DNA of 64,000 bases from Maribacter sp. HTCC2170. Lineage in GTDB: Bacteria; Bacteroidota; Bacteroidia; Flavobacteriales; Flavobacteriaceae. Made by a program: the position numbers and the translations under genes. The notes below the pieces were generated by a model. The model saw only the letters and a program-made list of their open reading frames with translations. It had not been told where the DNA came from and ran no database searches. The stretch is from the NCBI RefSeq assembly GCF_000153165.2, contig NC_014472.1:2848001-2912000 (forward strand). Direction: 5' to 3'. This document shows, piece after piece, positions 1 through 64,000 of the stretch. The stretch's first letter is position 1. Each line of letters opens with the position of its first letter.

Positions 1-1893
1 AGATCGGGTACCAATATAGTGGAATCATTGCGTAGGGATTTTTCTTTTGGTAAGAATGATAATTTTCTTCTTTTTTTAGACCCATTTAACAATCAAACCA
101 CTGGTTTTTCTTTTGGTTCGAATGCCGCAGGCGCTCAATGGGATGGTACCATGTTCAGCGGAAACAATATTGATTTGAACTGGGACACAAAATGGATTTC
201 TAAAGTACAAAGTGATGAAGATAAATGGGTTTTTGAAATGGCCTTGCCTTTTAAATCCATCAGATATGAAGATGGAGTAAAGGAGTGGGGCATTAATTTT
301 AGTCGCTTAGATCTTAGGGCGAGTGAAAAATCGAGTTGGACCCCTGTTCCAAGACAGTTTCCAACATCCACTTTGGCCTATTCAGGAGTACTGGTTTGGG
401 ACGAAGCGCCACCAAAGGCAGGTAGAAATGTATCATTGATTCCTTATATGCTCGGTGGAGTGAATAATGACTTGGATGGTAATAGCACTTTTGATAAAAA
501 AGTAGGTGGTGATGTAAAAGTAAGCCTTTCTTCTTCATTGAATTTAGATCTTACGGTGAATCCTGATTTTTCTCAGGTTGAAGTTGATCGGCAGGTGACG
601 AACTTAGATCGTTTTGAGTTGTTCTTTCCTGAGAAAAGACAATTTTTCTTAGAAAACGGTGACCTATTCGCAAGTTTTGGTTATCCAACTATTCGTCCCT
701 TCTTTTCACGAAGAATTGGACTTGGAGTACCAATACGTGCTGGTGCTCGTGTAAGTGGTAACCTTAATGATAAATGGCGATTGGGACTTATGGATATGCA
801 AACGGCGGCTGTTGACGAAACTGGTCTTCCCAGTCAAAATTTTGGAGTATTGTCATTGCAGCGAAAAGTTTTTAGCCGTTCTAGTATAGGTCTTATGATT
901 GTGAATAAAGAATCTTTCAATTATCCGCTTGAAAATGATTCCATTAATAATCAATATACAAAATTCAATAGAAATATTGGAGTGGAGTATAATTTGGCCT
1001 CACCGAATAATCTGTGGAACGGAAAGGCTTTTTTATTAAAATCATTTGCTCCCAATAAAGATGGTAATGGAATTACACAAGCGGCTCATTTAGAGTATAA
1101 GAGCAGAAAGTGGAATTGGCGCATACAAGAAGAATCGGTTGATAAGGATTATACGGCTGAAGTCGGTTTTGTACCAAGAAACGACTATGTAAGTTTTAAA
1201 TCTAGCTTAGGACATCTTTTCTTTCCAAAGGCAGGCCCGGTTTTAAGTCATGGACCAAGTTTGAATGCCAATTATTATTTTGACCAAAGTTTTAAACATA
1301 CAGATCATACAGCCTATATGCTTTATGGGATAGATTTTAGAAATCGGAGTGGTTTAGATGTATTTATCTCCGATGATTATGTTGAACTATTGGCCCCTTT
1401 CGACCCTACACGTTTGGGTAAGGAAGAGCTACTGACGGGAACCAAGCATAACTGGAATGCTTTTGGGTGGATGTATGCATCAAAACCCCAAAGCATGTTT
1501 ACCTATGCGCTGGATGGTAGATTTGGCGGTTATTATTCCGGTGGAAACCGTACAAGCCTAACAACCGAATTGGGTTATCGTTTTCAACCTTATGTCAGCC
1601 TTACCGCTAATTTGAATTACAATCGTATTAAATTGCCGGCGCCTTGGAATACCAACCAATTTTGGCTGATCGGTTCCGAGGTAGATGTTACATTTACCAA
1701 TAAACTATTCTTCGCAACCCTATTTCAGTATAATGAACAATCAAAGAACTTTAATCTGAACTCTCGTTTTCAATGGAGATATAAACCCGCATCAGATCTT
1801 TTTATTGTTTATACCAATAATCATTTGATTTCTCCCTATTCTGGAAGAACGTGGTCATTGACATTAAAATTGAATTATTGGTTTAATCCGTAG
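1..1893 (+). CDS. DUF5916 family protein, 5' end outside window
   Basis: The frame is open from the first base, so the gene begins upstream and the GTG at 19 is an internal valine. The first ~120 visible residues look like the end of a CBM9-like carbohydrate-binding domain. The block NPDFSQVEVDRQV followed by FFPEKRQFFLENGD (around bases 555-663) is the hallmark of DUF5916. The remainder alternates aromatic and polar residues and ends LNYWFNP, as expected of an outer-membrane beta-barrel. In Bacteroidota such proteins are surface-associated and of unknown function, sometimes near peptidase or glycan-use genes. No neighbour here narrows the role. Confidence 0.85.
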   Translation, partial: RSGTNIVESLRRDFSFGKNDNFLLFLDPFNNQTTGFSFGSNAAGAQWDGTMFSGNNIDLNWDTKWISKVQSDEDKWVFEMALPFKSIRYEDGVKEWGINFSRLDLRASEKSSWTPVPRQFPTSTLAYSGVLVWDEAPPKAGRNVSLIPYMLGGVNNDLDGNSTFDKKVGGDVKVSLSSSLNLDLTVNPDFSQVEVDRQVTNLDRFELFFPEKRQFFLENGDLFASFGYPTIRPFFSRRIGLGVPIRAGARVSGNLNDKWRLGLMDMQTAAVDETGLPSQNFGVLSLQRKVFSRSSIGLMIVNKESFNYPLENDSINNQYTKFNRNIGVEYNLASPNNLWNGKAFLLKSFAPNKDGNGITQAAHLEYKSRKWNWRIQEESVDKDYTAEVGFVPRNDYVSFKSSLGHLFFPKAGPVLSHGPSLNANYYFDQSFKHTDHTAYMLYGIDFRNRSGLDVFISDDYVELLAPFDPTRLGKEELLTGTKHNWNAFGWMYASKPQSMFTYALDGRFGGYYSGGNRTSLTTELGYRFQPYVSLTANLNYNRIKLPAPWNTNQFWLIGSEVDVTFTNKLFFATLFQYNEQSKNFNLNSRFQWRYKPASDLFIVYTNNHLISPYSGRTWSLTLKLNYWFNP

Positions 1894-2080
1894 AGAGTTA
1901 AATTATTTTCACTTTTATATTATTTCCTAATGTTGCTTATTATTGTCTTCGAGTAGATAATTTACAATATTGCAATAAAATGAGTGTTAAGTATATTGAA
2001 TTTAAGATTAAATTTAGCACTTTGCCTTAATGAACAGGAATTTAGCCCACTTTGAATTTCATTGTTCAATTATATCAATC

Positions 2081-2836
2081 ATGCAGCAATCGATAACAGA
2101 CTCAATACACAAATTTGAAGCAATAGGTTTAGAAGCATTGAACAGTGTTGCATTGATGAAACGTACAGATACCAAGTTCATATTGCATGTTTCACGTTTG
2201 CCAGAAATACTAGATGCTGTAAAATCAGATTATAGGGCTTTGGAAATTGAGGATAACCGAATAATGACCTATAACACGGTTTATTTTGATACAGACATGA
2301 ATGATTACTACCATGACCATCATAACGGGAAGGTACGTAGGGTTAAGGTAAGAAAGCGGGTTTATAAGGATTCGAATCTTTGTTTTCTGGAAATAAAAAA
2401 GAAAGATGGAAAAGGACGAACAAATAAATTTAGGACGGAGATAGCGTTAGAAGAATTTGAAAATGAATTAAGCCCTAGATCTATGTCTTTTATTAACGAG
2501 ACCATTGACATAAAGAAGAGTTTGTCAAGGACGATTAATAATTCGTTTAAACGTATTACATTGGCCAATGACAAAGCAAAGGAACGGGTTACCATAGATT
2601 TTGATTTGAATTATAAGACCAAGGAGAACAAAAAAGCTTTTGAGCATCTTGCAATTATTGAAGTTAAGCAGGAAAGATTGAATCGTAGATCCCCAATAAT
2701 AACTGCTCTAAAGAAAATAGGCAATAACCCCTATAAGATAAGTAAGTATTGTATTGGTATGGCTAGTCTTAATAGAAATGTCAAGTACAATAAGTTTAAA
2801 CAGAAATTATTAAAAATTGAAAACCTAAGCGCGTAA
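2081..2836 (+). CDS. VTC-domain (polyphosphate polymerase-like) protein
   Basis: 251 residues from the ATG at 2081; an in-frame ATG at 2030 would add 17 residues that do not look conserved. The VTC fold is indicated by the ordered basic and acidic patches MKRTDTKF, YFDTDMNDYY, KVRKRVY, LEIKKK and IIEVKQ, which line the tunnel of polyphosphate polymerases. The family makes polyphosphate from ATP in yeast; bacterial copies are mostly uncharacterised. It is followed one base later by a DUF4956 membrane protein, the usual bacterial partner, so the two probably form a membrane-linked complex. Substrate in this organism is inferred only. Confidence 0.85.
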   Translation: MQQSITDSIHKFEAIGLEALNSVALMKRTDTKFILHVSRLPEILDAVKSDYRALEIEDNRIMTYNTVYFDTDMNDYYHDHHNGKVRRVKVRKRVYKDSNLCFLEIKKKDGKGRTNKFRTEIALEEFENELSPRSMSFINETIDIKKSLSRTINNSFKRITLANDKAKERVTIDFDLNYKTKENKKAFEHLAIIEVKQERLNRRSPIITALKKIGNNPYKISKYCIGMASLNRNVKYNKFKQKLLKIENLSA

Positions 2837-2837
2837 T

Positions 2838-3443
2838 ATGGAATTTTTAGACATCCCTTTATTCGATGATGATTTTTACAAAATGCTCTTTCGTTTTGTA
2901 ATCAATATTGCTTTTTTGTCCTTGATTATCAGGGTTCTCTACTATAAAGGATCAAAGAGAAAAGACTACGTTTTTACATATTATATGATAAGTATAATTG
3001 TATTTTTTCTTTGTTTCACCCTTAAAAAATATGAGCTCGATATTGGAATGGCCTTGGGATTATTTGCCATATTTGGAATTATAAGATACCGCACCGATCC
3101 CATTGAAATTAAGGAGATGACCTATTTGTTCGTTGTTATTGGGGTATCAGTAATCAATTCTTTGGCGAATAAAAAAATGAGCTATGCCGAGATTTTAGCA
3201 GCAAATGCAATTATAGTTTTTGCCATGCTAATGATCGAGCGCGTTTGGCTATTGAAACATGAGGTGTCAAAGCAAATAGTTTATGAAAAAATAGAAAATA
3301 TAGACCCTAAGAATTATGATTTATTAAAGGCCGATCTTGAAGAGCGAACAGGCCTAACTATAAACAAAGTGACCATCGGGAATATTAATTTTCTAAGAGA
3401 CACTGCTGTGGTCACAATTTATTATTTTAATGCAAAAAAATAG
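2838..3443 (+). CDS. DUF4956 membrane protein
   Basis: 201 residues with about four or five hydrophobic segments in the first 140 residues (near 16-35, 45-62, 70-83, 92-110 and 118-135), then a soluble C-terminal domain of about 60 residues. The segment GLFAIFGIIRYRTDPIEIKEMTYLF is typical of DUF4956. It starts one base after the VTC gene stop, so translation is almost certainly coupled. Bacterial VTC-domain proteins are commonly paired with DUF4956, which would give the soluble VTC protein a membrane partner, possibly for polymer export. No catalytic motif is visible. Confidence 0.85.
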   Translation: MEFLDIPLFDDDFYKMLFRFVINIAFLSLIIRVLYYKGSKRKDYVFTYYMISIIVFFLCFTLKKYELDIGMALGLFAIFGIIRYRTDPIEIKEMTYLFVVIGVSVINSLANKKMSYAEILAANAIIVFAMLMIERVWLLKHEVSKQIVYEKIENIDPKNYDLLKADLEERTGLTINKVTIGNINFLRDTAVVTIYYFNAKK

Positions 3444-3461
3444 TTCCATAAAGTATATTCT

Positions 3462-4154
3462 ATGAAATTCAGTAATACAATTATTCTTTTGATATTGGCC
3501 ATTTTTGTCACCAACATTTCTGTAGGGCAGGAGGCAAATGATGTGGCTTTCTGGTCATCGATTAAAATAGGCTATGAACCCAACAAAGATTGGGAATTCG
3601 CTTTAGAGGGTCAGTTGCGTCTAAAGGAAGATATATCTGAGCTTGATGAATATTTTCCAGAGTTAACGGTTACACGAAAGCTGGTCAAAGGACTTAAATT
3701 AGGTCTTGGGGCACGATATGTTTTTTTTAATGACAATCGTGGATCTATACAAGGGACTGAAAATCACTTTCGTTTCCATACAGATTTATCATATAAACAT
3801 GATATACATGATTTAACTCTCCGTTATAGAATTCGTTATCAGAACAAAAACGAATTAGGGGTTTCAGAAGCCGATGGAGATATACCAATACAGCGTGTTC
3901 GACTTAAATTAGGAGTTGAATATAATATCCCGAACTGGAAATTAGACCCAGAAATTGCAGGGGAAATTTTCAGTAGATTTAAAAAAGGTGAAGAAAGTGA
4001 ATTTGACAAGTACAGAATTACTTTGAGCACATCCTATAAAATTAAAAGAGCTGGTAAAATAGGAGCATTTTATCGCTTGGAGAGAGATATACAATCGATT
4101 GATCGTTGGTCAATATATATAATCGGCCTAAAATATGGTTATACTTTTGATTAG
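3462..4154 (+). CDS. DUF2490 outer-membrane protein
   Basis: 230 residues with a clear Sec signal peptide (hydrophobic core residues 7-18, likely cleavage before QEAND). The mature part starts with VAFWSSIKIGYEPNKDWEF and continues as alternating beta-strands ending in GLKYGYTF, with a terminal aromatic residue as in small outer-membrane barrels; this is the DUF2490 pattern. It lies 18 bases after the DUF4956 gene and is probably the third gene of that operon, which would add an outer-membrane component to the VTC/DUF4956 pair. Function unknown. Confidence 0.8.
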   Translation: MKFSNTIILLILAIFVTNISVGQEANDVAFWSSIKIGYEPNKDWEFALEGQLRLKEDISELDEYFPELTVTRKLVKGLKLGLGARYVFFNDNRGSIQGTENHFRFHTDLSYKHDIHDLTLRYRIRYQNKNELGVSEADGDIPIQRVRLKLGVEYNIPNWKLDPEIAGEIFSRFKKGEESEFDKYRITLSTSYKIKRAGKIGAFYRLERDIQSIDRWSIYIIGLKYGYTFD

Positions 4155-4546
4155 TGTCCATTACCATAATAATCTTCACTACTGGTTTTTGTAAAATAGC
4201 CCTAAACCTATAGCATGCCTTTTACCTAATCAATAAAAGCTTTTTAAAATAGCTTTACTTTGATCCCATTTCACTATTTTTAGTAGGATTCTATTATCAT
4301 GATAGTTTTGCCTTTAAATGGTTTAGAACCTTTATTTATTTTTTGATATTGACCTTTGATATTCTTGGCCAATTCAAATAAATAGTTGTCCCAAATTAGA
4401 TTACCTATTGTAAAAAAGCAAAAGTCGATTCCAAGTCTCATCTTGAGGATTTTGATGTAGCGCGTAGAATGGAATTGCACTTAATATAAACTAACATTTG
4501 CAGTTAAAAACTAACAAATGTCATGTTATTCGATGTAATGTAATTC
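4155..4546. other. Intergenic region, no confident gene
   Basis: About 390 bases between the DUF2490 gene and the EF-G promoter. A minus-strand frame 4280-4438 (ATG at 4438) would encode 53 residues with coding-like codon use, but it has no recognised motif and no visible promoter. It may be chance or a remnant. Nothing else stands out. Confidence 0.3.
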
Positions 4547-4554
4547 TAGATTTG
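4547..4554 (+). promoter_or_regulatory. Bacteroidota -7 box (TAGATTTG)
   Basis: TAGATTTG is an exact match to TAnnTTTG and lies 26 bases before the EF-G-like start at 4580. No TTG is seen at the ideal -33 spacing. Confidence 0.5.
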
Positions 4555-4579
4555 TAACTACAACTTAAATCAATATTCC

Positions 4580-6685
4580 ATGAAAATATACGACGACAAG
4601 CACATTAAAAATGTAGTCCTTGTAGGAGCCCATAACTCTGGTAAAACAACCTTGGCAGAGACAATGCTCTTCGAGGCTGGTTTGATTAAAAGAAGGGGAA
4701 CTGTTGAAGGTTTTAATACGGTTTCTGATTACCATGAAATAGAGCACGCCAGGGGCAATTCGGTATTTGCGACTCCAATGCATACTGAATGGAGGCAGTA
4801 CAAGATAAATATTATAGATACCCCAGGACTTGATGACTTTATAGGTGAAATTATTTCTTCAATTCGGGTTGCTGACACCATTGTAACCGTTATAAATGGC
4901 CAGCATGGAGTAGAGGTAGGTACCGAGATTATTTGGAACTACGTTGATAAATATCAAAAGCCAACCTTATTCGTAATCAATCAAATAGATCACCCCAACG
5001 CCAAGTTTGACGAAAGTTACAATAGTCTTAAGAATTTTGTGGGTAGTAACATTATCAAGGTGCAATATCCGATTATGGTTGACGGTGCCCAATGCATTAT
5101 TGATGTGTTGAAAATGAAAATGTATAAATTTGGACCTGACGGTGGCAAACCAGAGAAATTTCCTATACCTGAGGATCAAAAAGAATTAGCAGATTTGTTG
5201 CATAATGAACTTGTGGAAAAGGCTGCAGAAAACGATGAAGAGTTAATGGAGTTGTTTTTTGATAAAGGCACGTTGAATGAAGATGAAATGCGTCAAGGAA
5301 TAAAAGCTGGGATGCTTAATCATGAGGTTTTTCCGGTGTTCTGTACATCTGGCCTAAATGATATGGGCAGCGGCCGACTTATGGGGTTCATTGATAATGT
5401 TGCGCCTTCTGCTGCCGATTTAAAACCTGAACAGAGTGTTGAAGGTAATATAGTAGAACGTAAAACAGACGCTCCGACGGCGCTTTTCGTTTTTAAAACC
5501 ATACACCAACCAAATTTAGGGCAAATCACATTTTTCAAAGTGAAATCTGGTGAAATCAATCAAAATGATAAATTGGTCAATTCCAGAAATGAGGAAACTG
5601 AGATTTTGAATCAGTTGTTTATTATGGATGGTAAGAAACGGGAGTCCGTCACTAAACTTACAGTTGGCGATATTGGTGCTACCTTAAAGTTGAAATACAC
5701 TGAGACAAATGATACTTTACACGAGGTAGGTAAGCCGATAACCATAAAACCTATCGATTTTCCCGAACCTAGAACTAGAAAATCAATTTCTGCTGTAAAC
5801 AAAAAAGAAGAGGAAAAGCTCAGTGAAGCTTTAAGGAAAATACATAGCCAAGACCCAACTGTGGATATAGCTTATTCGACGGAATTGAAACAATTGATTT
5901 TAGGTTGTCAAGGCGAATTACATTTGGCAACCGTTGATTGGGCTTTAAAGAATGTCTATGGGATTGAAGCCAAGTTTGAACAACCGAAAATTGCATATAG
6001 AGAAACTATTCAACGTTCTTCAAATGCTAGTTATAGACATAAAAAACAATCAGGTGGTGCTGGGCAGTTTGCCCAAGTTCATATGAAGATAGAGCCATGG
6101 CATGAAGGCATGCCAAAACCTGAGGGATTCAACTTGAGGGGTAGAGAAGAAGTAGATCTTCCATGGGGAGGTAAACTGGTTTTTTATAATTGCATTGTTG
6201 GGGGTGTTATTGACACCCGTTATTTACCGGCGATAATGAAGGGTATATTAGAGGTTATGGAAGAAGGTCCTTTGACCGGTTCCTATGTACGTGATGTACG
6301 GGTTATGGTTTATGATGGTAAAATGCACTCTGTGGATTCTAATGATATTTCTTTTAAAATAGCTGGTGCCCACGCTTTTAAAGAAGCATTCTTGAATGCA
6401 AAACCAAATTTAATGGAGCCTGTTCAGGAACTCACTGTTAAAGTTCCAGAAGAGATGGTGGGTAGTGTTATGACCGATCTTCAATCTCGAAGATCCATAA
6501 TTCAAGGCATAGATACCAATGGGCATTTTCAAATATTAAAATGTATGGTCCCGGCCGCTGAACTATATGGGTATTCAACCAACTTAAGGTCAATGACGCA
6601 AGGTAGAGCCACGTTTAAATCTGTTTTTTCATCATTTCAATCTGTCCCATCAAATGTTCAGAAAGGGCTGGTGAAACAGACATAA
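4580..6685 (+). CDS. EF-G paralogue (EF-G2 type) with altered GTPase motif
   Basis: 701 residues, full-length translational GTPase of the EF-G family: P-loop GAHNSGKT at 16-23, G3 box at 80-86, G4 box NQID at 134-137, then domains II-V (domain IV near 470-600). Canonical EF-G reads DTPGHVDF in G3; here it is DTPGLDDF, so the catalytic histidine is leucine, and G4 has Gln in place of Lys. An EF-G paralogue in Bacteroides (EF-G2) supports translation without GTP hydrolysis and aids carbon-starvation fitness; this gene looks like the flavobacterial counterpart. It stands alone between its own promoter and a strong terminator, so it is probably monocistronic. Confidence 0.9.
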   Translation: MKIYDDKHIKNVVLVGAHNSGKTTLAETMLFEAGLIKRRGTVEGFNTVSDYHEIEHARGNSVFATPMHTEWRQYKINIIDTPGLDDFIGEIISSIRVADTIVTVINGQHGVEVGTEIIWNYVDKYQKPTLFVINQIDHPNAKFDESYNSLKNFVGSNIIKVQYPIMVDGAQCIIDVLKMKMYKFGPDGGKPEKFPIPEDQKELADLLHNELVEKAAENDEELMELFFDKGTLNEDEMRQGIKAGMLNHEVFPVFCTSGLNDMGSGRLMGFIDNVAPSAADLKPEQSVEGNIVERKTDAPTALFVFKTIHQPNLGQITFFKVKSGEINQNDKLVNSRNEETEILNQLFIMDGKKRESVTKLTVGDIGATLKLKYTETNDTLHEVGKPITIKPIDFPEPRTRKSISAVNKKEEEKLSEALRKIHSQDPTVDIAYSTELKQLILGCQGELHLATVDWALKNVYGIEAKFEQPKIAYRETIQRSSNASYRHKKQSGGAGQFAQVHMKIEPWHEGMPKPEGFNLRGREEVDLPWGGKLVFYNCIVGGVIDTRYLPAIMKGILEVMEEGPLTGSYVRDVRVMVYDGKMHSVDSNDISFKIAGAHAFKEAFLNAKPNLMEPVQELTVKVPEEMVGSVMTDLQSRRSIIQGIDTNGHFQILKCMVPAAELYGYSTNLRSMTQGRATFKSVFSSFQSVPSNVQKGLVKQT

Positions 6686-6712
6686 AAATAAATTCCTAAC
6701 CAACCTAAGTAA

Positions 6713-6747
6713 AGAGGGCACACTTATTAAAAGTGTGCCCTCTTGTT
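6713..6747 (+). terminator. Rho-independent terminator, probably bidirectional
   Basis: A perfect 13-bp stem (6713-6725 with 6731-6743) around a 5-base loop, followed by TTGTT. It ends the EF-G transcript. On the minus strand it could also end the microprotein transcript that comes from 7343. Confidence 0.85.
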
Positions 6748-6786
6748 CTATCCCCTCTAAGGATTGGTCAAATAATCTAGCCCTGA

Positions 6787-6903
6787 TTAATGGCTATAAT
6801 TCCTATATTCTACCCAACGAACTCTTTTACTGTTTTTGAAATTGGAAAAATAAGAATGTTTCCTAGATTCTGTTGGTGTCTGAAGTGTGAATGTTGATCT
6901 CAT
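6787..6903 (-). CDS. 38-aa basic aromatic microprotein D
   Basis: Short frame starting ATG at 6903 and ending TAA at 6787. The product begins MRSTFTLQTPTE and contains YFSNFKNSKRVRW (residues 18-30) followed by VEYRNY. It is strongly basic and rich in Tyr, Phe and Trp, with no signal peptide or membrane segment. The core is almost identical to the next gene upstream (6950-7063), and the two differ mainly in the first 16 residues and the last few. Conservation of protein sequence while the spacers differ argues for real genes. I do not recognise the family. Confidence 0.65.
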   Translation of the reverse strand: MRSTFTLQTPTESRKHSYFSNFKNSKRVRWVEYRNYSH

Positions 6904-6949
6904 GATATGTTGTTTTTAGTTGTTGTCAATTACTTTTTAATACTATTGG

Positions 6950-7063
6950 CTAGCGATTATAAGTTCTATATTCTGCCCATCGTACTCTTTTACTGTTTTT
7001 GAAGTTTGAAAAATAAGTGTACTTTCTTGCTTCTGTCGGTGTTTTACTGATTGTTGCTTTCAT
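6950..7063 (-). CDS. 37-aa basic aromatic microprotein C
   Basis: ATG at 7063, TAG at 6950. The product starts MKATISKTPTEARKYT and carries the shared core YFSNFKNSKRVRW, then AEYRTYNR. The calculated charge is clearly positive. It is preceded by an A-rich stretch and the start context ATCATG that all four genes share. It lies 46 bases upstream of microprotein D and 37 bases downstream of microprotein B, in one direction, consistent with one transcript. Function unknown; candidates include a nucleic-acid-binding or ribosome-associated peptide, purely from charge and aromatic content. Confidence 0.65.
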   Translation of the reverse strand: MKATISKTPTEARKYTYFSNFKNSKRVRWAEYRTYNR

Positions 7064-7100
7064 GATTTTTGATTTTTTAATTGATGAATATGGTTCTAAG

Positions 7101-7214
7101 TTAGCGGCTAAAGTTTCTGTACCCAGCCCATTGAACCCTTTTTGTGCTTTTCAAAGAGGAAAAATATGAGTTTACTCTTGTTTCTGTTGCTGTTCTTCTG
7201 ATTGATGCTTTCAT
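7101..7214 (-). CDS. 37-aa basic aromatic microprotein B
   Basis: ATG at 7214, TAA at 7101. The product starts MKASIRRTATETRVNS and carries the diverged core YFSSLKSTKRVQW followed by AGYRNFSR. Same length, same Thr/Glu N-terminal pattern (T-x-TE-x-R) and same terminal YR-x-(Y/F)-x-R as microprotein C, so it is a diverged tandem copy. Nucleotide identity is visibly lower than protein similarity, suggesting selection on the peptide. Confidence 0.6.
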   Translation of the reverse strand: MKASIRRTATETRVNSYFSSLKSTKRVQWAGYRNFSR

Positions 7215-7226
7215 GATTATATGTTT

Positions 7227-7343
7227 TTAGTTATTGTTAGCGTTGTTTTTATTTTTAATGTCGTACAGTTTATCTGTGTTCCATCCAAAGCCTAATTGAA
7301 AATATACTCTTGGTCTTGTTTGATGTGGATATAATGTTTTCAT
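7227..7343 (-). CDS. 38-aa microprotein A, first gene of the array
   Basis: ATG at 7343, TAA at 7227, 12 bases before microprotein B. The product MKTLYPHQTRPRVYFQ continues LGFGWNTDKLYDI and an Asn/Lys-rich end. It shares the MK start, an R-x-x-YF motif and an aromatic W with its neighbours but lacks the NFKNSKRVRW core, so it is only possibly related. The promoter-like sequence just upstream and the same orientation make it the probable first gene of the transcript. Confidence 0.5.
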   Translation of the reverse strand: MKTLYPHQTRPRVYFQLGFGWNTDKLYDIKNKNNANNN

Positions 7344-7413
7344 TTTTATTGTTTTTGATTGGCTTACAACTAATAGACGAGAAGGGATTAGTTTTGTTAC
7401 AGTACTATGTATA

Positions 7414-7444
7414 AAAAGGTACTATTTTATATATTATTTAACAA
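7414..7444 (-). promoter_or_regulatory. Candidate promoter of the microprotein array
   Basis: Read on the minus strand: TTG (7444-7442), 20-base spacer, then TACCTTTT (7421-7414), one mismatch from TAnnTTTG. It would start transcription about 60-65 bases before the ATG at 7343. Confidence 0.4.
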
Positions 7445-7606
7445 TTGTTTATGTAAAAAGAGTAGTAGGAGTGTTGTTATGTTGCTGAACTACAATACCT
7501 TATGCAAATTTATTCGTATTTCTTAATAATTGTTAAATAGATAGTGAGATGATATAAATCATTGGAGCGATTCATTTATTGGACTTCATTTGTATCAAAA
7601 TACTGT

Positions 7607-8107
7607 ATGGTTCTGTTTATTATTCTTGTAGTGCTATGCTTAGTTATCGTGTATCTTCTTTTCGTAAAGCTGGTATTCTTTATAGATACCGCCAATAACG
7701 AATATTACATTCAGTTAAAGGGATTGGCCAAAGCATATATAGAACCTGATAAAGAAGAATTGGTTAGGGTGCATATAAAAGCATTATTCATGAATTTCTA
7801 TATCTATCCATTTGATTATGTTGGAAAGAGTGGGAAGAAAAAAATATCAAAAAAGCATGCGGTTAAAAAGAAAAAAAGCTTTGAATCTAAAAAAATAGTA
7901 CGCTTACTGCAGACATTTAAAGTCAATAAGTTTTTAATTGATATAGATACGGGCAATTGTATTACAAATGCTAAACTTTACCCTATGTTTTCTGCACTAA
8001 ACCACCACATAGGGCATTTCAGAATCAATTTTTATGGAAATAATCAACTAGTGCTTCATATGCAAAACCGACCCATAAATATCATCAAAACAATTATTAA
8101 CACTTAA
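7607..8107 (+). CDS. Small membrane-anchored protein, DUF2953/YtfI-like
   Basis: 166 residues from ATG 7607; the frame extends back to a TTG at 7562, but the ATG puts the hydrophobic segment (residues 1-26) at the N terminus as a signal anchor. After it come a beta-rich stretch with the pattern FFIDTANNEYYIQLKGL, a very Lys-rich linker (near residues 75-100) and a C-terminal domain. The gene directly precedes a GerW/YtfJ-like gene. In Bacillus ytfJ follows ytfI, a DUF2953 protein with the same membrane anchor plus beta-domain layout, so I infer this is the DUF2953-like partner. Sequence similarity is weak. Confidence 0.5.
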   Translation: MVLFIILVVLCLVIVYLLFVKLVFFIDTANNEYYIQLKGLAKAYIEPDKEELVRVHIKALFMNFYIYPFDYVGKSGKKKISKKHAVKKKKSFESKKIVRLLQTFKVNKFLIDIDTGNCITNAKLYPMFSALNHHIGHFRINFYGNNQLVLHMQNRPINIIKTIINT

Positions 8108-8118
8108 ATCTTATAATT

Positions 8119-8487
8119 ATGGAATTACATTTTGAAGAATTATTAGGACAGATTACAGATTTTATGAAAACTGAAGCCAACACGGAAACAGTAGTTGGTA
8201 AGCAATTTGATCTAGGTGAGTTCAAATGTGTACCTGTTATAAAAGTAGGTATGGGATTTGGATCTGGTGGAGGTGAAGGCACTGAAGCCAAAGCAAAGAC
8301 CGGTCAAGGAATAGGGGCCGGTGCCGGCGTTGGAATAGAACCAATAGGTTTCCTAGTTACCAAAGATGAACAAATATCTTTCCTTGAAGCAGGCAAATCA
8401 CATGGTTTAGCTGCTGCTTTCGAGAAAGTTCCTGATTTAATAGAAAAAATTTCGAAAAACAGGATGAAAGAAGAAGCAACGGTTTAA
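8119..8487 (+). CDS. GerW/YtfJ family protein
   Basis: 122 residues. The layout matches the GerW (YtfJ) family: an N-terminal helix LLGQITDFMKTEANTETVVGK, a central VPVIKVGMGFGSGGGEG strand and glycine-rich loop, then GAGAGVGIEPIGFLV. In Bacillus the protein is linked to spore germination, but homologues are widespread in non-sporulating bacteria, where the role is unknown. It follows the DUF2953-like gene by 11 bases and precedes a terminator, so the two form a compact operon. No catalytic residues are evident. Confidence 0.8.
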   Translation: MELHFEELLGQITDFMKTEANTETVVGKQFDLGEFKCVPVIKVGMGFGSGGGEGTEAKAKTGQGIGAGAGVGIEPIGFLVTKDEQISFLEAGKSHGLAAAFEKVPDLIEKISKNRMKEEATV

Positions 8488-8530
8488 ATGTTTCTTATGT
8501 TTTAAAGTGGTGCTAGGTTGGTTATCAAAA

Positions 8531-8560
8531 AAAAGAGGCTTTTTACAAAAAGCCTCTTTT
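8531..8560. terminator. Bidirectional terminator
   Basis: Inverted repeat built on AAAAGAGGC / GCCTCTTTT with A-tract and T-tract on its two sides, placed between convergent genes ending at 8487 (plus) and 8596 (minus). Confidence 0.8.
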
Positions 8561-8595
8561 CTTCTTTCAACTTAAACAACTAAAACAAAAACTCA

Positions 8596-9648
8596 CTAAA
8601 ATCTTACTTGTAACTGTGCCAGTAACATGTCATTATCAATATTGATATGTGTTTCAATATGTGCTTGATAGTTTACTTGCAACCTTATTTTATCATTTAA
8701 AAAGTAATTGAATCCAAATGTCATCATTTCTTGATACCCAATTTCCTTAATATCAATATTAGGATCAAAATACTCATACTTTAAAACAGGTTGTAGCTTC
8801 CATTCGGTATCATAAGATGCCATAATATAGGCACCGTCGCGCTTTTCACCAAGTTCTACGGGTGTAGCCCCACAACCACCGCCAGCAGCTCGGTTATAAT
8901 CACCCTCATCATAAATATATTCACCTTGAACCTTTAAATTATTGAATTTCAAAGCCATTTCACCACCAAATGTAGTTCGTGAATCACCATTTGTGTTTGG
9001 GTAACCATATCTAAAACTACCACCCAGTGTTAAAAAATCAGTTAATTTATAGGTAGCTCTACCAACAACATCTTTATTTGTATTGTTATCGACAACACCT
9101 AAACCTCTTCCATTCATTATGGCTAATGCATAATTGAGTTTGGTGTATTTATTACCACCGAACAATCCGATACCAAAATCTCTTTGAGGTGCGACCAATT
9201 GGTCCGCTACTATAGATCTATCAATAGTAGTAAGACTATGGCAAGCTGTTGCCACCTCTAAGCTAAACGGCTGTTTAAATGAACCTAATGAGATTTTTGC
9301 CCAGTTATACTTGTCATAAGTAATGAATGCATCCATGATGTAAGCATCACCTGAACTACCAATAAATGGGCTGGTTTCTAGCATAAAATAGTAGGAGAAA
9401 TCCTCATAGGCTCTTCCTCTAACACCTATTCTAGCTCTCTTGAACTTAAAGGTACTTTCACCCGGGTTGGAAAAAGTATAGTCATATTGGGACTGTAAGT
9501 ACCCAAATAAGACCGGTTTGTTCGCATTTAGTGAATCGCTTCCAGAACCTGGGAGATCACCTTCGCATCCTTGTGAAAATGCATTGTTATTAAAGCATAT
9601 TAATGCAATCACAAGTATATAAAACATTTTATTTGTCATAACATTCAA
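8596..9648 (-). CDS. OprO/OprP-like porin
   Basis: 350 residues with a Sec signal peptide (cleavage near FSQG). The mature protein shows the Porin_O_P pattern: GYLQSQYDYTF, FKFKRARIGVRGRAYEDFSYYFMLE, DAFITYDKYNWAKISLGSFKQPFSLE and a C-terminal strand LLAQLQVRF ending in Phe. It would form an outer-membrane channel for anions; related porins take phosphate or polyphosphate. It is the last gene of the operon with two exported rhodanese proteins, so here it more likely passes an inorganic sulfur anion such as thiosulfate or sulfite. That substrate is inferred from context only. Confidence 0.85.
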   Translation of the reverse strand: MNVMTNKMFYILVIALICFNNNAFSQGCEGDLPGSGSDSLNANKPVLFGYLQSQYDYTFSNPGESTFKFKRARIGVRGRAYEDFSYYFMLETSPFIGSSGDAYIMDAFITYDKYNWAKISLGSFKQPFSLEVATACHSLTTIDRSIVADQLVAPQRDFGIGLFGGNKYTKLNYALAIMNGRGLGVVDNNTNKDVVGRATYKLTDFLTLGGSFRYGYPNTNGDSRTTFGGEMALKFNNLKVQGEYIYDEGDYNRAAGGGCGATPVELGEKRDGAYIMASYDTEWKLQPVLKYEYFDPNIDIKEIGYQEMMTFGFNYFLNDKIRLQVNYQAHIETHINIDNDMLLAQLQVRF

Positions 9649-9660
9649 TTTTAAACCTGA

Positions 9661-10659
9661 TTAATTGACAAGAGGTAAACTTTTAGGGTTACTATCTGCG
9701 CCCCACTGGTTTTTTGTAAAAGCCTGATTTGAGTTGAACATACCGTTCATACCAAATGTTAAGCTATAGGCATCATACCCCAAAACTCTTAAACAGGCTG
9801 TCATTACAGCAGAAGTCTGGCCCGTGTAGCAGTATGTCACAACCTGTGCGTTTGGGTCTGGATCAAGATTTGAATGACCACCATCTGCAAACGTAAGTGG
9901 TAATATTCTATAAGCCCCATCTATGTGGCCAAAGCCAGTGTAGTCAGCTTCACTAAAATAATTATTGATGAAATAATTACTTGGAGAACTCAATACTTCC
10001 CCTCCAGAAACTGTTTTAAAACCAGCGGCAACCACTTGTTCAACACGTTCCATTAGAATTTGTGCTCCATCGGTGGAAAAACTTGAAATCACCGGGTCAG
10101 CAAATACCTCTGGAGTTGGTGCATTTCCAAAAGTCCAATTAGAATGTCCATCGGCGTCATTACCAATATTATTGTTCCAAGGACCAGAAGTTGTTCCATT
10201 CCAACCACTCATTCCCCATTTAAGGGCCCTCGTATGTGAATAGCCATATAAGCGCATTAAACCTGTAGCATAACACGCTGTTTGTCCTGTATAACATACA
10301 ACCAATACAGGTTTTGAAGTTGAAGCAGCCTCCGTTAAAATGTCAGTAAAAGGTACATTCTTGGCGCCTTGAATATGATTGGTAAGGAAGTCAGTATTCT
10401 TTCTTATATCAATAATGTGGTATTTTGAAAGAAATGCATCTAAATCAGCATCCGCTGGTGCTGCAACCACAAATTTTTCACCATCAGGGTTGGTAAGAAT
10501 ATTATCAATATCCAGGTCATTGGATACAATGTGGTCTTTCAATAGAGTAAAGGCGGCAACTGAATTTTCATCTGTAATGTCATCACCTCTATCGCAAGAG
10601 ACAAGTAATAATGCGGGCACCATTAACAGTGCAACTAAGTACAATGATATTTTTTTCAT
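9661..10659 (-). CDS. Double rhodanese lipoprotein, both active sites intact
   Basis: 332 residues with a lipobox (LLVSC, Cys22), so it is anchored in a membrane facing the periplasm or surface. Two rhodanese domains follow. The first has HIIDIR (81-86) and the active loop CYTGQT with Cys122; the second has CYTGQT with Cys277. Rhodaneses carry sulfane sulfur as a cysteine persulfide, for example from thiosulfate to a thiol acceptor. It lies between a second exported double rhodanese and a porin on one transcript, downstream of the shared operator at 11785-11802. Tandem rhodanese domains with both cysteines kept are less usual than the active/inactive pair. Confidence 0.9.
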   Translation of the reverse strand: MKKISLYLVALLMVPALLLVSCDRGDDITDENSVAAFTLLKDHIVSNDLDIDNILTNPDGEKFVVAAPADADLDAFLSKYHIIDIRKNTDFLTNHIQGAKNVPFTDILTEAASTSKPVLVVCYTGQTACYATGLMRLYGYSHTRALKWGMSGWNGTTSGPWNNNIGNDADGHSNWTFGNAPTPEVFADPVISSFSTDGAQILMERVEQVVAAGFKTVSGGEVLSSPSNYFINNYFSEADYTGFGHIDGAYRILPLTFADGGHSNLDPDPNAQVVTYCYTGQTSAVMTACLRVLGYDAYSLTFGMNGMFNSNQAFTKNQWGADSNPKSLPLVN

Positions 10660-10687
10660 GATTTATTAATTTGTTAGATTACTTTTT

Positions 10688-11665
10688 TTATTCGATTACT
10701 GGGAACATGTTTATTTCCTTTTTAGTAAATGCATCTCCACCTGTTTTCTTAAGCAGTGTATTCATAAAGCCATTTTCGCCATAGGCAAGGTTACCAGCAT
10801 CATATCCTAAAACATTGAGATAGGCTACAACATAAGCTGCTTTTTGCCCTGTTTCTTCATAAACCACAACCTTTTCATCTATTGGAAGTGTAATAAGATC
10901 TTTTGTTATTGAAGCGTTAGGGTGATAGTGCAAGGATCCAGGAATATGTCCATCACATTTTGCCTCATCCCAATAATTGATAATGTAGAAATTGCTAGGG
11001 TCAGCAAATAGGTCTTCGGATTTAATGATATATTCTTTATAAGGAACGGCAAATAACTCTTCTAGGCGAACATTTAGAATTTCTTTGGCATCAGTCTTAC
11101 CCGTATTTAGGGTAGGGTGCTCACCTTTTTCCTCTTTGACCTTTTCATCTACCTCTAAATTGGTTGCAAAATCATTGCTTGTATTTTTTAACCAAGTACC
11201 CTCGGCGAAGTCCTCTCTCCACGAGCTCATTCCCCATTTCATGCTATAAGCATTATCATAACCTGCCAATCGTAAAAGACTTGTAAAATAGGCTGCAGAT
11301 TGACCGGAATAACATACCAATACAATTTGTTCAAATTCCTCAGGGTTGATTTTCGTTTTGAAATAGTCCAATAAATCTGAGGAAGCTACATTAGCTGCAT
11401 TTTTTATATGGCCATATTCAAACCAACTATCAGTTCGTATATCTATAATATGTTGCTTGGGGTTCTTAAGATTCTTCCTAACCTCATCAGCCATAATTAT
11501 CGGAAATCCATCTCCTTGTAAATAACTGGCATTGGTCTCTAAATATTCTAAAAGAATCTCAAATTCCCCAGGAGGATTATTGTCACGATTGGCATTCTTA
11601 AAACTACTTGAGATTGCTGCCGAAAAAAATAACAGCGCCACAATGAGTATTGACTTTTTTTTCAT
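10688..11665 (-). CDS. Exported double rhodanese, second domain lacks cysteine
   Basis: 325 residues with an N-terminal Sec signal (hydrophobic residues 5-20) and no lipobox. Domain one has HIIDIR (72-77) and the active loop CYSGQS with Cys118. In domain two the equivalent loop reads EETGQK, so the cysteine position is Glu270 and the domain is probably a non-catalytic partner. It is the first gene of the transcript that continues into the lipoprotein rhodanese and the porin, and it starts 120 bases downstream of the operator. It is probably periplasmic, alongside the molybdoenzyme encoded further upstream. Confidence 0.9.
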   Translation of the reverse strand: MKKKSILIVALLFFSAAISSSFKNANRDNNPPGEFEILLEYLETNASYLQGDGFPIIMADEVRKNLKNPKQHIIDIRTDSWFEYGHIKNAANVASSDLLDYFKTKINPEEFEQIVLVCYSGQSAAYFTSLLRLAGYDNAYSMKWGMSSWREDFAEGTWLKNTSNDFATNLEVDEKVKEEKGEHPTLNTGKTDAKEILNVRLEELFAVPYKEYIIKSEDLFADPSNFYIINYWDEAKCDGHIPGSLHYHPNASITKDLITLPIDEKVVVYEETGQKAAYVVAYLNVLGYDAGNLAYGENGFMNTLLKKTGGDAFTKKEINMFPVIE

Positions 11666-11784
11666 AATGTAAGTGTTTATAATTTAATGCGTTATCTACG
11701 CTTATTTGATTATAAAATTAGAGTTAGAACGCTCCTATTTTTATGACTATTGTCAGCTTTTTGCAATACATAATCGTTCAAGGA

Positions 11785-11802
11785 ATGTAACATTTGTTAC
11801 AT
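11785..11802. promoter_or_regulatory. Crp-type operator, copy 1
   Basis: ATGTAACATTTGTTACAT: perfect 7-base inverted arms around 4 bases. It lies about 120-137 bases before the start of the exported rhodanese gene at 11665. The same core, TGTAAC-N4-GTTACA, occurs at 18876-18891. The likely binder is the Crp-family protein encoded next door at 11955-12602. Bacteroidota HcpR-type regulators are reported to use a similar GTAAC-N4-GTTAC form. Confidence 0.75.
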
Positions 11803-11954
11803 CGGAAAATAGGTAATAAACTAGAGTTTACGCATGATTTATGCGCTGCTGTACGAAGTTTTTTAACAAGAAGTGAAGTGGGTCAAAAGCAAGGCAAAGA
11901 AGTTATTAAACTTGCTGAAATAGGATAAATGAAAAAAACGAAAAAAGATTAAAA

Positions 11955-12602
11955 TTAAGCTACTATTATTATGTTTCTACCAAGCTTAACTCTGCCTTTT
12001 CGCTCAAGTTTTTTTAGTATTCTTGAAACACACACTCTTGATGTGTTTAAATCATGGGCAATTTTTTGATGGGTAATGTTCAAAAATTTATCCTGCGCCA
12101 ATTTCGCTTCATATTTGAGATATTTCAAAATTCTCTTATCAAGTTTTTTGAATGCAAGATTTTCTATTACTTCCACCATTTCCAGAAGTCTTTCATTATA
12201 GCGATCGATCATAAAAACACGCCATGATCCATATTTAATCAACCAATCTTCAATTTTGTCTACGGGGACTAAAATGCAGTCCAGATCCCTTTCAACGGTT
12301 CCCCGAAAAATGCTCCGCTTTTTATGGATACAATTTGCAAATGAAATGGCACACGTACTTTGGTGTTCCAAAAAATACAGGAGAATCTCATCACCATTAT
12401 CATCTTCTCTAACAATTTTGATGACACCATCGATAACAAGAGGAATATGGGTAATTTCATCTCCTATGTCAATAAAACGAATACCTTCCTCCATTTTTTT
12501 TTGGATTCCGATTTCTGCAATTTCATTGATTAGTGCTTCTTCAAAAATAGAACCATAGTGTTCATTCAATTTCTCCCTCAGTATTATTTTATCATTTTCC
12601 AT
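11955..12602 (-). CDS. Crp/Fnr family regulator of the sulfur island
   Basis: 215 residues: N-terminal cyclic-nucleotide-binding-type beta-roll (about 1-115), dimer helix (about 125-150) and a C-terminal Crp helix-turn-helix whose recognition helix lies in TSRVCVSRILKKLE. No FNR-type four-cysteine N-terminus is present. Cys84 and Cys91 in TCAISFANC are shared with the paralogue at 27360-28010 and may sense sulfane sulfur or redox state; that is inference. It sits 24 bases after the PEGGC-tailed rhodanese gene and is the last gene of the molybdoenzyme operon, so it is probably autoregulated through the operator at 18876-18891. Confidence 0.9.
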   Translation of the reverse strand: MENDKIILREKLNEHYGSIFEEALINEIAEIGIQKKMEEGIRFIDIGDEITHIPLVIDGVIKIVREDDNGDEILLYFLEHQSTCAISFANCIHKKRSIFRGTVERDLDCILVPVDKIEDWLIKYGSWRVFMIDRYNERLLEMVEVIENLAFKKLDKRILKYLKYEAKLAQDKFLNITHQKIAHDLNTSRVCVSRILKKLERKGRVKLGRNIIIVA

Positions 12603-12626
12603 AACTATGATTTTCTTCTATTTTTT

Positions 12627-13238
12627 TCAGCAACCGCCCTCTGGTTTCTTTTTCTTCTTTTTCTTTATTGGCACCACCTTTTTAGGAGTTCTTTTTACTA
12701 CTTTTTTTACTATGGGTGTTTTTTTTGGAGCTTCTTTTTTAAAAATATCCACGTAATTGGCTATGGGCTTTTCAAACTCATAGTTTTGGACCTTTAGCTC
12801 ATTATCAACCAAGGCTGTTTGCGCACCTAACAATTTTGCATTATCAAAACCAAGTTCATACAGGATCATCCAAGCACTATTGGCATCAATTGGATCTTTG
12901 CCATAGATAATTACTGGAATGTTGTTTTCTCTGAATTTTTTGAATAATTCAATGTTCTTTGCATCTAAAATTTCTGCAGTGGGTATATTGATTGCGTCGC
13001 TTATATGACTTTTATCAAAATCAAATCTGCTTCTTACATCAATAAGCACGTTATCAGTATTTTTTAATTCTGGAATAGCAACTAAGTAATCCTTTGTCTT
13101 TAAAATTTCAAGCGTTTCCAATTGAGTTTTTCCATAGACATTTGTAGGTTTTCTAAAGGTTAGAAAACCAATGACAATGATTAGAATGAACAATACTGTC
13201 GAAATTGATATTCTTTTAGTTTTTTCGAGTTCTTTCAT
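12627..13238 (-). CDS. Membrane-anchored rhodanese-fold protein with C-terminal PEGGC arm (1)
   Basis: 203 residues. A basic N-terminus precedes one membrane segment (12-29), placing the rest in the periplasm. The rhodanese fold shows LIDVRSRFDFDKSHI (65-79), but the active loop reads IIYGKDPID, so the catalytic cysteine is missing. Residues 167-198 are a Lys/Pro/Val arm (KKTP, VKRTPKK, a run of seven Lys) ending PEGGC. Cys203 is the only cysteine in the protein. The arrangement recalls SoxY, whose terminal GGCGG arm carries sulfur intermediates. A neighbouring paralogue has the same tail. I infer a periplasmic sulfur carrier rather than a sulfurtransferase. Confidence 0.85.
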   Translation of the reverse strand: MKELEKTKRISISTVLFILIIVIGFLTFRKPTNVYGKTQLETLEILKTKDYLVAIPELKNTDNVLIDVRSRFDFDKSHISDAINIPTAEILDAKNIELFKKFRENNIPVIIYGKDPIDANSAWMILYELGFDNAKLLGAQTALVDNELKVQNYEFEKPIANYVDIFKKEAPKKTPIVKKVVKRTPKKVVPIKKKKKKKPEGGC

Positions 13239-13248
13239 TTTATACTAT

Positions 13249-13914
13249 TTAGCAACCGCCCTCAGGCTTTCTTTTTTTCTTTTTCTTAATAGGCACTACC
13301 TTTTTCACCACTTTCTTTTTGGGTTTTGGTTTTATTACTTTTTGCTCAGGACGTTTTATTCCAACTCCAAAATACTGCGCTGCTGCGATTCGAAAGTCTC
13401 TAAGAACAAAAGCTTCATTTGACATATCTTCGGTAGGTTTTGAAGGGTTTAGTATGGTATTATACCATTCGTTAATTCCACCTTTCAGTACATGAAGGTT
13501 TTTATAGCCCGATCTCGTAAGTAACAACCATGCTTGATCTGAGGTGAAATTTTCGTTGGAAAAAAGAACTATTTCATACTGATCTTGATCAAAGTACCCC
13601 TCATAATCCTCGTTCAATATATTTTCAAAAGGAATATTAATTGAATTTGACAATGTGTATTTACTATATTCTTTTTCTTGCCTTAAATCTACCAAAACAA
13701 TTGATGGGTCTTTGTTAATGATTTTGTCAGCAAGTACATCTGAGGTGATGTAGCGTTCAGGATTTATTACTTGGGCCAACAGATCTTCGGCAGTAATGGT
13801 TTCATTTTTTTCATAGGTAGGTAGAAATAATAATCCCAAGGCCAGAATGAACATAACTGAAGCCAGGATAATATATCTTTTTGATAATATTTTTGCAAGA
13901 TTTCTATTGATCAT
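13249..13914 (-). CDS. Membrane-anchored rhodanese-fold protein with C-terminal PEGGC arm (2)
   Basis: 221 residues; one membrane segment near 14-32 after a basic N-terminus, then a rhodanese fold (IVLVDLRQEKEYSKY, residues 72-86). The catalytic loop is VLFSNENFTSDQ, again without cysteine. The C-terminal ~35 residues form a Lys/Pro-rich arm ending RKPEGGC; Cys221 is the only cysteine. The fold is diverged from its neighbour at 12627, while the last 15 residues are nearly identical, so selection seems to act on the arm. The gene is 10 bases after the YeeE/YedE gene and 10 bases before its paralogue, inside the molybdoenzyme operon. Confidence 0.85.
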   Translation of the reverse strand: MINRNLAKILSKRYIILASVMFILALGLLFLPTYEKNETITAEDLLAQVINPERYITSDVLADKIINKDPSIVLVDLRQEKEYSKYTLSNSINIPFENILNEDYEGYFDQDQYEIVLFSNENFTSDQAWLLLTRSGYKNLHVLKGGINEWYNTILNPSKPTEDMSNEAFVLRDFRIAAAQYFGVGIKRPEQKVIKPKPKKKVVKKVVPIKKKKKRKPEGGC

Positions 13915-13923
13915 AATGTAGTT

Positions 13924-14514
13924 TTAATAGAATATTTTACTAACTCGTTTCCTAATTATATCAGCGATAAAGAATGCTACTAGGGCCATAATGGTAACTG
14001 CAAATATTATCCAACTTGCGGGAAGCTCGAGACTTTCGGCAAGTGTAATATTACCTAGGTAAGAATCATTGTAGAGACTTTCAAAACCTCCGAATGCTTC
14101 GGAAAAAATCAATACACCTACCATTATGCCAAGCACATAAACCCAAGCATCCAACTTACCAATGGCAACAGCACATAGACTTGTGCCCGGACAAAAACCT
14201 CCCGTTATGAAACCTAACCCCATTATTGCTCCACCAACTATTGCGCCCCATATATACGTCGGGTGTACATATAACATTGACATATCTACCCACCCTAAAT
14301 AATCCATATAATATAAACCGATTACGGAGACTATAGCCGCCGTAAAAAACACTTTTAGGACTGCAAAGTCATAGCCATAAAATACACCAGCAAGTTTCCT
14401 AGAAGACGAAAAACCGGATGATTCAAGAATAAACCCGAACACCAAACCAATCAACAAAGCGATAACAATGTTCCATTCGTAGGAAAGATATTCATTAGGT
14501 ATCAATGGTCCCAT
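13924..14514 (-). CDS. YeeE/YedE family sulfur transporter, half-size (2)
   Basis: 196 residues with about five hydrophobic segments. The family signature GLGFITGGFCPGTSLCAVAIGK (residues 98-119) contains the two cysteines typical of this branch. YeeE/YedE proteins move sulfur compounds; the studied member TsuA takes up thiosulfate using conserved cysteines. Full-length members are twice this size, so this protein probably pairs with the adjacent half-size copy at 14534-15064. Position between the NrfD-type subunit and the PEGGC rhodaneses suggests that sulfur handled in the periplasm is moved into the cell. Confidence 0.85.
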   Translation of the reverse strand: MGPLIPNEYLSYEWNIVIALLIGLVFGFILESSGFSSSRKLAGVFYGYDFAVLKVFFTAAIVSVIGLYYMDYLGWVDMSMLYVHPTYIWGAIVGGAIMGLGFITGGFCPGTSLCAVAIGKLDAWVYVLGIMVGVLIFSEAFGGFESLYNDSYLGNITLAESLELPASWIIFAVTIMALVAFFIADIIRKRVSKIFY

Positions 14515-14533
14515 AGTTTTATTTTTTTAGTGA

Positions 14534-15064
14534 TTAAATCCAATTTTTTCTAAAGAAATATGCAAACAGGTAGGCAGTGCCAAAAATTGCTAACATGGTA
14601 ATGAACCCACCAGTTGATAAAACTGCCATTCCACTCAGTGCCGCGCCGCTGGTACAGCCTCTGGCAATTTGGGCTCCCAATCCGAACAAAACACCTCCAA
14701 TTAAAGCAAAGACCAATCTACGTCTTGATGTAATTTTGGGCGAATGTTGAATCCTAAAACCAATTCTACCCGCCAAGGATCCCGATAAAAAAGCCCCGGC
14801 CAATATTCCAATAGTTTCAAAAACAAGCCAATTGTTCATTGGTGACTTACCCTCTTCAATAAACCTGCTGAAATAGGCATTGTTCTTGGCATGTTCGTGT
14901 GATACTTGATCAACAATGGTGACAACGCTGCTTTTCATTACCCCACTGGCACCCAATCCTCTTCCAGTCATATAAAATGTGAATATGATTAAGAGACCGA
15001 GTAAGAACCCCCCGAAATATGGGTTCCAATATACATGCCTGTTATCTTCAATGACTTTTTTCAT
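14534..15064 (-). CDS. YeeE/YedE family sulfur transporter, half-size (1)
   Basis: 176 residues with about four hydrophobic segments, beginning WNPYFGGFLLGLLIIFTFYMTGRGLGASG, the usual N-terminal YedE motif. The signature GLGAQIARGCTSGAALSGMAVLS contains the conserved GCTSG cysteine. It follows the NrfD-like gene by 10 bases and is 19 bases upstream of the second half-transporter. The two proteins together give the length and motif set of a complete YeeE/YedE transporter, so a heterodimer is likely. The transported species is probably thiosulfate or a related anion, by family and context. Confidence 0.85.
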   Translation of the reverse strand: MKKVIEDNRHVYWNPYFGGFLLGLLIIFTFYMTGRGLGASGVMKSSVVTIVDQVSHEHAKNNAYFSRFIEEGKSPMNNWLVFETIGILAGAFLSGSLAGRIGFRIQHSPKITSRRRLVFALIGGVLFGLGAQIARGCTSGAALSGMAVLSTGGFITMLAIFGTAYLFAYFFRKNWI

Positions 15065-15074
15065 AAATTCTTCT

Positions 15075-16016
15075 TTAGTATAAATACCGTGTTATTTGGC
15101 CTGCTTCTACCATTACAAATCTGAATACCAGTCCTCCTACTAGAATAAGTATGGCAGGAACTGCAACTGGTACTTTATATCCTTTCAATTCTATTATTTC
15201 CAATACTGCTGGAAAAATCAAGCCGAGAATTACAACAAACACAAAAAACATAATGGTGAACTCCCCGTTGGTCAATAATTGCATGGCTTCCAACTGTACT
15301 TCTGATCCTGCCCAATAACCCATAATCATATGTACAATCAATGCCAACTCAATTATTATAAGTCCTAAGTCTATTTTGCTGAAAAGCTTTCTTTCATAAT
15401 GCGATTTTGAGAACAGTATAATGGTCGCAGCTGCAGTTGATAGTCCTGATACAAGGAACAAAGGGCCTAAGATGGCATTGTTCCATAAAGGTCTTGCATT
15501 AAATGCCGATAAAAGTATTCCGGTATAGATGCCAAGGATCAAAGACAACGGAATCAATGCATATGCAATGTTCATTCGATGTTTGACCACGAAAGAGTGG
15601 AACTTCTTAAGGAAACCAAATTTTAGGTTCCATTTGGGAAAAATATCAGAATAAAAGCTGAAAACCCAAATTATGGATAATGGTGTAATAATAAGAAGCA
15701 CCCAAGCTCCCCAAGACATGGGGGATTCTATTCTGATGGTGGTATATAACCTCCAGAAGTAAATTTTATTTGTAAGGTCATAAAACAATGCTATTAATCC
15801 CAGAACCAATGCAATAGGAGCAACAATCGTTGCATATTTAACCGTCGCAGGTGTTTCTCCTTCTTTTTTTAGGATTGTAAACAAGGCTGCAAAAAACAAC
15901 AAACCTGCTGCCAATCCACCTAAAAATAGGTATACTGATATGGGCCAATGCCAAATTTGTAGGGATGGATCTATATTTGGAATATTTCTACCGCTGATAA
16001 ATAATTCTTCTTCCAT
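15075..16016 (-). CDS. NrfD/PsrC-like quinone-reactive membrane subunit
   Basis: 313 residues with about eight or nine membrane segments. The N-terminal LQIWHWPISVYLFLGGLAAG is a signature of the NrfD/PsrC family, which exchanges electrons between the quinone pool and a periplasmic iron-sulfur/molybdenum module. It starts 4 bases after the ferredoxin-subunit stop, in the order catalytic, Fe-S, membrane subunit seen in Psr, Phs and related enzymes. No haem is expected in this subunit. It ties the molybdoenzyme to the respiratory chain. Confidence 0.88.
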   Translation of the reverse strand: MEEELFISGRNIPNIDPSLQIWHWPISVYLFLGGLAAGLLFFAALFTILKKEGETPATVKYATIVAPIALVLGLIALFYDLTNKIYFWRLYTTIRIESPMSWGAWVLLIITPLSIIWVFSFYSDIFPKWNLKFGFLKKFHSFVVKHRMNIAYALIPLSLILGIYTGILLSAFNARPLWNNAILGPLFLVSGLSTAAATIILFSKSHYERKLFSKIDLGLIIIELALIVHMIMGYWAGSEVQLEAMQLLTNGEFTIMFFVFVVILGLIFPAVLEIIELKGYKVPVAVPAILILVGGLVFRFVMVEAGQITRYLY

Positions 16017-16020
16017 ACGA

Positions 16021-16554
16021 TTAGGTTAAATAATACACATGAGGTTTGGTTCCTGCTTCTGGCGCCAACGTTTTATGTTTTCTTCTTTTCAATAATTGTG
16101 AAACTTCGCTGTTGGGATTATCCAAGTCACCAAAATACATACACTTGGTTGGGCAGACTTCAACACAAGCCGGCAACTGCCCTTTTTCTAAACGATGATG
16201 ACAAAAAGTACATTTATCAACATACCCATCAGGATGTTGGTATCTAGCATCATATGGGCAAGACTCAATACAGGCGCCACATCCGATACATTCGTCCGCA
16301 GTTACTAAAACTATCCCTCCGTCTACGATATGGCTAGCACCTGTTGGACAGCAACGTACACAAGGTGCATTTTCACAATGGTTGCACCGTTCAGATTTAA
16401 GCTCCAATTCTATATTGGGATAAACACCCTCAACACGCTCAGTAATCCAATCCCGGCAATAACCAATTGGCACTTTATTTTCTGTTTGACAAGCAACCAC
16501 ACAGTCGCTACAACCTACACATTTCTTTGTGTCTATGACCATTGCATATCTCAT
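16021..16554 (-). CDS. 4Fe-4S ferredoxin-type electron-transfer subunit (PsrB/DmsB-like)
   Basis: 177 residues with four cysteine clusters in order: CVGCSDCVVAC, CNHCENAPCVRCC, CIGCGACIESC and CTFC with CVEVC, the four-cluster layout of DmsB/PsrB/NrfC subunits. It has no signal peptide, so it would be co-exported with the Tat-dependent catalytic subunit. Its ATG overlaps the stop of the catalytic gene (ATGA), so the two are translationally coupled. It passes electrons between the molybdenum cofactor protein and the NrfD-type subunit. Confidence 0.92.
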   Translation of the reverse strand: MRYAMVIDTKKCVGCSDCVVACQTENKVPIGYCRDWITERVEGVYPNIELELKSERCNHCENAPCVRCCPTGASHIVDGGIVLVTADECIGCGACIESCPYDARYQHPDGYVDKCTFCHHRLEKGQLPACVEVCPTKCMYFGDLDNPNSEVSQLLKRRKHKTLAPEAGTKPHVYYLT

Positions 16555-18791
16555 ACTAAAGCTGTTTTAGCGGGTTCTTCTGTCAGTATTTTTACGAAAT
16601 TTCCGCGCATGCCAGTACCTCCCATTAGAGGATCAATGGCCACTTTGGTGACCAATTCAGTATCACTTATCCCTTTACCATGGGCGTTGGTCAATTTTTT
16701 ATTATCATGGCCAAAACCATGTACCATGTATACCGAATCCCAGCGAATACGTTCGGTGACACGAACACGTATTGCGAATGTGGATTGAATTCCATCTTGA
16801 TTTTCAAGCCAAACATATTGGCCTTTTTTAAGATTTAAGATTCGCGCTACTTTAGGATTGACCCAAAGATCGTTTTCACTTTTAAGATCATTTAGATTTG
16901 GATTATTGGCAGTTCTACTGAATGTATGCATCGGTGATCTGCCATAGTTAAGGCGGTAGTAACCATTCTGTGGTTCGGGATGAGGTATATACTTAGGAAT
17001 AGGATCAAAGCCCATTGCCGCTAACTGGGGTGAATAAAATTCGATTTTACCGCTATCTGTACCAAATTCATAGTCTTGACCTTGGGTCAGGTATAATGGT
17101 CCGGATTTACGCTTATAGTTTTTTACTCCTATTTTTTCCATTTCTTCCAATGAAGTACCCATTTGTTCTAATTGCCATGCAATTACCTCTTTGTAGTCAT
17201 CGTACTTAAAATGATTATGTAAACCGAGTCTATCACCAATTTGTTTTGCCATCCACCAAGCGGGTTTAGAATCGAACCTTGGTTTAGCGACTGGCATTCG
17301 TAAGGCAATAGATGGATTTCGATTAGGGGAGGACCTAAGAGCATCATAACGTTCTAAATATGTACATTCCGGTAAGACCACATCTGCATATCCTGTAACC
17401 TCCATGGGCATTGTATCAACAACAACCATGAAATCAAGTGCATCTATAGCTTCCTCCAATAATTTTTTATTTGGAATGGATTTGTTCAAGTTGGTACCGG
17501 CAACAAACCAAGCCTTGATAGGATATTTGTTGTCTTTTGATGGGATGGTGTTTCTGATTACCTCATTGGTAATTCCCATTTCTGCGAATGGATAATTTTC
17601 ACCAATTTCTTCCCAACCCCATTTTGGCTTCGGATAAGGAGGATGTGGAAATTTGGGGATATCTATTTTTTCTTTAAAGTAAAATCCACCTCTACGACCC
17701 CAAGAACCTAATAGACCATTTAGAATGGCCATAGCCCTCGCACGTTGGGTATCATCACCGTACCATGTAACGTGACGTCCGGGATGAATTATAGTCGCAG
17801 GGGCCGCCGCTGCCATTATTCTGGCGGTTTTTCTTATTTCCTCTGGTTTGATTGTGGTTATGCCATACGCCCATTCTGGAGTATAGTCCTGAACATGTTC
17901 CCGTAATTGTTTAAAGCCACTCGCATACTTGGCAACATAATCCTTATCATATAACTCTTCAGTGATCAATACATGCATCCATGCCAATAACAAGGCAATA
18001 TCAGTAGACGGTTTTATGGCCAACCAATGTTGGGATTTACTGGCCGCAGTAGATAATCTTGGGTCAACTGCAATTATAGTGGCCCCATTGTCAATAGCAT
18101 CTGACATTTCTTGGACTTGGGAATTGTGCATATTTTCACCAATATGGGAACCTATTAAAACCAAACATTTTGTATCTCTAATATCAGTTGGTTCGGGAGA
18201 TCCTACCCATGACCCAAAAGTTAATCCAAATCCGGTTTCTCTAGGCCCTCTGCATTGCGCGTATGCTGGTTCTGCAATAGTATCTGAACCAAAGGCCTTA
18301 AAAAGATGCTCAAAATGTTTACCAGGTGAACCATGTTTGAGCAAAGCCAAACTTTCGGCACCGTGTGCATTTTTTAGGCTTGCCATTTTAGTGGAAATCA
18401 AGGTTAAGGCTTCTTCCCAACTAGTTTCTACAAATGTGGTTTCGCCATTAATAATTTTTCTGATTAATGGCGTTTTAAGTCTATCATTGTCCGAGTACAT
18501 ACCTACACCGCCAGTTCCCCTTGGGCATAATCGACCATAGCAATGTGAATCTACCTCATTACCAATTATTTTTTGAATATTGCCTTGTTGATCCGTATGT
18601 GCCCATGCAGCACATTTCCAAAAACAGACTTCACAATAGGTTGGTATTTGTTTTAAAGGTGCCAGCGAATTATCAGTGATTAGATCATCTAAATAGGTAT
18701 TGATGCCCATACTACCCAAAGATGAAGCTGCAGCTACACCACTAAAACCTAATGCGGAAATCTTAATGAATTTCCTTCTTGAAGTACTCAT
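16551..18791 (-). CDS. Tat-exported molybdopterin oxidoreductase, Psr/Phs-like
   Basis: 746 residues from the ATG at 18791; the frame extends to 18836, but this start gives a proper Tat signal (TSRRKFIKISALGFSG). A [4Fe-4S] site follows: CEVCFWKC and CYGRLCPRG. Cys in AYAQCRGPRE is the probable Mo ligand, which places it with polysulfide, thiosulfate, tetrathionate or arsenate-type enzymes. C-terminal molydop-binding domain from about residue 620. The Tat signal excludes the cytoplasmic sulfite enzyme SoeA layout. The operon context (YedE, rhodaneses, PEGGC proteins) points to inorganic sulfur; direction and exact substrate are unknown. No dedicated TorD-like chaperone gene is seen. Confidence 0.88.
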   Translation of the reverse strand: MSTSRRKFIKISALGFSGVAAASSLGSMGINTYLDDLITDNSLAPLKQIPTYCEVCFWKCAAWAHTDQQGNIQKIIGNEVDSHCYGRLCPRGTGGVGMYSDNDRLKTPLIRKIINGETTFVETSWEEALTLISTKMASLKNAHGAESLALLKHGSPGKHFEHLFKAFGSDTIAEPAYAQCRGPRETGFGLTFGSWVGSPEPTDIRDTKCLVLIGSHIGENMHNSQVQEMSDAIDNGATIIAVDPRLSTAASKSQHWLAIKPSTDIALLLAWMHVLITEELYDKDYVAKYASGFKQLREHVQDYTPEWAYGITTIKPEEIRKTARIMAAAAPATIIHPGRHVTWYGDDTQRARAMAILNGLLGSWGRRGGFYFKEKIDIPKFPHPPYPKPKWGWEEIGENYPFAEMGITNEVIRNTIPSKDNKYPIKAWFVAGTNLNKSIPNKKLLEEAIDALDFMVVVDTMPMEVTGYADVVLPECTYLERYDALRSSPNRNPSIALRMPVAKPRFDSKPAWWMAKQIGDRLGLHNHFKYDDYKEVIAWQLEQMGTSLEEMEKIGVKNYKRKSGPLYLTQGQDYEFGTDSGKIEFYSPQLAAMGFDPIPKYIPHPEPQNGYYRLNYGRSPMHTFSRTANNPNLNDLKSENDLWVNPKVARILNLKKGQYVWLENQDGIQSTFAIRVRVTERIRWDSVYMVHGFGHDNKKLTNAHGKGISDTELVTKVAIDPLMGGTGMRGNFVKILTEEPAKTALV

Positions 18792-18875
18792 ATAATATGA
18801 ATCAAAATTAACAGCCAAATTACAAGTGACTTGCATTATAAAACATGATAAACGTCATAAAATCAGTAATTTAAG

Positions 18876-18891
18876 TGTAACAAATGTTACA
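18876..18891. promoter_or_regulatory. Crp-type operator, copy 2, in divergent promoter region
   Basis: TGTAACAAATGTTACA: perfect 6-base arms around 4 bases, same core as 11785-11802. It lies 85 bases before the molybdoenzyme start (18791, minus) and 62 bases before the cytochrome start (18953, plus), so one site can serve both directions. A near-match -7 box TAATTTGG is at 18822-18815 on the minus strand. Confidence 0.75.
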
Positions 18892-18925
18892 TAAGACTAA
18901 GAAAAGATATGCTTCATTTATGTTG

Positions 18926-18933
18926 TATTTTTG
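18926..18933 (+). promoter_or_regulatory. -7 box (TATTTTTG) of the 12-heme cytochrome gene
   Basis: Exact TAnnTTTG match 20 bases before the start codon. No TTG is seen at the usual -33 distance, while the Crp-type operator lies about 35-50 bases upstream, which fits an activator-dependent promoter. Confidence 0.55.
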
Positions 18934-18952
18934 TAGACCTATTTGAATCCAC

Positions 18953-20857
18953 ATGAAAAAAAATAATGCTGATTCATTAAAAAAATTCTTAATTCCAATC
19001 CTGCTTGTTCTTGTACTTGGGATTATGGTGGCAATCAAGTACTTTGATTTTGGAAGCAAGTCATATATTGAGCCATTACAATACACCGAAATTGCACTAG
19101 AATCAAAAAGTTGTCTAGAGTGTCATAAAATGTCGAAAGGCTTTTCGGCATCCCATAGCCCCCATCTTATTGGCTGTGTTGGGTGTCATTTAGGCCAGGG
19201 GCTGGAAGCGACAAAGGAAAAAGCGCATGAAGGAATGGTCCTTATCCCGGGAAACTTATCAAATGCTACTGAGACATGTGGTAAATGCCATTCTGAGGAG
19301 TTAAAAAATATCGAGGGTTCACTGATGACCACTAATAGTGGTATTGTCGCAGTTGATAAGTTTATATTCGGAGAAGCTGACTCTCTCGATTACCATTATC
19401 ATATAAAAGACATTGGGAACACAGCTTCAGAGAAACATCTTCGAGATCTTTGTGCAAACTGTCATTTAGGAGCCGAAAAAAAAGAGTTCGGTGAAATAAC
19501 TGAACTCAGTAGAGGAGGAGGATGCATCGCCTGTCACTTGAATTACTCCGATGATGCCAACAAAGAATTAAATGCCTATATAAGTTCTAACAAGACAGCA
19601 CTTCCCAAAATTCATCCGTCAACGGATATTTTTATGAATGACACCCATTGTTTTGGTTGCCATAGCAGGTCTAGTCGCATTTCTACAAATTATGAGGGGT
19701 GGCATGAAACGATGTTTGATAAAGAGGAAGTTGTTGGTGACAAGGACTATAAGGTTTTTGATGATTTGAGGGTTTATAAAAGAATGTCGGAGGATGTACA
19801 TCACCAAAAAGGAATGTTGTGCATTGATTGTCATACTAGTCAAGAGGTTATGGGAGACGGTCAGCTATACGCTCACGAAGAAGATGCCGTTAAACTACAA
19901 TGTTCGGATTGTCATTTTATTAAAGGAAGTCCAGAATCTATTGCTTATGATAAACTTGATAGGGAATCCAAAGTAGTGTTTAGGCATAGAGGTTTTGTTC
20001 ATAAGGATAAGGAAATATTGGTTACTAAAAAAGACAAGAACCCCTTGGTGAATACCTATGTTGAAGGTGACAAAGCTTTTCTTGTTGGCAAAAAAAATGG
20101 TGAACTACATGAAATAAAACCCCAATCAATAGTGTGTTCCAGAGATAATGCACATAAAGACATGAGTTGTTCTAGTTGCCATTCTGCATGGGCTCCACGT
20201 TGTATAGGTTGTCATACAAGTTTTGATAAAGATGATATTGAAGGGTTTGACCTATTGGATAAAAAAGAAGTTATAGGACAATGGAACGAATATGTCTCTG
20301 ATTTTCTGGTTTCTTATCCTACTTTAGGAATCAGAGAAAAAGAATCCGGGAATTCGCGAAAGGTTGAACCTGCCATACCAGGTATGATTATGACATTGGA
20401 CAATGGTAGCTATGAAAAAGGTGGCGAAAGTGAGGATATCTCTTTTCATAGATTGTATGCCCCTAATGCTCCACATACGACCGCAAGGGAAGTTCGTGAC
20501 TGCAAATCATGCCATACCAATCCAATTGCATTAGGTTATGGCTCGGGAGAATTAAAGTATTCAATAACAAATGGAATAGGAAATTGGCAGTTTATACCAG
20601 ATTATGCACAGAATAAACACGATGGACTGCCAGAGGACGCTTGGATTGGATTCATGAATGATAAAAACCAAAGTGGCACCAATTCTACCCGGCATGATTT
20701 CAGACCTTTTACTATAAAAGAACAACAAAGAATACTATTGGTGGGCGCTTGTTTACAGTGCCATAATGAGAATTCAGGGGTAATGGTGAAGAGTACAGCT
20801 AAGTTTAATTTGCAGCTGAAGAATTTAAGTGAACAATGTATACTTCCAAAATATTAG
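18953..20857 (+). CDS. Dodecaheme cytochrome c, membrane-anchored
   Basis: 634 residues. An N-terminal membrane segment (about 12-28) anchors a periplasmic domain with twelve CxxCH haem sites: CLECH, CVGCH, CGKCH, CANCH, CIACH, CFGCH, CIDCH, CSDCH, CSSCH, CIGCH, CKSCH and CLQCH. Other His residues supply distal ligands. It is transcribed divergently from the molybdoenzyme operon and shares its operator, so it is probably the electron partner of that complex or itself a sulfur-compound enzyme like the octaheme tetrathionate reductases. The fold beyond the haem pattern is not one I can name. Confidence 0.85.
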   Translation: MKKNNADSLKKFLIPILLVLVLGIMVAIKYFDFGSKSYIEPLQYTEIALESKSCLECHKMSKGFSASHSPHLIGCVGCHLGQGLEATKEKAHEGMVLIPGNLSNATETCGKCHSEELKNIEGSLMTTNSGIVAVDKFIFGEADSLDYHYHIKDIGNTASEKHLRDLCANCHLGAEKKEFGEITELSRGGGCIACHLNYSDDANKELNAYISSNKTALPKIHPSTDIFMNDTHCFGCHSRSSRISTNYEGWHETMFDKEEVVGDKDYKVFDDLRVYKRMSEDVHHQKGMLCIDCHTSQEVMGDGQLYAHEEDAVKLQCSDCHFIKGSPESIAYDKLDRESKVVFRHRGFVHKDKEILVTKKDKNPLVNTYVEGDKAFLVGKKNGELHEIKPQSIVCSRDNAHKDMSCSSCHSAWAPRCIGCHTSFDKDDIEGFDLLDKKEVIGQWNEYVSDFLVSYPTLGIREKESGNSRKVEPAIPGMIMTLDNGSYEKGGESEDISFHRLYAPNAPHTTAREVRDCKSCHTNPIALGYGSGELKYSITNGIGNWQFIPDYAQNKHDGLPEDAWIGFMNDKNQSGTNSTRHDFRPFTIKEQQRILLVGACLQCHNENSGVMVKSTAKFNLQLKNLSEQCILPKY

Positions 20858-21099
20858 AAATATTACCATCAATCTTACAGTTTTTTTAATATCAAGATTA
20901 AGGACAATTACAAATAGGGTGGCATATTTTAAATGCAATTCTTATATTCGCAACAGTAATAAAGAGTTGGCATAGTATAGAAGTAAGGTTCTAAGACTCA
21001 GAACCTAGGTAAATAAAGTACTCCTTTTCAAAGACCACTACATCAAATTAACTTGTAACCATCTCTTTAATAGGTAATTAATTAATATAAAGTACGTTA

Positions 21100-21555
21100 A
21101 TGGCAAAGTCTCAACAGACATTTAACAAAAGTGAAAAAGAAAAAAAGCGTTTAAAAAAACGTGAAGAAAAGCAAAAGAAAAAACTAGCGCGCAAGGCTGC
21201 GGCCAAAGAAAGCGGAGGAGGTATACCCTTGGCTTATGTTGATTTTAATGGTAATTTAGTGGACACCCCGCCGGATCCATCGCTGAAGGTTGAAATCGAG
21301 GCTGAGGATATTGTTTTAGGAATTCCTAAAAAAGAAGAAGGTGATGAAGAAAAATTTGACCCAGTAAGAAATGGTAAGGTTTCCTTTTATGATTCTTCAA
21401 AAGGGTTTGGTTTTATCATTGATTCAGTTGATCAACAAAAGTATTTTACGCACGTCAGTGGTTTAATCGATGAGATTGTAGAAAATGATACGGTTTCTTT
21501 TGAACTTGAAAAAGGAATGCGTGGAATGAACGCAGTAAGGGTTAAAAAGATTTAA
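21100..21555 (+). CDS. Cold-shock domain protein with basic N-terminus
   Basis: 151 residues. The first ~40 are extremely Lys/Arg-rich (coiled, KEKKRLKKREEKQKKK). The C-terminal ~65 residues form a cold-shock domain: NGKVSFYDSSKGFGFI (RNP1-like KGFGFI) and KYFTHVSGL (RNP2-like, FTHV in place of FVHV), ending FELEKGMRGMNAVRV. It should bind single-stranded RNA or DNA. This longer CSD form with a basic leader is common in Bacteroidota. It is a single gene, ended by a strong terminator. Confidence 0.9.
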   Translation: MAKSQQTFNKSEKEKKRLKKREEKQKKKLARKAAAKESGGGIPLAYVDFNGNLVDTPPDPSLKVEIEAEDIVLGIPKKEEGDEEKFDPVRNGKVSFYDSSKGFGFIIDSVDQQKYFTHVSGLIDEIVENDTVSFELEKGMRGMNAVRVKKI

Positions 21556-21573
21556 CCAGATTTAAAAACATAT

Positions 21574-21606
21574 AAAAAAAGACCGCAATTAGTGCGGTCT
21601 TTTTTT
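21574..21606 (+). terminator. Rho-independent terminator
   Basis: Stem AAAGACCGCA / TGCGGTCTTT with flanking A and T tracts, 19 bases after the cold-shock gene. Confidence 0.85.
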
Positions 21607-21772
21607 GTTTCTTCCCATGTTTAGCAGTAGGTAAATAAACAAGTAGATTCGGACAGTATAAGTGCCTTTTCGTCCTTATTGATCAAAAAATCTTCACTAA
21701 AATCATTTCATTAATATAGAAATAGTGATGCAATAGTTGTATTCACTTTAATCAACCTAATACTATATTAAA

Positions 21773-22702
21773 ATGAAAAATGTAATTCTGGTTATGCTGT
21801 TGCTAATTGTGGCAATGGGTTATTCACAAAAGAAGAAAAATGGCAATGTTTATTTAGAACACCCAGCACTTGAAACGGTGGACAATTTGCAACAAGCTTG
21901 GATGGCAGGTGACAAAGAAAAAGTGGCCACTTATTTAGCAGATGATTTTAAATCTTATTTTGGTTCAAATGTCAACAAAGACCGAAAAGGACAGGAACGG
22001 GAAAGCTTTTTGAACCAAGTGGGCCGAATCACTGAAAACCTTGCATATATATCCTTAAAACCCTCAAAAGGAGCTTATCCTGATGCGATTGAATACAAAG
22101 ATGGAGATACTTGGGTACAAACATGGGATCATATGAAAGCAATTCATAATAAAACTGGCGTAAAATTGGATATGCCTTTTCATAGATTGTACAAATTGAA
22201 TGACGATGGTAAAATAGAATTTGTAATAAACTATTATGAAAATAGAATGTTTTGGGAGATTGGCCGAAGTTACTCTGACCGTGAAAATGGCAAACTATAT
22301 AATCATCATGATAACATAAACAGTGTACGCAGAATGATGGGTGCTTTTGAGAATGCTGATTTTGAGACAGCGTATGGTTTTTTTGCTGAAGATTGCAGCT
22401 TTAACACGCTTGAATTGCCCGATGGTGAAACCATGACATTGGATCAAGTCAAAGAACGAAATGAAAAAATGTGGGAAGCTTATGAATTTAATAGTATTGA
22501 TGTGGTTGGGTATCCCGATTATCTTGAATATGATTTAAGGGATGGAAAAGTTGTACAGTCCTGGTGGAAATTTCGAATGACGAGAAAATCTGACAGCAAA
22601 AAATTCGTGATCCCAGCGCTGTACATCCATGATTTCAATGATGAGGGCAAAATAATTGGATCAAGCGCATATATCAGCACAAAAATTTTGGATGCAAAAT
22701 AA
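21773..22702 (+). CDS. Exported NTF2-like (SnoaL-type) protein, two domains
   Basis: 309 residues with a Sec signal (cleavage near GYSQ). Two SnoaL/NTF2-like domains follow. The first (about 35-150) has LETVDNLQQAWMAGDKEKVATYLADDF, the second (about 185-305) has NSVRRMMGAFENADFETAYGFFAEDCSF; both show the helix-helix-strand start typical of NTF2 folds. These folds bind small ligands or act as weak enzymes, so no reaction can be assigned. It is a single gene between two terminators. Confidence 0.8.
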   Translation: MKNVILVMLLLIVAMGYSQKKKNGNVYLEHPALETVDNLQQAWMAGDKEKVATYLADDFKSYFGSNVNKDRKGQERESFLNQVGRITENLAYISLKPSKGAYPDAIEYKDGDTWVQTWDHMKAIHNKTGVKLDMPFHRLYKLNDDGKIEFVINYYENRMFWEIGRSYSDRENGKLYNHHDNINSVRRMMGAFENADFETAYGFFAEDCSFNTLELPDGETMTLDQVKERNEKMWEAYEFNSIDVVGYPDYLEYDLRDGKVVQSWWKFRMTRKSDSKKFVIPALYIHDFNDEGKIIGSSAYISTKILDAK

Positions 22703-22722
22703 ACTTTAGGTGAACTAATGGT

Positions 22723-22750
22723 AAAAGAGGGCCAATGGCCCTCTTTTTTG
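22723..22750 (+). terminator. Rho-independent terminator
   Basis: Perfect 11-bp stem AAAAGAGGGCC / GGCCCTCTTTT around AAT, followed by T residues, after the NTF2-like gene. Confidence 0.9.
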
Positions 22751-22762
22751 TTATCAAGATAA

Positions 22763-22790
22763 TTGCCAAGTATCACTTGCACTATTTTTG
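22763..22790 (+). promoter_or_regulatory. Promoter of the metallo-hydrolase gene
   Basis: TTG (22763-22765), 17-base spacer, then TATTTTTG (22783-22790), an exact TAnnTTTG box 26 bases before the start. Confidence 0.55.
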
Positions 22791-22816
22791 TCTCTTGAAT
22801 TTGAAATTCAAATAAA

Positions 22817-23959
22817 ATGTTCCGAAGAATCATTAAAACCATCAAGCGAATGTTAATAGCTATAGCATTGGTAATCGTTGCTGTCGTTGTTGTCGCAACT
22901 CTGTTTATAAATCTAAGTCCAGAATTTGGTGGAAAGGCCACTAAAGAACAAAAAGAGTTTTATTCGCAATCCAGTAATTATAAGGAAGGCAAGTTCATAA
23001 ATATAGGTGATGTTCAAATGAACATGGACTTCAGTAAGTTTGTAAAAAGTCTTGTTGGATTTTTTAGTCCTCGGCCAAAAACTACCCCGACTTCCAATAT
23101 TGATGTAATTACCGTTGATTCCCTTAGTATTGCTCAATATAAGGATAGTACAAGATTGGTGTGGTTCGGACATTCTACTTTTCTATTACAAATGAAAGGA
23201 AAGAACATCCTCATTGATCCAATGTTTAGTGCAGTTCCAGCTCCCCACCCAATGTTGGGGGGCAAGAGGTTTAGTAGCGAATTGCCAATTGAAATAGATC
23301 AACTTCCACAAATTGATGCTGTAGTACTTTCCCATGACCATTATGATCATTTGGACTATGGCTCAATTCAGCGGTTAAAGAATAAAACAAATCATTTTTT
23401 CACTCCTCTTGGTGTGGGTGTTCATTTACAGGAATGGGGAATTTCTGAAGAGCGCATTACTGAATTGGATTGGTGGCAAGAAATAAGTTTTGAGGATTTG
23501 GTTTTTAAATGTGCCCCAGCTCAGCATTTTTCTGGTAGAGGTGTCAATGATCGCGGAAATACGCTTTGGTCTTCATGGGTTATTCAATCTGAAAGTGAAA
23601 GTATTTTTTTTAGTGGGGACAGTGGTTACGGTCCTCATTTTAAAGAGATTGGTGATAAATATGGCCCTTTTGACTTCGCAATGATGGAATGCGGCCAGTA
23701 CAATGAGATGTGGAAAGAAATACATATGATGCCTGAGGAAACAGCGCAGGCAGGTATAGATATTAAGGCAAAATTCATCATGCCCATTCATTGGGGAGCA
23801 TTTAAACTGGCTATGCACCAGTGGACCGATCCGGTAGAAAGACTGACCTCTAAAGCCGCTGAACTACAAATACCGATTATCGTACCTCGAATAGGCGAAT
23901 CTATCTTTTTACAACATCAGAAGTTTGAGGCTAATGAATGGTGGAAACGCTACAATTAA
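22817..23959 (+). CDS. MBL-fold metallo-hydrolase, NAPE-PLD/UlaG-like
   Basis: 380 residues with an N-terminal membrane anchor (about 12-32). The metallo-beta-lactamase fold is shown by GHSTFLLQ (118-125), LIDPMFS, SHDHYDHLDYGS (172-183), APAQHFSGRG, FFSGDSGYG and PIHWGAF, giving a two-metal site. The extended WFGHST...DP.FS...P.P motif set matches the NAPE-phospholipase D-like branch (outer-envelope-anchored, probably acting on a phosphodiester or ester). The true substrate is unknown. It has its own promoter and no close neighbour. Confidence 0.88.
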   Translation: MFRRIIKTIKRMLIAIALVIVAVVVVATLFINLSPEFGGKATKEQKEFYSQSSNYKEGKFINIGDVQMNMDFSKFVKSLVGFFSPRPKTTPTSNIDVITVDSLSIAQYKDSTRLVWFGHSTFLLQMKGKNILIDPMFSAVPAPHPMLGGKRFSSELPIEIDQLPQIDAVVLSHDHYDHLDYGSIQRLKNKTNHFFTPLGVGVHLQEWGISEERITELDWWQEISFEDLVFKCAPAQHFSGRGVNDRGNTLWSSWVIQSESESIFFSGDSGYGPHFKEIGDKYGPFDFAMMECGQYNEMWKEIHMMPEETAQAGIDIKAKFIMPIHWGAFKLAMHQWTDPVERLTSKAAELQIPIIVPRIGESIFLQHQKFEANEWWKRYN

Positions 23960-24044
23960 TCTCATTTAAGTAACAGTTTGTCTATTAAGACTGGATAAAA
24001 ATCGATAAATGATATTTATCAGTTATTTCAATCTTTTCCTATGG

Positions 24045-24052
24045 TAACTTTG
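24045..24052 (+). promoter_or_regulatory. -7 box (TAACTTTG) of the first IKAI-repeat gene
   Basis: Exact TAnnTTTG match 78 bases before the start codon at 24130. The leader contains the inverted repeat TTGATTA-ATTAA-TAATCAA at 24058-24076. Confidence 0.5.
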
Positions 24053-24129
24053 ATAGGTTGATTAATTAATAATCAATCTATTAAGAAATAAATTTTACTA
24101 CAATACATATCAATTCAAAATAGTTAACC

Positions 24130-25227
24130 ATGGGAAAATTCAAAAAATTATCAGTATTGTTCCGAGTAATGGTAGTGGCATTCACGATTTTTATGGTTTC
24201 GGGTAGTTGTGAAAAGACAACAGAAGAACCAAAACAAACAGCCCAAAGCACAGAGGTCAATAAACCAGAAACGATTATTTGGCATATAAAGGCAATCCAT
24301 CCAGACGGACAGTTATTGAATGTTAAGGCGATTGATAAAGATGGAAAAATACATGATGTAAAGTCATTTCAACACACTGGACAAACCAGTTTCATGGATA
24401 TTAAAGCGATTGTTGATGACAAGCAACTACCTGTAAAAGTATTGGTCAGCGGTGATAAATACACCCGTGTCAAGGCATTGGCAGAAGATGGCAGTGTCCT
24501 CGATATAAAAGCCTTTAACGAAAAAGGTGAAATTCTTGATGTTAAAGGTATCAGTAGAACCAATAATATCATTCATATAAAAGCAATTAATAAAGCAGGG
24601 GATTTTTATGGTATAAAGGCCATATCCCCAGAAGGTCTGCTCAATGATGTAAAAGGTGTTAAAATGACTGATGAACAAACCGAAGTTCTCATAAATGGTC
24701 ATGCAGTTTATGCCCATATCAAAGCATTGCCTCAAGCTGGTGCTGCTAGCAATAATGGACGCTGGCATATAAAAGCATTTCATCCGGAGGGAAGGTTGTT
24801 GGATATTAAAGCCTTTGATACCGATGGTAAAATTTATGATGTTAAGGCCATACAGGATTCCTACCAAAGAAGTATGATGGACATTAAGGCCATTGTGGAC
24901 GACAATAAATATTTGCCAATTAAAATGATTGTTAGTACAGACAAAAACATTCCAATAAAAGCTATTACCGGCGATGGTAGGCTTTTAGATATCAAAGCAT
25001 TAACCTCTGATGGTAGAAAATTGGATGTTAAGGGAATTATGCGTGAAGGTAACCTGATTCATGTCAAAGCAATTAATAAGGATGGTGATTTTTACGGAAT
25101 AAAGGCAATATCACCAGATGGTGAACTCAATAATGTAAAAGGAGTTAAGATAAACAAAGTTAATCTCGAAACTGAAATAAACGGTCAGAAAGTATTTGCT
25201 CATATCAAGGCTTTACCGCAGGCATAG
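24130..25227 (+). CDS. Lipoprotein built of IKAI/VKAI strand repeats (1)
   Basis: 365 residues: lipobox (SGSC, Cys27), a short Thr/Glu linker, then two similar halves (about 51-200 and 211-365), each starting WHIKA and ending AHIKALPQA. Each half contains twelve strands of the form hh-(I/V)-K-(A/G)-(I/F/L), spaced about 11-15 residues with DG turns, such as LLNVKAIDKDGKI and DFYGIKAISPEG. The regular Lys sits one residue after a branched hydrophobe, so one face would be lined with lysines. I do not recognise a named family. A paralogue of identical plan is at 60138-61289. It should be surface or periplasmic. Monocistronic with its own promoter and terminator. Confidence 0.85.
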   Translation: MGKFKKLSVLFRVMVVAFTIFMVSGSCEKTTEEPKQTAQSTEVNKPETIIWHIKAIHPDGQLLNVKAIDKDGKIHDVKSFQHTGQTSFMDIKAIVDDKQLPVKVLVSGDKYTRVKALAEDGSVLDIKAFNEKGEILDVKGISRTNNIIHIKAINKAGDFYGIKAISPEGLLNDVKGVKMTDEQTEVLINGHAVYAHIKALPQAGAASNNGRWHIKAFHPEGRLLDIKAFDTDGKIYDVKAIQDSYQRSMMDIKAIVDDNKYLPIKMIVSTDKNIPIKAITGDGRLLDIKALTSDGRKLDVKGIMREGNLIHVKAINKDGDFYGIKAISPDGELNNVKGVKINKVNLETEINGQKVFAHIKALPQA

Positions 25228-25246
25228 TCTTAAAGGTAAAGTTAAT

Positions 25247-25275
25247 AAAAGAGGGTCATTGACCCTCTTTTATTT
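25247..25275 (+). terminator. Rho-independent terminator
   Basis: Stem AAAAGAGGGTC / GACCCTCTTTT around ATT, then a T-rich tail. Confidence 0.88.
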
Positions 25276-25410
25276 TGAAAAGTTGTATTTCATCGAATAG
25301 TTTATAAAAAAGGTCTTTTTTTGGTAGGGTATACGTATATCTAATTGTTTAGATGAAGTTATGACTTCTGGTTATAAGCACCATACCTAACATTAATTAA
25401 TATTAAAATC

Positions 25411-26307
25411 ATGAAAATCAAAAACTTACTAAGCGCACTACTGGTACTAATATTATTGACCCTATTTATCGGCTGTACCGATGGGGATGATAATAATAGT
25501 GATATTGGAAAACTAACTGTTCAAATAACAGATGCTCCCTTTCCGCACGATTTGGTTGCAGAGGCCAATGTAACCATTTTTAAAATCGAGGCACGTTCCA
25601 AACATATAGATATTGAAAATGTTGAGGAAAATGTGGATGGGACAGAAAATAATAGGGATGAGGAAGACTCTTTTATTATACTAATGGAGGAAGAAATGGA
25701 AATGAACCTTTTATCCTTAACTAACGGTATTACAGAGACATTGGTAGAAACAAATGTTTCTGTTGGAACATATGACTTACTTAGAATTTATGTGAAAGGT
25801 ATCAATATAGTTCTCAAAGATGGTACTACTTTCGATTTAAATGTCCCAAGTGGTCAGCAAACAGGAATCAAGGTATTCATTAAGCCTGGAATAGTTGTAA
25901 GCGGAGGTCTAAGTGCAGATCTTTTACTGGATTTTGATGTTAGCAAATCTTTTGTGCCAAAGGGAAATAGAAATGATTTTTCCGGGATAACAGGTTTTAA
26001 TTTTAAACCCGTTATTAAGGCCTGTAATAAAACAACCTCAGGAACTTTATCCGGAATAGTAAGTACTGTTCAAGAAGAAGTTCATGTAGGCTTAGAAGGC
26101 GCCCAAATAGAGATTTTCACCGCTGACACTTTGAACACTACAACTTTTAGTGATGAATCAGGGGCATATATGGTGCTGGGTCTAATGGCAGGAACCTATG
26201 ATGTTATTGTTGAGTTAGAGGGCTATGATTCTGTAGTTGAGGAAGAAATAGAGATAATAAAAGGGAATAAGACTTTACAGGATTTTGAATTGACCCCTAT
26301 TCCATAA
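25411..26307 (+). CDS. DUF4382 lipoprotein with carboxypeptidase-regulatory-like domain
   Basis: 298 residues; lipobox LFIGC (Cys22). Residues ~32-205 are a DUF4382 domain (GKLTVQITDAPFPHDLVAEANVTI, then VGTYDLLRIYVKGI). An acidic loop (about 70-95) is rich in Glu and Asp. Residues ~210-298 are a CarboxypepD_reg-like beta-sandwich (TLSGIVSTV, TTFSDESGAYMVLGLMAGTYDVIVE). Such lipoproteins are common on the Bacteroidota surface; no enzyme role is evident. It is a single gene ending at a strong terminator. Confidence 0.85.
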   Translation: MKIKNLLSALLVLILLTLFIGCTDGDDNNSDIGKLTVQITDAPFPHDLVAEANVTIFKIEARSKHIDIENVEENVDGTENNRDEEDSFIILMEEEMEMNLLSLTNGITETLVETNVSVGTYDLLRIYVKGINIVLKDGTTFDLNVPSGQQTGIKVFIKPGIVVSGGLSADLLLDFDVSKSFVPKGNRNDFSGITGFNFKPVIKACNKTTSGTLSGIVSTVQEEVHVGLEGAQIEIFTADTLNTTTFSDESGAYMVLGLMAGTYDVIVELEGYDSVVEEEIEIIKGNKTLQDFELTPIP

Positions 26308-26327
26308 AAAAATATTGGTAAAAACAT

Positions 26328-26360
26328 AAAAAGGCGAACAAAAATTGTTCGCCTTTTTTT
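26328..26360 (+). terminator. Rho-independent terminator
   Basis: Stem AAGGCGAACAA / TTGTTCGCCTT followed by an eight-base T tract, after the DUF4382 gene. Confidence 0.88.
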
Positions 26361-26426
26361 TGCCCAGGTTTATTTTAATCTTAGTATATAGGTAATATTG
26401 GATTAAAATAATATTGAAATTACTAA

Positions 26427-27344
26427 ATGAGTAAAACTCAAAACCCATTATTGATTATCCTTGCGTTCTTCTCAATATATGTGATATGGGGTTCCACTTA
26501 TTTACTTAACAAGATTGCCGTAAGCGAAATACCTCCATTCCTTTTAGCCGGCATAAGATTTGTAACGGCAGGAATATTGGTCTTTTTGATTGCCAAGATT
26601 TTAGGTAACACTGTTAGTATTACCTGGCGACAGTTTAAGAATACAATTGTTGCAGGTTTCCTATTCTTAACTTTTGGTAACGGCATCGTAGTCTGGGCCT
26701 TGAAATTTGTGGATAGTGGTTTTGCCGCATTGGAAATATCTGCACAACCATTGATTGTACTTCTCCTAATGAGGGTTTTACAGGGCAAGAAAGTACAAAC
26801 AATGTCAATTATCGGGGTGGTTTTAGGGTTTATTGGAATTTATCTTTTGGTAAGCCAAAAAGAGATTATTAATCAGGAAAATTCAGTATTGGGAATGATA
26901 ATGATATTTGTTTGTATGCTAAGTTGGGGATATGGTAGTCTTTTCGTCGGAAAAGCGGATTTACCAAAAAATTATTTCGTAAATACTGGATATCAAATGT
27001 TAGCAGGAGGAGTTATGTTGATAATTGCTAGCTTGGCTTTTTCTGAAAAGTGGCCGTCTCCATTAGAATGGAGTGCTCCTGTGAAGTATTCAATGCTCTT
27101 GTTGATTGTTTTCGGGAGTATAGTTGCTTTCACTTCATTTAACTATCTATTGAAAGTAGTTTCTCCCGAGAAGGTGGCAACAAGTACCTATGTAAATCCA
27201 ATTATTGCAATACTCCTAGGCTGGTATTTTCTAGATGAGCAGATTACCTTTCAGTCAATCATAGCTGCAATTGTACTGCTTACAGGTGTTTATTTCATTA
27301 ACACCAAACGCAAGTTTGTTGTTTTTTCAAGGTACTTTAGGTAG
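26427..27344 (+). CDS. EamA/DMT family transporter
   Basis: 305 residues with ten predicted membrane segments in two homologous five-helix halves. WGSTYLLNKIAVSEIPPFLLAGIRF in helix one and VASTYVNPIIAILLGWYFLDEQITF in helix nine are EamA signatures. Members export amino acids, metabolites or drugs; the substrate cannot be deduced. It runs convergent with the Crp-type regulator at 27360, with only 15 bases between the stops. Confidence 0.9.
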   Translation: MSKTQNPLLIILAFFSIYVIWGSTYLLNKIAVSEIPPFLLAGIRFVTAGILVFLIAKILGNTVSITWRQFKNTIVAGFLFLTFGNGIVVWALKFVDSGFAALEISAQPLIVLLLMRVLQGKKVQTMSIIGVVLGFIGIYLLVSQKEIINQENSVLGMIMIFVCMLSWGYGSLFVGKADLPKNYFVNTGYQMLAGGVMLIIASLAFSEKWPSPLEWSAPVKYSMLLLIVFGSIVAFTSFNYLLKVVSPEKVATSTYVNPIIAILLGWYFLDEQITFQSIIAAIVLLTGVYFINTKRKFVVFSRYFR

Positions 27345-27359
27345 TAAAAGATTGAATAA

Positions 27360-28010
27360 CTATTTTTCCAATACTTCTATTTTGTGTCTTTTCATTAGAA
27401 TTTCACCTTCTTGTTCTAATTCTTTCAATAATCTTGTAACTACAACCCTAGAGGTATTCAAATCATTCGCAATTTCTTGATGTGTAACATCTACGGAGGT
27501 TAGGTTTGTGGTATGTAGCTTACCAATAAGGTAGTTAAGAACTCTATCCTTCATTTTTAGAAAAGCCAAATTATCTATTGACCCAACCATTTCCAATAGC
27601 CTAAAATGATAACTATCAATAATATAATAACGCCATGAATCATATTTAATTAACCATTCATCAATTTTATTCACTGGCAAAAGAAATATTTCAACATCTT
27701 CCTCAACAACACCTTTAAAAATGCTTTTTTTATTGTTGATGCAGTTCGCAAAAGAAATGGCACAGGTATCACCTTTTTTTAGATAGTACAGTGAAAGCTC
27801 CTTCTTTTTTTCTTTACGTATTATTTTAACTACGCCAGATAATAATAGTGGAATATGGGTCATTTCATCACCAATATCTATTAGCAACTCTCCTTTTTTC
27901 AGCTGGGTATATTCACTTACCACCAAAATCTCATTGATAAATTTTGCTTCAAAAATAGTTTTATAAGCTGCTTTCAATTTTTTTTTATGGATAGGGTTTT
28001 GTGTTTTCAT
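27360..28010 (-). CDS. Crp/Fnr family regulator, paralogue of the sulfur-island regulator
   Basis: 216 residues with the same plan as the regulator at 11955-12602: beta-roll sensor domain, dimer helix and Crp helix-turn-helix. Shared blocks include IDIGDEMTHIPLL, TCAISFANC (Cys83 and Cys90), LPVNKIDEWLIKY and NDLNTSRVVVTRLLKELE. The recognition helix differs at only a few positions, so the two may compete for the same operator. No adjacent sulfur genes are present, and no TGTAAC-N4-GTTACA site is seen near its start. The target genes may be distant. Confidence 0.9.
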   Translation of the reverse strand: MKTQNPIHKKKLKAAYKTIFEAKFINEILVVSEYTQLKKGELLIDIGDEMTHIPLLLSGVVKIIRKEKKKELSLYYLKKGDTCAISFANCINNKKSIFKGVVEEDVEIFLLPVNKIDEWLIKYDSWRYYIIDSYHFRLLEMVGSIDNLAFLKMKDRVLNYLIGKLHTTNLTSVDVTHQEIANDLNTSRVVVTRLLKELEQEGEILMKRHKIEVLEK

Positions 28011-28161
28011 TATTACTTGGTTAGAAAAGACAAAGCTAGCTAAGACTAGCTTTAAAAAAGATGATAATAGTTAGAAAATTCATTTAAATATAATTTGACG
28101 GAATTCTGAAGATATTTTAAATGAAAGTAGTTACTTTTAGTAAACTTAAATTCAGTTTACC

Positions 28162-28848
28162 ATGAAAAATGTGACTATTATTTTGTTCCTCTTATTTATT
28201 TTTGAAAGTTGTACGTCTCAGAAGAGCATTAGTCTCTTTAATGGCGAGGATACTTCCGGTTGGCACATAGATGTTCCGGCCATGGATAGTATTCCTGATG
28301 CAATTAATCCATTTATTGTCAGAGATGGAATGTTGGTTAGTTTGGGAACCCCTGCTGGCCACATTATTACCGATAAGAAGTACAAGAATTTCAGTTTGGA
28401 TATAGAGTATAGGTTTGCAAGTAAACCTGGAAATTGTGGTGTATTGGTTTATGCCTCAACTCCTAGGGCATTATACAAAATGTTTCCAAAATCGATTGAA
28501 GTACAAATGATGCATGAAAATGCCGGAGATTTCTGGTGTATTGTTGAGGATATTGAAGTAGAGGATATGCTAGACCGCAGAGGACCTAAAGAAGAATGGG
28601 GTATTACAGAAGGTAAGAAACGTCGAATACTTAATTTAACAGATGGTTCTGAAAACCCCGTTGGAGAATGGAACTCGATGCGGATTGAATGCCTTGGTAA
28701 CGAACTAAAGGTATGGGTTAATGGTGATTTAGTCAATCACGGTTATAATGCCACGGCAAGTAATGGTCAAATAGCATTACAAGCAGAAGGTTCTGAAGTT
28801 GAATTTAGAAAATTGGAACTTACATCAATCGACAAATTGAGTGATTGA
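28162..28848 (+). CDS. DUF1080 (3-keto-disaccharide hydrolase-like) lipoprotein
   Basis: 228 residues with lipobox FESC (Cys17). SLFNGEDTSGWH starts the domain, followed by FIVRDGMLVS, DIEYRFASKPGNCGVLVY, SIEVQMMHENAGDFW and EWNSMRIECLGNELKVWVNGDLVN, all typical of DUF1080, a concanavalin-like beta-sandwich seen in glycan utilisation loci. Some members hydrolyse 3-keto-glycosides. The first gene of a likely three-gene run with GNAT and M14 peptidase genes, though the metabolic link is unclear. Confidence 0.88.
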   Translation: MKNVTIILFLLFIFESCTSQKSISLFNGEDTSGWHIDVPAMDSIPDAINPFIVRDGMLVSLGTPAGHIITDKKYKNFSLDIEYRFASKPGNCGVLVYASTPRALYKMFPKSIEVQMMHENAGDFWCIVEDIEVEDMLDRRGPKEEWGITEGKKRRILNLTDGSENPVGEWNSMRIECLGNELKVWVNGDLVNHGYNATASNGQIALQAEGSEVEFRKLELTSIDKLSD

Positions 28849-28873
28849 TCTTTATAATCAGCTCAAGTAAATA

Positions 28874-29512
28874 ATGAACAATATCAAGATAAGACAATCT
28901 ATTCCTGGGGATGTCGAGCAAGCGGTGCCATTGATTTATAGTTCTGGTCCTGCTGCCTTTGATTATGTTTTTAAAACGAATGAGTATTCGGCCTTGGATT
29001 ACTTGAAATATGCATTCCAAAGGCCGGGAGGTGAATTCAGTTTTCAGAACCATTATTCTGTTGTAGTGGATGATTGTGTTGTTGGAGCTGGTGCGATTTT
29101 CACGGGCAATGAAATGTGGGGTTTTACTATGAGTGAGGCCTTGAATATCATTAAATTTTATAGATTCAACGGATTGCGTATAATGCCTAGAGGATTAAGG
29201 ATTGAGAGCTTGATCAAGCCTCCCCGGAAATATGAAGCAGCGATTGGTCATCTAGGAATTCATGAATCTATGAGAGGGAAAGGTTTAGGAACAATGCTCA
29301 TAAACGAATTGATGCTTAGCAATAAAATTGACAAACAAAAAAGTTTCGTTTTGGATGTTTCCATAGAAAACCCTCAAGCTCAAAGGTTATATGAAAAATT
29401 TGGGTTTGAAGTCTCAAAAAAGTGCCTTTCAAAATTAAAAAACCAATTTGCGATTGTGATTGACCATAATCGTATGGAAAAAGAGATACCAACAAAAAGT
29501 CAAGTGCAATGA
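28874..29512 (+). CDS. GNAT family N-acetyltransferase
   Basis: 212 residues. The acetyl-CoA-binding motif A is HLGIHESMRGKGLGTMLINEL (about 137-157; R/Q-x-x-G-x-G/A form RGKGLG), and motif B is VSIENPQAQRLYEKFGF. An N-terminal insertion of about 50 residues before motif A is longer than in small GNATs. It is 25 bases after the DUF1080 gene, and its stop overlaps the start of the peptidase gene (ATGA), showing coupling. The acceptor substrate is unknown. Confidence 0.88.
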   Translation: MNNIKIRQSIPGDVEQAVPLIYSSGPAAFDYVFKTNEYSALDYLKYAFQRPGGEFSFQNHYSVVVDDCVVGAGAIFTGNEMWGFTMSEALNIIKFYRFNGLRIMPRGLRIESLIKPPRKYEAAIGHLGIHESMRGKGLGTMLINELMLSNKIDKQKSFVLDVSIENPQAQRLYEKFGFEVSKKCLSKLKNQFAIVIDHNRMEKEIPTKSQVQ

Positions 29513-30738
29513 AGAAAATAGTACTAATTCTGTTACTCTTTATTATAAGTGCTTGTTCTTCCCCAAAGCAATACAATAAACTTAGGACACATAAATATGC
29601 AAAACCTGTAGATACGAGTACAAGACCTGTTGAATATCAGCAGAAAGGGGCCTTTTTGATTGCTGGAGTTGGGGCCAGTACTAACTTTCCGGCTGCGCGA
29701 TTGAACAAATTTGAAAGAATAAATGATAGTTTATATCAAGCTACTATTCTATCAGAAAACTCTCCAATAAACCCAAGCCCTTGGTATGCATTTAAGATTT
29801 GGGCCAAAGAAAAGAGAACACTATCCGTAAACTTGGATTATGGTGAATTCAAGCATCGGTATAATCCGAAAATTAGTAAAGATGGGGAGCGCTGGATTGC
29901 TTTGGATTCCACTTATATAGAAAGAGGAGCCGATAGTACTTCAGCAATCATTAAACTTGACATAGATCAAGATACTTTGTGGGTTGCAGCGCAAGAAATT
30001 CAGGATACGAAGCGAGTGAAAAGTTGGGTGGATTCTTTCAAAGACCATAAAATGGTTACTCTGGGATTGGCCGGTTTAAGTGCTCAGGAAAGGCCATTGC
30101 TACATATGAACATCACTAGAGGAGCCAATGATTATAAACCAACCATTATCGTAATCAGTAGACAACACCCGCCTGAGGTAACTGGTTTTTTTGCGATGAA
30201 GGCATTTATCGAAACTTTAATAGAAGAAGGTGGCAAGAACGGGTTCTTTGACAAATATCGAGTTATGGTATATCCTTTGATGAACCCAGATGGTGCAGAT
30301 TTAGGTCATTTTCGCCATAATACTGGCGGCGTTGATTTAAACAGGGATTGGAGTGTATATAACCAACCGGAAATTGCTCAAATCACCCAACATATGGTAA
30401 ATGAGGTGAAAGAACATAAGAACAATGTGCTTTTGGGACTGGATTTTCATAGTACATACTATGATGTATATTATACCCCACATGAATCCGTAAAAAGAAA
30501 GATTCCTGATTTTACAAAAACTTGGTTAGAGCAAATACGCGTGGCTTTGGATATTGAAGATATTAATGAAAGTCCGGGAAAAGGGGAGCGACCAACTTCA
30601 AGTGCTTGGTTTAATAGGCAATTCGGAGCAACTGGTATAACGTATGAAATAGGTGATGACACTCCTAGGGAATTCATTAAACAAAAGGGAGAAGTTTCTG
30701 CCCAAGCAATGATGGATTATTTCCTTAAACTAAAATAG
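29509..30738 (+). CDS. M14-family zinc carboxypeptidase-like lipoprotein
   Basis: 409 residues; lipobox ISAC (Cys16). An N-terminal beta-domain (about 40-200) precedes the M14 catalytic domain: zinc ligands HPPE in SRQHPPEVTGFF and His in LDFHSTY, substrate-binding GGVDLNRDW, and catalytic Glu in TGITYEIGDDTPRE near the C terminus. Members of this branch remove C-terminal residues from peptides, including murein peptides. It overlaps the GNAT gene by 4 bases. The lipid anchor and domain layout suggest periplasmic or surface peptide turnover. Confidence 0.9.
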   Translation: MKKIVLILLLFIISACSSPKQYNKLRTHKYAKPVDTSTRPVEYQQKGAFLIAGVGASTNFPAARLNKFERINDSLYQATILSENSPINPSPWYAFKIWAKEKRTLSVNLDYGEFKHRYNPKISKDGERWIALDSTYIERGADSTSAIIKLDIDQDTLWVAAQEIQDTKRVKSWVDSFKDHKMVTLGLAGLSAQERPLLHMNITRGANDYKPTIIVISRQHPPEVTGFFAMKAFIETLIEEGGKNGFFDKYRVMVYPLMNPDGADLGHFRHNTGGVDLNRDWSVYNQPEIAQITQHMVNEVKEHKNNVLLGLDFHSTYYDVYYTPHESVKRKIPDFTKTWLEQIRVALDIEDINESPGKGERPTSSAWFNRQFGATGITYEIGDDTPREFIKQKGEVSAQAMMDYFLKLK

Positions 30739-30802
30739 TTTGTTTGAAGTGTGATTTTTTAGGTTGTTGGGTTACTAATAAGTAAAACAAAACAGTAATC
30801 TC

Positions 30803-30901
30803 ATGAAAAACAAGTACAGTAGAGCAGAAATAGCAAGACGTTTGAAGAATTTTTATAAATGTGAAGTGAATTTATTCAATAAGATTTTGGGTATAAAATA
30901 A
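30803..30901 (+). CDS. Possible 32-aa basic small protein
   Basis: ATG at 30803, TAA at 30901. The product begins MKNKYSRAEIARRLKNFYK and ends VNLFNKILGIK, with many Lys/Arg residues and an amphipathic pattern. It is in the 183-base gap between the M14 gene and a convergent transporter. The frame has good codon use for this genome, but there is no paralogue or known family in the window to confirm it. Confidence 0.35.
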   Translation: MKNKYSRAEIARRLKNFYKCEVNLFNKILGIK

Positions 30902-30921
30902 GCGGTATTTACCTATTTAAT

Positions 30922-33114
30922 TCACGCCAGAATACTTTCATGTCCTGAGTCTTTAACAAAAAGGCAGGAGCTTTCTGTTTTCATGGTCATGGTTTTAACG
31001 AATTCGAATTTTAGATTTTCGTCCATACCAAAAATGTTCAAATCAGCAGTAGGAGCGTCACCAACTATTTCCATAAAATTGCCCACATGAACCTCAGTCA
31101 GGGTTTTTGGCAATCGGGCAAGATTAACCAGTGAATTAAGGAACTTATCAGCATTCTCCTTTTCTTTTTCATTCTTAATGACGATAATAAGTCGAATTGT
31201 AGCTTCCCAGTTCTTTTTTAGTTTATATGCTATTAATGTTGAGAGATCCAAATTCCCGATATCCCAGCCTAAATGCCAGTTATCGGTACGATCGCTCACC
31301 CAAACATTAATCATATTTCGTTTACCCAATAAGGCTGTAGGGTGAGAGGAATATAGTAATACACCTATTTCCAGTCTAATACTCTCCTTAATTACAGGAC
31401 GTATTTCCATTTCATAGTCATCATGCTGTTGTAAATTAAGAAATACGATATTAGGCCTAAAAAACGCTCCACGTAAAGCTTGGTTTCCATAGTTTACGCC
31501 TCTAGCAAAATCATTGCTGTTGATTACTGTCCAAGATGAGAAAACATCTTTGGTCCGAAATGATTCGGAAAGAACTTCAAGTTCCTTCACTAGAATTCCA
31601 TCCTCAGAAGAAGGCTCTATTCCCAAAAGTTTAATTGACCCCTTGGGTCTGGCAATGTTCCTCAAAAACTGAAAATTGCCCTTAGCTCCTGTAATATCAC
31701 GAATTGGGACCATTAAATTTGGCTTCCATGCTCTTTGTTGCATTTTTTTCATGCCCCATGTGTGTTTAGCCGCCCATTCTGCAAAGGAAACAAACAAGCC
31801 TGATCTAACATCCTCAAAAGGAGTTTCGATATTTTGCCTTGATAAAAACCAATAGACTACAAAAACAATACTAATAGAGACTAGACTGATGGTAGGATTG
31901 ATAATGAACATGGCCAAAACAGAAGAGGTGAGTCCTACCCATGGCACCCATTTATTCACTTTAAAAATAGGTCTATAACTTATCAACCCAAGTTTTTGTT
32001 CAATAATCACCACAATATTTATCATCGCATAGGTTATCAAGAAGAATAAGGTAACCAAAGGAGCAACCGCATTTAAATCCCTTAACAACATGGTAATGAA
32101 AATCATGATTCCAGTTACCAACATGGCATTTCTCGGTTGTCCATTGGCACTTTGACCAGCGAGAAATTTAGAATAGGGGAGTACCCTATGCTCACCCATT
32201 GCGAACAAAATTCTCGAGGAACCAACTATTGAGGCAAGTGCAGAGGAAAAAGTGGCTCCCAATATGCCAGCAATAATCAAAGGCCCAACATAAGCCTTAT
32301 CAATAATTATGTTATAGTTGTTTATTAATTCTTCTTGACTGGCAGAACGCGCCAACCAAAAGGCCAGTACCATATAGATCACAAAACTTACGCCTATCGC
32401 CCATAATGTACCAGTGGGAATGCTCTTTCTAGGATCTTTAAGCTCTCCTGACATGTTTGCCCCGGCCATGATTCCTGTTGAGGCAGGAAAGAAGACGGCG
32501 AAAACAATCCAAAATCCAGACCCCCCCATGTCACCGTTAGAAGTACCTTCGAATGAGCCCCAACGTATGGCATCTTCGGTGGGTACAGACATTGATCCGT
32601 AATACGCTGCTATAACAATTGAAATCAAAGAGAGTATAATGACCAACATAATCAAGAATTGGGTCTTTATTGCAAGGTCTGCACTTATATACGCTATGGT
32701 AATCAAAACCGCGAATACAGCAATATCCACCAAAAAAGCATTGTGGTCAGGGAATATGCCCAACCATCCTTCTCTAAAACCAAAAATATACATGGTTACG
32801 GCCAAACCTTGGGAAATATACCTAGGTATGCCCAAACTACCACCTACTTCAAGACCTAAGGCCTGCGAAATAATCGCGTAAGCTCCTCCGGCGCCTATTC
32901 TAATATTTGTTGTAATTGCAGACATTGAAAGCGCTGTGGTCAAAGTAATCAAGAACGAAACAATGATTATCAACCAAGCCCCTAATAACCCTGCATTACC
33001 AACTACCCATCCCATCCTAAGGTACATGATTACGCCTAGTATTGTTAATAAAGTAGGTGTGAAGACCCCTGCAAAAGTTCCAAATTTTTTAGTGTTGTTT
33101 TGGTTGGCTTCCAT
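30922..33114 (-). CDS. SLC12/Na-K-Cl cotransporter-like APC family transporter
   Basis: 730 residues. The first ~430 hold about twelve membrane segments with the SLC12 opening GVFTPTLLTILGVIMYLRMGWVVGNAG and the conserved PASTGIMAGANMSGELKDPRKSIP. The last ~290 residues are a soluble domain, as in bacterial cation-chloride or amino-acid/cation cotransporters. Function is probably ion or osmolyte transport. It is a single gene; its minus-strand neighbour (pseudouridine synthase) begins further upstream at 33784 and is likely independent. Confidence 0.9.
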   Translation of the reverse strand: MEANQNNTKKFGTFAGVFTPTLLTILGVIMYLRMGWVVGNAGLLGAWLIIIVSFLITLTTALSMSAITTNIRIGAGGAYAIISQALGLEVGGSLGIPRYISQGLAVTMYIFGFREGWLGIFPDHNAFLVDIAVFAVLITIAYISADLAIKTQFLIMLVIILSLISIVIAAYYGSMSVPTEDAIRWGSFEGTSNGDMGGSGFWIVFAVFFPASTGIMAGANMSGELKDPRKSIPTGTLWAIGVSFVIYMVLAFWLARSASQEELINNYNIIIDKAYVGPLIIAGILGATFSSALASIVGSSRILFAMGEHRVLPYSKFLAGQSANGQPRNAMLVTGIMIFITMLLRDLNAVAPLVTLFFLITYAMINIVVIIEQKLGLISYRPIFKVNKWVPWVGLTSSVLAMFIINPTISLVSISIVFVVYWFLSRQNIETPFEDVRSGLFVSFAEWAAKHTWGMKKMQQRAWKPNLMVPIRDITGAKGNFQFLRNIARPKGSIKLLGIEPSSEDGILVKELEVLSESFRTKDVFSSWTVINSNDFARGVNYGNQALRGAFFRPNIVFLNLQQHDDYEMEIRPVIKESIRLEIGVLLYSSHPTALLGKRNMINVWVSDRTDNWHLGWDIGNLDLSTLIAYKLKKNWEATIRLIIVIKNEKEKENADKFLNSLVNLARLPKTLTEVHVGNFMEIVGDAPTADLNIFGMDENLKFEFVKTMTMKTESSCLFVKDSGHESILA

Positions 33115-33193
33115 ATGTAATGTTGCTGCACTTAAAATAAACCTTTTGAAGCTTTAAATTTAATGTTTTAGACGATTGTTTAGAAATGGTTTT

Positions 33194-33784
33194 CTACTCA
33201 AGGTTGATTTTTTCTATTGAAACTACTTCTTCCGGACCCAAATCATCTAGAATAAGTGCACCAATTCGGACCCGTACGAGTCGTAGAGTAGGAAAACCAA
33301 CAGCTGCCGTCATTTTACGTACTTGACGAAACTTACCTTCAGTAATTACTATGCTAATCCATGAATTGGGTCGATGCCGAGCCAATCGAATCCTTTTGTC
33401 CGGAGCCGGGAGACTAGGTTTAAAATTAATTTTTTGAACCGTACAAGGTTTGGTAGTATATCGTATGCCTTCAAATCCAATTTCGACTCCTGTAGCCAAT
33501 ATTTCAATGGCTTTTGGTGAAATATCACCGTCTAATTGCGCATAATACTCCTTTTCAATTCCTTTGCGATTTATGGTGTCACTCAGTTTGCCATCAGTGG
33601 TCATTAGCAAAAGTCCTTCCGATTTTTCATCCAAACGGCCAACAGGCATAGTGCCTTCAGGAAACTCATGCAGTTCACTTAAAAATCGTTTACTACGAAT
33701 TTGTCGCTCCTCATTGGACGCTAATTGACTCAGCATCCCGAAGGGTTTATAAAGCTTAAAATGTAACTGGTGTTTCAAGGTCAT
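33194..33784 (-). CDS. RsuA/RluE-type pseudouridine synthase
   Basis: 196 residues from ATG 33784; an ATG three codons earlier (33793) is also possible. There is no S4 domain. MPVGRLDEKSEGLLLMTTDG contains the catalytic Asp (GRLD), followed by EKEYYAQLDG, and the C-terminal EGKFRQVRKMTAAVGFPTLRLVRVRIG, the classic RsuA/RluE ending. It isomerises a uridine in ribosomal RNA (RluE-type members act on 23S rRNA). It runs divergently from the dgcA-like operon. Confidence 0.92.
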   Translation of the reverse strand: MTLKHQLHFKLYKPFGMLSQLASNEERQIRSKRFLSELHEFPEGTMPVGRLDEKSEGLLLMTTDGKLSDTINRKGIEKEYYAQLDGDISPKAIEILATGVEIGFEGIRYTTKPCTVQKINFKPSLPAPDKRIRLARHRPNSWISIVITEGKFRQVRKMTAAVGFPTLRLVRVRIGALILDDLGPEEVVSIEKINLE

Positions 33785-33874
33785 TTTGTACAAATGTAAT
33801 TAAAGCAAAAACTTCAAAATAAATTTTTGAAAGCTATCAATTCATATTGTAAATTCACTCTTTTAAGTCTGTTT

Positions 33875-34921
33875 ATGAAATTAGCATACAAAATCATTCA
33901 TCTAAAGAAAAGATTCCCGCTTCGAATAAGCCGTGGGCTCGTTACGGGCTCGGATAACCTCTTTGTTTCGGTTACCAAAAACAGAATCACAGGTTGGGGC
34001 GAAATGGCACCATCATCAACCTTGGGCAATGAATCCGCTCTAGATGCCAAACAACTGCTCGAGGGTTTTTATAATACAGGGATTTCAGATTTATCCATAT
34101 CAGAAATTTATCAGCGGGGAAAAGAATTTAACCTACCATTATGCGTATTGGCGGCACTTGATATTGCATTGTGGGATCAATTGGCTAAAGAATCCAATCT
34201 CCCGCTTTACAAGCTATTTGGCTTTCCATTGCCCAAAGTGGCAACATCGGTTACCATTGGTATTAACCCACCTGAAGTGGTGAAAGAACGTATGCCTATA
34301 CTTTTAGACGGTACTGGTGTTCGTTATTTAAAAGTGAAATTAGGGTCTAAAGATGGTGTCGAAGCCGATAAGGCGATGTTTTCACAAGTAGTTGAAAGTA
34401 CCAAAAAATATAATGTAGGTTTACGTGTTGATGCCAATGGAGGATGGGATGTTAATAATGCTATTCATATGATGAAATGGTTGGCCAATTTGGGTGTTGA
34501 TTATGTAGAACAACCGTTGGTTCATGGTATGGAAGAAGATTTACCGGCTATCTTCAAAAATCGACCATTGCCAATCTATGTTGATGAATCATGTCATTTT
34601 TCTACCGATATTCCCAAATGGGCAACTTATGTAGATGGAGTTAATATGAAATTGATGAAATGTGGTGGCCTCACCGAAGCATTACGTATAATAGCAACGG
34701 CCAAAGCCTTTGGATTAAAAACCATGATTGGTTGCATGGGTGAATCATCACTATCAATTTCTGCTGGGGCGTCATTAACCGGTGTTTTAGACCATGTTGA
34801 TTTGGATTCACAACTAAATTTAGACCCGGACCCTTTTTCAGGGGCACAATTGACCAACGGAATAATAATGCCCAACAATAGGCCGGGACATGGAGCAATA
34901 TTAAAGGAAGAATATCTATAG
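33875..34921 (+). CDS. dgcA: Enolase-superfamily epimerase, DgcA / dipeptide epimerase-like
   Basis: 348 residues from ATG 33875; the frame extends back to a TTG at 33827, but the ATG matches the family N-terminus. Enolase-superfamily motifs are present: KVKLG (catalytic Lys pair region), the metal ligands in RVDANGGW, YVEQPL and VDESC, and the second catalytic Lys in NMKLMKCGG. The L-Ala-D/L-Glu epimerase group has this set. Adjacent DUF1611 makes the pair look like dgcA-dgcN, described in marine bacteria for D-glutamate catabolism, where DgcA acts on an N-acetylated intermediate. Dipeptide epimerase activity on murein peptides is the alternative. Confidence 0.8.
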   Translation: MKLAYKIIHLKKRFPLRISRGLVTGSDNLFVSVTKNRITGWGEMAPSSTLGNESALDAKQLLEGFYNTGISDLSISEIYQRGKEFNLPLCVLAALDIALWDQLAKESNLPLYKLFGFPLPKVATSVTIGINPPEVVKERMPILLDGTGVRYLKVKLGSKDGVEADKAMFSQVVESTKKYNVGLRVDANGGWDVNNAIHMMKWLANLGVDYVEQPLVHGMEEDLPAIFKNRPLPIYVDESCHFSTDIPKWATYVDGVNMKLMKCGGLTEALRIIATAKAFGLKTMIGCMGESSLSISAGASLTGVLDHVDLDSQLNLDPDPFSGAQLTNGIIMPNNRPGHGAILKEEYL

Positions 34922-34924
34922 CTA

Positions 34925-35962
34925 ATGATTAAAAAGGATAAAAAGCTGGCAATTTATATGGAAGGTAATTTGGATTCTATGTATGCCAAAATGGGATATG
35001 GGGTCATGCGGTATTCAAACAACCCTATAGTTTGTGTAATTGATTCTGATTTTGCCGGAAAAAGGGTAAATGAGGTCATAGACCAGCCATTTGATATTCC
35101 AATTGTGTCCACCGTAGAAGAAGCCTATGAAAAAGGGGCAGAGGTGTTTGTGTTGGGCCTTGCGCCTTCTGGTGGTAAATTACCTGATAGTTGGGTTCCT
35201 GCAGTTAAAACTGCATTGCAATTAGGAATGTCCATAGTAAATGGCTTACATGATTTATTGAATGAACGTTTTTCAGCTTTATTGAACCCCAAAATCTCGG
35301 ATCAAGTTATTTGGGATGTTCGTAAACCAAGAACCGATTATGCGATCGCCAGGGCACGTGCCAGCAAATTGGACAATAAACGTGTTCTTATGGTAGGTAC
35401 TGATATGGCCGCGGGTAAAATGACCGCAGGTCTGGAAGTATATAAGTGGGTGAAAGAAAAAGGTAAGAATGCCGATTTTTTACCAACAGGACAGATTGGA
35501 ATAACAGTAATGGGAAAAGGTATTCCATTAGATGCCATAAAGGTTGATCAGGCTTGTGGTGCTGTGGAACATTTGGTTTTAGAGGCAAAAGACAAGGAAA
35601 TCGTATTTGTTGAAGGTCAAGGTTCTCTATTGCATCCTGGCAGTACCGCTACTTTGCCTTTAATGCGGGGAAGTTGCCCCACCCATTTAATTTTATGCCA
35701 TAGGGCAGAGATGAAGACACTTAGGGACAGTACAGAGATTGAAATCCCTCCTTTTAAAGAAGTAATACGATTGAATGAAGCTGTTGCCAATGCTGGTGGC
35801 GTATTTCCAAAAGCCAAGGTCGTTGGGATTGCTTTGAATTCAAGTAAATTATCGGAAAAGGAAACCTTGGATTTAATTGAAAGATTAGAAAAGGAAACCG
35901 GATTACCGGTTACCGATGTTGTGCGCTTTGGAGCTGAAAAAATTGGGAGGAAGTTGTTATAA
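34925..35962 (+). CDS. dgcN: DUF1611 protein, DgcN-like
   Basis: 345 residues: an N-terminal Rossmann-like domain (about 1-120), then a P-loop-type domain with GTDMAAGKMT (about 159-168), FLPTGQIGI and IVFVEGQGSLLHPG, the DUF1611 signature. DgcN from marine bacteria N-acetylates D-glutamate before DgcA acts. The gene is 3 bases after the epimerase gene and 10 bases before the DmpA-type peptidase gene. The operon therefore reads as release and use of D-amino-acid-containing peptides. Confidence in the family is high; in the reaction, moderate. Confidence 0.82.
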   Translation: MIKKDKKLAIYMEGNLDSMYAKMGYGVMRYSNNPIVCVIDSDFAGKRVNEVIDQPFDIPIVSTVEEAYEKGAEVFVLGLAPSGGKLPDSWVPAVKTALQLGMSIVNGLHDLLNERFSALLNPKISDQVIWDVRKPRTDYAIARARASKLDNKRVLMVGTDMAAGKMTAGLEVYKWVKEKGKNADFLPTGQIGITVMGKGIPLDAIKVDQACGAVEHLVLEAKDKEIVFVEGQGSLLHPGSTATLPLMRGSCPTHLILCHRAEMKTLRDSTEIEIPPFKEVIRLNEAVANAGGVFPKAKVVGIALNSSKLSEKETLDLIERLEKETGLPVTDVVRFGAEKIGRKLL

Positions 35963-35972
35963 TATCAATTTT

Positions 35973-37115
35973 ATGAAGAAAGCAAGCCTAACATTCATTA
36001 TTACTTTCATATTTCTACACAATGTTCTTTCGCAAGAAAAAAGAGCTAGGGACTATGGTATTGAAATTGGGGTGCTCAAGACCGGAAAACATAATGCTAT
36101 AACTGATGTTGCAGGGGTGAAGGTAGGTCATACAACATTGAACATTGGAGATAGTATTCGTACTGGTGTTACGGCTATCTTACCCCATTCAGAAAATATA
36201 TTTCAGGAGAAAGTACCTGCAGCTATTTACATAGGTAACGGTTTTGGAAAATTGGCGGGATACACACAAGTGAAAGAATTAGGGAATATTGAAACTCCGA
36301 TTATACTCACCAATACCTTGAGTGTTCCAACTGCTTCTGACGGATTAATAACTTATACTTTAGGGTTAAAAGGAAATGAAAAAGTACGTTCTGTTAATTC
36401 GGTAGTTGGTGAAACGAACGATGGGTATTTAAATGATATACGTGGCAGACATGTAACTGAACGGCATGTAATATCGGCAATTAAAAATGCGAAAACTGGA
36501 TCTGTTGAAGAAGGTAATGTGGGAGCTGGGACCGGAACGGTCTGTTTTGGGTATAAAGGAGGAATAGGAACTTCTTCTAGAGTGATTCCCAAAAAATTTG
36601 GCGGGTATACTGTTGGTGTTCTGGTGCAATCCAATTTTGGTGGAGTATTGGAAATAGATGGTATTCCCGTAGCCAAACTACTGGATAATTATCCGCGTTC
36701 CTTCAAATATGATGTTGATGGTTCCTGTATGATGGTCATTATGACTGATGCCCCTTTAGGGTCAAGAAATTTGGAGCGTTTGGCAAAAAGGGCAATGATG
36801 GGGTTGGCACGAACAGGTGGGATTGCTTCAAATGGAAGTGGCGATTATGTGATTGCGGTTTCCACGGCAGAAGAAAATATAGTTCCCTATGCTAATAATT
36901 CTATCTTACAACATCATTATTCATTGAGGAACGAATCGATGTCACCCTTATTTCTCGCCACAATTGAAGCCACAGAGGAGGCAATTATCAACTCATTGTT
37001 CGCGGCTGAATCAATAAACGGTTATCGAGAACATCGCATTAATGCTTTACCAAAAAGCACCATTATGGAACTCATGAATAAATATAGACCCGGTTTTGAA
37101 AAGGCAGACGAATGA
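35973..37115 (+). CDS. Exported P1 (DmpA-type) aminopeptidase
   Basis: 380 residues from ATG 35973, which gives a Sec signal peptide (LTFIITFIFLHNVLSQ). DmpA family features: NAITDVAGVKVGHTT, GAGTGTVCFGYKGGIGTSSR and the autoprocessing Gly-Ser site in ASNGSGDYVIA (around residue 289-299), which yields the N-terminal nucleophile Ser of the small subunit. DmpA is an L-aminopeptidase/D-Ala esterase-amidase. Being exported and followed by the coupled cyclase gene, it may supply D-amino-acid peptides for the dgcA/dgcN-like proteins. Confidence 0.9.
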   Translation: MKKASLTFIITFIFLHNVLSQEKRARDYGIEIGVLKTGKHNAITDVAGVKVGHTTLNIGDSIRTGVTAILPHSENIFQEKVPAAIYIGNGFGKLAGYTQVKELGNIETPIILTNTLSVPTASDGLITYTLGLKGNEKVRSVNSVVGETNDGYLNDIRGRHVTERHVISAIKNAKTGSVEEGNVGAGTGTVCFGYKGGIGTSSRVIPKKFGGYTVGVLVQSNFGGVLEIDGIPVAKLLDNYPRSFKYDVDGSCMMVIMTDAPLGSRNLERLAKRAMMGLARTGGIASNGSGDYVIAVSTAEENIVPYANNSILQHHYSLRNESMSPLFLATIEATEEAIINSLFAAESINGYREHRINALPKSTIMELMNKYRPGFEKADE

Positions 37116-38158
37116 AGTTTAGGATAAAAAGAAGATGGGGTATACTTAGGGATTATGTAATTGGCTGGACCTTAGCTTTTCTTTTTCTCTCTATTGTACG
37201 TGGTATTGGGACTATCGAATTGAGTTCCGTTCAATTTGAATTTTGGGAAACAGTCGTTGTCTCATGTATTTTCGGGCCAATTTTTGGAAGCATATCGGGA
37301 TTTGTCCAAATACTTACCGAGGAAAGGTATTATAGGCGGGTATCAATTTATCGGTTATTGTTTTTTAGGCTGGTTTATGCCACGGTTTTTCTTTTTTCCT
37401 TGGTTTTGTTATCCTATTTCATGGTCACCGAGTTCTTTGGAGAGGCCAAAGGGTTCTTTGCATTTGCTTTTGAACCAGGAAGTGCATCCATCTATTTTTT
37501 TATTCTCACTGTAGATATTTTAATGCTCATAGTAAGACAGGTGAATTTGATGTTGGGTGAGAACAATCTCAGTAAATTACTTAGGGGAAAGTTTTACACA
37601 CCACGTGAAGAAGAACGAATTTTCATGTTTCTCGATTTGCAATCATCTACCCAACATGCCGAAACATTGGGGCACATTAAGTATAGTAAAATGATTCAGG
37701 ATTGTTTTAACGATTTAGGGGTTGTTGTTGAAAATGAAGCGGAGATTTATCAATATGTTGGTGACGAGGTAATTCTTACATGGAAATTGAAAGATGGTTT
37801 ACGCAATCAAAATTGTTTAGATGCATATTTCAATTTTAAAAATGAAATTGAGAAAAGGAGCGAACATTATATTACTTCTTATGGAAGTTTACCCTTTTTC
37901 AAGGCAGGATTAAACTCTGGAACTGTAACGGTCACAGAAGTCGGTAAGTACAAGAAAGAGATTGCATATCATGGTGATACTATCAATACAGCCGCCAGAA
38001 TTCAAGGGAAATGCAATGAGCTGAATCAAGAACTACTTATTTCTGAGCACTTAATGGGGCAACTGGACACATGCAATTATATATTTGAGCAGTTGGGTAG
38101 TATTCCGCTCAAAGGCAAGGCAAACGAGGTTATGGTTATGGCTGTTGGTCCCAACTAA
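37112..38158 (+). CDS. Membrane class III adenylate/guanylate cyclase
   Basis: 348 residues. Four membrane segments in the first ~145 residues, then a class III cyclase domain (about 165-345). The metal-binding Asp pair is in FMFLDLQSST and YVGDEVILTW, the transition-state region is YHGDTINTAARIQ (Asn and Arg present), and the substrate-specifying region is less clear. It likely makes cAMP. Its ATG overlaps the peptidase stop (ATGA), so it belongs to the dgcA-dgcN-DmpA operon. That link between a cyclase and D-amino-acid peptide use is unusual. Confidence 0.9.
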   Translation: MKFRIKRRWGILRDYVIGWTLAFLFLSIVRGIGTIELSSVQFEFWETVVVSCIFGPIFGSISGFVQILTEERYYRRVSIYRLLFFRLVYATVFLFSLVLLSYFMVTEFFGEAKGFFAFAFEPGSASIYFFILTVDILMLIVRQVNLMLGENNLSKLLRGKFYTPREEERIFMFLDLQSSTQHAETLGHIKYSKMIQDCFNDLGVVVENEAEIYQYVGDEVILTWKLKDGLRNQNCLDAYFNFKNEIEKRSEHYITSYGSLPFFKAGLNSGTVTVTEVGKYKKEIAYHGDTINTAARIQGKCNELNQELLISEHLMGQLDTCNYIFEQLGSIPLKGKANEVMVMAVGPN

Positions 38159-38161
38159 TCC

Positions 38162-39382
38162 TTACTGTGCCTTTTCCTTTTTCATTGGGAAAATTTTGAA
38201 GAAAGTCAAACTACGCCACACCCATTCCAATGGACCATAATGAAACTTTCTTAGCCACCATTTACTGATAAACATTTGCAATACAATTACAGCCAAAGCT
38301 ATAAGAAAAGTGTAACCGTTTCTTAATTCTACTAAATAACCCATACCCCAACCGAAAAAAATAAACGTACCCAGTAGACTTTGAAAGAAGTAATTACTCA
38401 ACGCCATTCTGCCATAAGGAGCAAAAATTCTTAGCATCTTTTCTCCTTTCACTTTTTTATACAACATTATAAACAATACAATTAATATAAATGTCATGGC
38501 AATATTGTTAAGGTCATATGCGGTTAGCCCCAGCATCGCTGGCCATGTACTAAAGGAAGGATTTTCACCCATTTGCATAAAGATAAGTGCTGTTAAGGCA
38601 ATTGAAACAACAAACAGTATAATACTACCTATTAATATCTTCTTCAATAATGTCTTATGTTCATTTAAAGTTTTAAAAAAGCCAATTCTTCCCGCAAGCA
38701 ACCCTAATAAGAAAAAGGCGAAAGTGATGTATCCGCGGCCAAAATAACCTAACTGAAATTCCAACTTATTCAAATGACCGGATGTAGAATTTGATTCGAA
38801 TACCTCAAGGAAACTACCATTCTTAATGGTATTGAAATATGCTCGGGTTTCAGGTTCATCAGGCATTAAACCTCCTTGACTGAACATATACTCTCCTCCT
38901 GTAATCCCAAAAATTAAAAAGCGGCCAACACCTAGAAAAAGTAATGCTGTCAAAGCAAGAATCCATTTGTTATCTAGCTTATAAAATGGAATGAGTAGAA
39001 TACCCAAAAGAGCATATATCGTTAAGATGTCACCTCGATAGAACATATGATGAACAGCGCCAATGACCAATAGGATAATCAAACGCCACAAAAATCTTGC
39101 TCCAAATGTTCTTCCATTTTGTTGGGCATTATCCATTTGGATAAAGAAGCTTAATCCAAAAAGAAAAGAAAACAATGCGAAAAATTTACCTCTGAGGAAC
39201 AGACCAATAAAAACATCGACGACATAATCTAAAGGGCCAATATGTAAACCCTCAAGAACATCTTGAGGTACCGCAGAACCAATGAAATTCTCAACAAAAT
39301 GAACAATAACTATTCCCGCCAACGAAAATCCCCTGAGTGCATCAATAATTTCAATTCGTTCTTTTTTCTTTGTCTCTGCCAT
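38162..39382 (-). CDS. DUF418 family membrane protein (YeiB-like)
   Basis: 406 residues with about ten membrane segments. IEIIDALRGFSLAGIVIVHF at the N-terminus and, near the end, PYGRMALSNYFFQSLLGTFIFFGWG and KWWLRKFHYGPLEWVWRSLTF are DUF418 signatures. These are distant acyltransferase-3-like proteins of unknown role. It is convergent with the cyclase gene with 3 bases between stops, and it is monocistronic. Confidence 0.9.
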   Translation of the reverse strand: MAETKKKERIEIIDALRGFSLAGIVIVHFVENFIGSAVPQDVLEGLHIGPLDYVVDVFIGLFLRGKFFALFSFLFGLSFFIQMDNAQQNGRTFGARFLWRLIILLVIGAVHHMFYRGDILTIYALLGILLIPFYKLDNKWILALTALLFLGVGRFLIFGITGGEYMFSQGGLMPDEPETRAYFNTIKNGSFLEVFESNSTSGHLNKLEFQLGYFGRGYITFAFFLLGLLAGRIGFFKTLNEHKTLLKKILIGSIILFVVSIALTALIFMQMGENPSFSTWPAMLGLTAYDLNNIAMTFILIVLFIMLYKKVKGEKMLRIFAPYGRMALSNYFFQSLLGTFIFFGWGMGYLVELRNGYTFLIALAVIVLQMFISKWWLRKFHYGPLEWVWRSLTFFKIFPMKKEKAQ

Positions 39383-39530
39383 TGTAAAGGATTTACCATT
39401 TGTCTAAATAGACTTTGCGTTGGTGAAAAAGTTACAAAAAATCGCTTTTATTTCATTCCAATATTCAAAATGGATTTAGGTTAACAAACCAAAATATGCT
39501 ATTTTTAGTTACACACTATAAATTTCCAAA

Positions 39531-42500
39531 ATGCGTAATTTTTTCACTTGTTTGTTATCGCTAGTAACAATATTATCGTTCGGACAAATAGACCCAACAC
39601 ACTATCAAAATCTGGAATATCGAATGATTGGACCTTTTCGAGGTGGAAGGACAGTAGGGGCAGTGGGAATTCCCACCCAGCCTAATGTTTTCTTTATTGG
39701 ACATAACAATGGAGGAGTTTGGAAAACGGATGATTACGGTCGAACTTGGAACTCGATATTTGATGATGCACCAACTGGATCGGTTGGTGACCTGGCCGTT
39801 TCTCCCAGTAATCCTGATATTATTTATGTAGGCACCGGGGAAGGGTTACATCGCCCAGATTTGGCAGTGGGTGATGGAATGTTCAAAACTGATAACGGAG
39901 GTAAAACGTGGAAACATATTGGGCTAGATGATATTCAACAGGTAAGTCGGGTAATCGTCCATCCGACAAATCCCGATATTGTTTTTGTAGCCGGTTTGGG
40001 ACATCCATATGGCGCGAATGAGATGCGAGGGGTCTTTCGCTCAATTGATGGTGGTGCGCATTGGGAGAAAACGCTATACCTTAATCACAATACAGGTGCT
40101 GTACAAGTTGAGTTTGACCCAAACAATCCAAATATTCTTTTTGCAGATATGTGGGAACACCAGGAGGGTCCTTGGGAGAATGCAAAATTCTCAGGCCCAA
40201 ATAGTGGGTTGTATAAATCGATTGACGGAGGAGCGACTTGGAAAAAAGTCACCAAAGGTTTACCAACTGCCGATCAAGGTTTGGGTAGAATAGGTGTTGC
40301 CATTGCCCCAAGTAACTCGAGTAAAATGTACGCAACGGTCGATGCAAAGAAAAATGGGGGTATTTATAAAAGTGATGATGGAGGGGAAAGTTGGACATTG
40401 ATAAATACCGATTACAGATTATGGGGCAGGGGAAGTGATTTTGCCGAAATAAAAGTCCATCCAAAAAATGAAGACATAATATTTGTCGGGAATATTGCAG
40501 CCTATAAATCAGAAGATGGTGGAAAAAGCTGGATGTCTATTAAAGGAGCGCCGGGAGGTGATGACTATCATCGTATTTGGATAAATCCAATACAACCAGA
40601 AATTATGTTATTCGCTGCAGATCAAGGTGCTGTGATAACTGTAAATGAAGGGAAAACGTGGAGTTCATGGTATAATCAGCCAACTGCCCAATTGTATCAT
40701 GTAAGTACTGACAACCAATTTCCGTATTGGGTGTATGGTGGTCAACAGGAGAGTGGGGCGATTGCTGTGGCCAGTAGAAGTAATGGCGGTCAGATTTCTT
40801 TTAGGGAATTCATGGGTGTTGGTGCCGATGAATATGCATATGTAGCACCTGACCCCAAAGACCCGAATATTGTTTATGGTGGACGTGTAATAAGGTTTGA
40901 TAAAAAAACTGGGCAATCACAAGTTGTAGCTCCAGAAGTATTGCGTTCAGGTAAGGTACGCTTTCTTCGAACGATGCCATTACTATTTCATCCAGCAGAT
41001 GATGACCTGCTTATATTTGGTACAAATGTGGTTTGGAAAACATTGAATGGTGGGCAATCTTGGGAAGAAATAAGCCCAGATTTGACCCGAAAACAGCCCG
41101 AAATACCAAGGAGCGTTGGTGACTTCATTACTGAAGAAATGAAGGCCATGCCCCAAAGGGCTATAGTATATGCATTGGGGCCTTCACCTTTGGACAAAGA
41201 TATTATTTGGGCCGGCACCGATGACGGACTGATACATATTACTACTGACGGAGGTAATACTTGGACCAATGTAACTCCTCCAGAAATTGGTTCTTGGGAC
41301 AAAATCTCCCAAATTGATGCTGGCCATTTTGATGAAGGTACAGCATACGTTGCCGTAAATGCCATTCGTAAAGATGATATGCGGCCATTAATTTTTAAAA
41401 CCCATGATTTTGGTAAGACTTGGACGGAAATTTCAAAAGGAATGAATCCTAATGGTCCAGTGAATACAGTTCGTGAAGACCATATCGCCAAAGGCTTACT
41501 GTTTGCCGGTACAGAACGTGAAGTCTATTTTTCAGTTGATGATGGTACTAATTGGCAATCGCTCAGATTGAATATGCCTGCTTCTTCAATTCGTGATTTG
41601 GTTATTCATGAGAACGATTTGGTTATAGGAACCCATGGCCGTTCCATTTGGATATTGGGTGATTTTAGCCCGTTACGGGAACTCAATAAAATTTCATCCA
41701 ATGAGTCATATCTATTCCAACCCAGTTTAGCGACCCGCGTGCGATTCAACATGTTTTCTGATACGCCTCTTCCTCCCGAAGAGCCTACTGGGGATAATCC
41801 TCCAGATGGCGCTATAATAGATTATTATTTACCGCAAGATTCACGAGAAGTATCAATTGAAATACTAGATAGTGGTAATAAGCGCATCAGTAAGTTCAGT
41901 AGTAATGATATAATGTCTGTTCCTGATTCCGTAGAGTTGGCACACCCAACCTATTGGATAAGGCCAATGGTAAAGCCTTCAACCAAAAAAGGACATCAAC
42001 GGTTTATTTGGAATTTGCGATATCCAGAACCGCCAGGGGCCAAGCGTAGTTATGCAATAGCCGCTGTTCTACATAATACTCCAATGGGACCAGTAGGCCC
42101 ATTTGTCGCTCCAGGAACGTATAAAATCAAATTGCATGTGGATGACAAGGAAATAGTTAAGGAAATCGAGGTACGATTGGATCCTCGCTCAGTGCTTTCA
42201 GAAGAAGATTTAAATTTACAAACAGAACTATCCATGAACGTATATAATGCCTACAAGGAATTACAGAGCGTTAGAGATGTTGCGAAATCCAAGCTAGAAA
42301 GCGGTAGGCTTCGTTCTAAAAAAAAATCTACTTTGATAAAGTTTATCGGTTCTGGTGATCCAGAGAATGGCGACCCATTGTATGGCAGTATTGACACAAC
42401 TGAATTGGAAAATGAAAGTCTTGTAGGACTCCAACAGAAGTTACTATACCTCTTGGTAGTCATTCAGAATGCAGATACCAGGCCCACGATACCAACACAA

Positions 42501-42569
42501 AAGGCTGTTCAACAACTTTTAAGACGAACGGAAGAACTTAAAATAAAATCGAAATCCATTACGAACTAA
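39531..42569 (+). CDS. BNR/sortilin-like glycosyl hydrolase family protein (1)
   Basis: 1012 residues with a Sec signal (ILSFGQ). The mature start YRMIGPFRGGRTVGAVG is typical of this exported Bacteroidota family. At least nine Asp-box (BNR) repeats, such as TDNGGKTWKHI, SIDGGATWKKV, SDDGGESWTLI and TDGGNTWTNV, indicate one or two beta-propellers of the VPS10/sortilin type (about 30-720). The C-terminal ~300 residues hold a beta-sandwich and a helical tail. Enzyme activity is unproven; despite the glycosyl hydrolase label, no catalytic residues can be pointed to. First of a three-gene operon. Confidence 0.88.
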   Translation: MRNFFTCLLSLVTILSFGQIDPTHYQNLEYRMIGPFRGGRTVGAVGIPTQPNVFFIGHNNGGVWKTDDYGRTWNSIFDDAPTGSVGDLAVSPSNPDIIYVGTGEGLHRPDLAVGDGMFKTDNGGKTWKHIGLDDIQQVSRVIVHPTNPDIVFVAGLGHPYGANEMRGVFRSIDGGAHWEKTLYLNHNTGAVQVEFDPNNPNILFADMWEHQEGPWENAKFSGPNSGLYKSIDGGATWKKVTKGLPTADQGLGRIGVAIAPSNSSKMYATVDAKKNGGIYKSDDGGESWTLINTDYRLWGRGSDFAEIKVHPKNEDIIFVGNIAAYKSEDGGKSWMSIKGAPGGDDYHRIWINPIQPEIMLFAADQGAVITVNEGKTWSSWYNQPTAQLYHVSTDNQFPYWVYGGQQESGAIAVASRSNGGQISFREFMGVGADEYAYVAPDPKDPNIVYGGRVIRFDKKTGQSQVVAPEVLRSGKVRFLRTMPLLFHPADDDLLIFGTNVVWKTLNGGQSWEEISPDLTRKQPEIPRSVGDFITEEMKAMPQRAIVYALGPSPLDKDIIWAGTDDGLIHITTDGGNTWTNVTPPEIGSWDKISQIDAGHFDEGTAYVAVNAIRKDDMRPLIFKTHDFGKTWTEISKGMNPNGPVNTVREDHIAKGLLFAGTEREVYFSVDDGTNWQSLRLNMPASSIRDLVIHENDLVIGTHGRSIWILGDFSPLRELNKISSNESYLFQPSLATRVRFNMFSDTPLPPEEPTGDNPPDGAIIDYYLPQDSREVSIEILDSGNKRISKFSSNDIMSVPDSVELAHPTYWIRPMVKPSTKKGHQRFIWNLRYPEPPGAKRSYAIAAVLHNTPMGPVGPFVAPGTYKIKLHVDDKEIVKEIEVRLDPRSVLSEEDLNLQTELSMNVYNAYKELQSVRDVAKSKLESGRLRSKKKSTLIKFIGSGDPENGDPLYGSIDTTELENESLVGLQQKLLYLLVVIQNADTRPTIPTQKAVQQLLRRTEELKIKSKSITN

Positions 42570-42592
42570 ATAATAAATCAACCAACTACGAT

Positions 42593-45500
42593 ATGAAAAC
42601 ATTACACTATGCATTGCTCATTACCCTCAGCATGAGCATGGGACTCTTTGCACAGCGCAAGAAGAAAACCAATGTTCCTGTCATCACGGAGCACCTATAC
42701 GAATCGATGAAATATCGCAATATTGGCCCGTTTCGCGGTGGTCGCTCTACGACGGTATCAGGAGTTTTCAATGATATTTTCACATACTATATGGGGGCCA
42801 CCGGAGGTGGTGTCTGGAAAACCACTGATGGTGGAAACAAATGGAGTAATATTTCAGATGGGTATTTTAACACCACAGGTATTGGGGATATTACCCCCGC
42901 ACCTTCGAACCCCAATATCATATATGTTGGTACGGGAGAATCTCCTGTTCGCGGAGTTAAGACATCGCATGGTGACGGACTTTATAAATCCATCGATGCG
43001 GGAAAAACATGGAAACATATGGGAATGGAAAAAACGCGCCATATCAGTGATGTTTATGTTCATCCCGAAAATCCGGACAAAGTTTATGTGGCCGCGCAAG
43101 GTAATCCATGGGGTCCAAATGAGGAACGCGGGGTTTATCTATCTGAAGATGGGGGAGAAACCTTTGAAAAAATCCTGTACGTGAACGAAAACTCTGGAAT
43201 CGTTGATATGACAGTAGATCCAAACAATCCTAATTTTATGATGGTGGCTACTTGGGAGTTCTGGCGGAAGCCATGGGTAGTTCATAATGGTGGGCCTGGT
43301 TGCCGTATTTACAAAACTACCGATGGGGGTAAAAATTGGAAGGAAATAAATAAAGGCCTCCCCAAACTTAAGGGTAAAATGGGAGTATCCATTTCACCAG
43401 CCAATCCTAATATCGTGTATATAGCTATTGATGCCATGGGAGACAAGGCCGGTGTTTATCGTTCAGACGATGCTGGCGAGAGTTTTAAGCAAATGACCAA
43501 CGATGCTACAACTTATGCACGTTCTTGGTACTATATGCACATTATTGCAGATCCCAATGATGAGGATGAAGTCTGGGTAATGAACAGTTTTGCAATGAAA
43601 TCAATTGATGGGGGCAAGACTTTTATAGGAATGAAAGGTAGTCATGTTGATCATCATGATTTATGGATCAATCCTGAAAATAGTGATATAATGGTTAATG
43701 CCAATGATGGTGGCGGATCCGTTACTTTTAATGGTGGGGAAACTTGGTCGACCATGTACAACCAACCCACAGGACAGTTTTATCGTTTGATTACTGATAA
43801 CGGGTACCCGTATCGCGTGTATTCTGGGCAACAAGATAATAGTACCATAGCCATTGATAGCAGGGTAGTTGATGATGGTATTGGGGAAATGCATTGGGAT
43901 GTTATGCGTGCAGGGGAATCTTCAACAGTTGCATTGGATCCAGATAACCCTAGATTTGTATACTCTACTTATTTCGCCAGTAATTTTGTCGAATGGGATC
44001 GTGATATTGATAATACTCGAATGGTAATGCCCTATCCAACAAGGGTTACAGGAGAACAACCCAAAAACTTAAAGTATCGCGCCAATTGGAATGGTCCTGT
44101 TATCGTGTCACCACATAATCCGAATGTGATTTATTATGGTTCCCAATATGTTATGAAATCATCGGATAGAGGAGTTACTTGGAAAGTAATGAGTGAAGAT
44201 TTAACAAGAAATAACAAAGCTCATCAAGGTAAGGGGGGAGAACCCATTAGCAATGAACAAATAACAGCAGAGAGCTACAACAATCTGTTCAATATAGAGG
44301 AATCACCATTGAGGGAGGGTGTTATTTGGGTAGGTTCAGATGATGGTCTGGTACATGTTACGCAAGACGGAGGTAAAACATGGGTTAATGTTACCCCAAA
44401 AGGACTTAAGGAAAGTATCATCAATGTGGTTGAGCCATCCCCGCACGACCCGGCTACAGCATATATAGCTGTTGCAGGATACAAGATGAATGATTTTACG
44501 CCGCATATCTACAAAACCAATAATTATGGTGCAAGTTGGATTAAAATTGTAAATGGCCTTCCAGGAGACACCTTTGCCAGGAGTGTTCGTGAAGATCCTG
44601 ATAGAAAAGGATTGTTATATGCAGGAACTGAAACTGGGGTTTTTGTTTCCTTCGACGATGGCGGCCAATGGTTACCATTGCAAAATAACCTCCCGGAAGT
44701 ACCTATTACAGATTTGCGGGTAAAACGAAAGGATCTGGTTGTAGCTACACAGGGTAGGGCTCTATGGATATTGGATGATTTGACGCCCTTGCATCAAATT
44801 TCCAATGAAGTCGCCAAATCGGATTATTACCTCTATAAACCGAATGATTTTAATGCTGAACTTTCAGTCGCTTACAGTATTGATGGTGGGTTAGGGGAGA
44901 ACCCACCACAGGGAGCACATATCCATTATGTGCTGAATAAGGAGGTTCCAGAAAGCACACCGATGTCCATTGAAATTATGAATAGCTCTAATGAAGTGAT
45001 TTATTCAGAATATTCTGGGTTGGACAGGGTAGGTTGCGATACTTTGATCAAACCTCAGTTAAAACGTAAAAAAGGAGCTCATCGTTATTCATGGAATATG
45101 AAAGTTGGTCGTTTTGATTGCCTTACGGAATTATACACTACCAATCGTGATTTAACGGCATATAACGCCAAACCAGGAAAATATAAGGTGCGTTTAAAAG
45201 TTGGTGATTTTGAACAAACGGAGAGTTTTGAAATAATAATAGATGCTAGAATCTCAAGCAGTATTGAAAATGCTGCAGCCGCTTATGAGGAGCGCGATAA
45301 GATTTCAAAATCCATTTTCGCAGGGGCAGTGGAGATGGCAAAAGGGGTACGTGATCTTCGGAAAATCAAAAAGCAGTTGAATTTTATTTTAGGTGAGACC
45401 AGTGATGAAAACCTTAAAAAAGAAGGTAATCTACTGAACCGAACCATGGATGATTGGATTGCTGCGGTTCTTCAAAAAGAAATGCGAACCTATCAGAGTA

Positions 45501-45724
45501 ATTATATGTTTGAAGCACGCCTTTTAATCAAATTCAAAGATTTTTTAAATCGTATAGGAAAAGGTAACCTTCCGGTAACGCAAGGAACCATGGATGTCGC
45601 TCAAGATTATTCAGAACAGTGGGGTATATTGAAATCCAGTTTACAGAGCATTAAAAATAAAGATGTTGCTAACTATAATAGCAAGTTAAAGGCAGTTGGA
45701 CTACCGGAATTGTATTGGCCATAG
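42593..45724 (+). CDS. BNR/sortilin-like glycosyl hydrolase family protein (2)
   Basis: 1043 residues, Sec signal (MGLFAQ). Same plan as the preceding gene: YRNIGPFRGGRSTTVSG at the mature start, repeated Asp boxes (TDGGNKWSNI, SIDAGKTWKHM, TDGGKNWKEI, TQDGGKTWVNV), a C-terminal beta-domain and a helical end. The two are tandem paralogues separated by 23 bases, differing in loops and tail. Probably secreted or surface-exposed; ligand unknown. It may act with its neighbour as a pair rather than as redundant copies. Confidence 0.88.
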   Translation: MKTLHYALLITLSMSMGLFAQRKKKTNVPVITEHLYESMKYRNIGPFRGGRSTTVSGVFNDIFTYYMGATGGGVWKTTDGGNKWSNISDGYFNTTGIGDITPAPSNPNIIYVGTGESPVRGVKTSHGDGLYKSIDAGKTWKHMGMEKTRHISDVYVHPENPDKVYVAAQGNPWGPNEERGVYLSEDGGETFEKILYVNENSGIVDMTVDPNNPNFMMVATWEFWRKPWVVHNGGPGCRIYKTTDGGKNWKEINKGLPKLKGKMGVSISPANPNIVYIAIDAMGDKAGVYRSDDAGESFKQMTNDATTYARSWYYMHIIADPNDEDEVWVMNSFAMKSIDGGKTFIGMKGSHVDHHDLWINPENSDIMVNANDGGGSVTFNGGETWSTMYNQPTGQFYRLITDNGYPYRVYSGQQDNSTIAIDSRVVDDGIGEMHWDVMRAGESSTVALDPDNPRFVYSTYFASNFVEWDRDIDNTRMVMPYPTRVTGEQPKNLKYRANWNGPVIVSPHNPNVIYYGSQYVMKSSDRGVTWKVMSEDLTRNNKAHQGKGGEPISNEQITAESYNNLFNIEESPLREGVIWVGSDDGLVHVTQDGGKTWVNVTPKGLKESIINVVEPSPHDPATAYIAVAGYKMNDFTPHIYKTNNYGASWIKIVNGLPGDTFARSVREDPDRKGLLYAGTETGVFVSFDDGGQWLPLQNNLPEVPITDLRVKRKDLVVATQGRALWILDDLTPLHQISNEVAKSDYYLYKPNDFNAELSVAYSIDGGLGENPPQGAHIHYVLNKEVPESTPMSIEIMNSSNEVIYSEYSGLDRVGCDTLIKPQLKRKKGAHRYSWNMKVGRFDCLTELYTTNRDLTAYNAKPGKYKVRLKVGDFEQTESFEIIIDARISSSIENAAAAYEERDKISKSIFAGAVEMAKGVRDLRKIKKQLNFILGETSDENLKKEGNLLNRTMDDWIAAVLQKEMRTYQSNYMFEARLLIKFKDFLNRIGKGNLPVTQGTMDVAQDYSEQWGILKSSLQSIKNKDVANYNSKLKAVGLPELYWP

Positions 45725-45748
45725 AATTTTACAAATAAGAATAATGTT

Positions 45749-46519
45749 ATGTGGAATTTAAAAAAGATATTCGTCTTTCTTTTATTGGTCTTTGTTCAGT
45801 ACTTAGCTTCTCAAGAAATCAGTGAAGTTAAAATTCACTCGCACAACGATTATTTGCAATCATTGCCTTTCTGGACTGCTTATGACAATGGGCTAAGCTC
45901 AATTGAAGTTGATGTTTTCTTAAAGGAAGGTATTTTGTATGCCACTCATAGTAAAAGAGAAATAAAAGAGAAACATACACTGGAAGATTTATATTTACTG
46001 CCTTTGCAGAGGGTTTATGATCTTCAAATTGGTAATCAACAAAATATCCAACTGTTGATAGACATTAAATCGAAAGCTATCCCAACTTTAAATGAGATTA
46101 TCAATGTATTGAATAACTATCCAGAATTATTGAACAACGACAAACTTTCTTTTGTTATTTCAGGAAATAGACCTTCGCCAGAAGATTACTCTTCTTATCC
46201 TGATTTTGTACAATTTGATTACCAAAGCCTTGATTATATATCTGATGAAGTGGTAAATAAAGTGGCGTTGGTCAGTATGAATTTCAATTCAATTTCAAAT
46301 TGGAATGGAGTGGAGGTTTTATCAAAGAAAGAGGTAGAAAAAATATCATTCGTCATTGCTGAAGCGCATAAATTAGGAAGACCATTTAGATTTTGGGGCT
46401 GCCCAGATACTCCTCTTGCATGGAAAACATTTATGGCATTGGGCATGGATTATTTGCATACAGATGACCCCTATGAATGTACCAAGTTTGTTGAGTCTTT
46501 AGAACGGCCGAAGAAATAA
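45749..46519 (+). CDS. Exported PI-PLC/GDPD-like phosphodiesterase
   Basis: 256 residues, Sec signal (VQYLASQ). HSHNDYLQSLPFWTAYDNGLSSIEVDVFLKEG carries the two His/Asp and Glu-x-Asp residues that define the phosphatidylinositol-specific PLC/glycerophosphodiester phosphodiesterase TIM-barrel, followed by LYATHSK and LLIDIKS. The C-terminal FRFWGCPDTPLAWKTFMALGMDYLHTDDP closes the barrel. It should cleave a phosphodiester in the periplasm. It follows the second BNR gene by 24 bases, so it is probably the last gene of that operon. Confidence 0.87.
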   Translation: MWNLKKIFVFLLLVFVQYLASQEISEVKIHSHNDYLQSLPFWTAYDNGLSSIEVDVFLKEGILYATHSKREIKEKHTLEDLYLLPLQRVYDLQIGNQQNIQLLIDIKSKAIPTLNEIINVLNNYPELLNNDKLSFVISGNRPSPEDYSSYPDFVQFDYQSLDYISDEVVNKVALVSMNFNSISNWNGVEVLSKKEVEKISFVIAEAHKLGRPFRFWGCPDTPLAWKTFMALGMDYLHTDDPYECTKFVESLERPKK

Positions 46520-46573
46520 AGGAATTTAATCCTAACGGATTTTGTAGTGCTTCAAAGTTAGCGACTAGAATAA

Positions 46574-46598
46574 AAAATGCCCCTTTCAGGGGCATTTT
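46574..46598. terminator. Bidirectional terminator
   Basis: Stem AAAATGCCCCT / AGGGGCATTTT around TTC, between the phosphodiesterase gene (plus) and the Cys-rich lipoprotein gene (minus). Confidence 0.85.
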
Positions 46599-46619
46599 AA
46601 TATATTGAATAAAGGGTCT

Positions 46620-47102
46620 TTAAGAATGTTTAGTGCAGTTTTCACATTTACAGTCATCACCCTCACAACTACATTCACCACCTTCATGCATTTTACATTC
46701 TTTTTTTGCATGCTCTTTACAGTTTGAGCATTTACATTTATCTCCCTCACAACTACAATCGCCACCTTCGTGCATTTTGCACTCTTTTTTAGCATGTTCC
46801 TTACAGTTCGCACATTTACATTTATCTCCCTCACAACTGCAATCGCCACCTTCATGCATTGCACATTTTTTTGCTTTACTATCACCTTTGGCCTTTAGGT
46901 CCATTTTACAGACTGGGCAGCTACCCGCTTCCTTATAAGTTTTACCATCCTCACAGTCCATAGGACATTGGAATTCGGCCGATGCGTGCATTTCTGTATA
47001 TGATTCTTGTTCCTTGTTGGCCTTTTGGTCTTTGCAGGAGATGAATAAGACGAATGAGAAGGCTAGAGCAAGAGTTGAAAATAAAATTGTTTTGGTTTTC
47101 AT
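46620..47102 (-). CDS. Cys-rich lipoprotein with metal-binding domain and three metallothionein-like repeats
   Basis: 160 residues; lipobox FISC (Cys23). Residues 45-68 (QCPMDCEDGKTYKEAGSCPVCKMDL) match the small heavy-metal-binding domain found in copper-handling lipoproteins. Three tandem units of about 27-28 residues follow, each built on MHEGGDCSCEGDKCKC then NCKEHAKK, giving six or seven Cys and two His per unit. This spacing resembles metallothioneins. The protein should bind soft metals (Cu, Zn, Cd) outside the cytoplasm. A cytochrome c gene is divergent. The repeats are similar at DNA level, indicating recent duplication. Confidence 0.85.
   Translation of the reverse strand: MKTKTILFSTLALAFSFVLFISCKDQKANKEQESYTEMHASAEFQCPMDCEDGKTYKEAGSCPVCKMDLKAKGDSKAKKCAMHEGGDCSCEGDKCKCANCKEHAKKECKMHEGGDCSCEGDKCKCSNCKEHAKKECKMHEGGECSCEGDDCKCENCTKHS
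46625..46875 (-). repeat. Three tandem ~81-84 bp coding repeats
   Basis: These encode the Cys-rich units of the lipoprotein. Long identical stretches between units one and two (for instance the part encoding GGDCSCEGDKCKC) show recent duplication; such arrays can change copy number. Confidence 0.75.
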
Positions 47103-47186
47103 GGATATCTAATTTTCAACAAAAATATTAATTATTTAACCATTCATTTTTTATATTTAATAATATTATCACTTATTCCAAATAAA

Positions 47187-47600
47187 ATGCGATTGATTTC
47201 ATTTTTCATTATGCTGCTAATGATTTGTAGCTGTAATAGGGCAAAAAAACCAGAAGAAGTCAAAGATAATAGCGTGCCTGCCAGGGCAGAATTGAGTAAA
47301 GATTCCAAAATTTTTTTGGGTAATAGATTGTTCTCTGAAAAAACCTGTATTACCTGCCATGCCGTTGATCAGAAAAAAATTGGTCCATCGGTTGTTGAGA
47401 TAATGACCGTTTATAAAGGTAAAAGTGGTGATATTGTTAGTTTTCTTAAAGGGAAGTCAGAACCTATCGTTGACACAACGGCGTCACAAGTGGCCATTAT
47501 GCAGGCAAATATAGAGGGCTTTTTAAGAGATATTTCTGATGTTGAACTTGATGCCATTGAAACTTATATGTTGCATGTTGATAAATTGAATGCTAACTAG
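47187..47600 (+). CDS. Small lipoprotein cytochrome c, class I
   Basis: 137 residues; lipobox ICSC (Cys16). One haem site CITCH in FSEKTCITCHAVDQKKIGPS, with the Lys-Ile-Gly-Pro motif after the haem, as in class I cytochromes c. A later Met (in VAIMQANIEGF) is the probable sixth ligand, followed by the terminal helix DVELDAIETYML. It would carry electrons at the outer face of a membrane. It is divergent from the Cys-rich metal-binding lipoprotein; a shared regulatory region of 84 bases separates them. Confidence 0.88.
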   Translation: MRLISFFIMLLMICSCNRAKKPEEVKDNSVPARAELSKDSKIFLGNRLFSEKTCITCHAVDQKKIGPSVVEIMTVYKGKSGDIVSFLKGKSEPIVDTTASQVAIMQANIEGFLRDISDVELDAIETYMLHVDKLNAN

Positions 47601-47661
47601 AATAATGTACTATCTACATAATTAACTATTGAAGTTTTAGAGGGAACTACATGTAATTAAC

Positions 47662-48273
47662 CTATGCCCTTACAATTCTTGCATGTTCCATAAAATAATC
47701 TTCTAATCGCTTTAATTTGGGATTTAATTTTTCAGAATAAATAACGTATTGGCATTTTTTAATACCCTCGGTAGCAGTAAGCAAATCGGTATATTCACTT
47801 TTTTGAATTAAAAAGTCGGCATCTTCTATGCTTAATATTTTAAGTTGAGAAATACTGACTCCATTATTTAGAAACAGCTTGCGTATGGTTTTTGGAGTAG
47901 TAATTAAAATGTCTATCCCCATATAGATTTCAGACTTTTGTACATCTATATGTAAGGCCTCATAACTAGCATAAACCCTAATAGAGCTATATTTGGTATA
48001 AGTTAAAAATGCATCGTATAATTCTAGTGCTTTACTCTTATTTTCAACAATTATTACAGCTCTAGGTGCATCACCTTCAGCCTCACATTTTAGCTTTTGT
48101 AAAGTTGTTAGAATTAAAGTAGTTGTTTTACCACTGTCTTTGGAGGCAACACAAAAAACGTTGGCTCCACTCTTGATTATAGGTATACTTTTCTTTTGAA
48201 ATGAGGTTGTTTGGTCAATAGAAAGTTGTTCTAAAACTTCTTGTAAATACGGATGTAATTTTTTAAAAGACAT
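47662..48273 (-). CDS. Single-domain, degenerate DEAD-box helicase-like protein
   Basis: 203 residues from ATG 48273 (the frame reaches 48330). It begins MSFKKLHPYLQEVLEQL with a Q-motif region TTSFQKKSIPIIKSG, then P-loop ASKDSGKTTT and an LITTPKTIRKLF motif. The DEAD box is replaced by SIEDADF. The protein stops after the first RecA domain; the second RecA domain of normal DEAD-box RNA helicases (motifs IV-VI) is absent. No second-domain remnant follows. It could bind nucleotide or RNA but should not unwind alone. Either a truncated copy or a dedicated regulator. Confidence 0.75.
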   Translation of the reverse strand: MSFKKLHPYLQEVLEQLSIDQTTSFQKKSIPIIKSGANVFCVASKDSGKTTTLILTTLQKLKCEAEGDAPRAVIIVENKSKALELYDAFLTYTKYSSIRVYASYEALHIDVQKSEIYMGIDILITTPKTIRKLFLNNGVSISQLKILSIEDADFLIQKSEYTDLLTATEGIKKCQYVIYSEKLNPKLKRLEDYFMEHARIVRA

Positions 48274-48438
48274 ATTTTTTCTAGTAGTAACCACAAAGAT
48301 ATCTTTTATGCTATAATATGCCATGAACAAATTTGTGCAATTTTAATCCCAAAATCATATTTTAAGGGCCCTTAAATATTGATATTGGGAGAACGATGGA
48401 ATTATTGTAAATTCATACAAATCTTAATTTGAATTGTA

Positions 48439-49821
48439 ATGAAACGTTCTCGCATATTTTATCTCTTCGCACTTGTTATGGCAATGGCGTGCAATACAAG
48501 ACCAGAAAAGAAGAAGGAAGAAAAAACACTCGCTAGCAAGAACATTCCTAAGGTAGTTACCGCTGATATAGAGGCTGGCATTAAAGCCAATATAGACAAA
48601 AGGGTCAAAGAAGGAGGTGGGTATTTTCATATGAATTCAGATGGTAAAGAACTTCGCCTGCAATTAGTGCGTGTACATACCGAATATCTTTCAAATTTGG
48701 GTCCTCAGCGTCATTTTGCCTGCGTAGATCTTGCCGATGTAAGTGGTGATGTTTACGATGTGGATTTTTTCTTGGAAGGAGATCCAGGAAATATGTCCGT
48801 TACCGAAACGACCCTGCATAAACTTAACGGCAAACCTTTTTACACTTGGAAGCAGCGTAAAGACAAAACCTGGTATAGAAGGCCGATTAAAAACGCTTCC
48901 TCTGATTTGTTGGGGGTTATTGAGGGGGAAGACAACTTTGAATTTAATTATGAAATAACCTTACCAGAAATTAAGGAATCAGCGAAAATATGGATTCCCA
49001 TTCCGCAGAGTGATCGTTTTCAAACTGTTGAATTAGCTTCAATTGATGCTCCCATGGAACATCGAATGTTAAAAGAGAAAAACTATGGAAATACCATAAT
49101 GTATATGGATCTTTCACCTGAACATAGTGGCAAGAAACTGGAACTTGTCTATGACGTGAAGCGACAAGAGAAAAATCCATATGAAGAAGATTCTTCGCCC
49201 ACAAGATATTTGGATGCCAGTTCATTGATGCCAGTTGGCGACCGATTTCAGGTTCTGGCAGATTCCATTATCGGAATAAAACGTAATGAAGGCGTCATTA
49301 TGCAAGCTAGGGCCTTATATGACTACATCATAGACAACATGAAATATATTAAGGCAGGAAAGTACGGCACGGGTGATGCTGTATACGCTTGCGATGCGTT
49401 AACAGGCAACTGTACAGAATTTCATTCATTATTCATCTCCTTGGCAAGATCAGCAGGAATACCTTCTCGATTTGCTGTTGGGGCATCGATACCCTCAGAT
49501 CGAGCCGAAGGTGGTATCGATGGCTATCATTGCTGGGCAGAATTTTTCGCTGAAGGCAAATGGTGGCCAGTAGATATTAGTGAAGCGAATAAATACACAG
49601 CGCTAGCTACCTACTATTTTGGTCGTCATCCGGCAAATCGTATTGAATTTACCAAAGGACGCGACCTAATTATAGAACCTGGACCATCTTCCGGGCCAAT
49701 AAACTTCCTAGCTTATCCAGTTATGGAAATAGGAAAAACTCCCGCATTTCCAAAAACATTTTTTTCATTTAAAAGGAAAGCGGATAAAGAATCCTCGGAA
49801 AATATTGTAAGCTTACCCTGA
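48439..49821 (+). CDS. Transglutaminase-like lipoprotein
   Basis: 460 residues; lipobox MAMAC (Cys18). An N-terminal domain (about 30-150) is followed by a beta-sandwich and a transglutaminase core (about 280-390) with the catalytic triad in GNCTEFHSLFISLARSAGIPSR (Cys), GYHCWAEFF (His) and WWPVDISEA (Asp). It would act as a cysteine protease or amide-forming enzyme facing the periplasm or surface. Its last 9 bases overlap the 3' end of the opposing His/Glu-repeat lipoprotein gene. Confidence 0.88.
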   Translation: MKRSRIFYLFALVMAMACNTRPEKKKEEKTLASKNIPKVVTADIEAGIKANIDKRVKEGGGYFHMNSDGKELRLQLVRVHTEYLSNLGPQRHFACVDLADVSGDVYDVDFFLEGDPGNMSVTETTLHKLNGKPFYTWKQRKDKTWYRRPIKNASSDLLGVIEGEDNFEFNYEITLPEIKESAKIWIPIPQSDRFQTVELASIDAPMEHRMLKEKNYGNTIMYMDLSPEHSGKKLELVYDVKRQEKNPYEEDSSPTRYLDASSLMPVGDRFQVLADSIIGIKRNEGVIMQARALYDYIIDNMKYIKAGKYGTGDAVYACDALTGNCTEFHSLFISLARSAGIPSRFAVGASIPSDRAEGGIDGYHCWAEFFAEGKWWPVDISEANKYTALATYYFGRHPANRIEFTKGRDLIIEPGPSSGPINFLAYPVMEIGKTPAFPKTFFSFKRKADKESSENIVSLP

Positions 49822-50079
49822 TACGGAATCTTTAGCTGGGTGTTCTTCACCTTCTGGGTGTTCATCACCATCTTTAGCTGGGTGTTCTTCGCCTTCAGGA
49901 TGTTCGTCCTTGGCAGTACCTTCTTCAGTAGGATGTTCTTCACCTTCAGGATGCTCACCCGCTTGTTCAGTACTTTCCTTTTTCTTTTGTTCCCTACAAG
50001 AACTTAACGAGCTGGCAGCAATAAAACTAAATAGTAGCATTACCAGTGCAATGGACTTAAGTTTTTTAAATCGATTCAT
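49813..50079 (-). CDS. Small His/Glu-repeat lipoprotein
   Basis: 88 residues; lipobox LSSC (Cys28). The mature ~60 residues consist of repeated EHPEGEEHP units joined by AKD or TEE linkers (three full copies). Acidic with regularly spaced His, so a metal-binding (Zn/Ni) role is plausible but unproven. It is convergent with the transglutaminase gene and overlaps it by 9 bases, which is uncommon and could couple their expression by antisense transcription. DUF4242 genes downstream are also possibly metal-linked. Confidence 0.75.
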   Translation of the reverse strand: MNRFKKLKSIALVMLLFSFIAASSLSSCREQKKKESTEQAGEHPEGEEHPTEEGTAKDEHPEGEEHPAKDGDEHPEGEEHPAKDSVSG

Positions 50080-50449
50080 AATTTTTATTGTTTTTTGAAT
50101 TAAAAAATCAAGTAGAGGGTTAGCTAAGTACTTGATTCTATTAAATATAGCAATTTAAATTAAAACTCTTTTAGAGTAGTTGAAAATTTGTGATATCGAA
50201 AAAGTGTTTGTTGAACCAGGTTATTCCTTCAACTATGATAAAAACTTATTTGAAGAGTTTATTACTATTCTATATGATTATCTATTGACTGACCCATTCC
50301 CATCTTAAACTTTGTCATTGGAATAGAGGCAAACGACTTATTCGTAATGCGTTTCAATTTTAATGGTCTGAACCAAAATTGCGATTTTTTGGATCAAAAG
50401 CATAATTCATTGGTTTTAAGTTGTTTTAGTTTTGGTTTATCAATAATTA
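50080..50449. other. Intergenic region with an orphan coding-like stretch
   Basis: About 370 bases. A plus-strand frame 50180-50308 starting TTG encodes 42 residues including VFVEPGYSFNYDKNLFEEF and ILYDYLLTD; it looks coding but has no ATG or upstream coding part and may be a gene remnant. The rest is AT-rich with no other signal. Confidence 0.3.
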
Positions 50450-50477
50450 AAACATGAAACATGAAACATGAAACATG
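50450..50477 (+). repeat. Tandem heptamer (AAACATG)x4 over the start codon
   Basis: Four perfect AAACATG units. Each supplies an ATG; those at 50454, 50461 and 50468 open tiny frames of five or six codons (the first two read MKHET then stop), while the one at 50475 begins the DUF4242 gene. Confidence 0.9.
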
Positions 50478-50846
50478 AAAACAATTAAACTTATTTTGAT
50501 CCTATCATTATTAACTACTACCTATGCCATTGGCCAGGAAAAAGAATTAACAAATAAAAACAAGGAAACAATGAAAACGTATGTAATTGAACGAAGTATT
50601 CCGGGAGCAGGTGACCTTACGCCAGAACAGTTAAAAGGAATTTCACAGACCTCCTGTTCTGTATTAAAGGAAATGGGGCCAAAAATTGAATGGCAACACA
50701 GCTATGTTACCGGCGACAAAGTATATTGTGTATATAAAGCTGAAAATAAGGATTTGGTAAAGGAGCATGCCAAAAAAGGTGGATTTCCGGCAAATTCAAT
50801 AAACGAAGTCGCAACTGTCATAAGTCCGGCAACTGCTGAGCAATAG
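50475..50846 (+). CDS. Exported DUF4242 protein
   Basis: 123 residues; Sec signal (LTTTYAIGQ). The mature domain TYVIERSIPGAGDLTPEQLKGISQTSCSVLKEM, WQHSYVTGDKVYCVYKAENKDLVKEHAKKGGFPANSINEV is a DUF4242 ferredoxin-like fold, related to a nickel-binding actinobacterial protein. The start is the last of four ATG codons in the heptamer repeat; only this one opens a long frame. It precedes, by 84 bases and a terminator, a regulator that carries a DUF4242 domain itself. Confidence 0.85.
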   Translation: MKTIKLILILSLLTTTYAIGQEKELTNKNKETMKTYVIERSIPGAGDLTPEQLKGISQTSCSVLKEMGPKIEWQHSYVTGDKVYCVYKAENKDLVKEHAKKGGFPANSINEVATVISPATAEQ

Positions 50847-50866
50847 TAATACGAAACCTAGTAACA

Positions 50867-50902
50867 AGAAGCTATCCATACTATTGATGGCTTCTTTTTT
50901 TT
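50867..50902 (+). terminator. Rho-independent terminator
   Basis: Stem AGAAGCTATC / GATGGCTTCT (one G-U pair) with a 9-base loop and a T tract, after the DUF4242 gene. Confidence 0.75.
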
Positions 50903-50930
50903 AATTAAGTATCTTACAAAAAAAACATCT

Positions 50931-52028
50931 ATGCCAATATATATGGATTTTCATGATTTACCAGATGGTGTTACCGCAGCGCACGTTGCAGAAATGCATC
51001 AAGCTGATTTAAAAATTGAACATAAATATAATTGTCGTGGATTAACGTATTGGTGTGATGAAAAACGACAAACTGCATTTTGCTTAATAGAAGCTCCTAA
51101 TGAAGAGGCTATCAAAGAACTTCATGAAAAATCTCATGGAGCTGTTCCACAACGCATCATTGAAGTTAATGACACACTTGTTGAATCTTTTTTAGGTCGT
51201 ATAGAAGACCCTAAAAAATCACAGAATGTAAAACTCAATATTATAAACGATTCCGCATTCAGAACATTAATGGTTATTAATATCAATAAACGTATTTTAA
51301 GAACTGAAAATATTGAAACCTTAAGTGCTGCAATTCGTGGTTATAATAAATCAATCATAAACATTGTTACTAATAAGGACGGACGTGTTGTCAAGCAAGA
51401 AGCAAATTCATTTTTAATGTCATTTACCTGTGTTACAAATGCCGTAGAAAGTGCCATTAAAATTCAAGAATTGTATAATTGTGTGATTACTCCGGATTTA
51501 GAATTTAAAATAGGTATAAGCGCAGGTGTTCCAGTAACCGAAAATGAAAATATTTTTGAGGACACTATAAAAGAAGCTAATTATTTGTGCTATACAATGA
51601 ACGGCAAAATAATACTATCACCAGAAGTAAAAGATTTATATGAAAGTGAGAATCAAAACAATCCGATTAATATAAAAGGTGTTAAATCATTAACTGTTGT
51701 TGAAAAGGAATTTGTAACTAATTTACTCGATTACACTAATACTGTGTGGAAAGACACAAAGACTAGTGCTTTAGATTTTTGTAAATATTTAGGCTTTAGT
51801 AAATCAAAACTATACCGGACAATGATGTCTATAATCGGCAAATCACCAAATGGTTTTTTAAAAGAATATAGATTAAACAAAGCACTTTCTATATTAGAAA
51901 AACAAACTACCAATATCTCCGAAATAGCATATGAAACTGGTTTTAGTAGCCCAACTTATTTTTCAAAGTGTTTTCAAGAAACCTATGGGATGTTACCTTC
52001 TAAATACGGTAAAATCATATCTAAATAG
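50931..52028 (+). CDS. DUF4242 - cyclase-like - AraC HTH fusion regulator
   Basis: 365 residues in three parts. Residues 1-85: DUF4242 domain (MPIYMDFHDLPDGVTAAHVAEMHQAD, NCRGLTYWCDEKRQTAFCLIEAPNEEAI). Residues ~110-240: resembles a class III nucleotide cyclase (LMVININKRIL, SAAIRGYNKSIINIVTNKDGRVVKQEANSFLMSF, FKIGISAGVPV, YLCYTMNGKIILSPEV) but metal-binding Asp residues are lost, so it is likely only a ligand-binding fold. Residues ~270-360: AraC helix-turn-helix (NISEIAYETGFSSPTYFSKCFQETYG). Probably a cytoplasmic sensor-regulator, perhaps of the adjacent DUF4242 gene. Confidence 0.85.
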   Translation: MPIYMDFHDLPDGVTAAHVAEMHQADLKIEHKYNCRGLTYWCDEKRQTAFCLIEAPNEEAIKELHEKSHGAVPQRIIEVNDTLVESFLGRIEDPKKSQNVKLNIINDSAFRTLMVININKRILRTENIETLSAAIRGYNKSIINIVTNKDGRVVKQEANSFLMSFTCVTNAVESAIKIQELYNCVITPDLEFKIGISAGVPVTENENIFEDTIKEANYLCYTMNGKIILSPEVKDLYESENQNNPINIKGVKSLTVVEKEFVTNLLDYTNTVWKDTKTSALDFCKYLGFSKSKLYRTMMSIIGKSPNGFLKEYRLNKALSILEKQTTNISEIAYETGFSSPTYFSKCFQETYGMLPSKYGKIISK

Positions 52029-52140
52029 AATTTAAAAGCGTTGTGTCAATTTGTTTTCTAAATAATTTGACCTCTATTTCATCAGTTCCTTTAATATAAC
52101 AGTTTGCCAATCGGTGTTCAATGTAACTTAGTTTTCTAGA
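52021..52140 (-). pseudogene. Possible 3' remnant of an unknown gene
   Basis: On the minus strand 39 codons stay open and end at TAG 52021, overlapping the 3' end of the regulator gene. The peptide includes YIEHRLANCYIKGTDEIEV and KLFRKQIDTTLLNSI, which looks like genuine protein, but no in-frame ATG or upstream continuation is present. Not assigned to a family. Confidence 0.3.
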
Positions 52141-52261
52141 CTACTACTATGACTTGAGGCTAAGAACGCTCATTTTATTGGAACTTAGTTTTGATTAAAA
52201 TGACACAAATGATAATTAATTCAGGCTAAAATCATTATATTTAAGTAGGCTATTATTATGA

Positions 52262-52897
52262 ATGAATGGGACATTAATATCATATCCTATGAAGCAGTTA
52301 CGTTTACCCATTTTTAATTCCAAAATAAAGATGTACAATCTTAGAATTGTACCTCCAGATTCTATTTCAAGTGAAGTGACGGAGTTTAAAAAACAATTTG
52401 AACTCCTATATGGAAAACAACCCCTTTCTAGGTCCAAACCCCATATTACCATTGCCTCTTTTAAAATGAATTCAAAGCATGAAAGCTTTCTTTTAGAGGT
52501 TTTAAACCAGTTGTCACAAAATAAATCCTTCAAATTAGAGATAGATAGATTTGCTGTTTTGGAAGGGTCCAAAACATTATACTTAAGCATAGGTAATAGT
52601 AAAGCCCTCAAGACAATTCATAAAGAGGTTAAATCCCTATATGATAAACACCTCAAAAGAAGGCTGAAATCATTTTCTATTTCAGATAATCCTTATATGA
52701 CTATATCCAAAGCTACTGAAAAAAAAATGCTTTATGAAAGCCTACAACATTTTCAAAAAAATGATTATTCCAAAGAAATGAATGTCGGCGATTTGACCCT
52801 TGTTTCAAGGTTAAAGTATAAAACTTGGGATTGGGAGCATCAATTTAAGCTTTCTGAAGAAGAAGAGTATTTATTATTCGATTCCAGTATGGGTTGA
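52262..52897 (+). CDS. 2H phosphoesterase (2'-5' RNA ligase-like), one His motif lost
   Basis: 211 residues (ATG 52262; an ATG at 52289 is also possible). The 2H fold is shown by KPHITIASF (first HxT motif, about residue 59) and the partner strand SDNPYMTISKAT (about 141-152), where the second HxT reads YMT. Canonical members use both histidines to cleave 2',3'-cyclic or 2'-5' phosphodiesters, so activity may be reduced or lost unless Tyr substitutes. It is a single gene. Confidence 0.75.
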   Translation: MNGTLISYPMKQLRLPIFNSKIKMYNLRIVPPDSISSEVTEFKKQFELLYGKQPLSRSKPHITIASFKMNSKHESFLLEVLNQLSQNKSFKLEIDRFAVLEGSKTLYLSIGNSKALKTIHKEVKSLYDKHLKRRLKSFSISDNPYMTISKATEKKMLYESLQHFQKNDYSKEMNVGDLTLVSRLKYKTWDWEHQFKLSEEEEYLLFDSSMG

Positions 52898-52929
52898 CTC
52901 CACATATTATTGCTATAGTTATATTTACG

Positions 52930-55017
<2,088 letters not shown>

Positions 55018-55161
55018 TTACCAATACAAGGTGCTCATCAATATTTCAGGTCTAATAACTCGTTTAATTAATGACATTGAATTGCTTATAAGTCACATTG
55101 GAAAAAAATAGTAATCCAATACTAGAAAAAGATGTGAGGAAAGGTATAAGACATGAGTATA

Positions 55162-55977
55162 TTATAACTCATATTTCTTAAGACATTTATGCAAGTGACT
55201 GGCATCGGTGAAGCCCCAATGCAGGGCAACAGCCTCCTGGGTTTCATTTGAGTTTTTTAATTGCGAAAGGGCACCATGCACACGGTATTTAAGGGCAAAA
55301 TCGGAAAAAGAACATCGCATTAACTTTTTAAAGGCAACTCTGAATTTAGTTGTGGACATATTACAAACCATAGCAGCTTCGGATGTAGAGATTAGCTTCT
55401 TTTTATTGAACATTAATTTCAACGCATTATGGATACTCTCATCCAATTGAAAACCAGTTGGTGTCTTTGGCTTTTTCCATGTTTCCAGCAGTATTAATAG
55501 TAACTCAAAAAAGTGTATTTTCATCCAATCTGATTGCTTCTTTGCAGTAATCCCTTTTTTAACTTTTTCAGCTAGTTCTATAAGCTGCAGCTTATTTTGT
55601 TCGTTTCCTTTTGGTCTTAGGCTTGGAATGACCTGAAATGGTAAAATTGCATTGTAGTTCAAAAATTGACTATGGGCCAGGTACTTTGGGTTTATTACAA
55701 AAACAACAGCTTCACAGGGCCTTTCAAGTAATTCAAATCCGTGGGGTTCCCACATCCCACAAAACCATACATCACCCGGTCCAATTTCGATTTGGTGATC
55801 AAAATATTCTCGCTTCATGCGACCTTTAATAAGCACTCCAACCTCAAGTGCATAGTGCATATCAAAATAATTGTCCTTAATGGCCTCATTGGTTCTAATA
55901 ATTACTTCTATGGGTTGGGTGTCATTTAAGTCAAATGATACACGCTGAATTTCATTCTCATCAATCATTAGGGCCAT
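55162..55977 (-). CDS. AraC family regulator with cupin sensor
   Basis: 271 residues. N-terminal cupin-like domain (about 15-110; HYALEVGVLIKGRMKREYFDHQIEIGPGDVWF) and a C-terminal AraC double helix-turn-helix (about 180-270; STSEAAMVCNMSTTKFRVAFKKLMRCSFSDFALKYRV, AVALHWGFTDASHLHKCLKKYE). Divergent from the GH4 gene, with 114 bases between starts, so it is the obvious candidate to control the GH4-symporter-isomerase operon in response to a sugar. Confidence 0.88.
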   Translation of the reverse strand: MALMIDENEIQRVSFDLNDTQPIEVIIRTNEAIKDNYFDMHYALEVGVLIKGRMKREYFDHQIEIGPGDVWFCGMWEPHGFELLERPCEAVVFVINPKYLAHSQFLNYNAILPFQVIPSLRPKGNEQNKLQLIELAEKVKKGITAKKQSDWMKIHFFELLLILLETWKKPKTPTGFQLDESIHNALKLMFNKKKLISTSEAAMVCNMSTTKFRVAFKKLMRCSFSDFALKYRVHGALSQLKNSNETQEAVALHWGFTDASHLHKCLKKYEL

Positions 55978-56091
55978 ATCAAATTTTACAATTCATTAGT
56001 TGAAATTTACAAAATAGGGATGTCAATTCGAGCTAATTTTGAAAAGAATCAAATTTATAAGCATTTGCTCTTGTTTCTAAAATAACATACT

Positions 56092-57465
56092 ATGATTAAA
56101 ATTGCATATATAGGTGCTGGCAGCCTACAATTTGGCCCTTTGATAGTACAAGATATACTAATGAGCAATTCGCTATCGCAAAATGGATTGGAAATCCATT
56201 TAATGGATATTGAAAAATCACATCTGGAACATGTAATAAAACATGGTGAATATGTAAATAAAAAGCTGGGGCGTAGTGCCAAAATAATTGCTACTACAAA
56301 TAGAGATGAAGCTATCAAGGATGCCGATTTTGTGATTTGTGCCCTTGAAAAGGACCGTAATATTTATTGGTCGCAAGATTTTCATATTCCAAGAAAGTAT
56401 GGCTTTGAGCAAGTGTACGGTGAAAATGGGGGAGTGGGGTCCCTCTTTCATGCACTGCGAAACATCAAGGTTATAATGGATTTGGCCAGGAAAATGGAAG
56501 AACTATGCCCCCATGCCATGTTACTCAACTTTTCTAACCCCGAACATAAAATTTGTGAAGCAGTAACACGCTTGACTTCCATTAAAACAGTTGGGTTGTG
56601 CCATGGTGTTTTTATGGGGAGGGAGCAATTATCCAAACTACTTGGGGTGCCTTTAACCGATTTGCAGACCAAAGCCTGCGGTATTAATCATTTTACTTGG
56701 TTTCAAGAAATAATACAGAAATCAACAGGCGAGGATTTATACCCCAAATTAAAGGAAATTGAACAAAAAGGAGATTGGCTTGCCAATTGGCATGAACTTG
56801 CCCTAGGGAGGATTTTGTTTAGAAGATTTGGGCAATGGCCTTCACCTGCCTCCAACCATTATGGCGAATACCTAAGATGGGCGGGAGAATTTGTGATACC
56901 GCAATTACAGTTCTTTTATGACCCTTATGATGGTCACCCGTGGGAGAACAACCAAATTCCAGAAGGAGTGTACACCGTTGACCGTGTTGATTATGAAAGG
57001 GAATGGTCCAAAGACTGGAGCAAAAAACTATTACCTGTAGGATCAACTGAAGAGATACAATTGGAAAATGAGGATGGAAGTTTTAAAAGCTCTGGTGAAA
57101 TTGCTACGTTGATTATGGAATCTGTAGTAACCGATAAAAAAGAGTGGTTAGAAGCGGTTAACGTACCCAACAAGGGTGCAATTCCCAATTTACCGGATGA
57201 TTTGGTGGTTGAAGTACCCGCTTATGGCGATACTTCCGGTATCCACCCAGTGCAAATGAAACCTATTCCAGAGGGTATTGCTGCGACCATTCGTTTGCAC
57301 GCAAGCATTCATCAACTTTTGGTTGAAGCGTACAATGAACAGTCCAAAGATAAACTCCTACAGGCCATTTTAATTGAGCCAACGGTAAATTCTTATCGCA
57401 ATGCTGTGGATATGTGTAACGAAATGCTGACCTTACAAGAAGATGTCTTGCCCCAACTTAAATAA
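56092..57465 (+). CDS. GH4 family NAD-dependent glycosidase
   Basis: 457 residues. N-terminal NAD-binding Rossmann motif YIGAGSLQFGPLIVQDIL, then GH4 motifs: NFSNPEHKICEAVTR, GLCHGVFMGRE (Cys/His metal ligands) and KACGINHFTWFQEI (Asn/His). GH4 enzymes cleave alpha- or beta-glycosides through an NAD-dependent redox elimination and need Mn. Which sugar is not clear; the neighbouring GlcN6P-deaminase-like gene suggests an amino-sugar glycoside. First gene of a three-gene operon with a symporter. Confidence 0.9.
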   Translation: MIKIAYIGAGSLQFGPLIVQDILMSNSLSQNGLEIHLMDIEKSHLEHVIKHGEYVNKKLGRSAKIIATTNRDEAIKDADFVICALEKDRNIYWSQDFHIPRKYGFEQVYGENGGVGSLFHALRNIKVIMDLARKMEELCPHAMLLNFSNPEHKICEAVTRLTSIKTVGLCHGVFMGREQLSKLLGVPLTDLQTKACGINHFTWFQEIIQKSTGEDLYPKLKEIEQKGDWLANWHELALGRILFRRFGQWPSPASNHYGEYLRWAGEFVIPQLQFFYDPYDGHPWENNQIPEGVYTVDRVDYEREWSKDWSKKLLPVGSTEEIQLENEDGSFKSSGEIATLIMESVVTDKKEWLEAVNVPNKGAIPNLPDDLVVEVPAYGDTSGIHPVQMKPIPEGIAATIRLHASIHQLLVEAYNEQSKDKLLQAILIEPTVNSYRNAVDMCNEMLTLQEDVLPQLK

Positions 57466-57497
57466 GATCAATGAACAATTATTATAAACAAAGGTAG

Positions 57498-59303
57498 ATG
57501 GGATTAGAATTACTGGACTGGGTGGTAATTGTTGGCTATTTGCTTTTAAGCATTGGTATTGGCGTTTTTGTGGTCAAACACGATTCCAAGAACATCACAG
57601 ATTTTTTTGTGGCCGGGCGTAATTTACCCTGGTGGCTTTTAGGCACTTCCATTGCTGCCACTTGGTTTGCCACTGATGCCCCTCTTGCCGTAACGGCCCT
57701 GGTTCGTACCAAAGGTATTTATGGCAATTGGTTGTGGTGGTATTTGGGAACTGGGATCATGATGATGGTCTTTTTCTATGCGAAATACTGGCGTAGGGCC
57801 GAGATACTGACTGATGCCGAAATGATTGAACTGAGATATAGCGGAAGGTCTGCATCAATTTTAAGGGGATTTACCGCAGCGTTCTTTGGGATTTTCAAAA
57901 ACTGTATTTCTTTAGGGTGGATAATGCTCGCCATGCTCAAGTTTTCGAATATTATGCTGGGTTGGAGTGCCGAATTTGCTTTGGGCATTACACTCACTTT
58001 TGCATTGATCCATACTTTGACTTCTGGAATAAAAGGAGTCGTTATTCTTGATATGTTACATTTTTCCGCAGGAACCATCAGTACTATTATTTTGGCGATT
58101 TTAGTTTTGGTACAGGTTGGCGGGCCAACAGCATTAGGGGAACAGTTGGCTGCTAGTACTGATGCCCCTATGGGTGTGTTGGACATGTTTCCTGATATGT
58201 CACACATTGGTGTTACCGAGATGATTGCCTTTGTTTGCCTCATAGGTGTTTTATGGCTAGGGCAGGCTCAAGGTGATGGTTATATTGTACAGCGTTTATT
58301 TTCTGCCAAAAACGAAAGACATGCCATAAAAGCTTCACTATGGTTTGCCGTTGCGGGAGTGGTTATTCTAACTTGGCCATGGATTGTTGTCGGATTGGGT
58401 TCAATTGTGATCCTACCTATTTCAGGAGCACCGGAAGCTTTGCTGGCAGACCCTGAACTTGCATATCCCATGATGATTAATGAGGTGCTACCGGTGGGGC
58501 TGAGAGGCCTTTTGGTTGCGGCATTCATGGCAGCATTCATGAGTACTGTAGATACACATCTTTGTTGGGGAGGATCCTATATGGTCAATGATATTTATAA
58601 GCGTTTTATAAATGAAAAGGCAAGTGATAATCATTATATGCTGGTGTCACGTGTAAGTATCGTGCTTTTGCTCTTGCTATCGGCGGTAGCGGCATGGCAG
58701 ATGGATAGTATTGCAGGGGCATGGATCTATATCATTGAAATCGTTTCTGGTATTGCTATTATTTTAATGTTGCGTTGGTTTTGGTGGCGTATAAACGCCT
58801 GGTCTGAAATCACAAGTATGCTTTCCGCATTGATTCTTGCAAATGGTTTCTTATGGGTGAAATGGCTTTATAGTTTAGGATGGGTGAGTGAACCAGTACT
58901 TGAAGTTGTAAATGGTTGGTATCATGAAGATGTGGCACTTATTCGTGCAACCATCCTATTGTTGCTCTGTACAACAATAAGCATATTGGTTACCTTTATG
59001 ACAAAACCTGTCGATAATTATACTTTACTGAAATTTTATAAAAAGGTAAGACCAAAAGGGTGGTGGGGTCCAATTGCCAAGCAAGTTCCCGATATAGTGG
59101 ACAAGAGTTCCTCACGAGATTCATGGTTAGGGTTCCTGTTTGGGGTAATCTTTTTAAATAGTATTCTTTTCAGTGTAGGGCACGCGGTTCTGGGAGGGTA
59201 TAAAGTAGCCCTTGTACTATTATTGGTAGGAATTGGCAGCGGTTGGCTTACCTTAAAACTGGTTACATCTGTTAAAACACAAGAAGCAAGTGAGGGTCAT
59301 TAA
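57498..59303 (+). CDS. Sodium:solute symporter (SSS family)
   Basis: 601 residues with about thirteen to fourteen membrane segments. NITDFFVAGRNLPWWLLGTSIAATWF and, later, LRGLLVAAFMAAFMSTVDTHLCWGGSYMVNDIYKRF are SSS family signatures (the Na+ site region includes the latter). It is 32 bases after GH4 and overlaps the following gene by 14 bases, so it probably imports the substrate or product of GH4. It lacks obvious kinase partners. Confidence 0.92.
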   Translation: MGLELLDWVVIVGYLLLSIGIGVFVVKHDSKNITDFFVAGRNLPWWLLGTSIAATWFATDAPLAVTALVRTKGIYGNWLWWYLGTGIMMMVFFYAKYWRRAEILTDAEMIELRYSGRSASILRGFTAAFFGIFKNCISLGWIMLAMLKFSNIMLGWSAEFALGITLTFALIHTLTSGIKGVVILDMLHFSAGTISTIILAILVLVQVGGPTALGEQLAASTDAPMGVLDMFPDMSHIGVTEMIAFVCLIGVLWLGQAQGDGYIVQRLFSAKNERHAIKASLWFAVAGVVILTWPWIVVGLGSIVILPISGAPEALLADPELAYPMMINEVLPVGLRGLLVAAFMAAFMSTVDTHLCWGGSYMVNDIYKRFINEKASDNHYMLVSRVSIVLLLLLSAVAAWQMDSIAGAWIYIIEIVSGIAIILMLRWFWWRINAWSEITSMLSALILANGFLWVKWLYSLGWVSEPVLEVVNGWYHEDVALIRATILLLLCTTISILVTFMTKPVDNYTLLKFYKKVRPKGWWGPIAKQVPDIVDKSSSRDSWLGFLFGVIFLNSILFSVGHAVLGGYKVALVLLLVGIGSGWLTLKLVTSVKTQEASEGH

Positions 59304-59988
59304 GTTTGATGATATAAGTAAAATGGGGCAGAAGGCAACGTCTATGGTTATAGATGAAGTAACAAATAACCCCCAGCTATTGCTATGTGCGGCAACCGGA
59401 AGTTCACCACTGCCATTGTATCAACGATTAGGGGAAGAGTCGAAAAAAAATACAACATTATTTAAACAGATACGGATTTTACCTTTGGATGAATGGATTG
59501 GACTGCCATCTTCTGATGGTACCTGCGATTCATTTATACACGAACATCTTTTAACGCCTTTAAAAGTTTCGAAAGAGCGCTACTTTCCTTTTAATCCTTT
59601 GGCAGAAAATCTTGAGGCGGAATGTTTGCGAATACAGGCGATACTGAAAAAACAAGGCCCATTGGACTTATGTATATTGGGTCTAGGTAAAAATGGACAC
59701 CTCGGTTTTAATGAACCCACTAAAGTATTGAAACCCCACTGCCATATTGCTGATTTAACGACTCAATCGCAACAACATACAATGATTCTGGGTTCAAGTA
59801 AAAAACCTACACAAGGAATCACATTGGGCATGCAAGATATCCTCTCCTCAAAACGTATATTGTTATTAGTCTCAGGAATTGGTAAAGAAGAGGCAAAAGA
59901 ACAGTTATTGTCTGGGCGCATTAACTCACAATGGCCTGCATCATTTCTCTGGAAGCATGACAATGTAGATTGTTTGGTGGTTCGTTAA
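59290..59988 (+). CDS. Glucosamine/galactosamine-6-phosphate deaminase-like isomerase
   Basis: 232 residues from a GTG at 59290, inside the end of the symporter gene (14-base overlap). Motifs: LLLCAATGSSPLPLYQRL, RILPLDEWIGLPSSDG (catalytic Asp region) and LCILGLGKNGHLGFNEPT (active His). These fit the NagB/6-phosphogluconolactonase-like family, especially galactosamine-6-phosphate isomerase. It would release ammonia from an amino-sugar phosphate to feed glycolysis. Together with GH4 and the SSS symporter this suggests amino-sugar glycoside use; a kinase or deacetylase is not in the window. Confidence 0.85.
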   Translation: MRVIKFDDISKMGQKATSMVIDEVTNNPQLLLCAATGSSPLPLYQRLGEESKKNTTLFKQIRILPLDEWIGLPSSDGTCDSFIHEHLLTPLKVSKERYFPFNPLAENLEAECLRIQAILKKQGPLDLCILGLGKNGHLGFNEPTKVLKPHCHIADLTTQSQQHTMILGSSKKPTQGITLGMQDILSSKRILLLVSGIGKEEAKEQLLSGRINSQWPASFLWKHDNVDCLVVR

Positions 59989-60068
59989 ATGGACCTTTTG
60001 AGATAGAAGCGAGGAAGGGAAGTTAATGCCGTGCCCATTTCTAAAGGTTTTGGTATCAATTTAATCTA

Positions 60069-60094
60069 TTTTTTATGACCAATATCATAAAAAA
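60069..60094. promoter_or_regulatory. 26-bp palindrome upstream of the second IKAI-repeat gene
   Basis: Ten-base perfect arms TTTTTTATGA / TCATAAAAAA around CCAATA, 44 bases before the start at 60138. The core TTATGA-N6-TCATAA has the half-site spacing used by Crp-type proteins. It could also be a weak AT-rich terminator of the preceding operon. Confidence 0.4.
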
Positions 60095-60137
60095 CCGAAT
60101 CATCTTTTTTTAATTTTAGCGAAATCAAAACTTAAAT

Positions 60138-61289
60138 ATGAAAACTTCAAACCAACCATTCATTGGAACTATCGGTCATTATGTATTTATTCTTGGATTT
60201 TTGTTTTTAGCAACGTCCTGTAATGATGGTCCTAAAAAAGATAAGACGAGTAAAACTGAAACTGAGGAAATAGCAACAGTTAACGATATCTATTGGAATG
60301 TCAAAGCCATTCATCCAGATGGAAAAAGTTTAGCTATTAAAGCCTTTGACAACGAAGGGAAATCCTTCGACATAAAGGCAATTCAAAACTCCGATCAAGA
60401 TAGCTTCTTAGATGTAAAAGCTATTGTAGATGGTAAGCAATTACCCGTTAAGATGTTAGAGAGTGAAAATCAATTTGTACCTGTTGCAGCTATAAATAAT
60501 GAAGGAACTAAGTATTATGTAAAAGCAATAACGGCAGAAGGGGAAAAACTGGATGTCAAAGGAGTTGCAAGATTTGGAAATATTGTCATAGTGAAAGCCA
60601 TTACTAAAAAGGGGGATTCCTACGGAGTGAAAGCAGTTTCACCAACCGGACAACTAAATGATATCAAAGGAATAAAAATTGCCAGAGGGGAAAGAGAGAT
60701 GGTATTAAAAGGTATAGGTATCCATGCACATGTGAAAGCAATGCACCCAGCTGCTAATGAAGATGACTTTAGAATTTCTACAAAAAAGAAAAAGAAAACA
60801 GAATATAAAAGTGATTTCGAAAGAATTATCTGGAATATAAAGGCCGTTACTGCAGATGGTCAAAATCTAGATGTAAAAGCTTTTGATGCTGAAGGCAATA
60901 CATTTGATGTAAAAGCAACACAAGATTCCAAACAGCACAGTTTTATGAATATTAAGGCAATTGTTGAAGGTGCAGAGCTCCCTGTTAAAATAATGGAAAG
61001 TTCAGATGAATATGCTCCTGTTAACGCTATAGGAAGAAATGGTGTTATTTACGAGATTAAAGCAATAACTAACGATGACGTAAAACTGGATGTAAAAGGT
61101 ATTAGTCGTTCGGGAAATATTATCAATGTTAAGGCTATAAATGTACATGGTGAATTCTATGGTGTGAAGGCTTTTGCTCCAGACGGAAAACTTAATCAAG
61201 TAAAGGGTATTAAGATTTTTGATAGAAAAGTAGAAATGAACGTACAAGGGCATCCTGTATATGCTCATTTAAAAGCTATTAGTCAATAA
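60138..61289 (+). CDS. Lipoprotein built of IKAI/VKAI strand repeats (2)
   Basis: 383 residues; lipobox ATSC (Cys28), Lys/Thr/Glu linker, then two halves (about 53-200 and 230-383), each starting W-N-(V/I)-KA and holding twelve strands of the hh-(I/V)-K-A-(I/F/V) type; the halves are joined by a very Lys-rich linker (TKKKKKTEYK). Paralogue of 24130-25227: same strand order, including the longer gap before strand twelve (AHVKAM / AHLKAI). In two strands the Lys is replaced (PVAAI, PVNAI). No known domain recognised. It is a single gene with its own upstream palindrome. Confidence 0.85.
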   Translation: MKTSNQPFIGTIGHYVFILGFLFLATSCNDGPKKDKTSKTETEEIATVNDIYWNVKAIHPDGKSLAIKAFDNEGKSFDIKAIQNSDQDSFLDVKAIVDGKQLPVKMLESENQFVPVAAINNEGTKYYVKAITAEGEKLDVKGVARFGNIVIVKAITKKGDSYGVKAVSPTGQLNDIKGIKIARGEREMVLKGIGIHAHVKAMHPAANEDDFRISTKKKKKTEYKSDFERIIWNIKAVTADGQNLDVKAFDAEGNTFDVKATQDSKQHSFMNIKAIVEGAELPVKIMESSDEYAPVNAIGRNGVIYEIKAITNDDVKLDVKGISRSGNIINVKAINVHGEFYGVKAFAPDGKLNQVKGIKIFDRKVEMNVQGHPVYAHLKAISQ

Positions 61290-61370
61290 TCGAAGTATCG
61301 ATTATGAACCGACTACCTTGAAAATCAAGGATTAACTATAATATATTTGAAATTCACAATAGAAATTTTG

Positions 61371-61670
61371 CTATTGGTGCTCTAAAATTTTTAGACAGCG
61401 CTTGTAATATCGTTCTCCATATTTACTACCAATTTGAAGGTATTCGCTTAGTATTCGCTCTGCAATCCGTCTCGAGTTCATATCGCGCCTATTGATATAG
61501 GTGGTAGCTTGGACCTCAGTTCTTGTATCAAATAACATCTTGGTCAAATATTGTCTTCCCTGAGGTTCCGAATCAACAAAAAAAGGGTCATTAACCTTAC
61601 GGCAGAAGAGCCGGTAGTGCTTTCGAAGTACGGTTTGGCAAATTTTCGAATATTGTTGTTGTTGGGTCAT
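61371..61670 (-). CDS. Hypothetical 99-aa basic protein
   Basis: 99 residues starting MTQQQQYSKICQTVLRKHYRLF, rich in Arg, Lys, Gln and Tyr, no signal peptide or membrane segment, predicted mostly helical (MNSRRIAERILSEYLQIGSKYGERYYKRCLKILEH). It is divergent from the SRAP gene, with 59 bases between starts. I do not recognise a family; a nucleic-acid-related role is possible from charge and position but not supported further. Confidence 0.55.
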   Translation of the reverse strand: MTQQQQYSKICQTVLRKHYRLFCRKVNDPFFVDSEPQGRQYLTKMLFDTRTEVQATTYINRRDMNSRRIAERILSEYLQIGSKYGERYYKRCLKILEHQ

Positions 61671-61729
61671 AATGTGCCTTAAAATTACTTATATTAATGG
61701 CTTAACCGCAATCCAAAGGCTCAAAAATT

Positions 61730-62530
61730 ATGTGTTATTCCATAGAACAGCGCAAACCGCTAAAGCAACTGGAGTTTCGTTTCAAGGTGAAGGCGGTAAT
61801 TCCAAACGGACTATCTCCTGATGAACTACAATTCTATCATGGCAATGGCTTTGCCCACCCACTGGTTGCAGTAATACCTCAAGAAAATCCAAAATTTGTT
61901 ACTCCATTAATGTGGGGCCTGGTTCCTCATTGGGAATCCAAACAGGACTATAAGGAATATTACAAGAATAGTATCCGTTATGGTTCTGGTCTAAATGCTA
62001 AAAACGAAAAGCTGTTCTCTTCTGATATGTACATTGGTAGTTCAATGGATAGAAGGTGCATCGTACCGTTAACTGGTCTTCATGAGCCGCACCATACCAA
62101 TGTGATAGTCAGTGGGTCGGTATTTAAAGTACCCTTCAGATTTGCCCGTCGAGATGATGAATTTATGAACGTTGCGGGAATTTATGACTTTACCAATGAT
62201 GGTATGGCAACCTTCTCAATACTTACAAAGGAAGCAACCCCTTTGTTCTCAAAAATTCATAACAAGAAGAACAGGCGACCTGTGATACTTCAGGATAAAG
62301 ATGTTGATACTTGGTTAAACAATGACAGTCCCCGTGAGAAGTTGCAAGAAATCATCGACAACGATTTACGAGATGATGATTTAATTGCATATCCCATTAA
62401 TAGGGATTTGTACAAAACTAAAGTGGACACGAACAATCCTGGCATTATCGAAAAGGTAGACTATGGCGAAGTCGAAATTGATTACGATGGTAAAGTTTTA
62501 CCCGAACCGCCAAGAGATTTGTTCAATTAA
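61730..62530 (+). CDS. SRAP (HMCES/YedK-type) protein
   Basis: 266 residues. Residues MCYS at the start put the catalytic Cys at position 2 after Met removal. LNAKNEKLF holds the Asn, GLHEPHH the Glu (usual form is GFYEW), and SKIHNKKNRRPVIL the His, so all four active-site residues of HMCES/YedK seem to be present. The family protects abasic sites in single-stranded DNA by forming a stable DNA-protein crosslink. The motif after Glu is unusual. No adjacent translesion polymerase genes are seen. Confidence 0.88.
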   Translation: MCYSIEQRKPLKQLEFRFKVKAVIPNGLSPDELQFYHGNGFAHPLVAVIPQENPKFVTPLMWGLVPHWESKQDYKEYYKNSIRYGSGLNAKNEKLFSSDMYIGSSMDRRCIVPLTGLHEPHHTNVIVSGSVFKVPFRFARRDDEFMNVAGIYDFTNDGMATFSILTKEATPLFSKIHNKKNRRPVILQDKDVDTWLNNDSPREKLQEIIDNDLRDDDLIAYPINRDLYKTKVDTNNPGIIEKVDYGEVEIDYDGKVLPEPPRDLFN

Positions 62531-62549
62531 TATAGAGTCAAACTCTATA
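62531..62549. terminator. Hairpin directly after the SRAP stop
   Basis: Perfect TATAGAGT-CAA-ACTCTATA repeat beginning at the base after the stop codon. It lacks a T tract, so it may be a weak terminator or an mRNA-stabilising hairpin. Confidence 0.4.
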
Positions 62550-62861
62550 TGAATGTCTCAAATTTCGCTATTTGATATAAGGTCGGTTTATGAGTCAAAA
62601 TTGTACTATAATGTCTTACGTTATGTAACTTGAATTTTGGATACGGCATGAAAATAGAAGGCTTTGTAGAGCTTTTGTTTTTTTGCAAGGGTTGGTGCAC
62701 GGGCAAAGTTGTTATCATCTTCATTGATTTTTTCTTTCTAACAAATTTCTTCTAAGAATTTCTTTATGAATTGGTAGGTAAACGTATTAATGAAATCATT
62801 AAAGAAGATAAAATCGTATTTTTAATTAAGTTAGACCTTTTTACTTTAGGTAGGTGAAGCA
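62550..62861. other. Intergenic region, nothing recognised
   Basis: About 310 AT-rich bases before the membrane AraC-type gene. A plus-strand ATG at 62648 opens only a 25-codon frame without protein-like features. No repeat or RNA structure seen. Confidence 0.4.
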
Positions 62862-63992
62862 ATGATTTACGTTAATATTATCGGATTGGCCATTCTTGGT
62901 ATTTTTTCACTTTTTGTAGTTTCTAAAAAAGATAAGATACTTAGCGATTATATATTGTTGTTAACTATTTTCTTGTTTTCGGGAATTCTAATTACTAGCA
63001 TACTAATAAGCAATAATATAACACTTGGTAGCTATATTTCATTTCTATTTTTTAATTCTTTCATTTTTCCAGTACTGGTTATTTATGGGTTATCCTTATT
63101 AAATTCTGGTCAAAAATTCTCAAGTAAATGGTTGTGGACCGCATCATATGCTATAGCCTTTATTGCCTTTATCATTTTGGATACTCTGTTTATAACCAAG
63201 TATGATACTCCAGAAATGATGAGTGACCTTGTTCGGAATGTGTCACCATTTTACAATGTTTTATATAAAGGTCAGTACATATTTGTTGTTTCTATTCTTA
63301 TTTGGTTGATAAGAAAGTTAAATAACTTCCAGTCGAACATTAAGAATTATTACTCTTCAATTGAAACCATACACCTAAAGTGGTTTAAAAACTTTGCCTA
63401 TATCTACTTATTTGTCAATGTGGCCAGTCTACTACTTTTTATTTTGTTGGATTTACGCATAGTTTCAGATATTTCCATCCCATTATTTGTTGAGCATCTT
63501 ATTTTGGTTTTATCGCTATTCTATCTATGTTTTCACGGAATAAGACAGTATAACCTTGCTAGTTTTAATCCAAGTGTTGTTTCAGATGAAAAGAATAGAG
63601 ATGCTGCCAAAGAAAAGTATGGTACATCTTCGTTGTCAATTGAGGAGATGAATTCTTTGTTCGAACAAATAGAAAGTCTTTTTACAGATGATACTATTTA
63701 TCTAGAACCAGAGCTAAAAATTGAAACTTTGGCCAATCGATTAGAGGTAGGCAATCATAAAATTTCACAAACCATAAATACCGTTGCAAAACAATCTTTT
63801 TACGATTATGTAAACAAATATAGAGTGACTTATCTGAAGAAACTTTTGAAAAGTGAAAAGCATCAAAAGTACACGATTCTAGCAATGGGTATAGAAAGTG
63901 GTTTCAATTCTAAATCTTCTCTTAATAGAATTTTTAAACAACAAGTAGGTATGTCCCCTTTGTCATATCAAAAGACCCAGATTGTTATTTAG
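62862..63992 (+). CDS. Membrane-bound AraC-type regulator
   Basis: 376 residues. Seven or so membrane segments in the first ~230 residues, then a linker and a C-terminal AraC helix-turn-helix (about 275-375; IETLANRLEVGNHKISQTINTVAKQSFYDYVNKYRV, TILAMGIESGFNSKSSLNRIFKQQVGMSP). Transmembrane AraC regulators of this plan are frequent in Flavobacteriia and resemble 7TM sensor plus HTH. The signal is unknown. The gene lies near the window end; no target gene is visible nearby. Confidence 0.88.
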   Translation: MIYVNIIGLAILGIFSLFVVSKKDKILSDYILLLTIFLFSGILITSILISNNITLGSYISFLFFNSFIFPVLVIYGLSLLNSGQKFSSKWLWTASYAIAFIAFIILDTLFITKYDTPEMMSDLVRNVSPFYNVLYKGQYIFVVSILIWLIRKLNNFQSNIKNYYSSIETIHLKWFKNFAYIYLFVNVASLLLFILLDLRIVSDISIPLFVEHLILVLSLFYLCFHGIRQYNLASFNPSVVSDEKNRDAAKEKYGTSSLSIEEMNSLFEQIESLFTDDTIYLEPELKIETLANRLEVGNHKISQTINTVAKQSFYDYVNKYRVTYLKKLLKSEKHQKYTILAMGIESGFNSKSSLNRIFKQQVGMSPLSYQKTQIVI

Positions 63993-64000
63993 AGTTCATA

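Follow-up and report, generated by a model that had tools for sequence, protein, structure and literature searches.

Two adjacent genes of Maribacter sp. HTCC2170, located in the 64,000-nucleotide stretch of DNA analyzed here (the window), encode rhodanese-fold proteins, PA and PB, that have lost the catalytic cysteine, bear a conserved cysteine at the end of a C-terminal arm of common sequence and, within their family, are constantly accompanied by MoA, a molybdopterin enzyme resembling PsrA. It is fairly likely, in our judgment, that PA and PB act in the periplasm as sulfur carriers tethered to the membrane, and that their arm cysteine is loaded with sulfane sulfur and swung into the PsrA-like molybdenum enzyme. 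The rhodanese domain would be a retired catalyst, kept as a body and docking surface, with the working thiol moved to the tip of a flexible, basic and proline-rich C-terminal arm. We infer the presence of sulfur on this cysteine, its source and its handover to MoA: sulfane sulfur would be taken up, as a persulfide or thiosulfonate, from the double rhodaneses RHD1 and RHD2 or from free polysulfide or thiosulfate, and the arm would swing it into MoA. The NrfC and NrfD subunits would exchange the electrons of MoA with the quinone pool, and the YeeE halves, where present, would take or give the same sulfur.

Gene order, fold and predicted location

The source genome was searched as one contig of 3.87 Mb. 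The best named relatives of PB were encoded at six Maribacter loci (67-72% identity). The ORF listing and Pfam scan gave the minus-strand order MoA, NrfC, NrfD, YeeE1, YeeE2, PB, PA (Table 1). Past PA, the same strand encodes a Crp-type regulator, then RHD2 and RHD1, and finally a porin. The operon MoA-NrfC-NrfD-YeeE1-YeeE2-PB-PA was found repeatedly across Flavobacteriaceae. One of its ORFs, which has cysteine clusters, is presumed to encode the NrfC/PsrB-like subunit.

Three further features of the window were recorded. The 12-haem ExtM-like cytochrome and the ExtI-like porin, both with matches below the curated cut-offs, look like an Ext-like module joined to the Psr operon. A second Crp-type regulator (27360-28010, minus strand) appeared similar, by eye, to the one beside PA, and an ORF at 24130-25227 (plus strand) has a lipoprotein-like start and, by eye, repeats of the IKAI...DVKG type.

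Table 1. Features of the window around PA and PB (positions in the window)
Feature	Position	Strand	Description	Basis
POR	8596-9648	-	Porin O/P, ExtI-like	PF07396; NF040900 50.3 bits (cut-off 150)
RHD1	9661-10659	-	Two rhodanese domains, loop Cys in both; lipobox-like start	ORF, Pfam
RHD2	10688-11665	-	Two rhodanese domains, the first with a loop Cys (VCYSGQS)	ORF, Pfam
Regulator	11955-12602	-	Crp/Fnr type	Pfam scan
PA	12627-13238	-	203 aa; hydrophobic helix at the N terminus, rhodanese fold lacking the catalytic Cys, arm at the C terminus	ORF, Pfam, AlphaFold model
PA arm	12630-12734	-	C-terminal 35 residues with net charge +13; last Cys encoded at 12630-12632	ORF, charge count
PB	13249-13914	-	221 aa; hydrophobic helix at the N terminus (predicted N-in), rhodanese fold, Ser at catalytic Cys position, arm at the C terminus	ORF, Pfam, AlphaFold, Foldseek
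PB arm	13252-13356	-	C-terminal 35 residues with net charge +15; last Cys encoded at 13252-13254	ORF, charge count
YeeE2	13924-14514	-	Half-size Sulf_transp protein, conserved Cys in GGFCPGTS	PF04143; Cys in 77/78 loci
YeeE1	14534-15064	-	Half-size Sulf_transp protein, conserved Cys in RGCTSG	PF04143; Cys in 75/77 loci
NrfD	15075-16016	-	NrfD/PsrC-like membrane subunit	PF03916
NrfC	16021-16554	-	NrfC/PsrB-like iron-sulfur subunit (presumed name)	Cysteine clusters read from ORF
MoA	16551-18836	-	PsrA/PhsA-like molybdopterin enzyme, Tat-type start SRRKFIK (by eye)	PF00384/PF01568
Cytochrome c	18953-20857	+	ExtM-like, 12 CxxCH; divergent from MoA	NF040943 257.5 bits (cut-off 800)

The rhodanese domain PF00581 was the sole Pfam match at E <= 0.001 for both proteins (PA 9.4e-13, PB 4.6e-15), and no SoxY domain (PF13501) was found in either in that scan, at the same threshold. 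AlphaFold models of PA and PB have the rhodanese fold, the best Foldseek match for the PB model being 3gk5 (E 2.7e-7, target TM 0.83). The arm was poorly modelled, with a pLDDT of 44-68 for the PB block and low to middling confidence for PA. The loop cysteine of active rhodaneses is absent from both proteins: in HMMER alignments, the serine of FSN in PB and the glycine of YG in PA face the cysteine of the CGSGFR loop of 6mxv. Serine S119 of PB was invariant in the 24 rows of alignment A1, which omits L018 (a near copy of L017) and the weak matches L031-L035 and in which L028 and L029 were entered minus their last glycine. The sequence-only reading, made before any database search, had described two adjacent rhodanese-fold proteins without the catalytic cysteine, with the loops IIYGKDP (PA) and VLFSNEN (PB), and both the fold and the loops were confirmed. 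It had also contrasted diverged domains with near-identical tails, and the comparison bore this out: once the last 35 residues are removed, the two proteins share 26% identity over 134 aa, whereas their tails agree at 14 of the last 15 residues and 18 of the last 24.

The survey of relatives took in 80 loci, retrieved by patterns in the rhodanese domain and representing the best 80 among 338. In 78 of the 80 loci, PB has more positive charge before its N-terminal helix than after it, so its rhodanese domain should lie outside the cytoplasm. For PA, the flanking charge gives no clear answer and tends to point in the opposite direction (N side lower in 44 of 80, greater in 19 and equal in 17). 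Lipobox-like starts were recognized by eye in PA and a third carrier of loci L133 and L134, and in both armed proteins of the distant locus L136. PA and PB are predicted to be extracytoplasmic. The basic arm and its final cysteine might also be imagined as a second membrane anchor, electrostatic or through a thiol-linked lipid, on the model of the polybasic tails of Ras or Rab and in keeping with net charges of +13 (PA) and +15 (PB). This explanation is extremely improbable: an N-terminal helix or lipobox-like start is already present, the basic charge is not strict, dropping to a minimum net value of 1 in PB and 0 in PA in relatives that keep the GGC, and we know of no enzyme for such a lipid modification in the bacterial envelope.

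Conservation of the terminal cysteine and of the arm

PB ends in GGC at all 80 loci (77 EGGC, 2 AGGC and 1 GGGC), and PA in 74 of 78 closed ORFs, two further PA (L042 and L050) being cut by contig ends; alignment A2 contains only PA ending in GC, and the invariance there is a result of this choice. Additional genomes from the same family and class had the ends EGGC, EEGC, AGGC, GGGC, SGGC, DEGC, GGCS and GGCG, with one or two residues after the cysteine in some distant relatives (GGCG, GGCS, GGCGG). The initial claim that the only cysteine of each protein is its last residue, at the end of PEGGC, is correct for PA and PB of the window but does not extend to the group, as only 22 of 80 PB and 57 of 78 closed PA have a single cysteine. 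The terminal cysteine is nevertheless the only cysteine column occupied in all 80 PB. A 15-base pattern for the EGGC end gave three matches in the genome, two of them PA and PB and the third at the end of no listed ORF; its backward control gave four, and the motif count therefore proves nothing alone. Judged from the sequences, the terminal arm is real beyond chance, the proof being its conservation across loci. Selenocysteine at a TGA following the GGC of PA was considered and rejected, the stops of the 74 PA being TAA (43), TAG (26) and TGA (5); those of the 80 PB are TAA (72), TAG (5) and TGA (3).

Homologues in the same synteny without the terminal cysteine, which had been named beforehand as speaking against a carrier role, occur for PA, and for 0 of the 80 PB. 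PA is armless in L064, L086 and L090, which form one related group, and in L131, where the arm is missing from its ORF; PB is armed in L064, L086 and L131. No GGC remnant was found in the 260 bases translated for L064, L086 and L090. The sets of loci overlap in part: L138 and L090, both on contigs of 27683 bases with the same genes, count as one case. In L102, the fourth closed PA without a GGC end, the reading frame is broken and the arm can still be read in a different frame; the PA of L137 has arm remnants in other frames. Because PA is armless in L064, L086, L090 and L131, one arm may suffice. A diverged second PB-like protein lies beside the YeeE halves in L139/L127 (G658:C1369, 564-1232, minus strand); it ends in VRKGC and has no basic Gly-Gly arm.

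These data also bear on the idea of a disulfide between terminal cysteines, either linking PA to PB or within a homodimer, with a structural or redox-switch role and no sulfur transfer. In its favor, PA and PB of the window are neighbors with near-identical arms and one cysteine each, but PB is armed where PA is armless (L064, L086 and L131), an arrangement still compatible with a PB homodimer. Three armed proteins are present in L133 and L134, and active-type rhodaneses and a Psr-like enzyme are encoded nearby. We consider such a disulfide role quite improbable.

The carrier reading is favored by the behavior of the arm as a module. At 50 of 74 loci, PA and PB have the same last eight residues. 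In the block of four residues that precedes the final four, PA and PB have an identity of 0.87 within a genome, versus 0.42 between genomes. In a permutation test on the last 12 residues, in which relatedness was uncorrected, the observed value was 0.913, against a mean of 0.721 and a maximum of 0.758 for 5000 shuffles. PB and PA of L133 agree at every one of their last 24 residues, and 13 of these are encoded by different codons in the two genes; identity between the domains is 29% over 94 aa. Identical residues from different codons imply that selection acts on the protein. A third protein of L133, a double rhodanese with a loop cysteine, has the same last 15 residues, and L134 likewise encodes three proteins with common last 15 residues, the third being a double rhodanese with a loop cysteine. 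Each of these two genomes thus has three different rhodanese-fold proteins with one arm, ending in GGCG. In L090, where PA is armless, the neighboring double rhodanese ends in EGGC; no third armed rhodanese was seen on the locus DNA examined for L086. It seems that something reads the arm, and reads all the arms of one genome.

Copying between genes was weighed as a source of the matching arms. Where PA and PB of one genome have the same residue in the last 12 positions, the codon differs in 256 of 811 cases (0.45 between genomes), and these codon differences, together with those of L133, disfavor recent gene conversion as the only cause. In L134 the codon differences are small (2, 3 and 1 of 15), and copying may have a part in the identity of its arms. 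Older copying followed by selection is possible at all loci.

Genomic partners of the armed proteins

Among 299 genomes of the family, PB (E <= 1.2e-32) and MoA (E <= 1e-150) were found in the same 25, the two sets being compared by eye. The co-occurrence with a Psr-like molybdenum enzyme expected from the sequence was thus upheld, MoA being present in 25 of the 25 family genomes having PB. At the level of loci, MoA was present in all 65 that have more than 5.5 kb upstream of PB (of 80). The solved structure nearest to MoA was 2vpw (620.9 bits; 168.4 for the next), an entry named thiosulfate reductase that we take to be Thermus PsrA. The score of MoA against the PhsA model NF012032 was 463 bits, below the cut-off of 694, and MoA was therefore not named PhsA. 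The layout of PsrABC and PhsABC, with a Tat-type molybdenum subunit and NrfC- and NrfD-type subunits in one operon, was found.

A role of the arm as a binding site for metals or metalloids (copper, selenite or tellurite), in an operon for Ext-type metalloid reduction, is very improbable. A single cysteine is a poor metal site. Such a system would account for the ExtM-like 12-haem cytochrome and ExtI-like porin in the cluster, and loss of ExtI in Geobacter alters selenite and tellurite conversion (PMC5877670). The Ext matches are, however, far below the curated cut-offs (257 of 800 and 50 of 150 bits), and MoA is most like PsrA/PhsA.

Co-occurrence with YeeE, also put forward initially, proved regular but not obligatory. 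Both YeeE halves were present in all 71 loci having more than 1.5 kb upstream of PB (of 80), and within the 80 loci they are as constant beside PB as MoA. Each half has a conserved cysteine, and YeeE2 has a second one in 68 of 78 loci. It is conceivable that sulfur is relayed from the cysteine of SoxY along the cysteines of YeeE-type transporters (PMC11582611). The arms might serve YeeE1 and YeeE2, the terminal cysteine extending a transmembrane cysteine chain and passing sulfur to or from the transporter, with the molybdenum enzyme acting in a separate step; the GGCGG-armed proteins of genome G572, which adjoin TusA and YeeE, would fit such a role. We consider this explanation unlikely. A search of genome G181 (99% complete, 20 contigs), which has MoA as well as the two arms, gave no PF04143 protein, whereas the other seven genomes searched have one. 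YeeE is consequently not required, and MoA is the steadier partner within the family, a ranking that comes from this one genome. TusA, the usual cytoplasmic partner of YeeE, was matched in only one of 18 armed genomes (G572) and in none of the 17 with a Psr operon, the control being matched in 11 of 14. As a separate point, the YeeE of these 17 Psr-operon genomes (absent from G181) would have to act without its usual partner.

In G572 (a draft of 620 contigs), which encodes GGCGG-armed rhodaneses, TusA and a full-length YeeE, no MoA was found at E <= 1e-20, and MoA is therefore not the sole possible partner of the arms. The locus of this genome, L136, includes two lipoprotein-like rhodaneses ending in GGCGG, one with a loop cysteine and one without, and a double rhodanese that matches MST and ExtH weakly. 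TusA, the full-length YeeE, the two GGCGG rhodaneses, an RHD1-like protein, a porin and the double rhodanese lie in one run (G572:C386, 4192-9703). This run, in which no Psr complex was found, is possibly a second type of armed-rhodanese system. A search with the armed protein of L136 gave no match at E <= 1e-15 in 345 genomes of the phylum, a set that included no known matching genome, and in four genomes of its family the only match was the query itself.

Outside Flavobacteriaceae, the armed group appears small, since the class search yielded 7 of 395 genomes at E <= 1e-10, including the source genome and G605. The latter was rejected as an armed relative, its protein being an ordinary rhodanese with a loop cysteine (YCSS) and no arm. 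As a check for spread on plasmids, a tblastn search with PB returned 13 plasmid records, with a best E of 1e-7 and less than 80% of the query covered in every case.

Comparison with known carriers and sulfur systems

To our knowledge, the Sox system is the only one with periplasmic carriers that have a swinging cysteine arm. If the carrier reading is true, PA and PB would be a second kind of swinging-arm carrier, on another fold and tied to a Psr-type molybdoenzyme, and would illustrate the relocation of a catalytic cysteine from an active site to a mobile arm. They would also define a sulfur pathway for presumed heterotrophic marine Flavobacteriaceae in which no TusA was found, with a rhodanese fold lacking the loop cysteine and ending in GGC as its sequence marker. 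No description of armed rhodaneses was found among the titles and abstract openings of the literature matches examined, and they seem to be undescribed in the literature.

Several known systems share genes with this cluster. In the YeeE/YedE family (TsuA, SoxT and PmpAB), PmpA and PmpB are half-size YeeE-type proteins with a conserved cysteine (PMC11582611); YeeE1 and YeeE2 resemble them in being half-size and having at least one conserved cysteine each, but are here combined with armed rhodaneses and a Psr complex, with no TusA match in 17 of 17 genomes. The Geobacter ext cluster encodes the rhodanese ExtH, the porin ExtI and the 12-haem cytochrome ExtM (PMC5877670), and likewise has a rhodanese, a porin and a 12-haem cytochrome in one cluster; it differs in that the matches here fall below the cut-offs and that the accessible part of that paper names no Psr complex or armed rhodanese. 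Sulfur disproportionators have YTD, with a YedE-type protein, and MOLY, a molybdenum oxidoreductase cluster, with possible sulfur carriers, a similar combination; YTD, however, works with TusA and DsrE, reports of the complete cluster are confined to Desulfobacterota and Nitrospirota, and no armed rhodanese is described in the accessible parts of these sources (PMC12998232, PMC9751629). With regard to the direction of the reaction, a Psr-type enzyme might run backwards (PMC2628731). Lutibacter profundi has genes for SQR and polysulfide reductase, and its growth was not stimulated by thiosulfate (PMC5219744).

The two closest precedents are Sud and SoxY. Sud has a rhodanese fold, with its cysteine located in the rhodanese loop; the structure 1qxn, listed as a sulfide dehydrogenase and presumably Sud, matched RHD2 weakly (E 0.081). 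In Wolinella succinogenes, periplasmic Sud presents polysulfide to PsrABC for reduction (PMC2628731), and, according to a title cited in PMC2754497, its single cysteine is required. Sud is thus periplasmic, with one working cysteine, and serves a Psr-type molybdenum enzyme; PA and PB share the rhodanese fold and the Psr-operon association, their location being predicted. They differ from Sud in having a loop without cysteine and a cysteine at the tip of a C-terminal arm, in being membrane-tethered and in being encoded inside the Psr operon.

SoxY ends in GGCGG. The sulfur that it carries is attached to a swinging arm bearing a GGC motif (PMC11237559). PA and PB resemble it in their C-terminal Gly-Gly-Cys arm, and the distant armed rhodaneses of L136 end in GGCGG, a likeness of motif and not homology. 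They differ in their fold (PF00581, not PF13501), long basic arm and molybdenum partner of the DMSO reductase family. SoxY was found in none of 30 armed genomes, in a search whose positive control also gave no match. SoxCD acts on SoxYZ-bound sulfur, and we tentatively propose a separately arisen parallel, in which a modular cysteine arm on two or three rhodanese-fold proteins lets all of them visit one active site, the Psr-like enzyme using protein-bound sulfur instead of free polysulfide.

The sequence-only reading had cast the arm as a sulfur carrier of the SoxY kind. The carrier role gained from the selection on the cysteine arm, its presence on several putative carriers, the predicted extracytoplasmic location and the GGCGG end of a distant relative, whereas SoxY lost its place as the single model, Sud and PsrABC being an equally close precedent. 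On their sequences, PA and PB belong to neither the Sud nor the SoxY family, given that they lack both the loop cysteine found in Sud and the SoxY domain, and they fit no known carrier family. They are best read as candidate carriers combining a Sud-like fold and partner with a SoxY-like arm.
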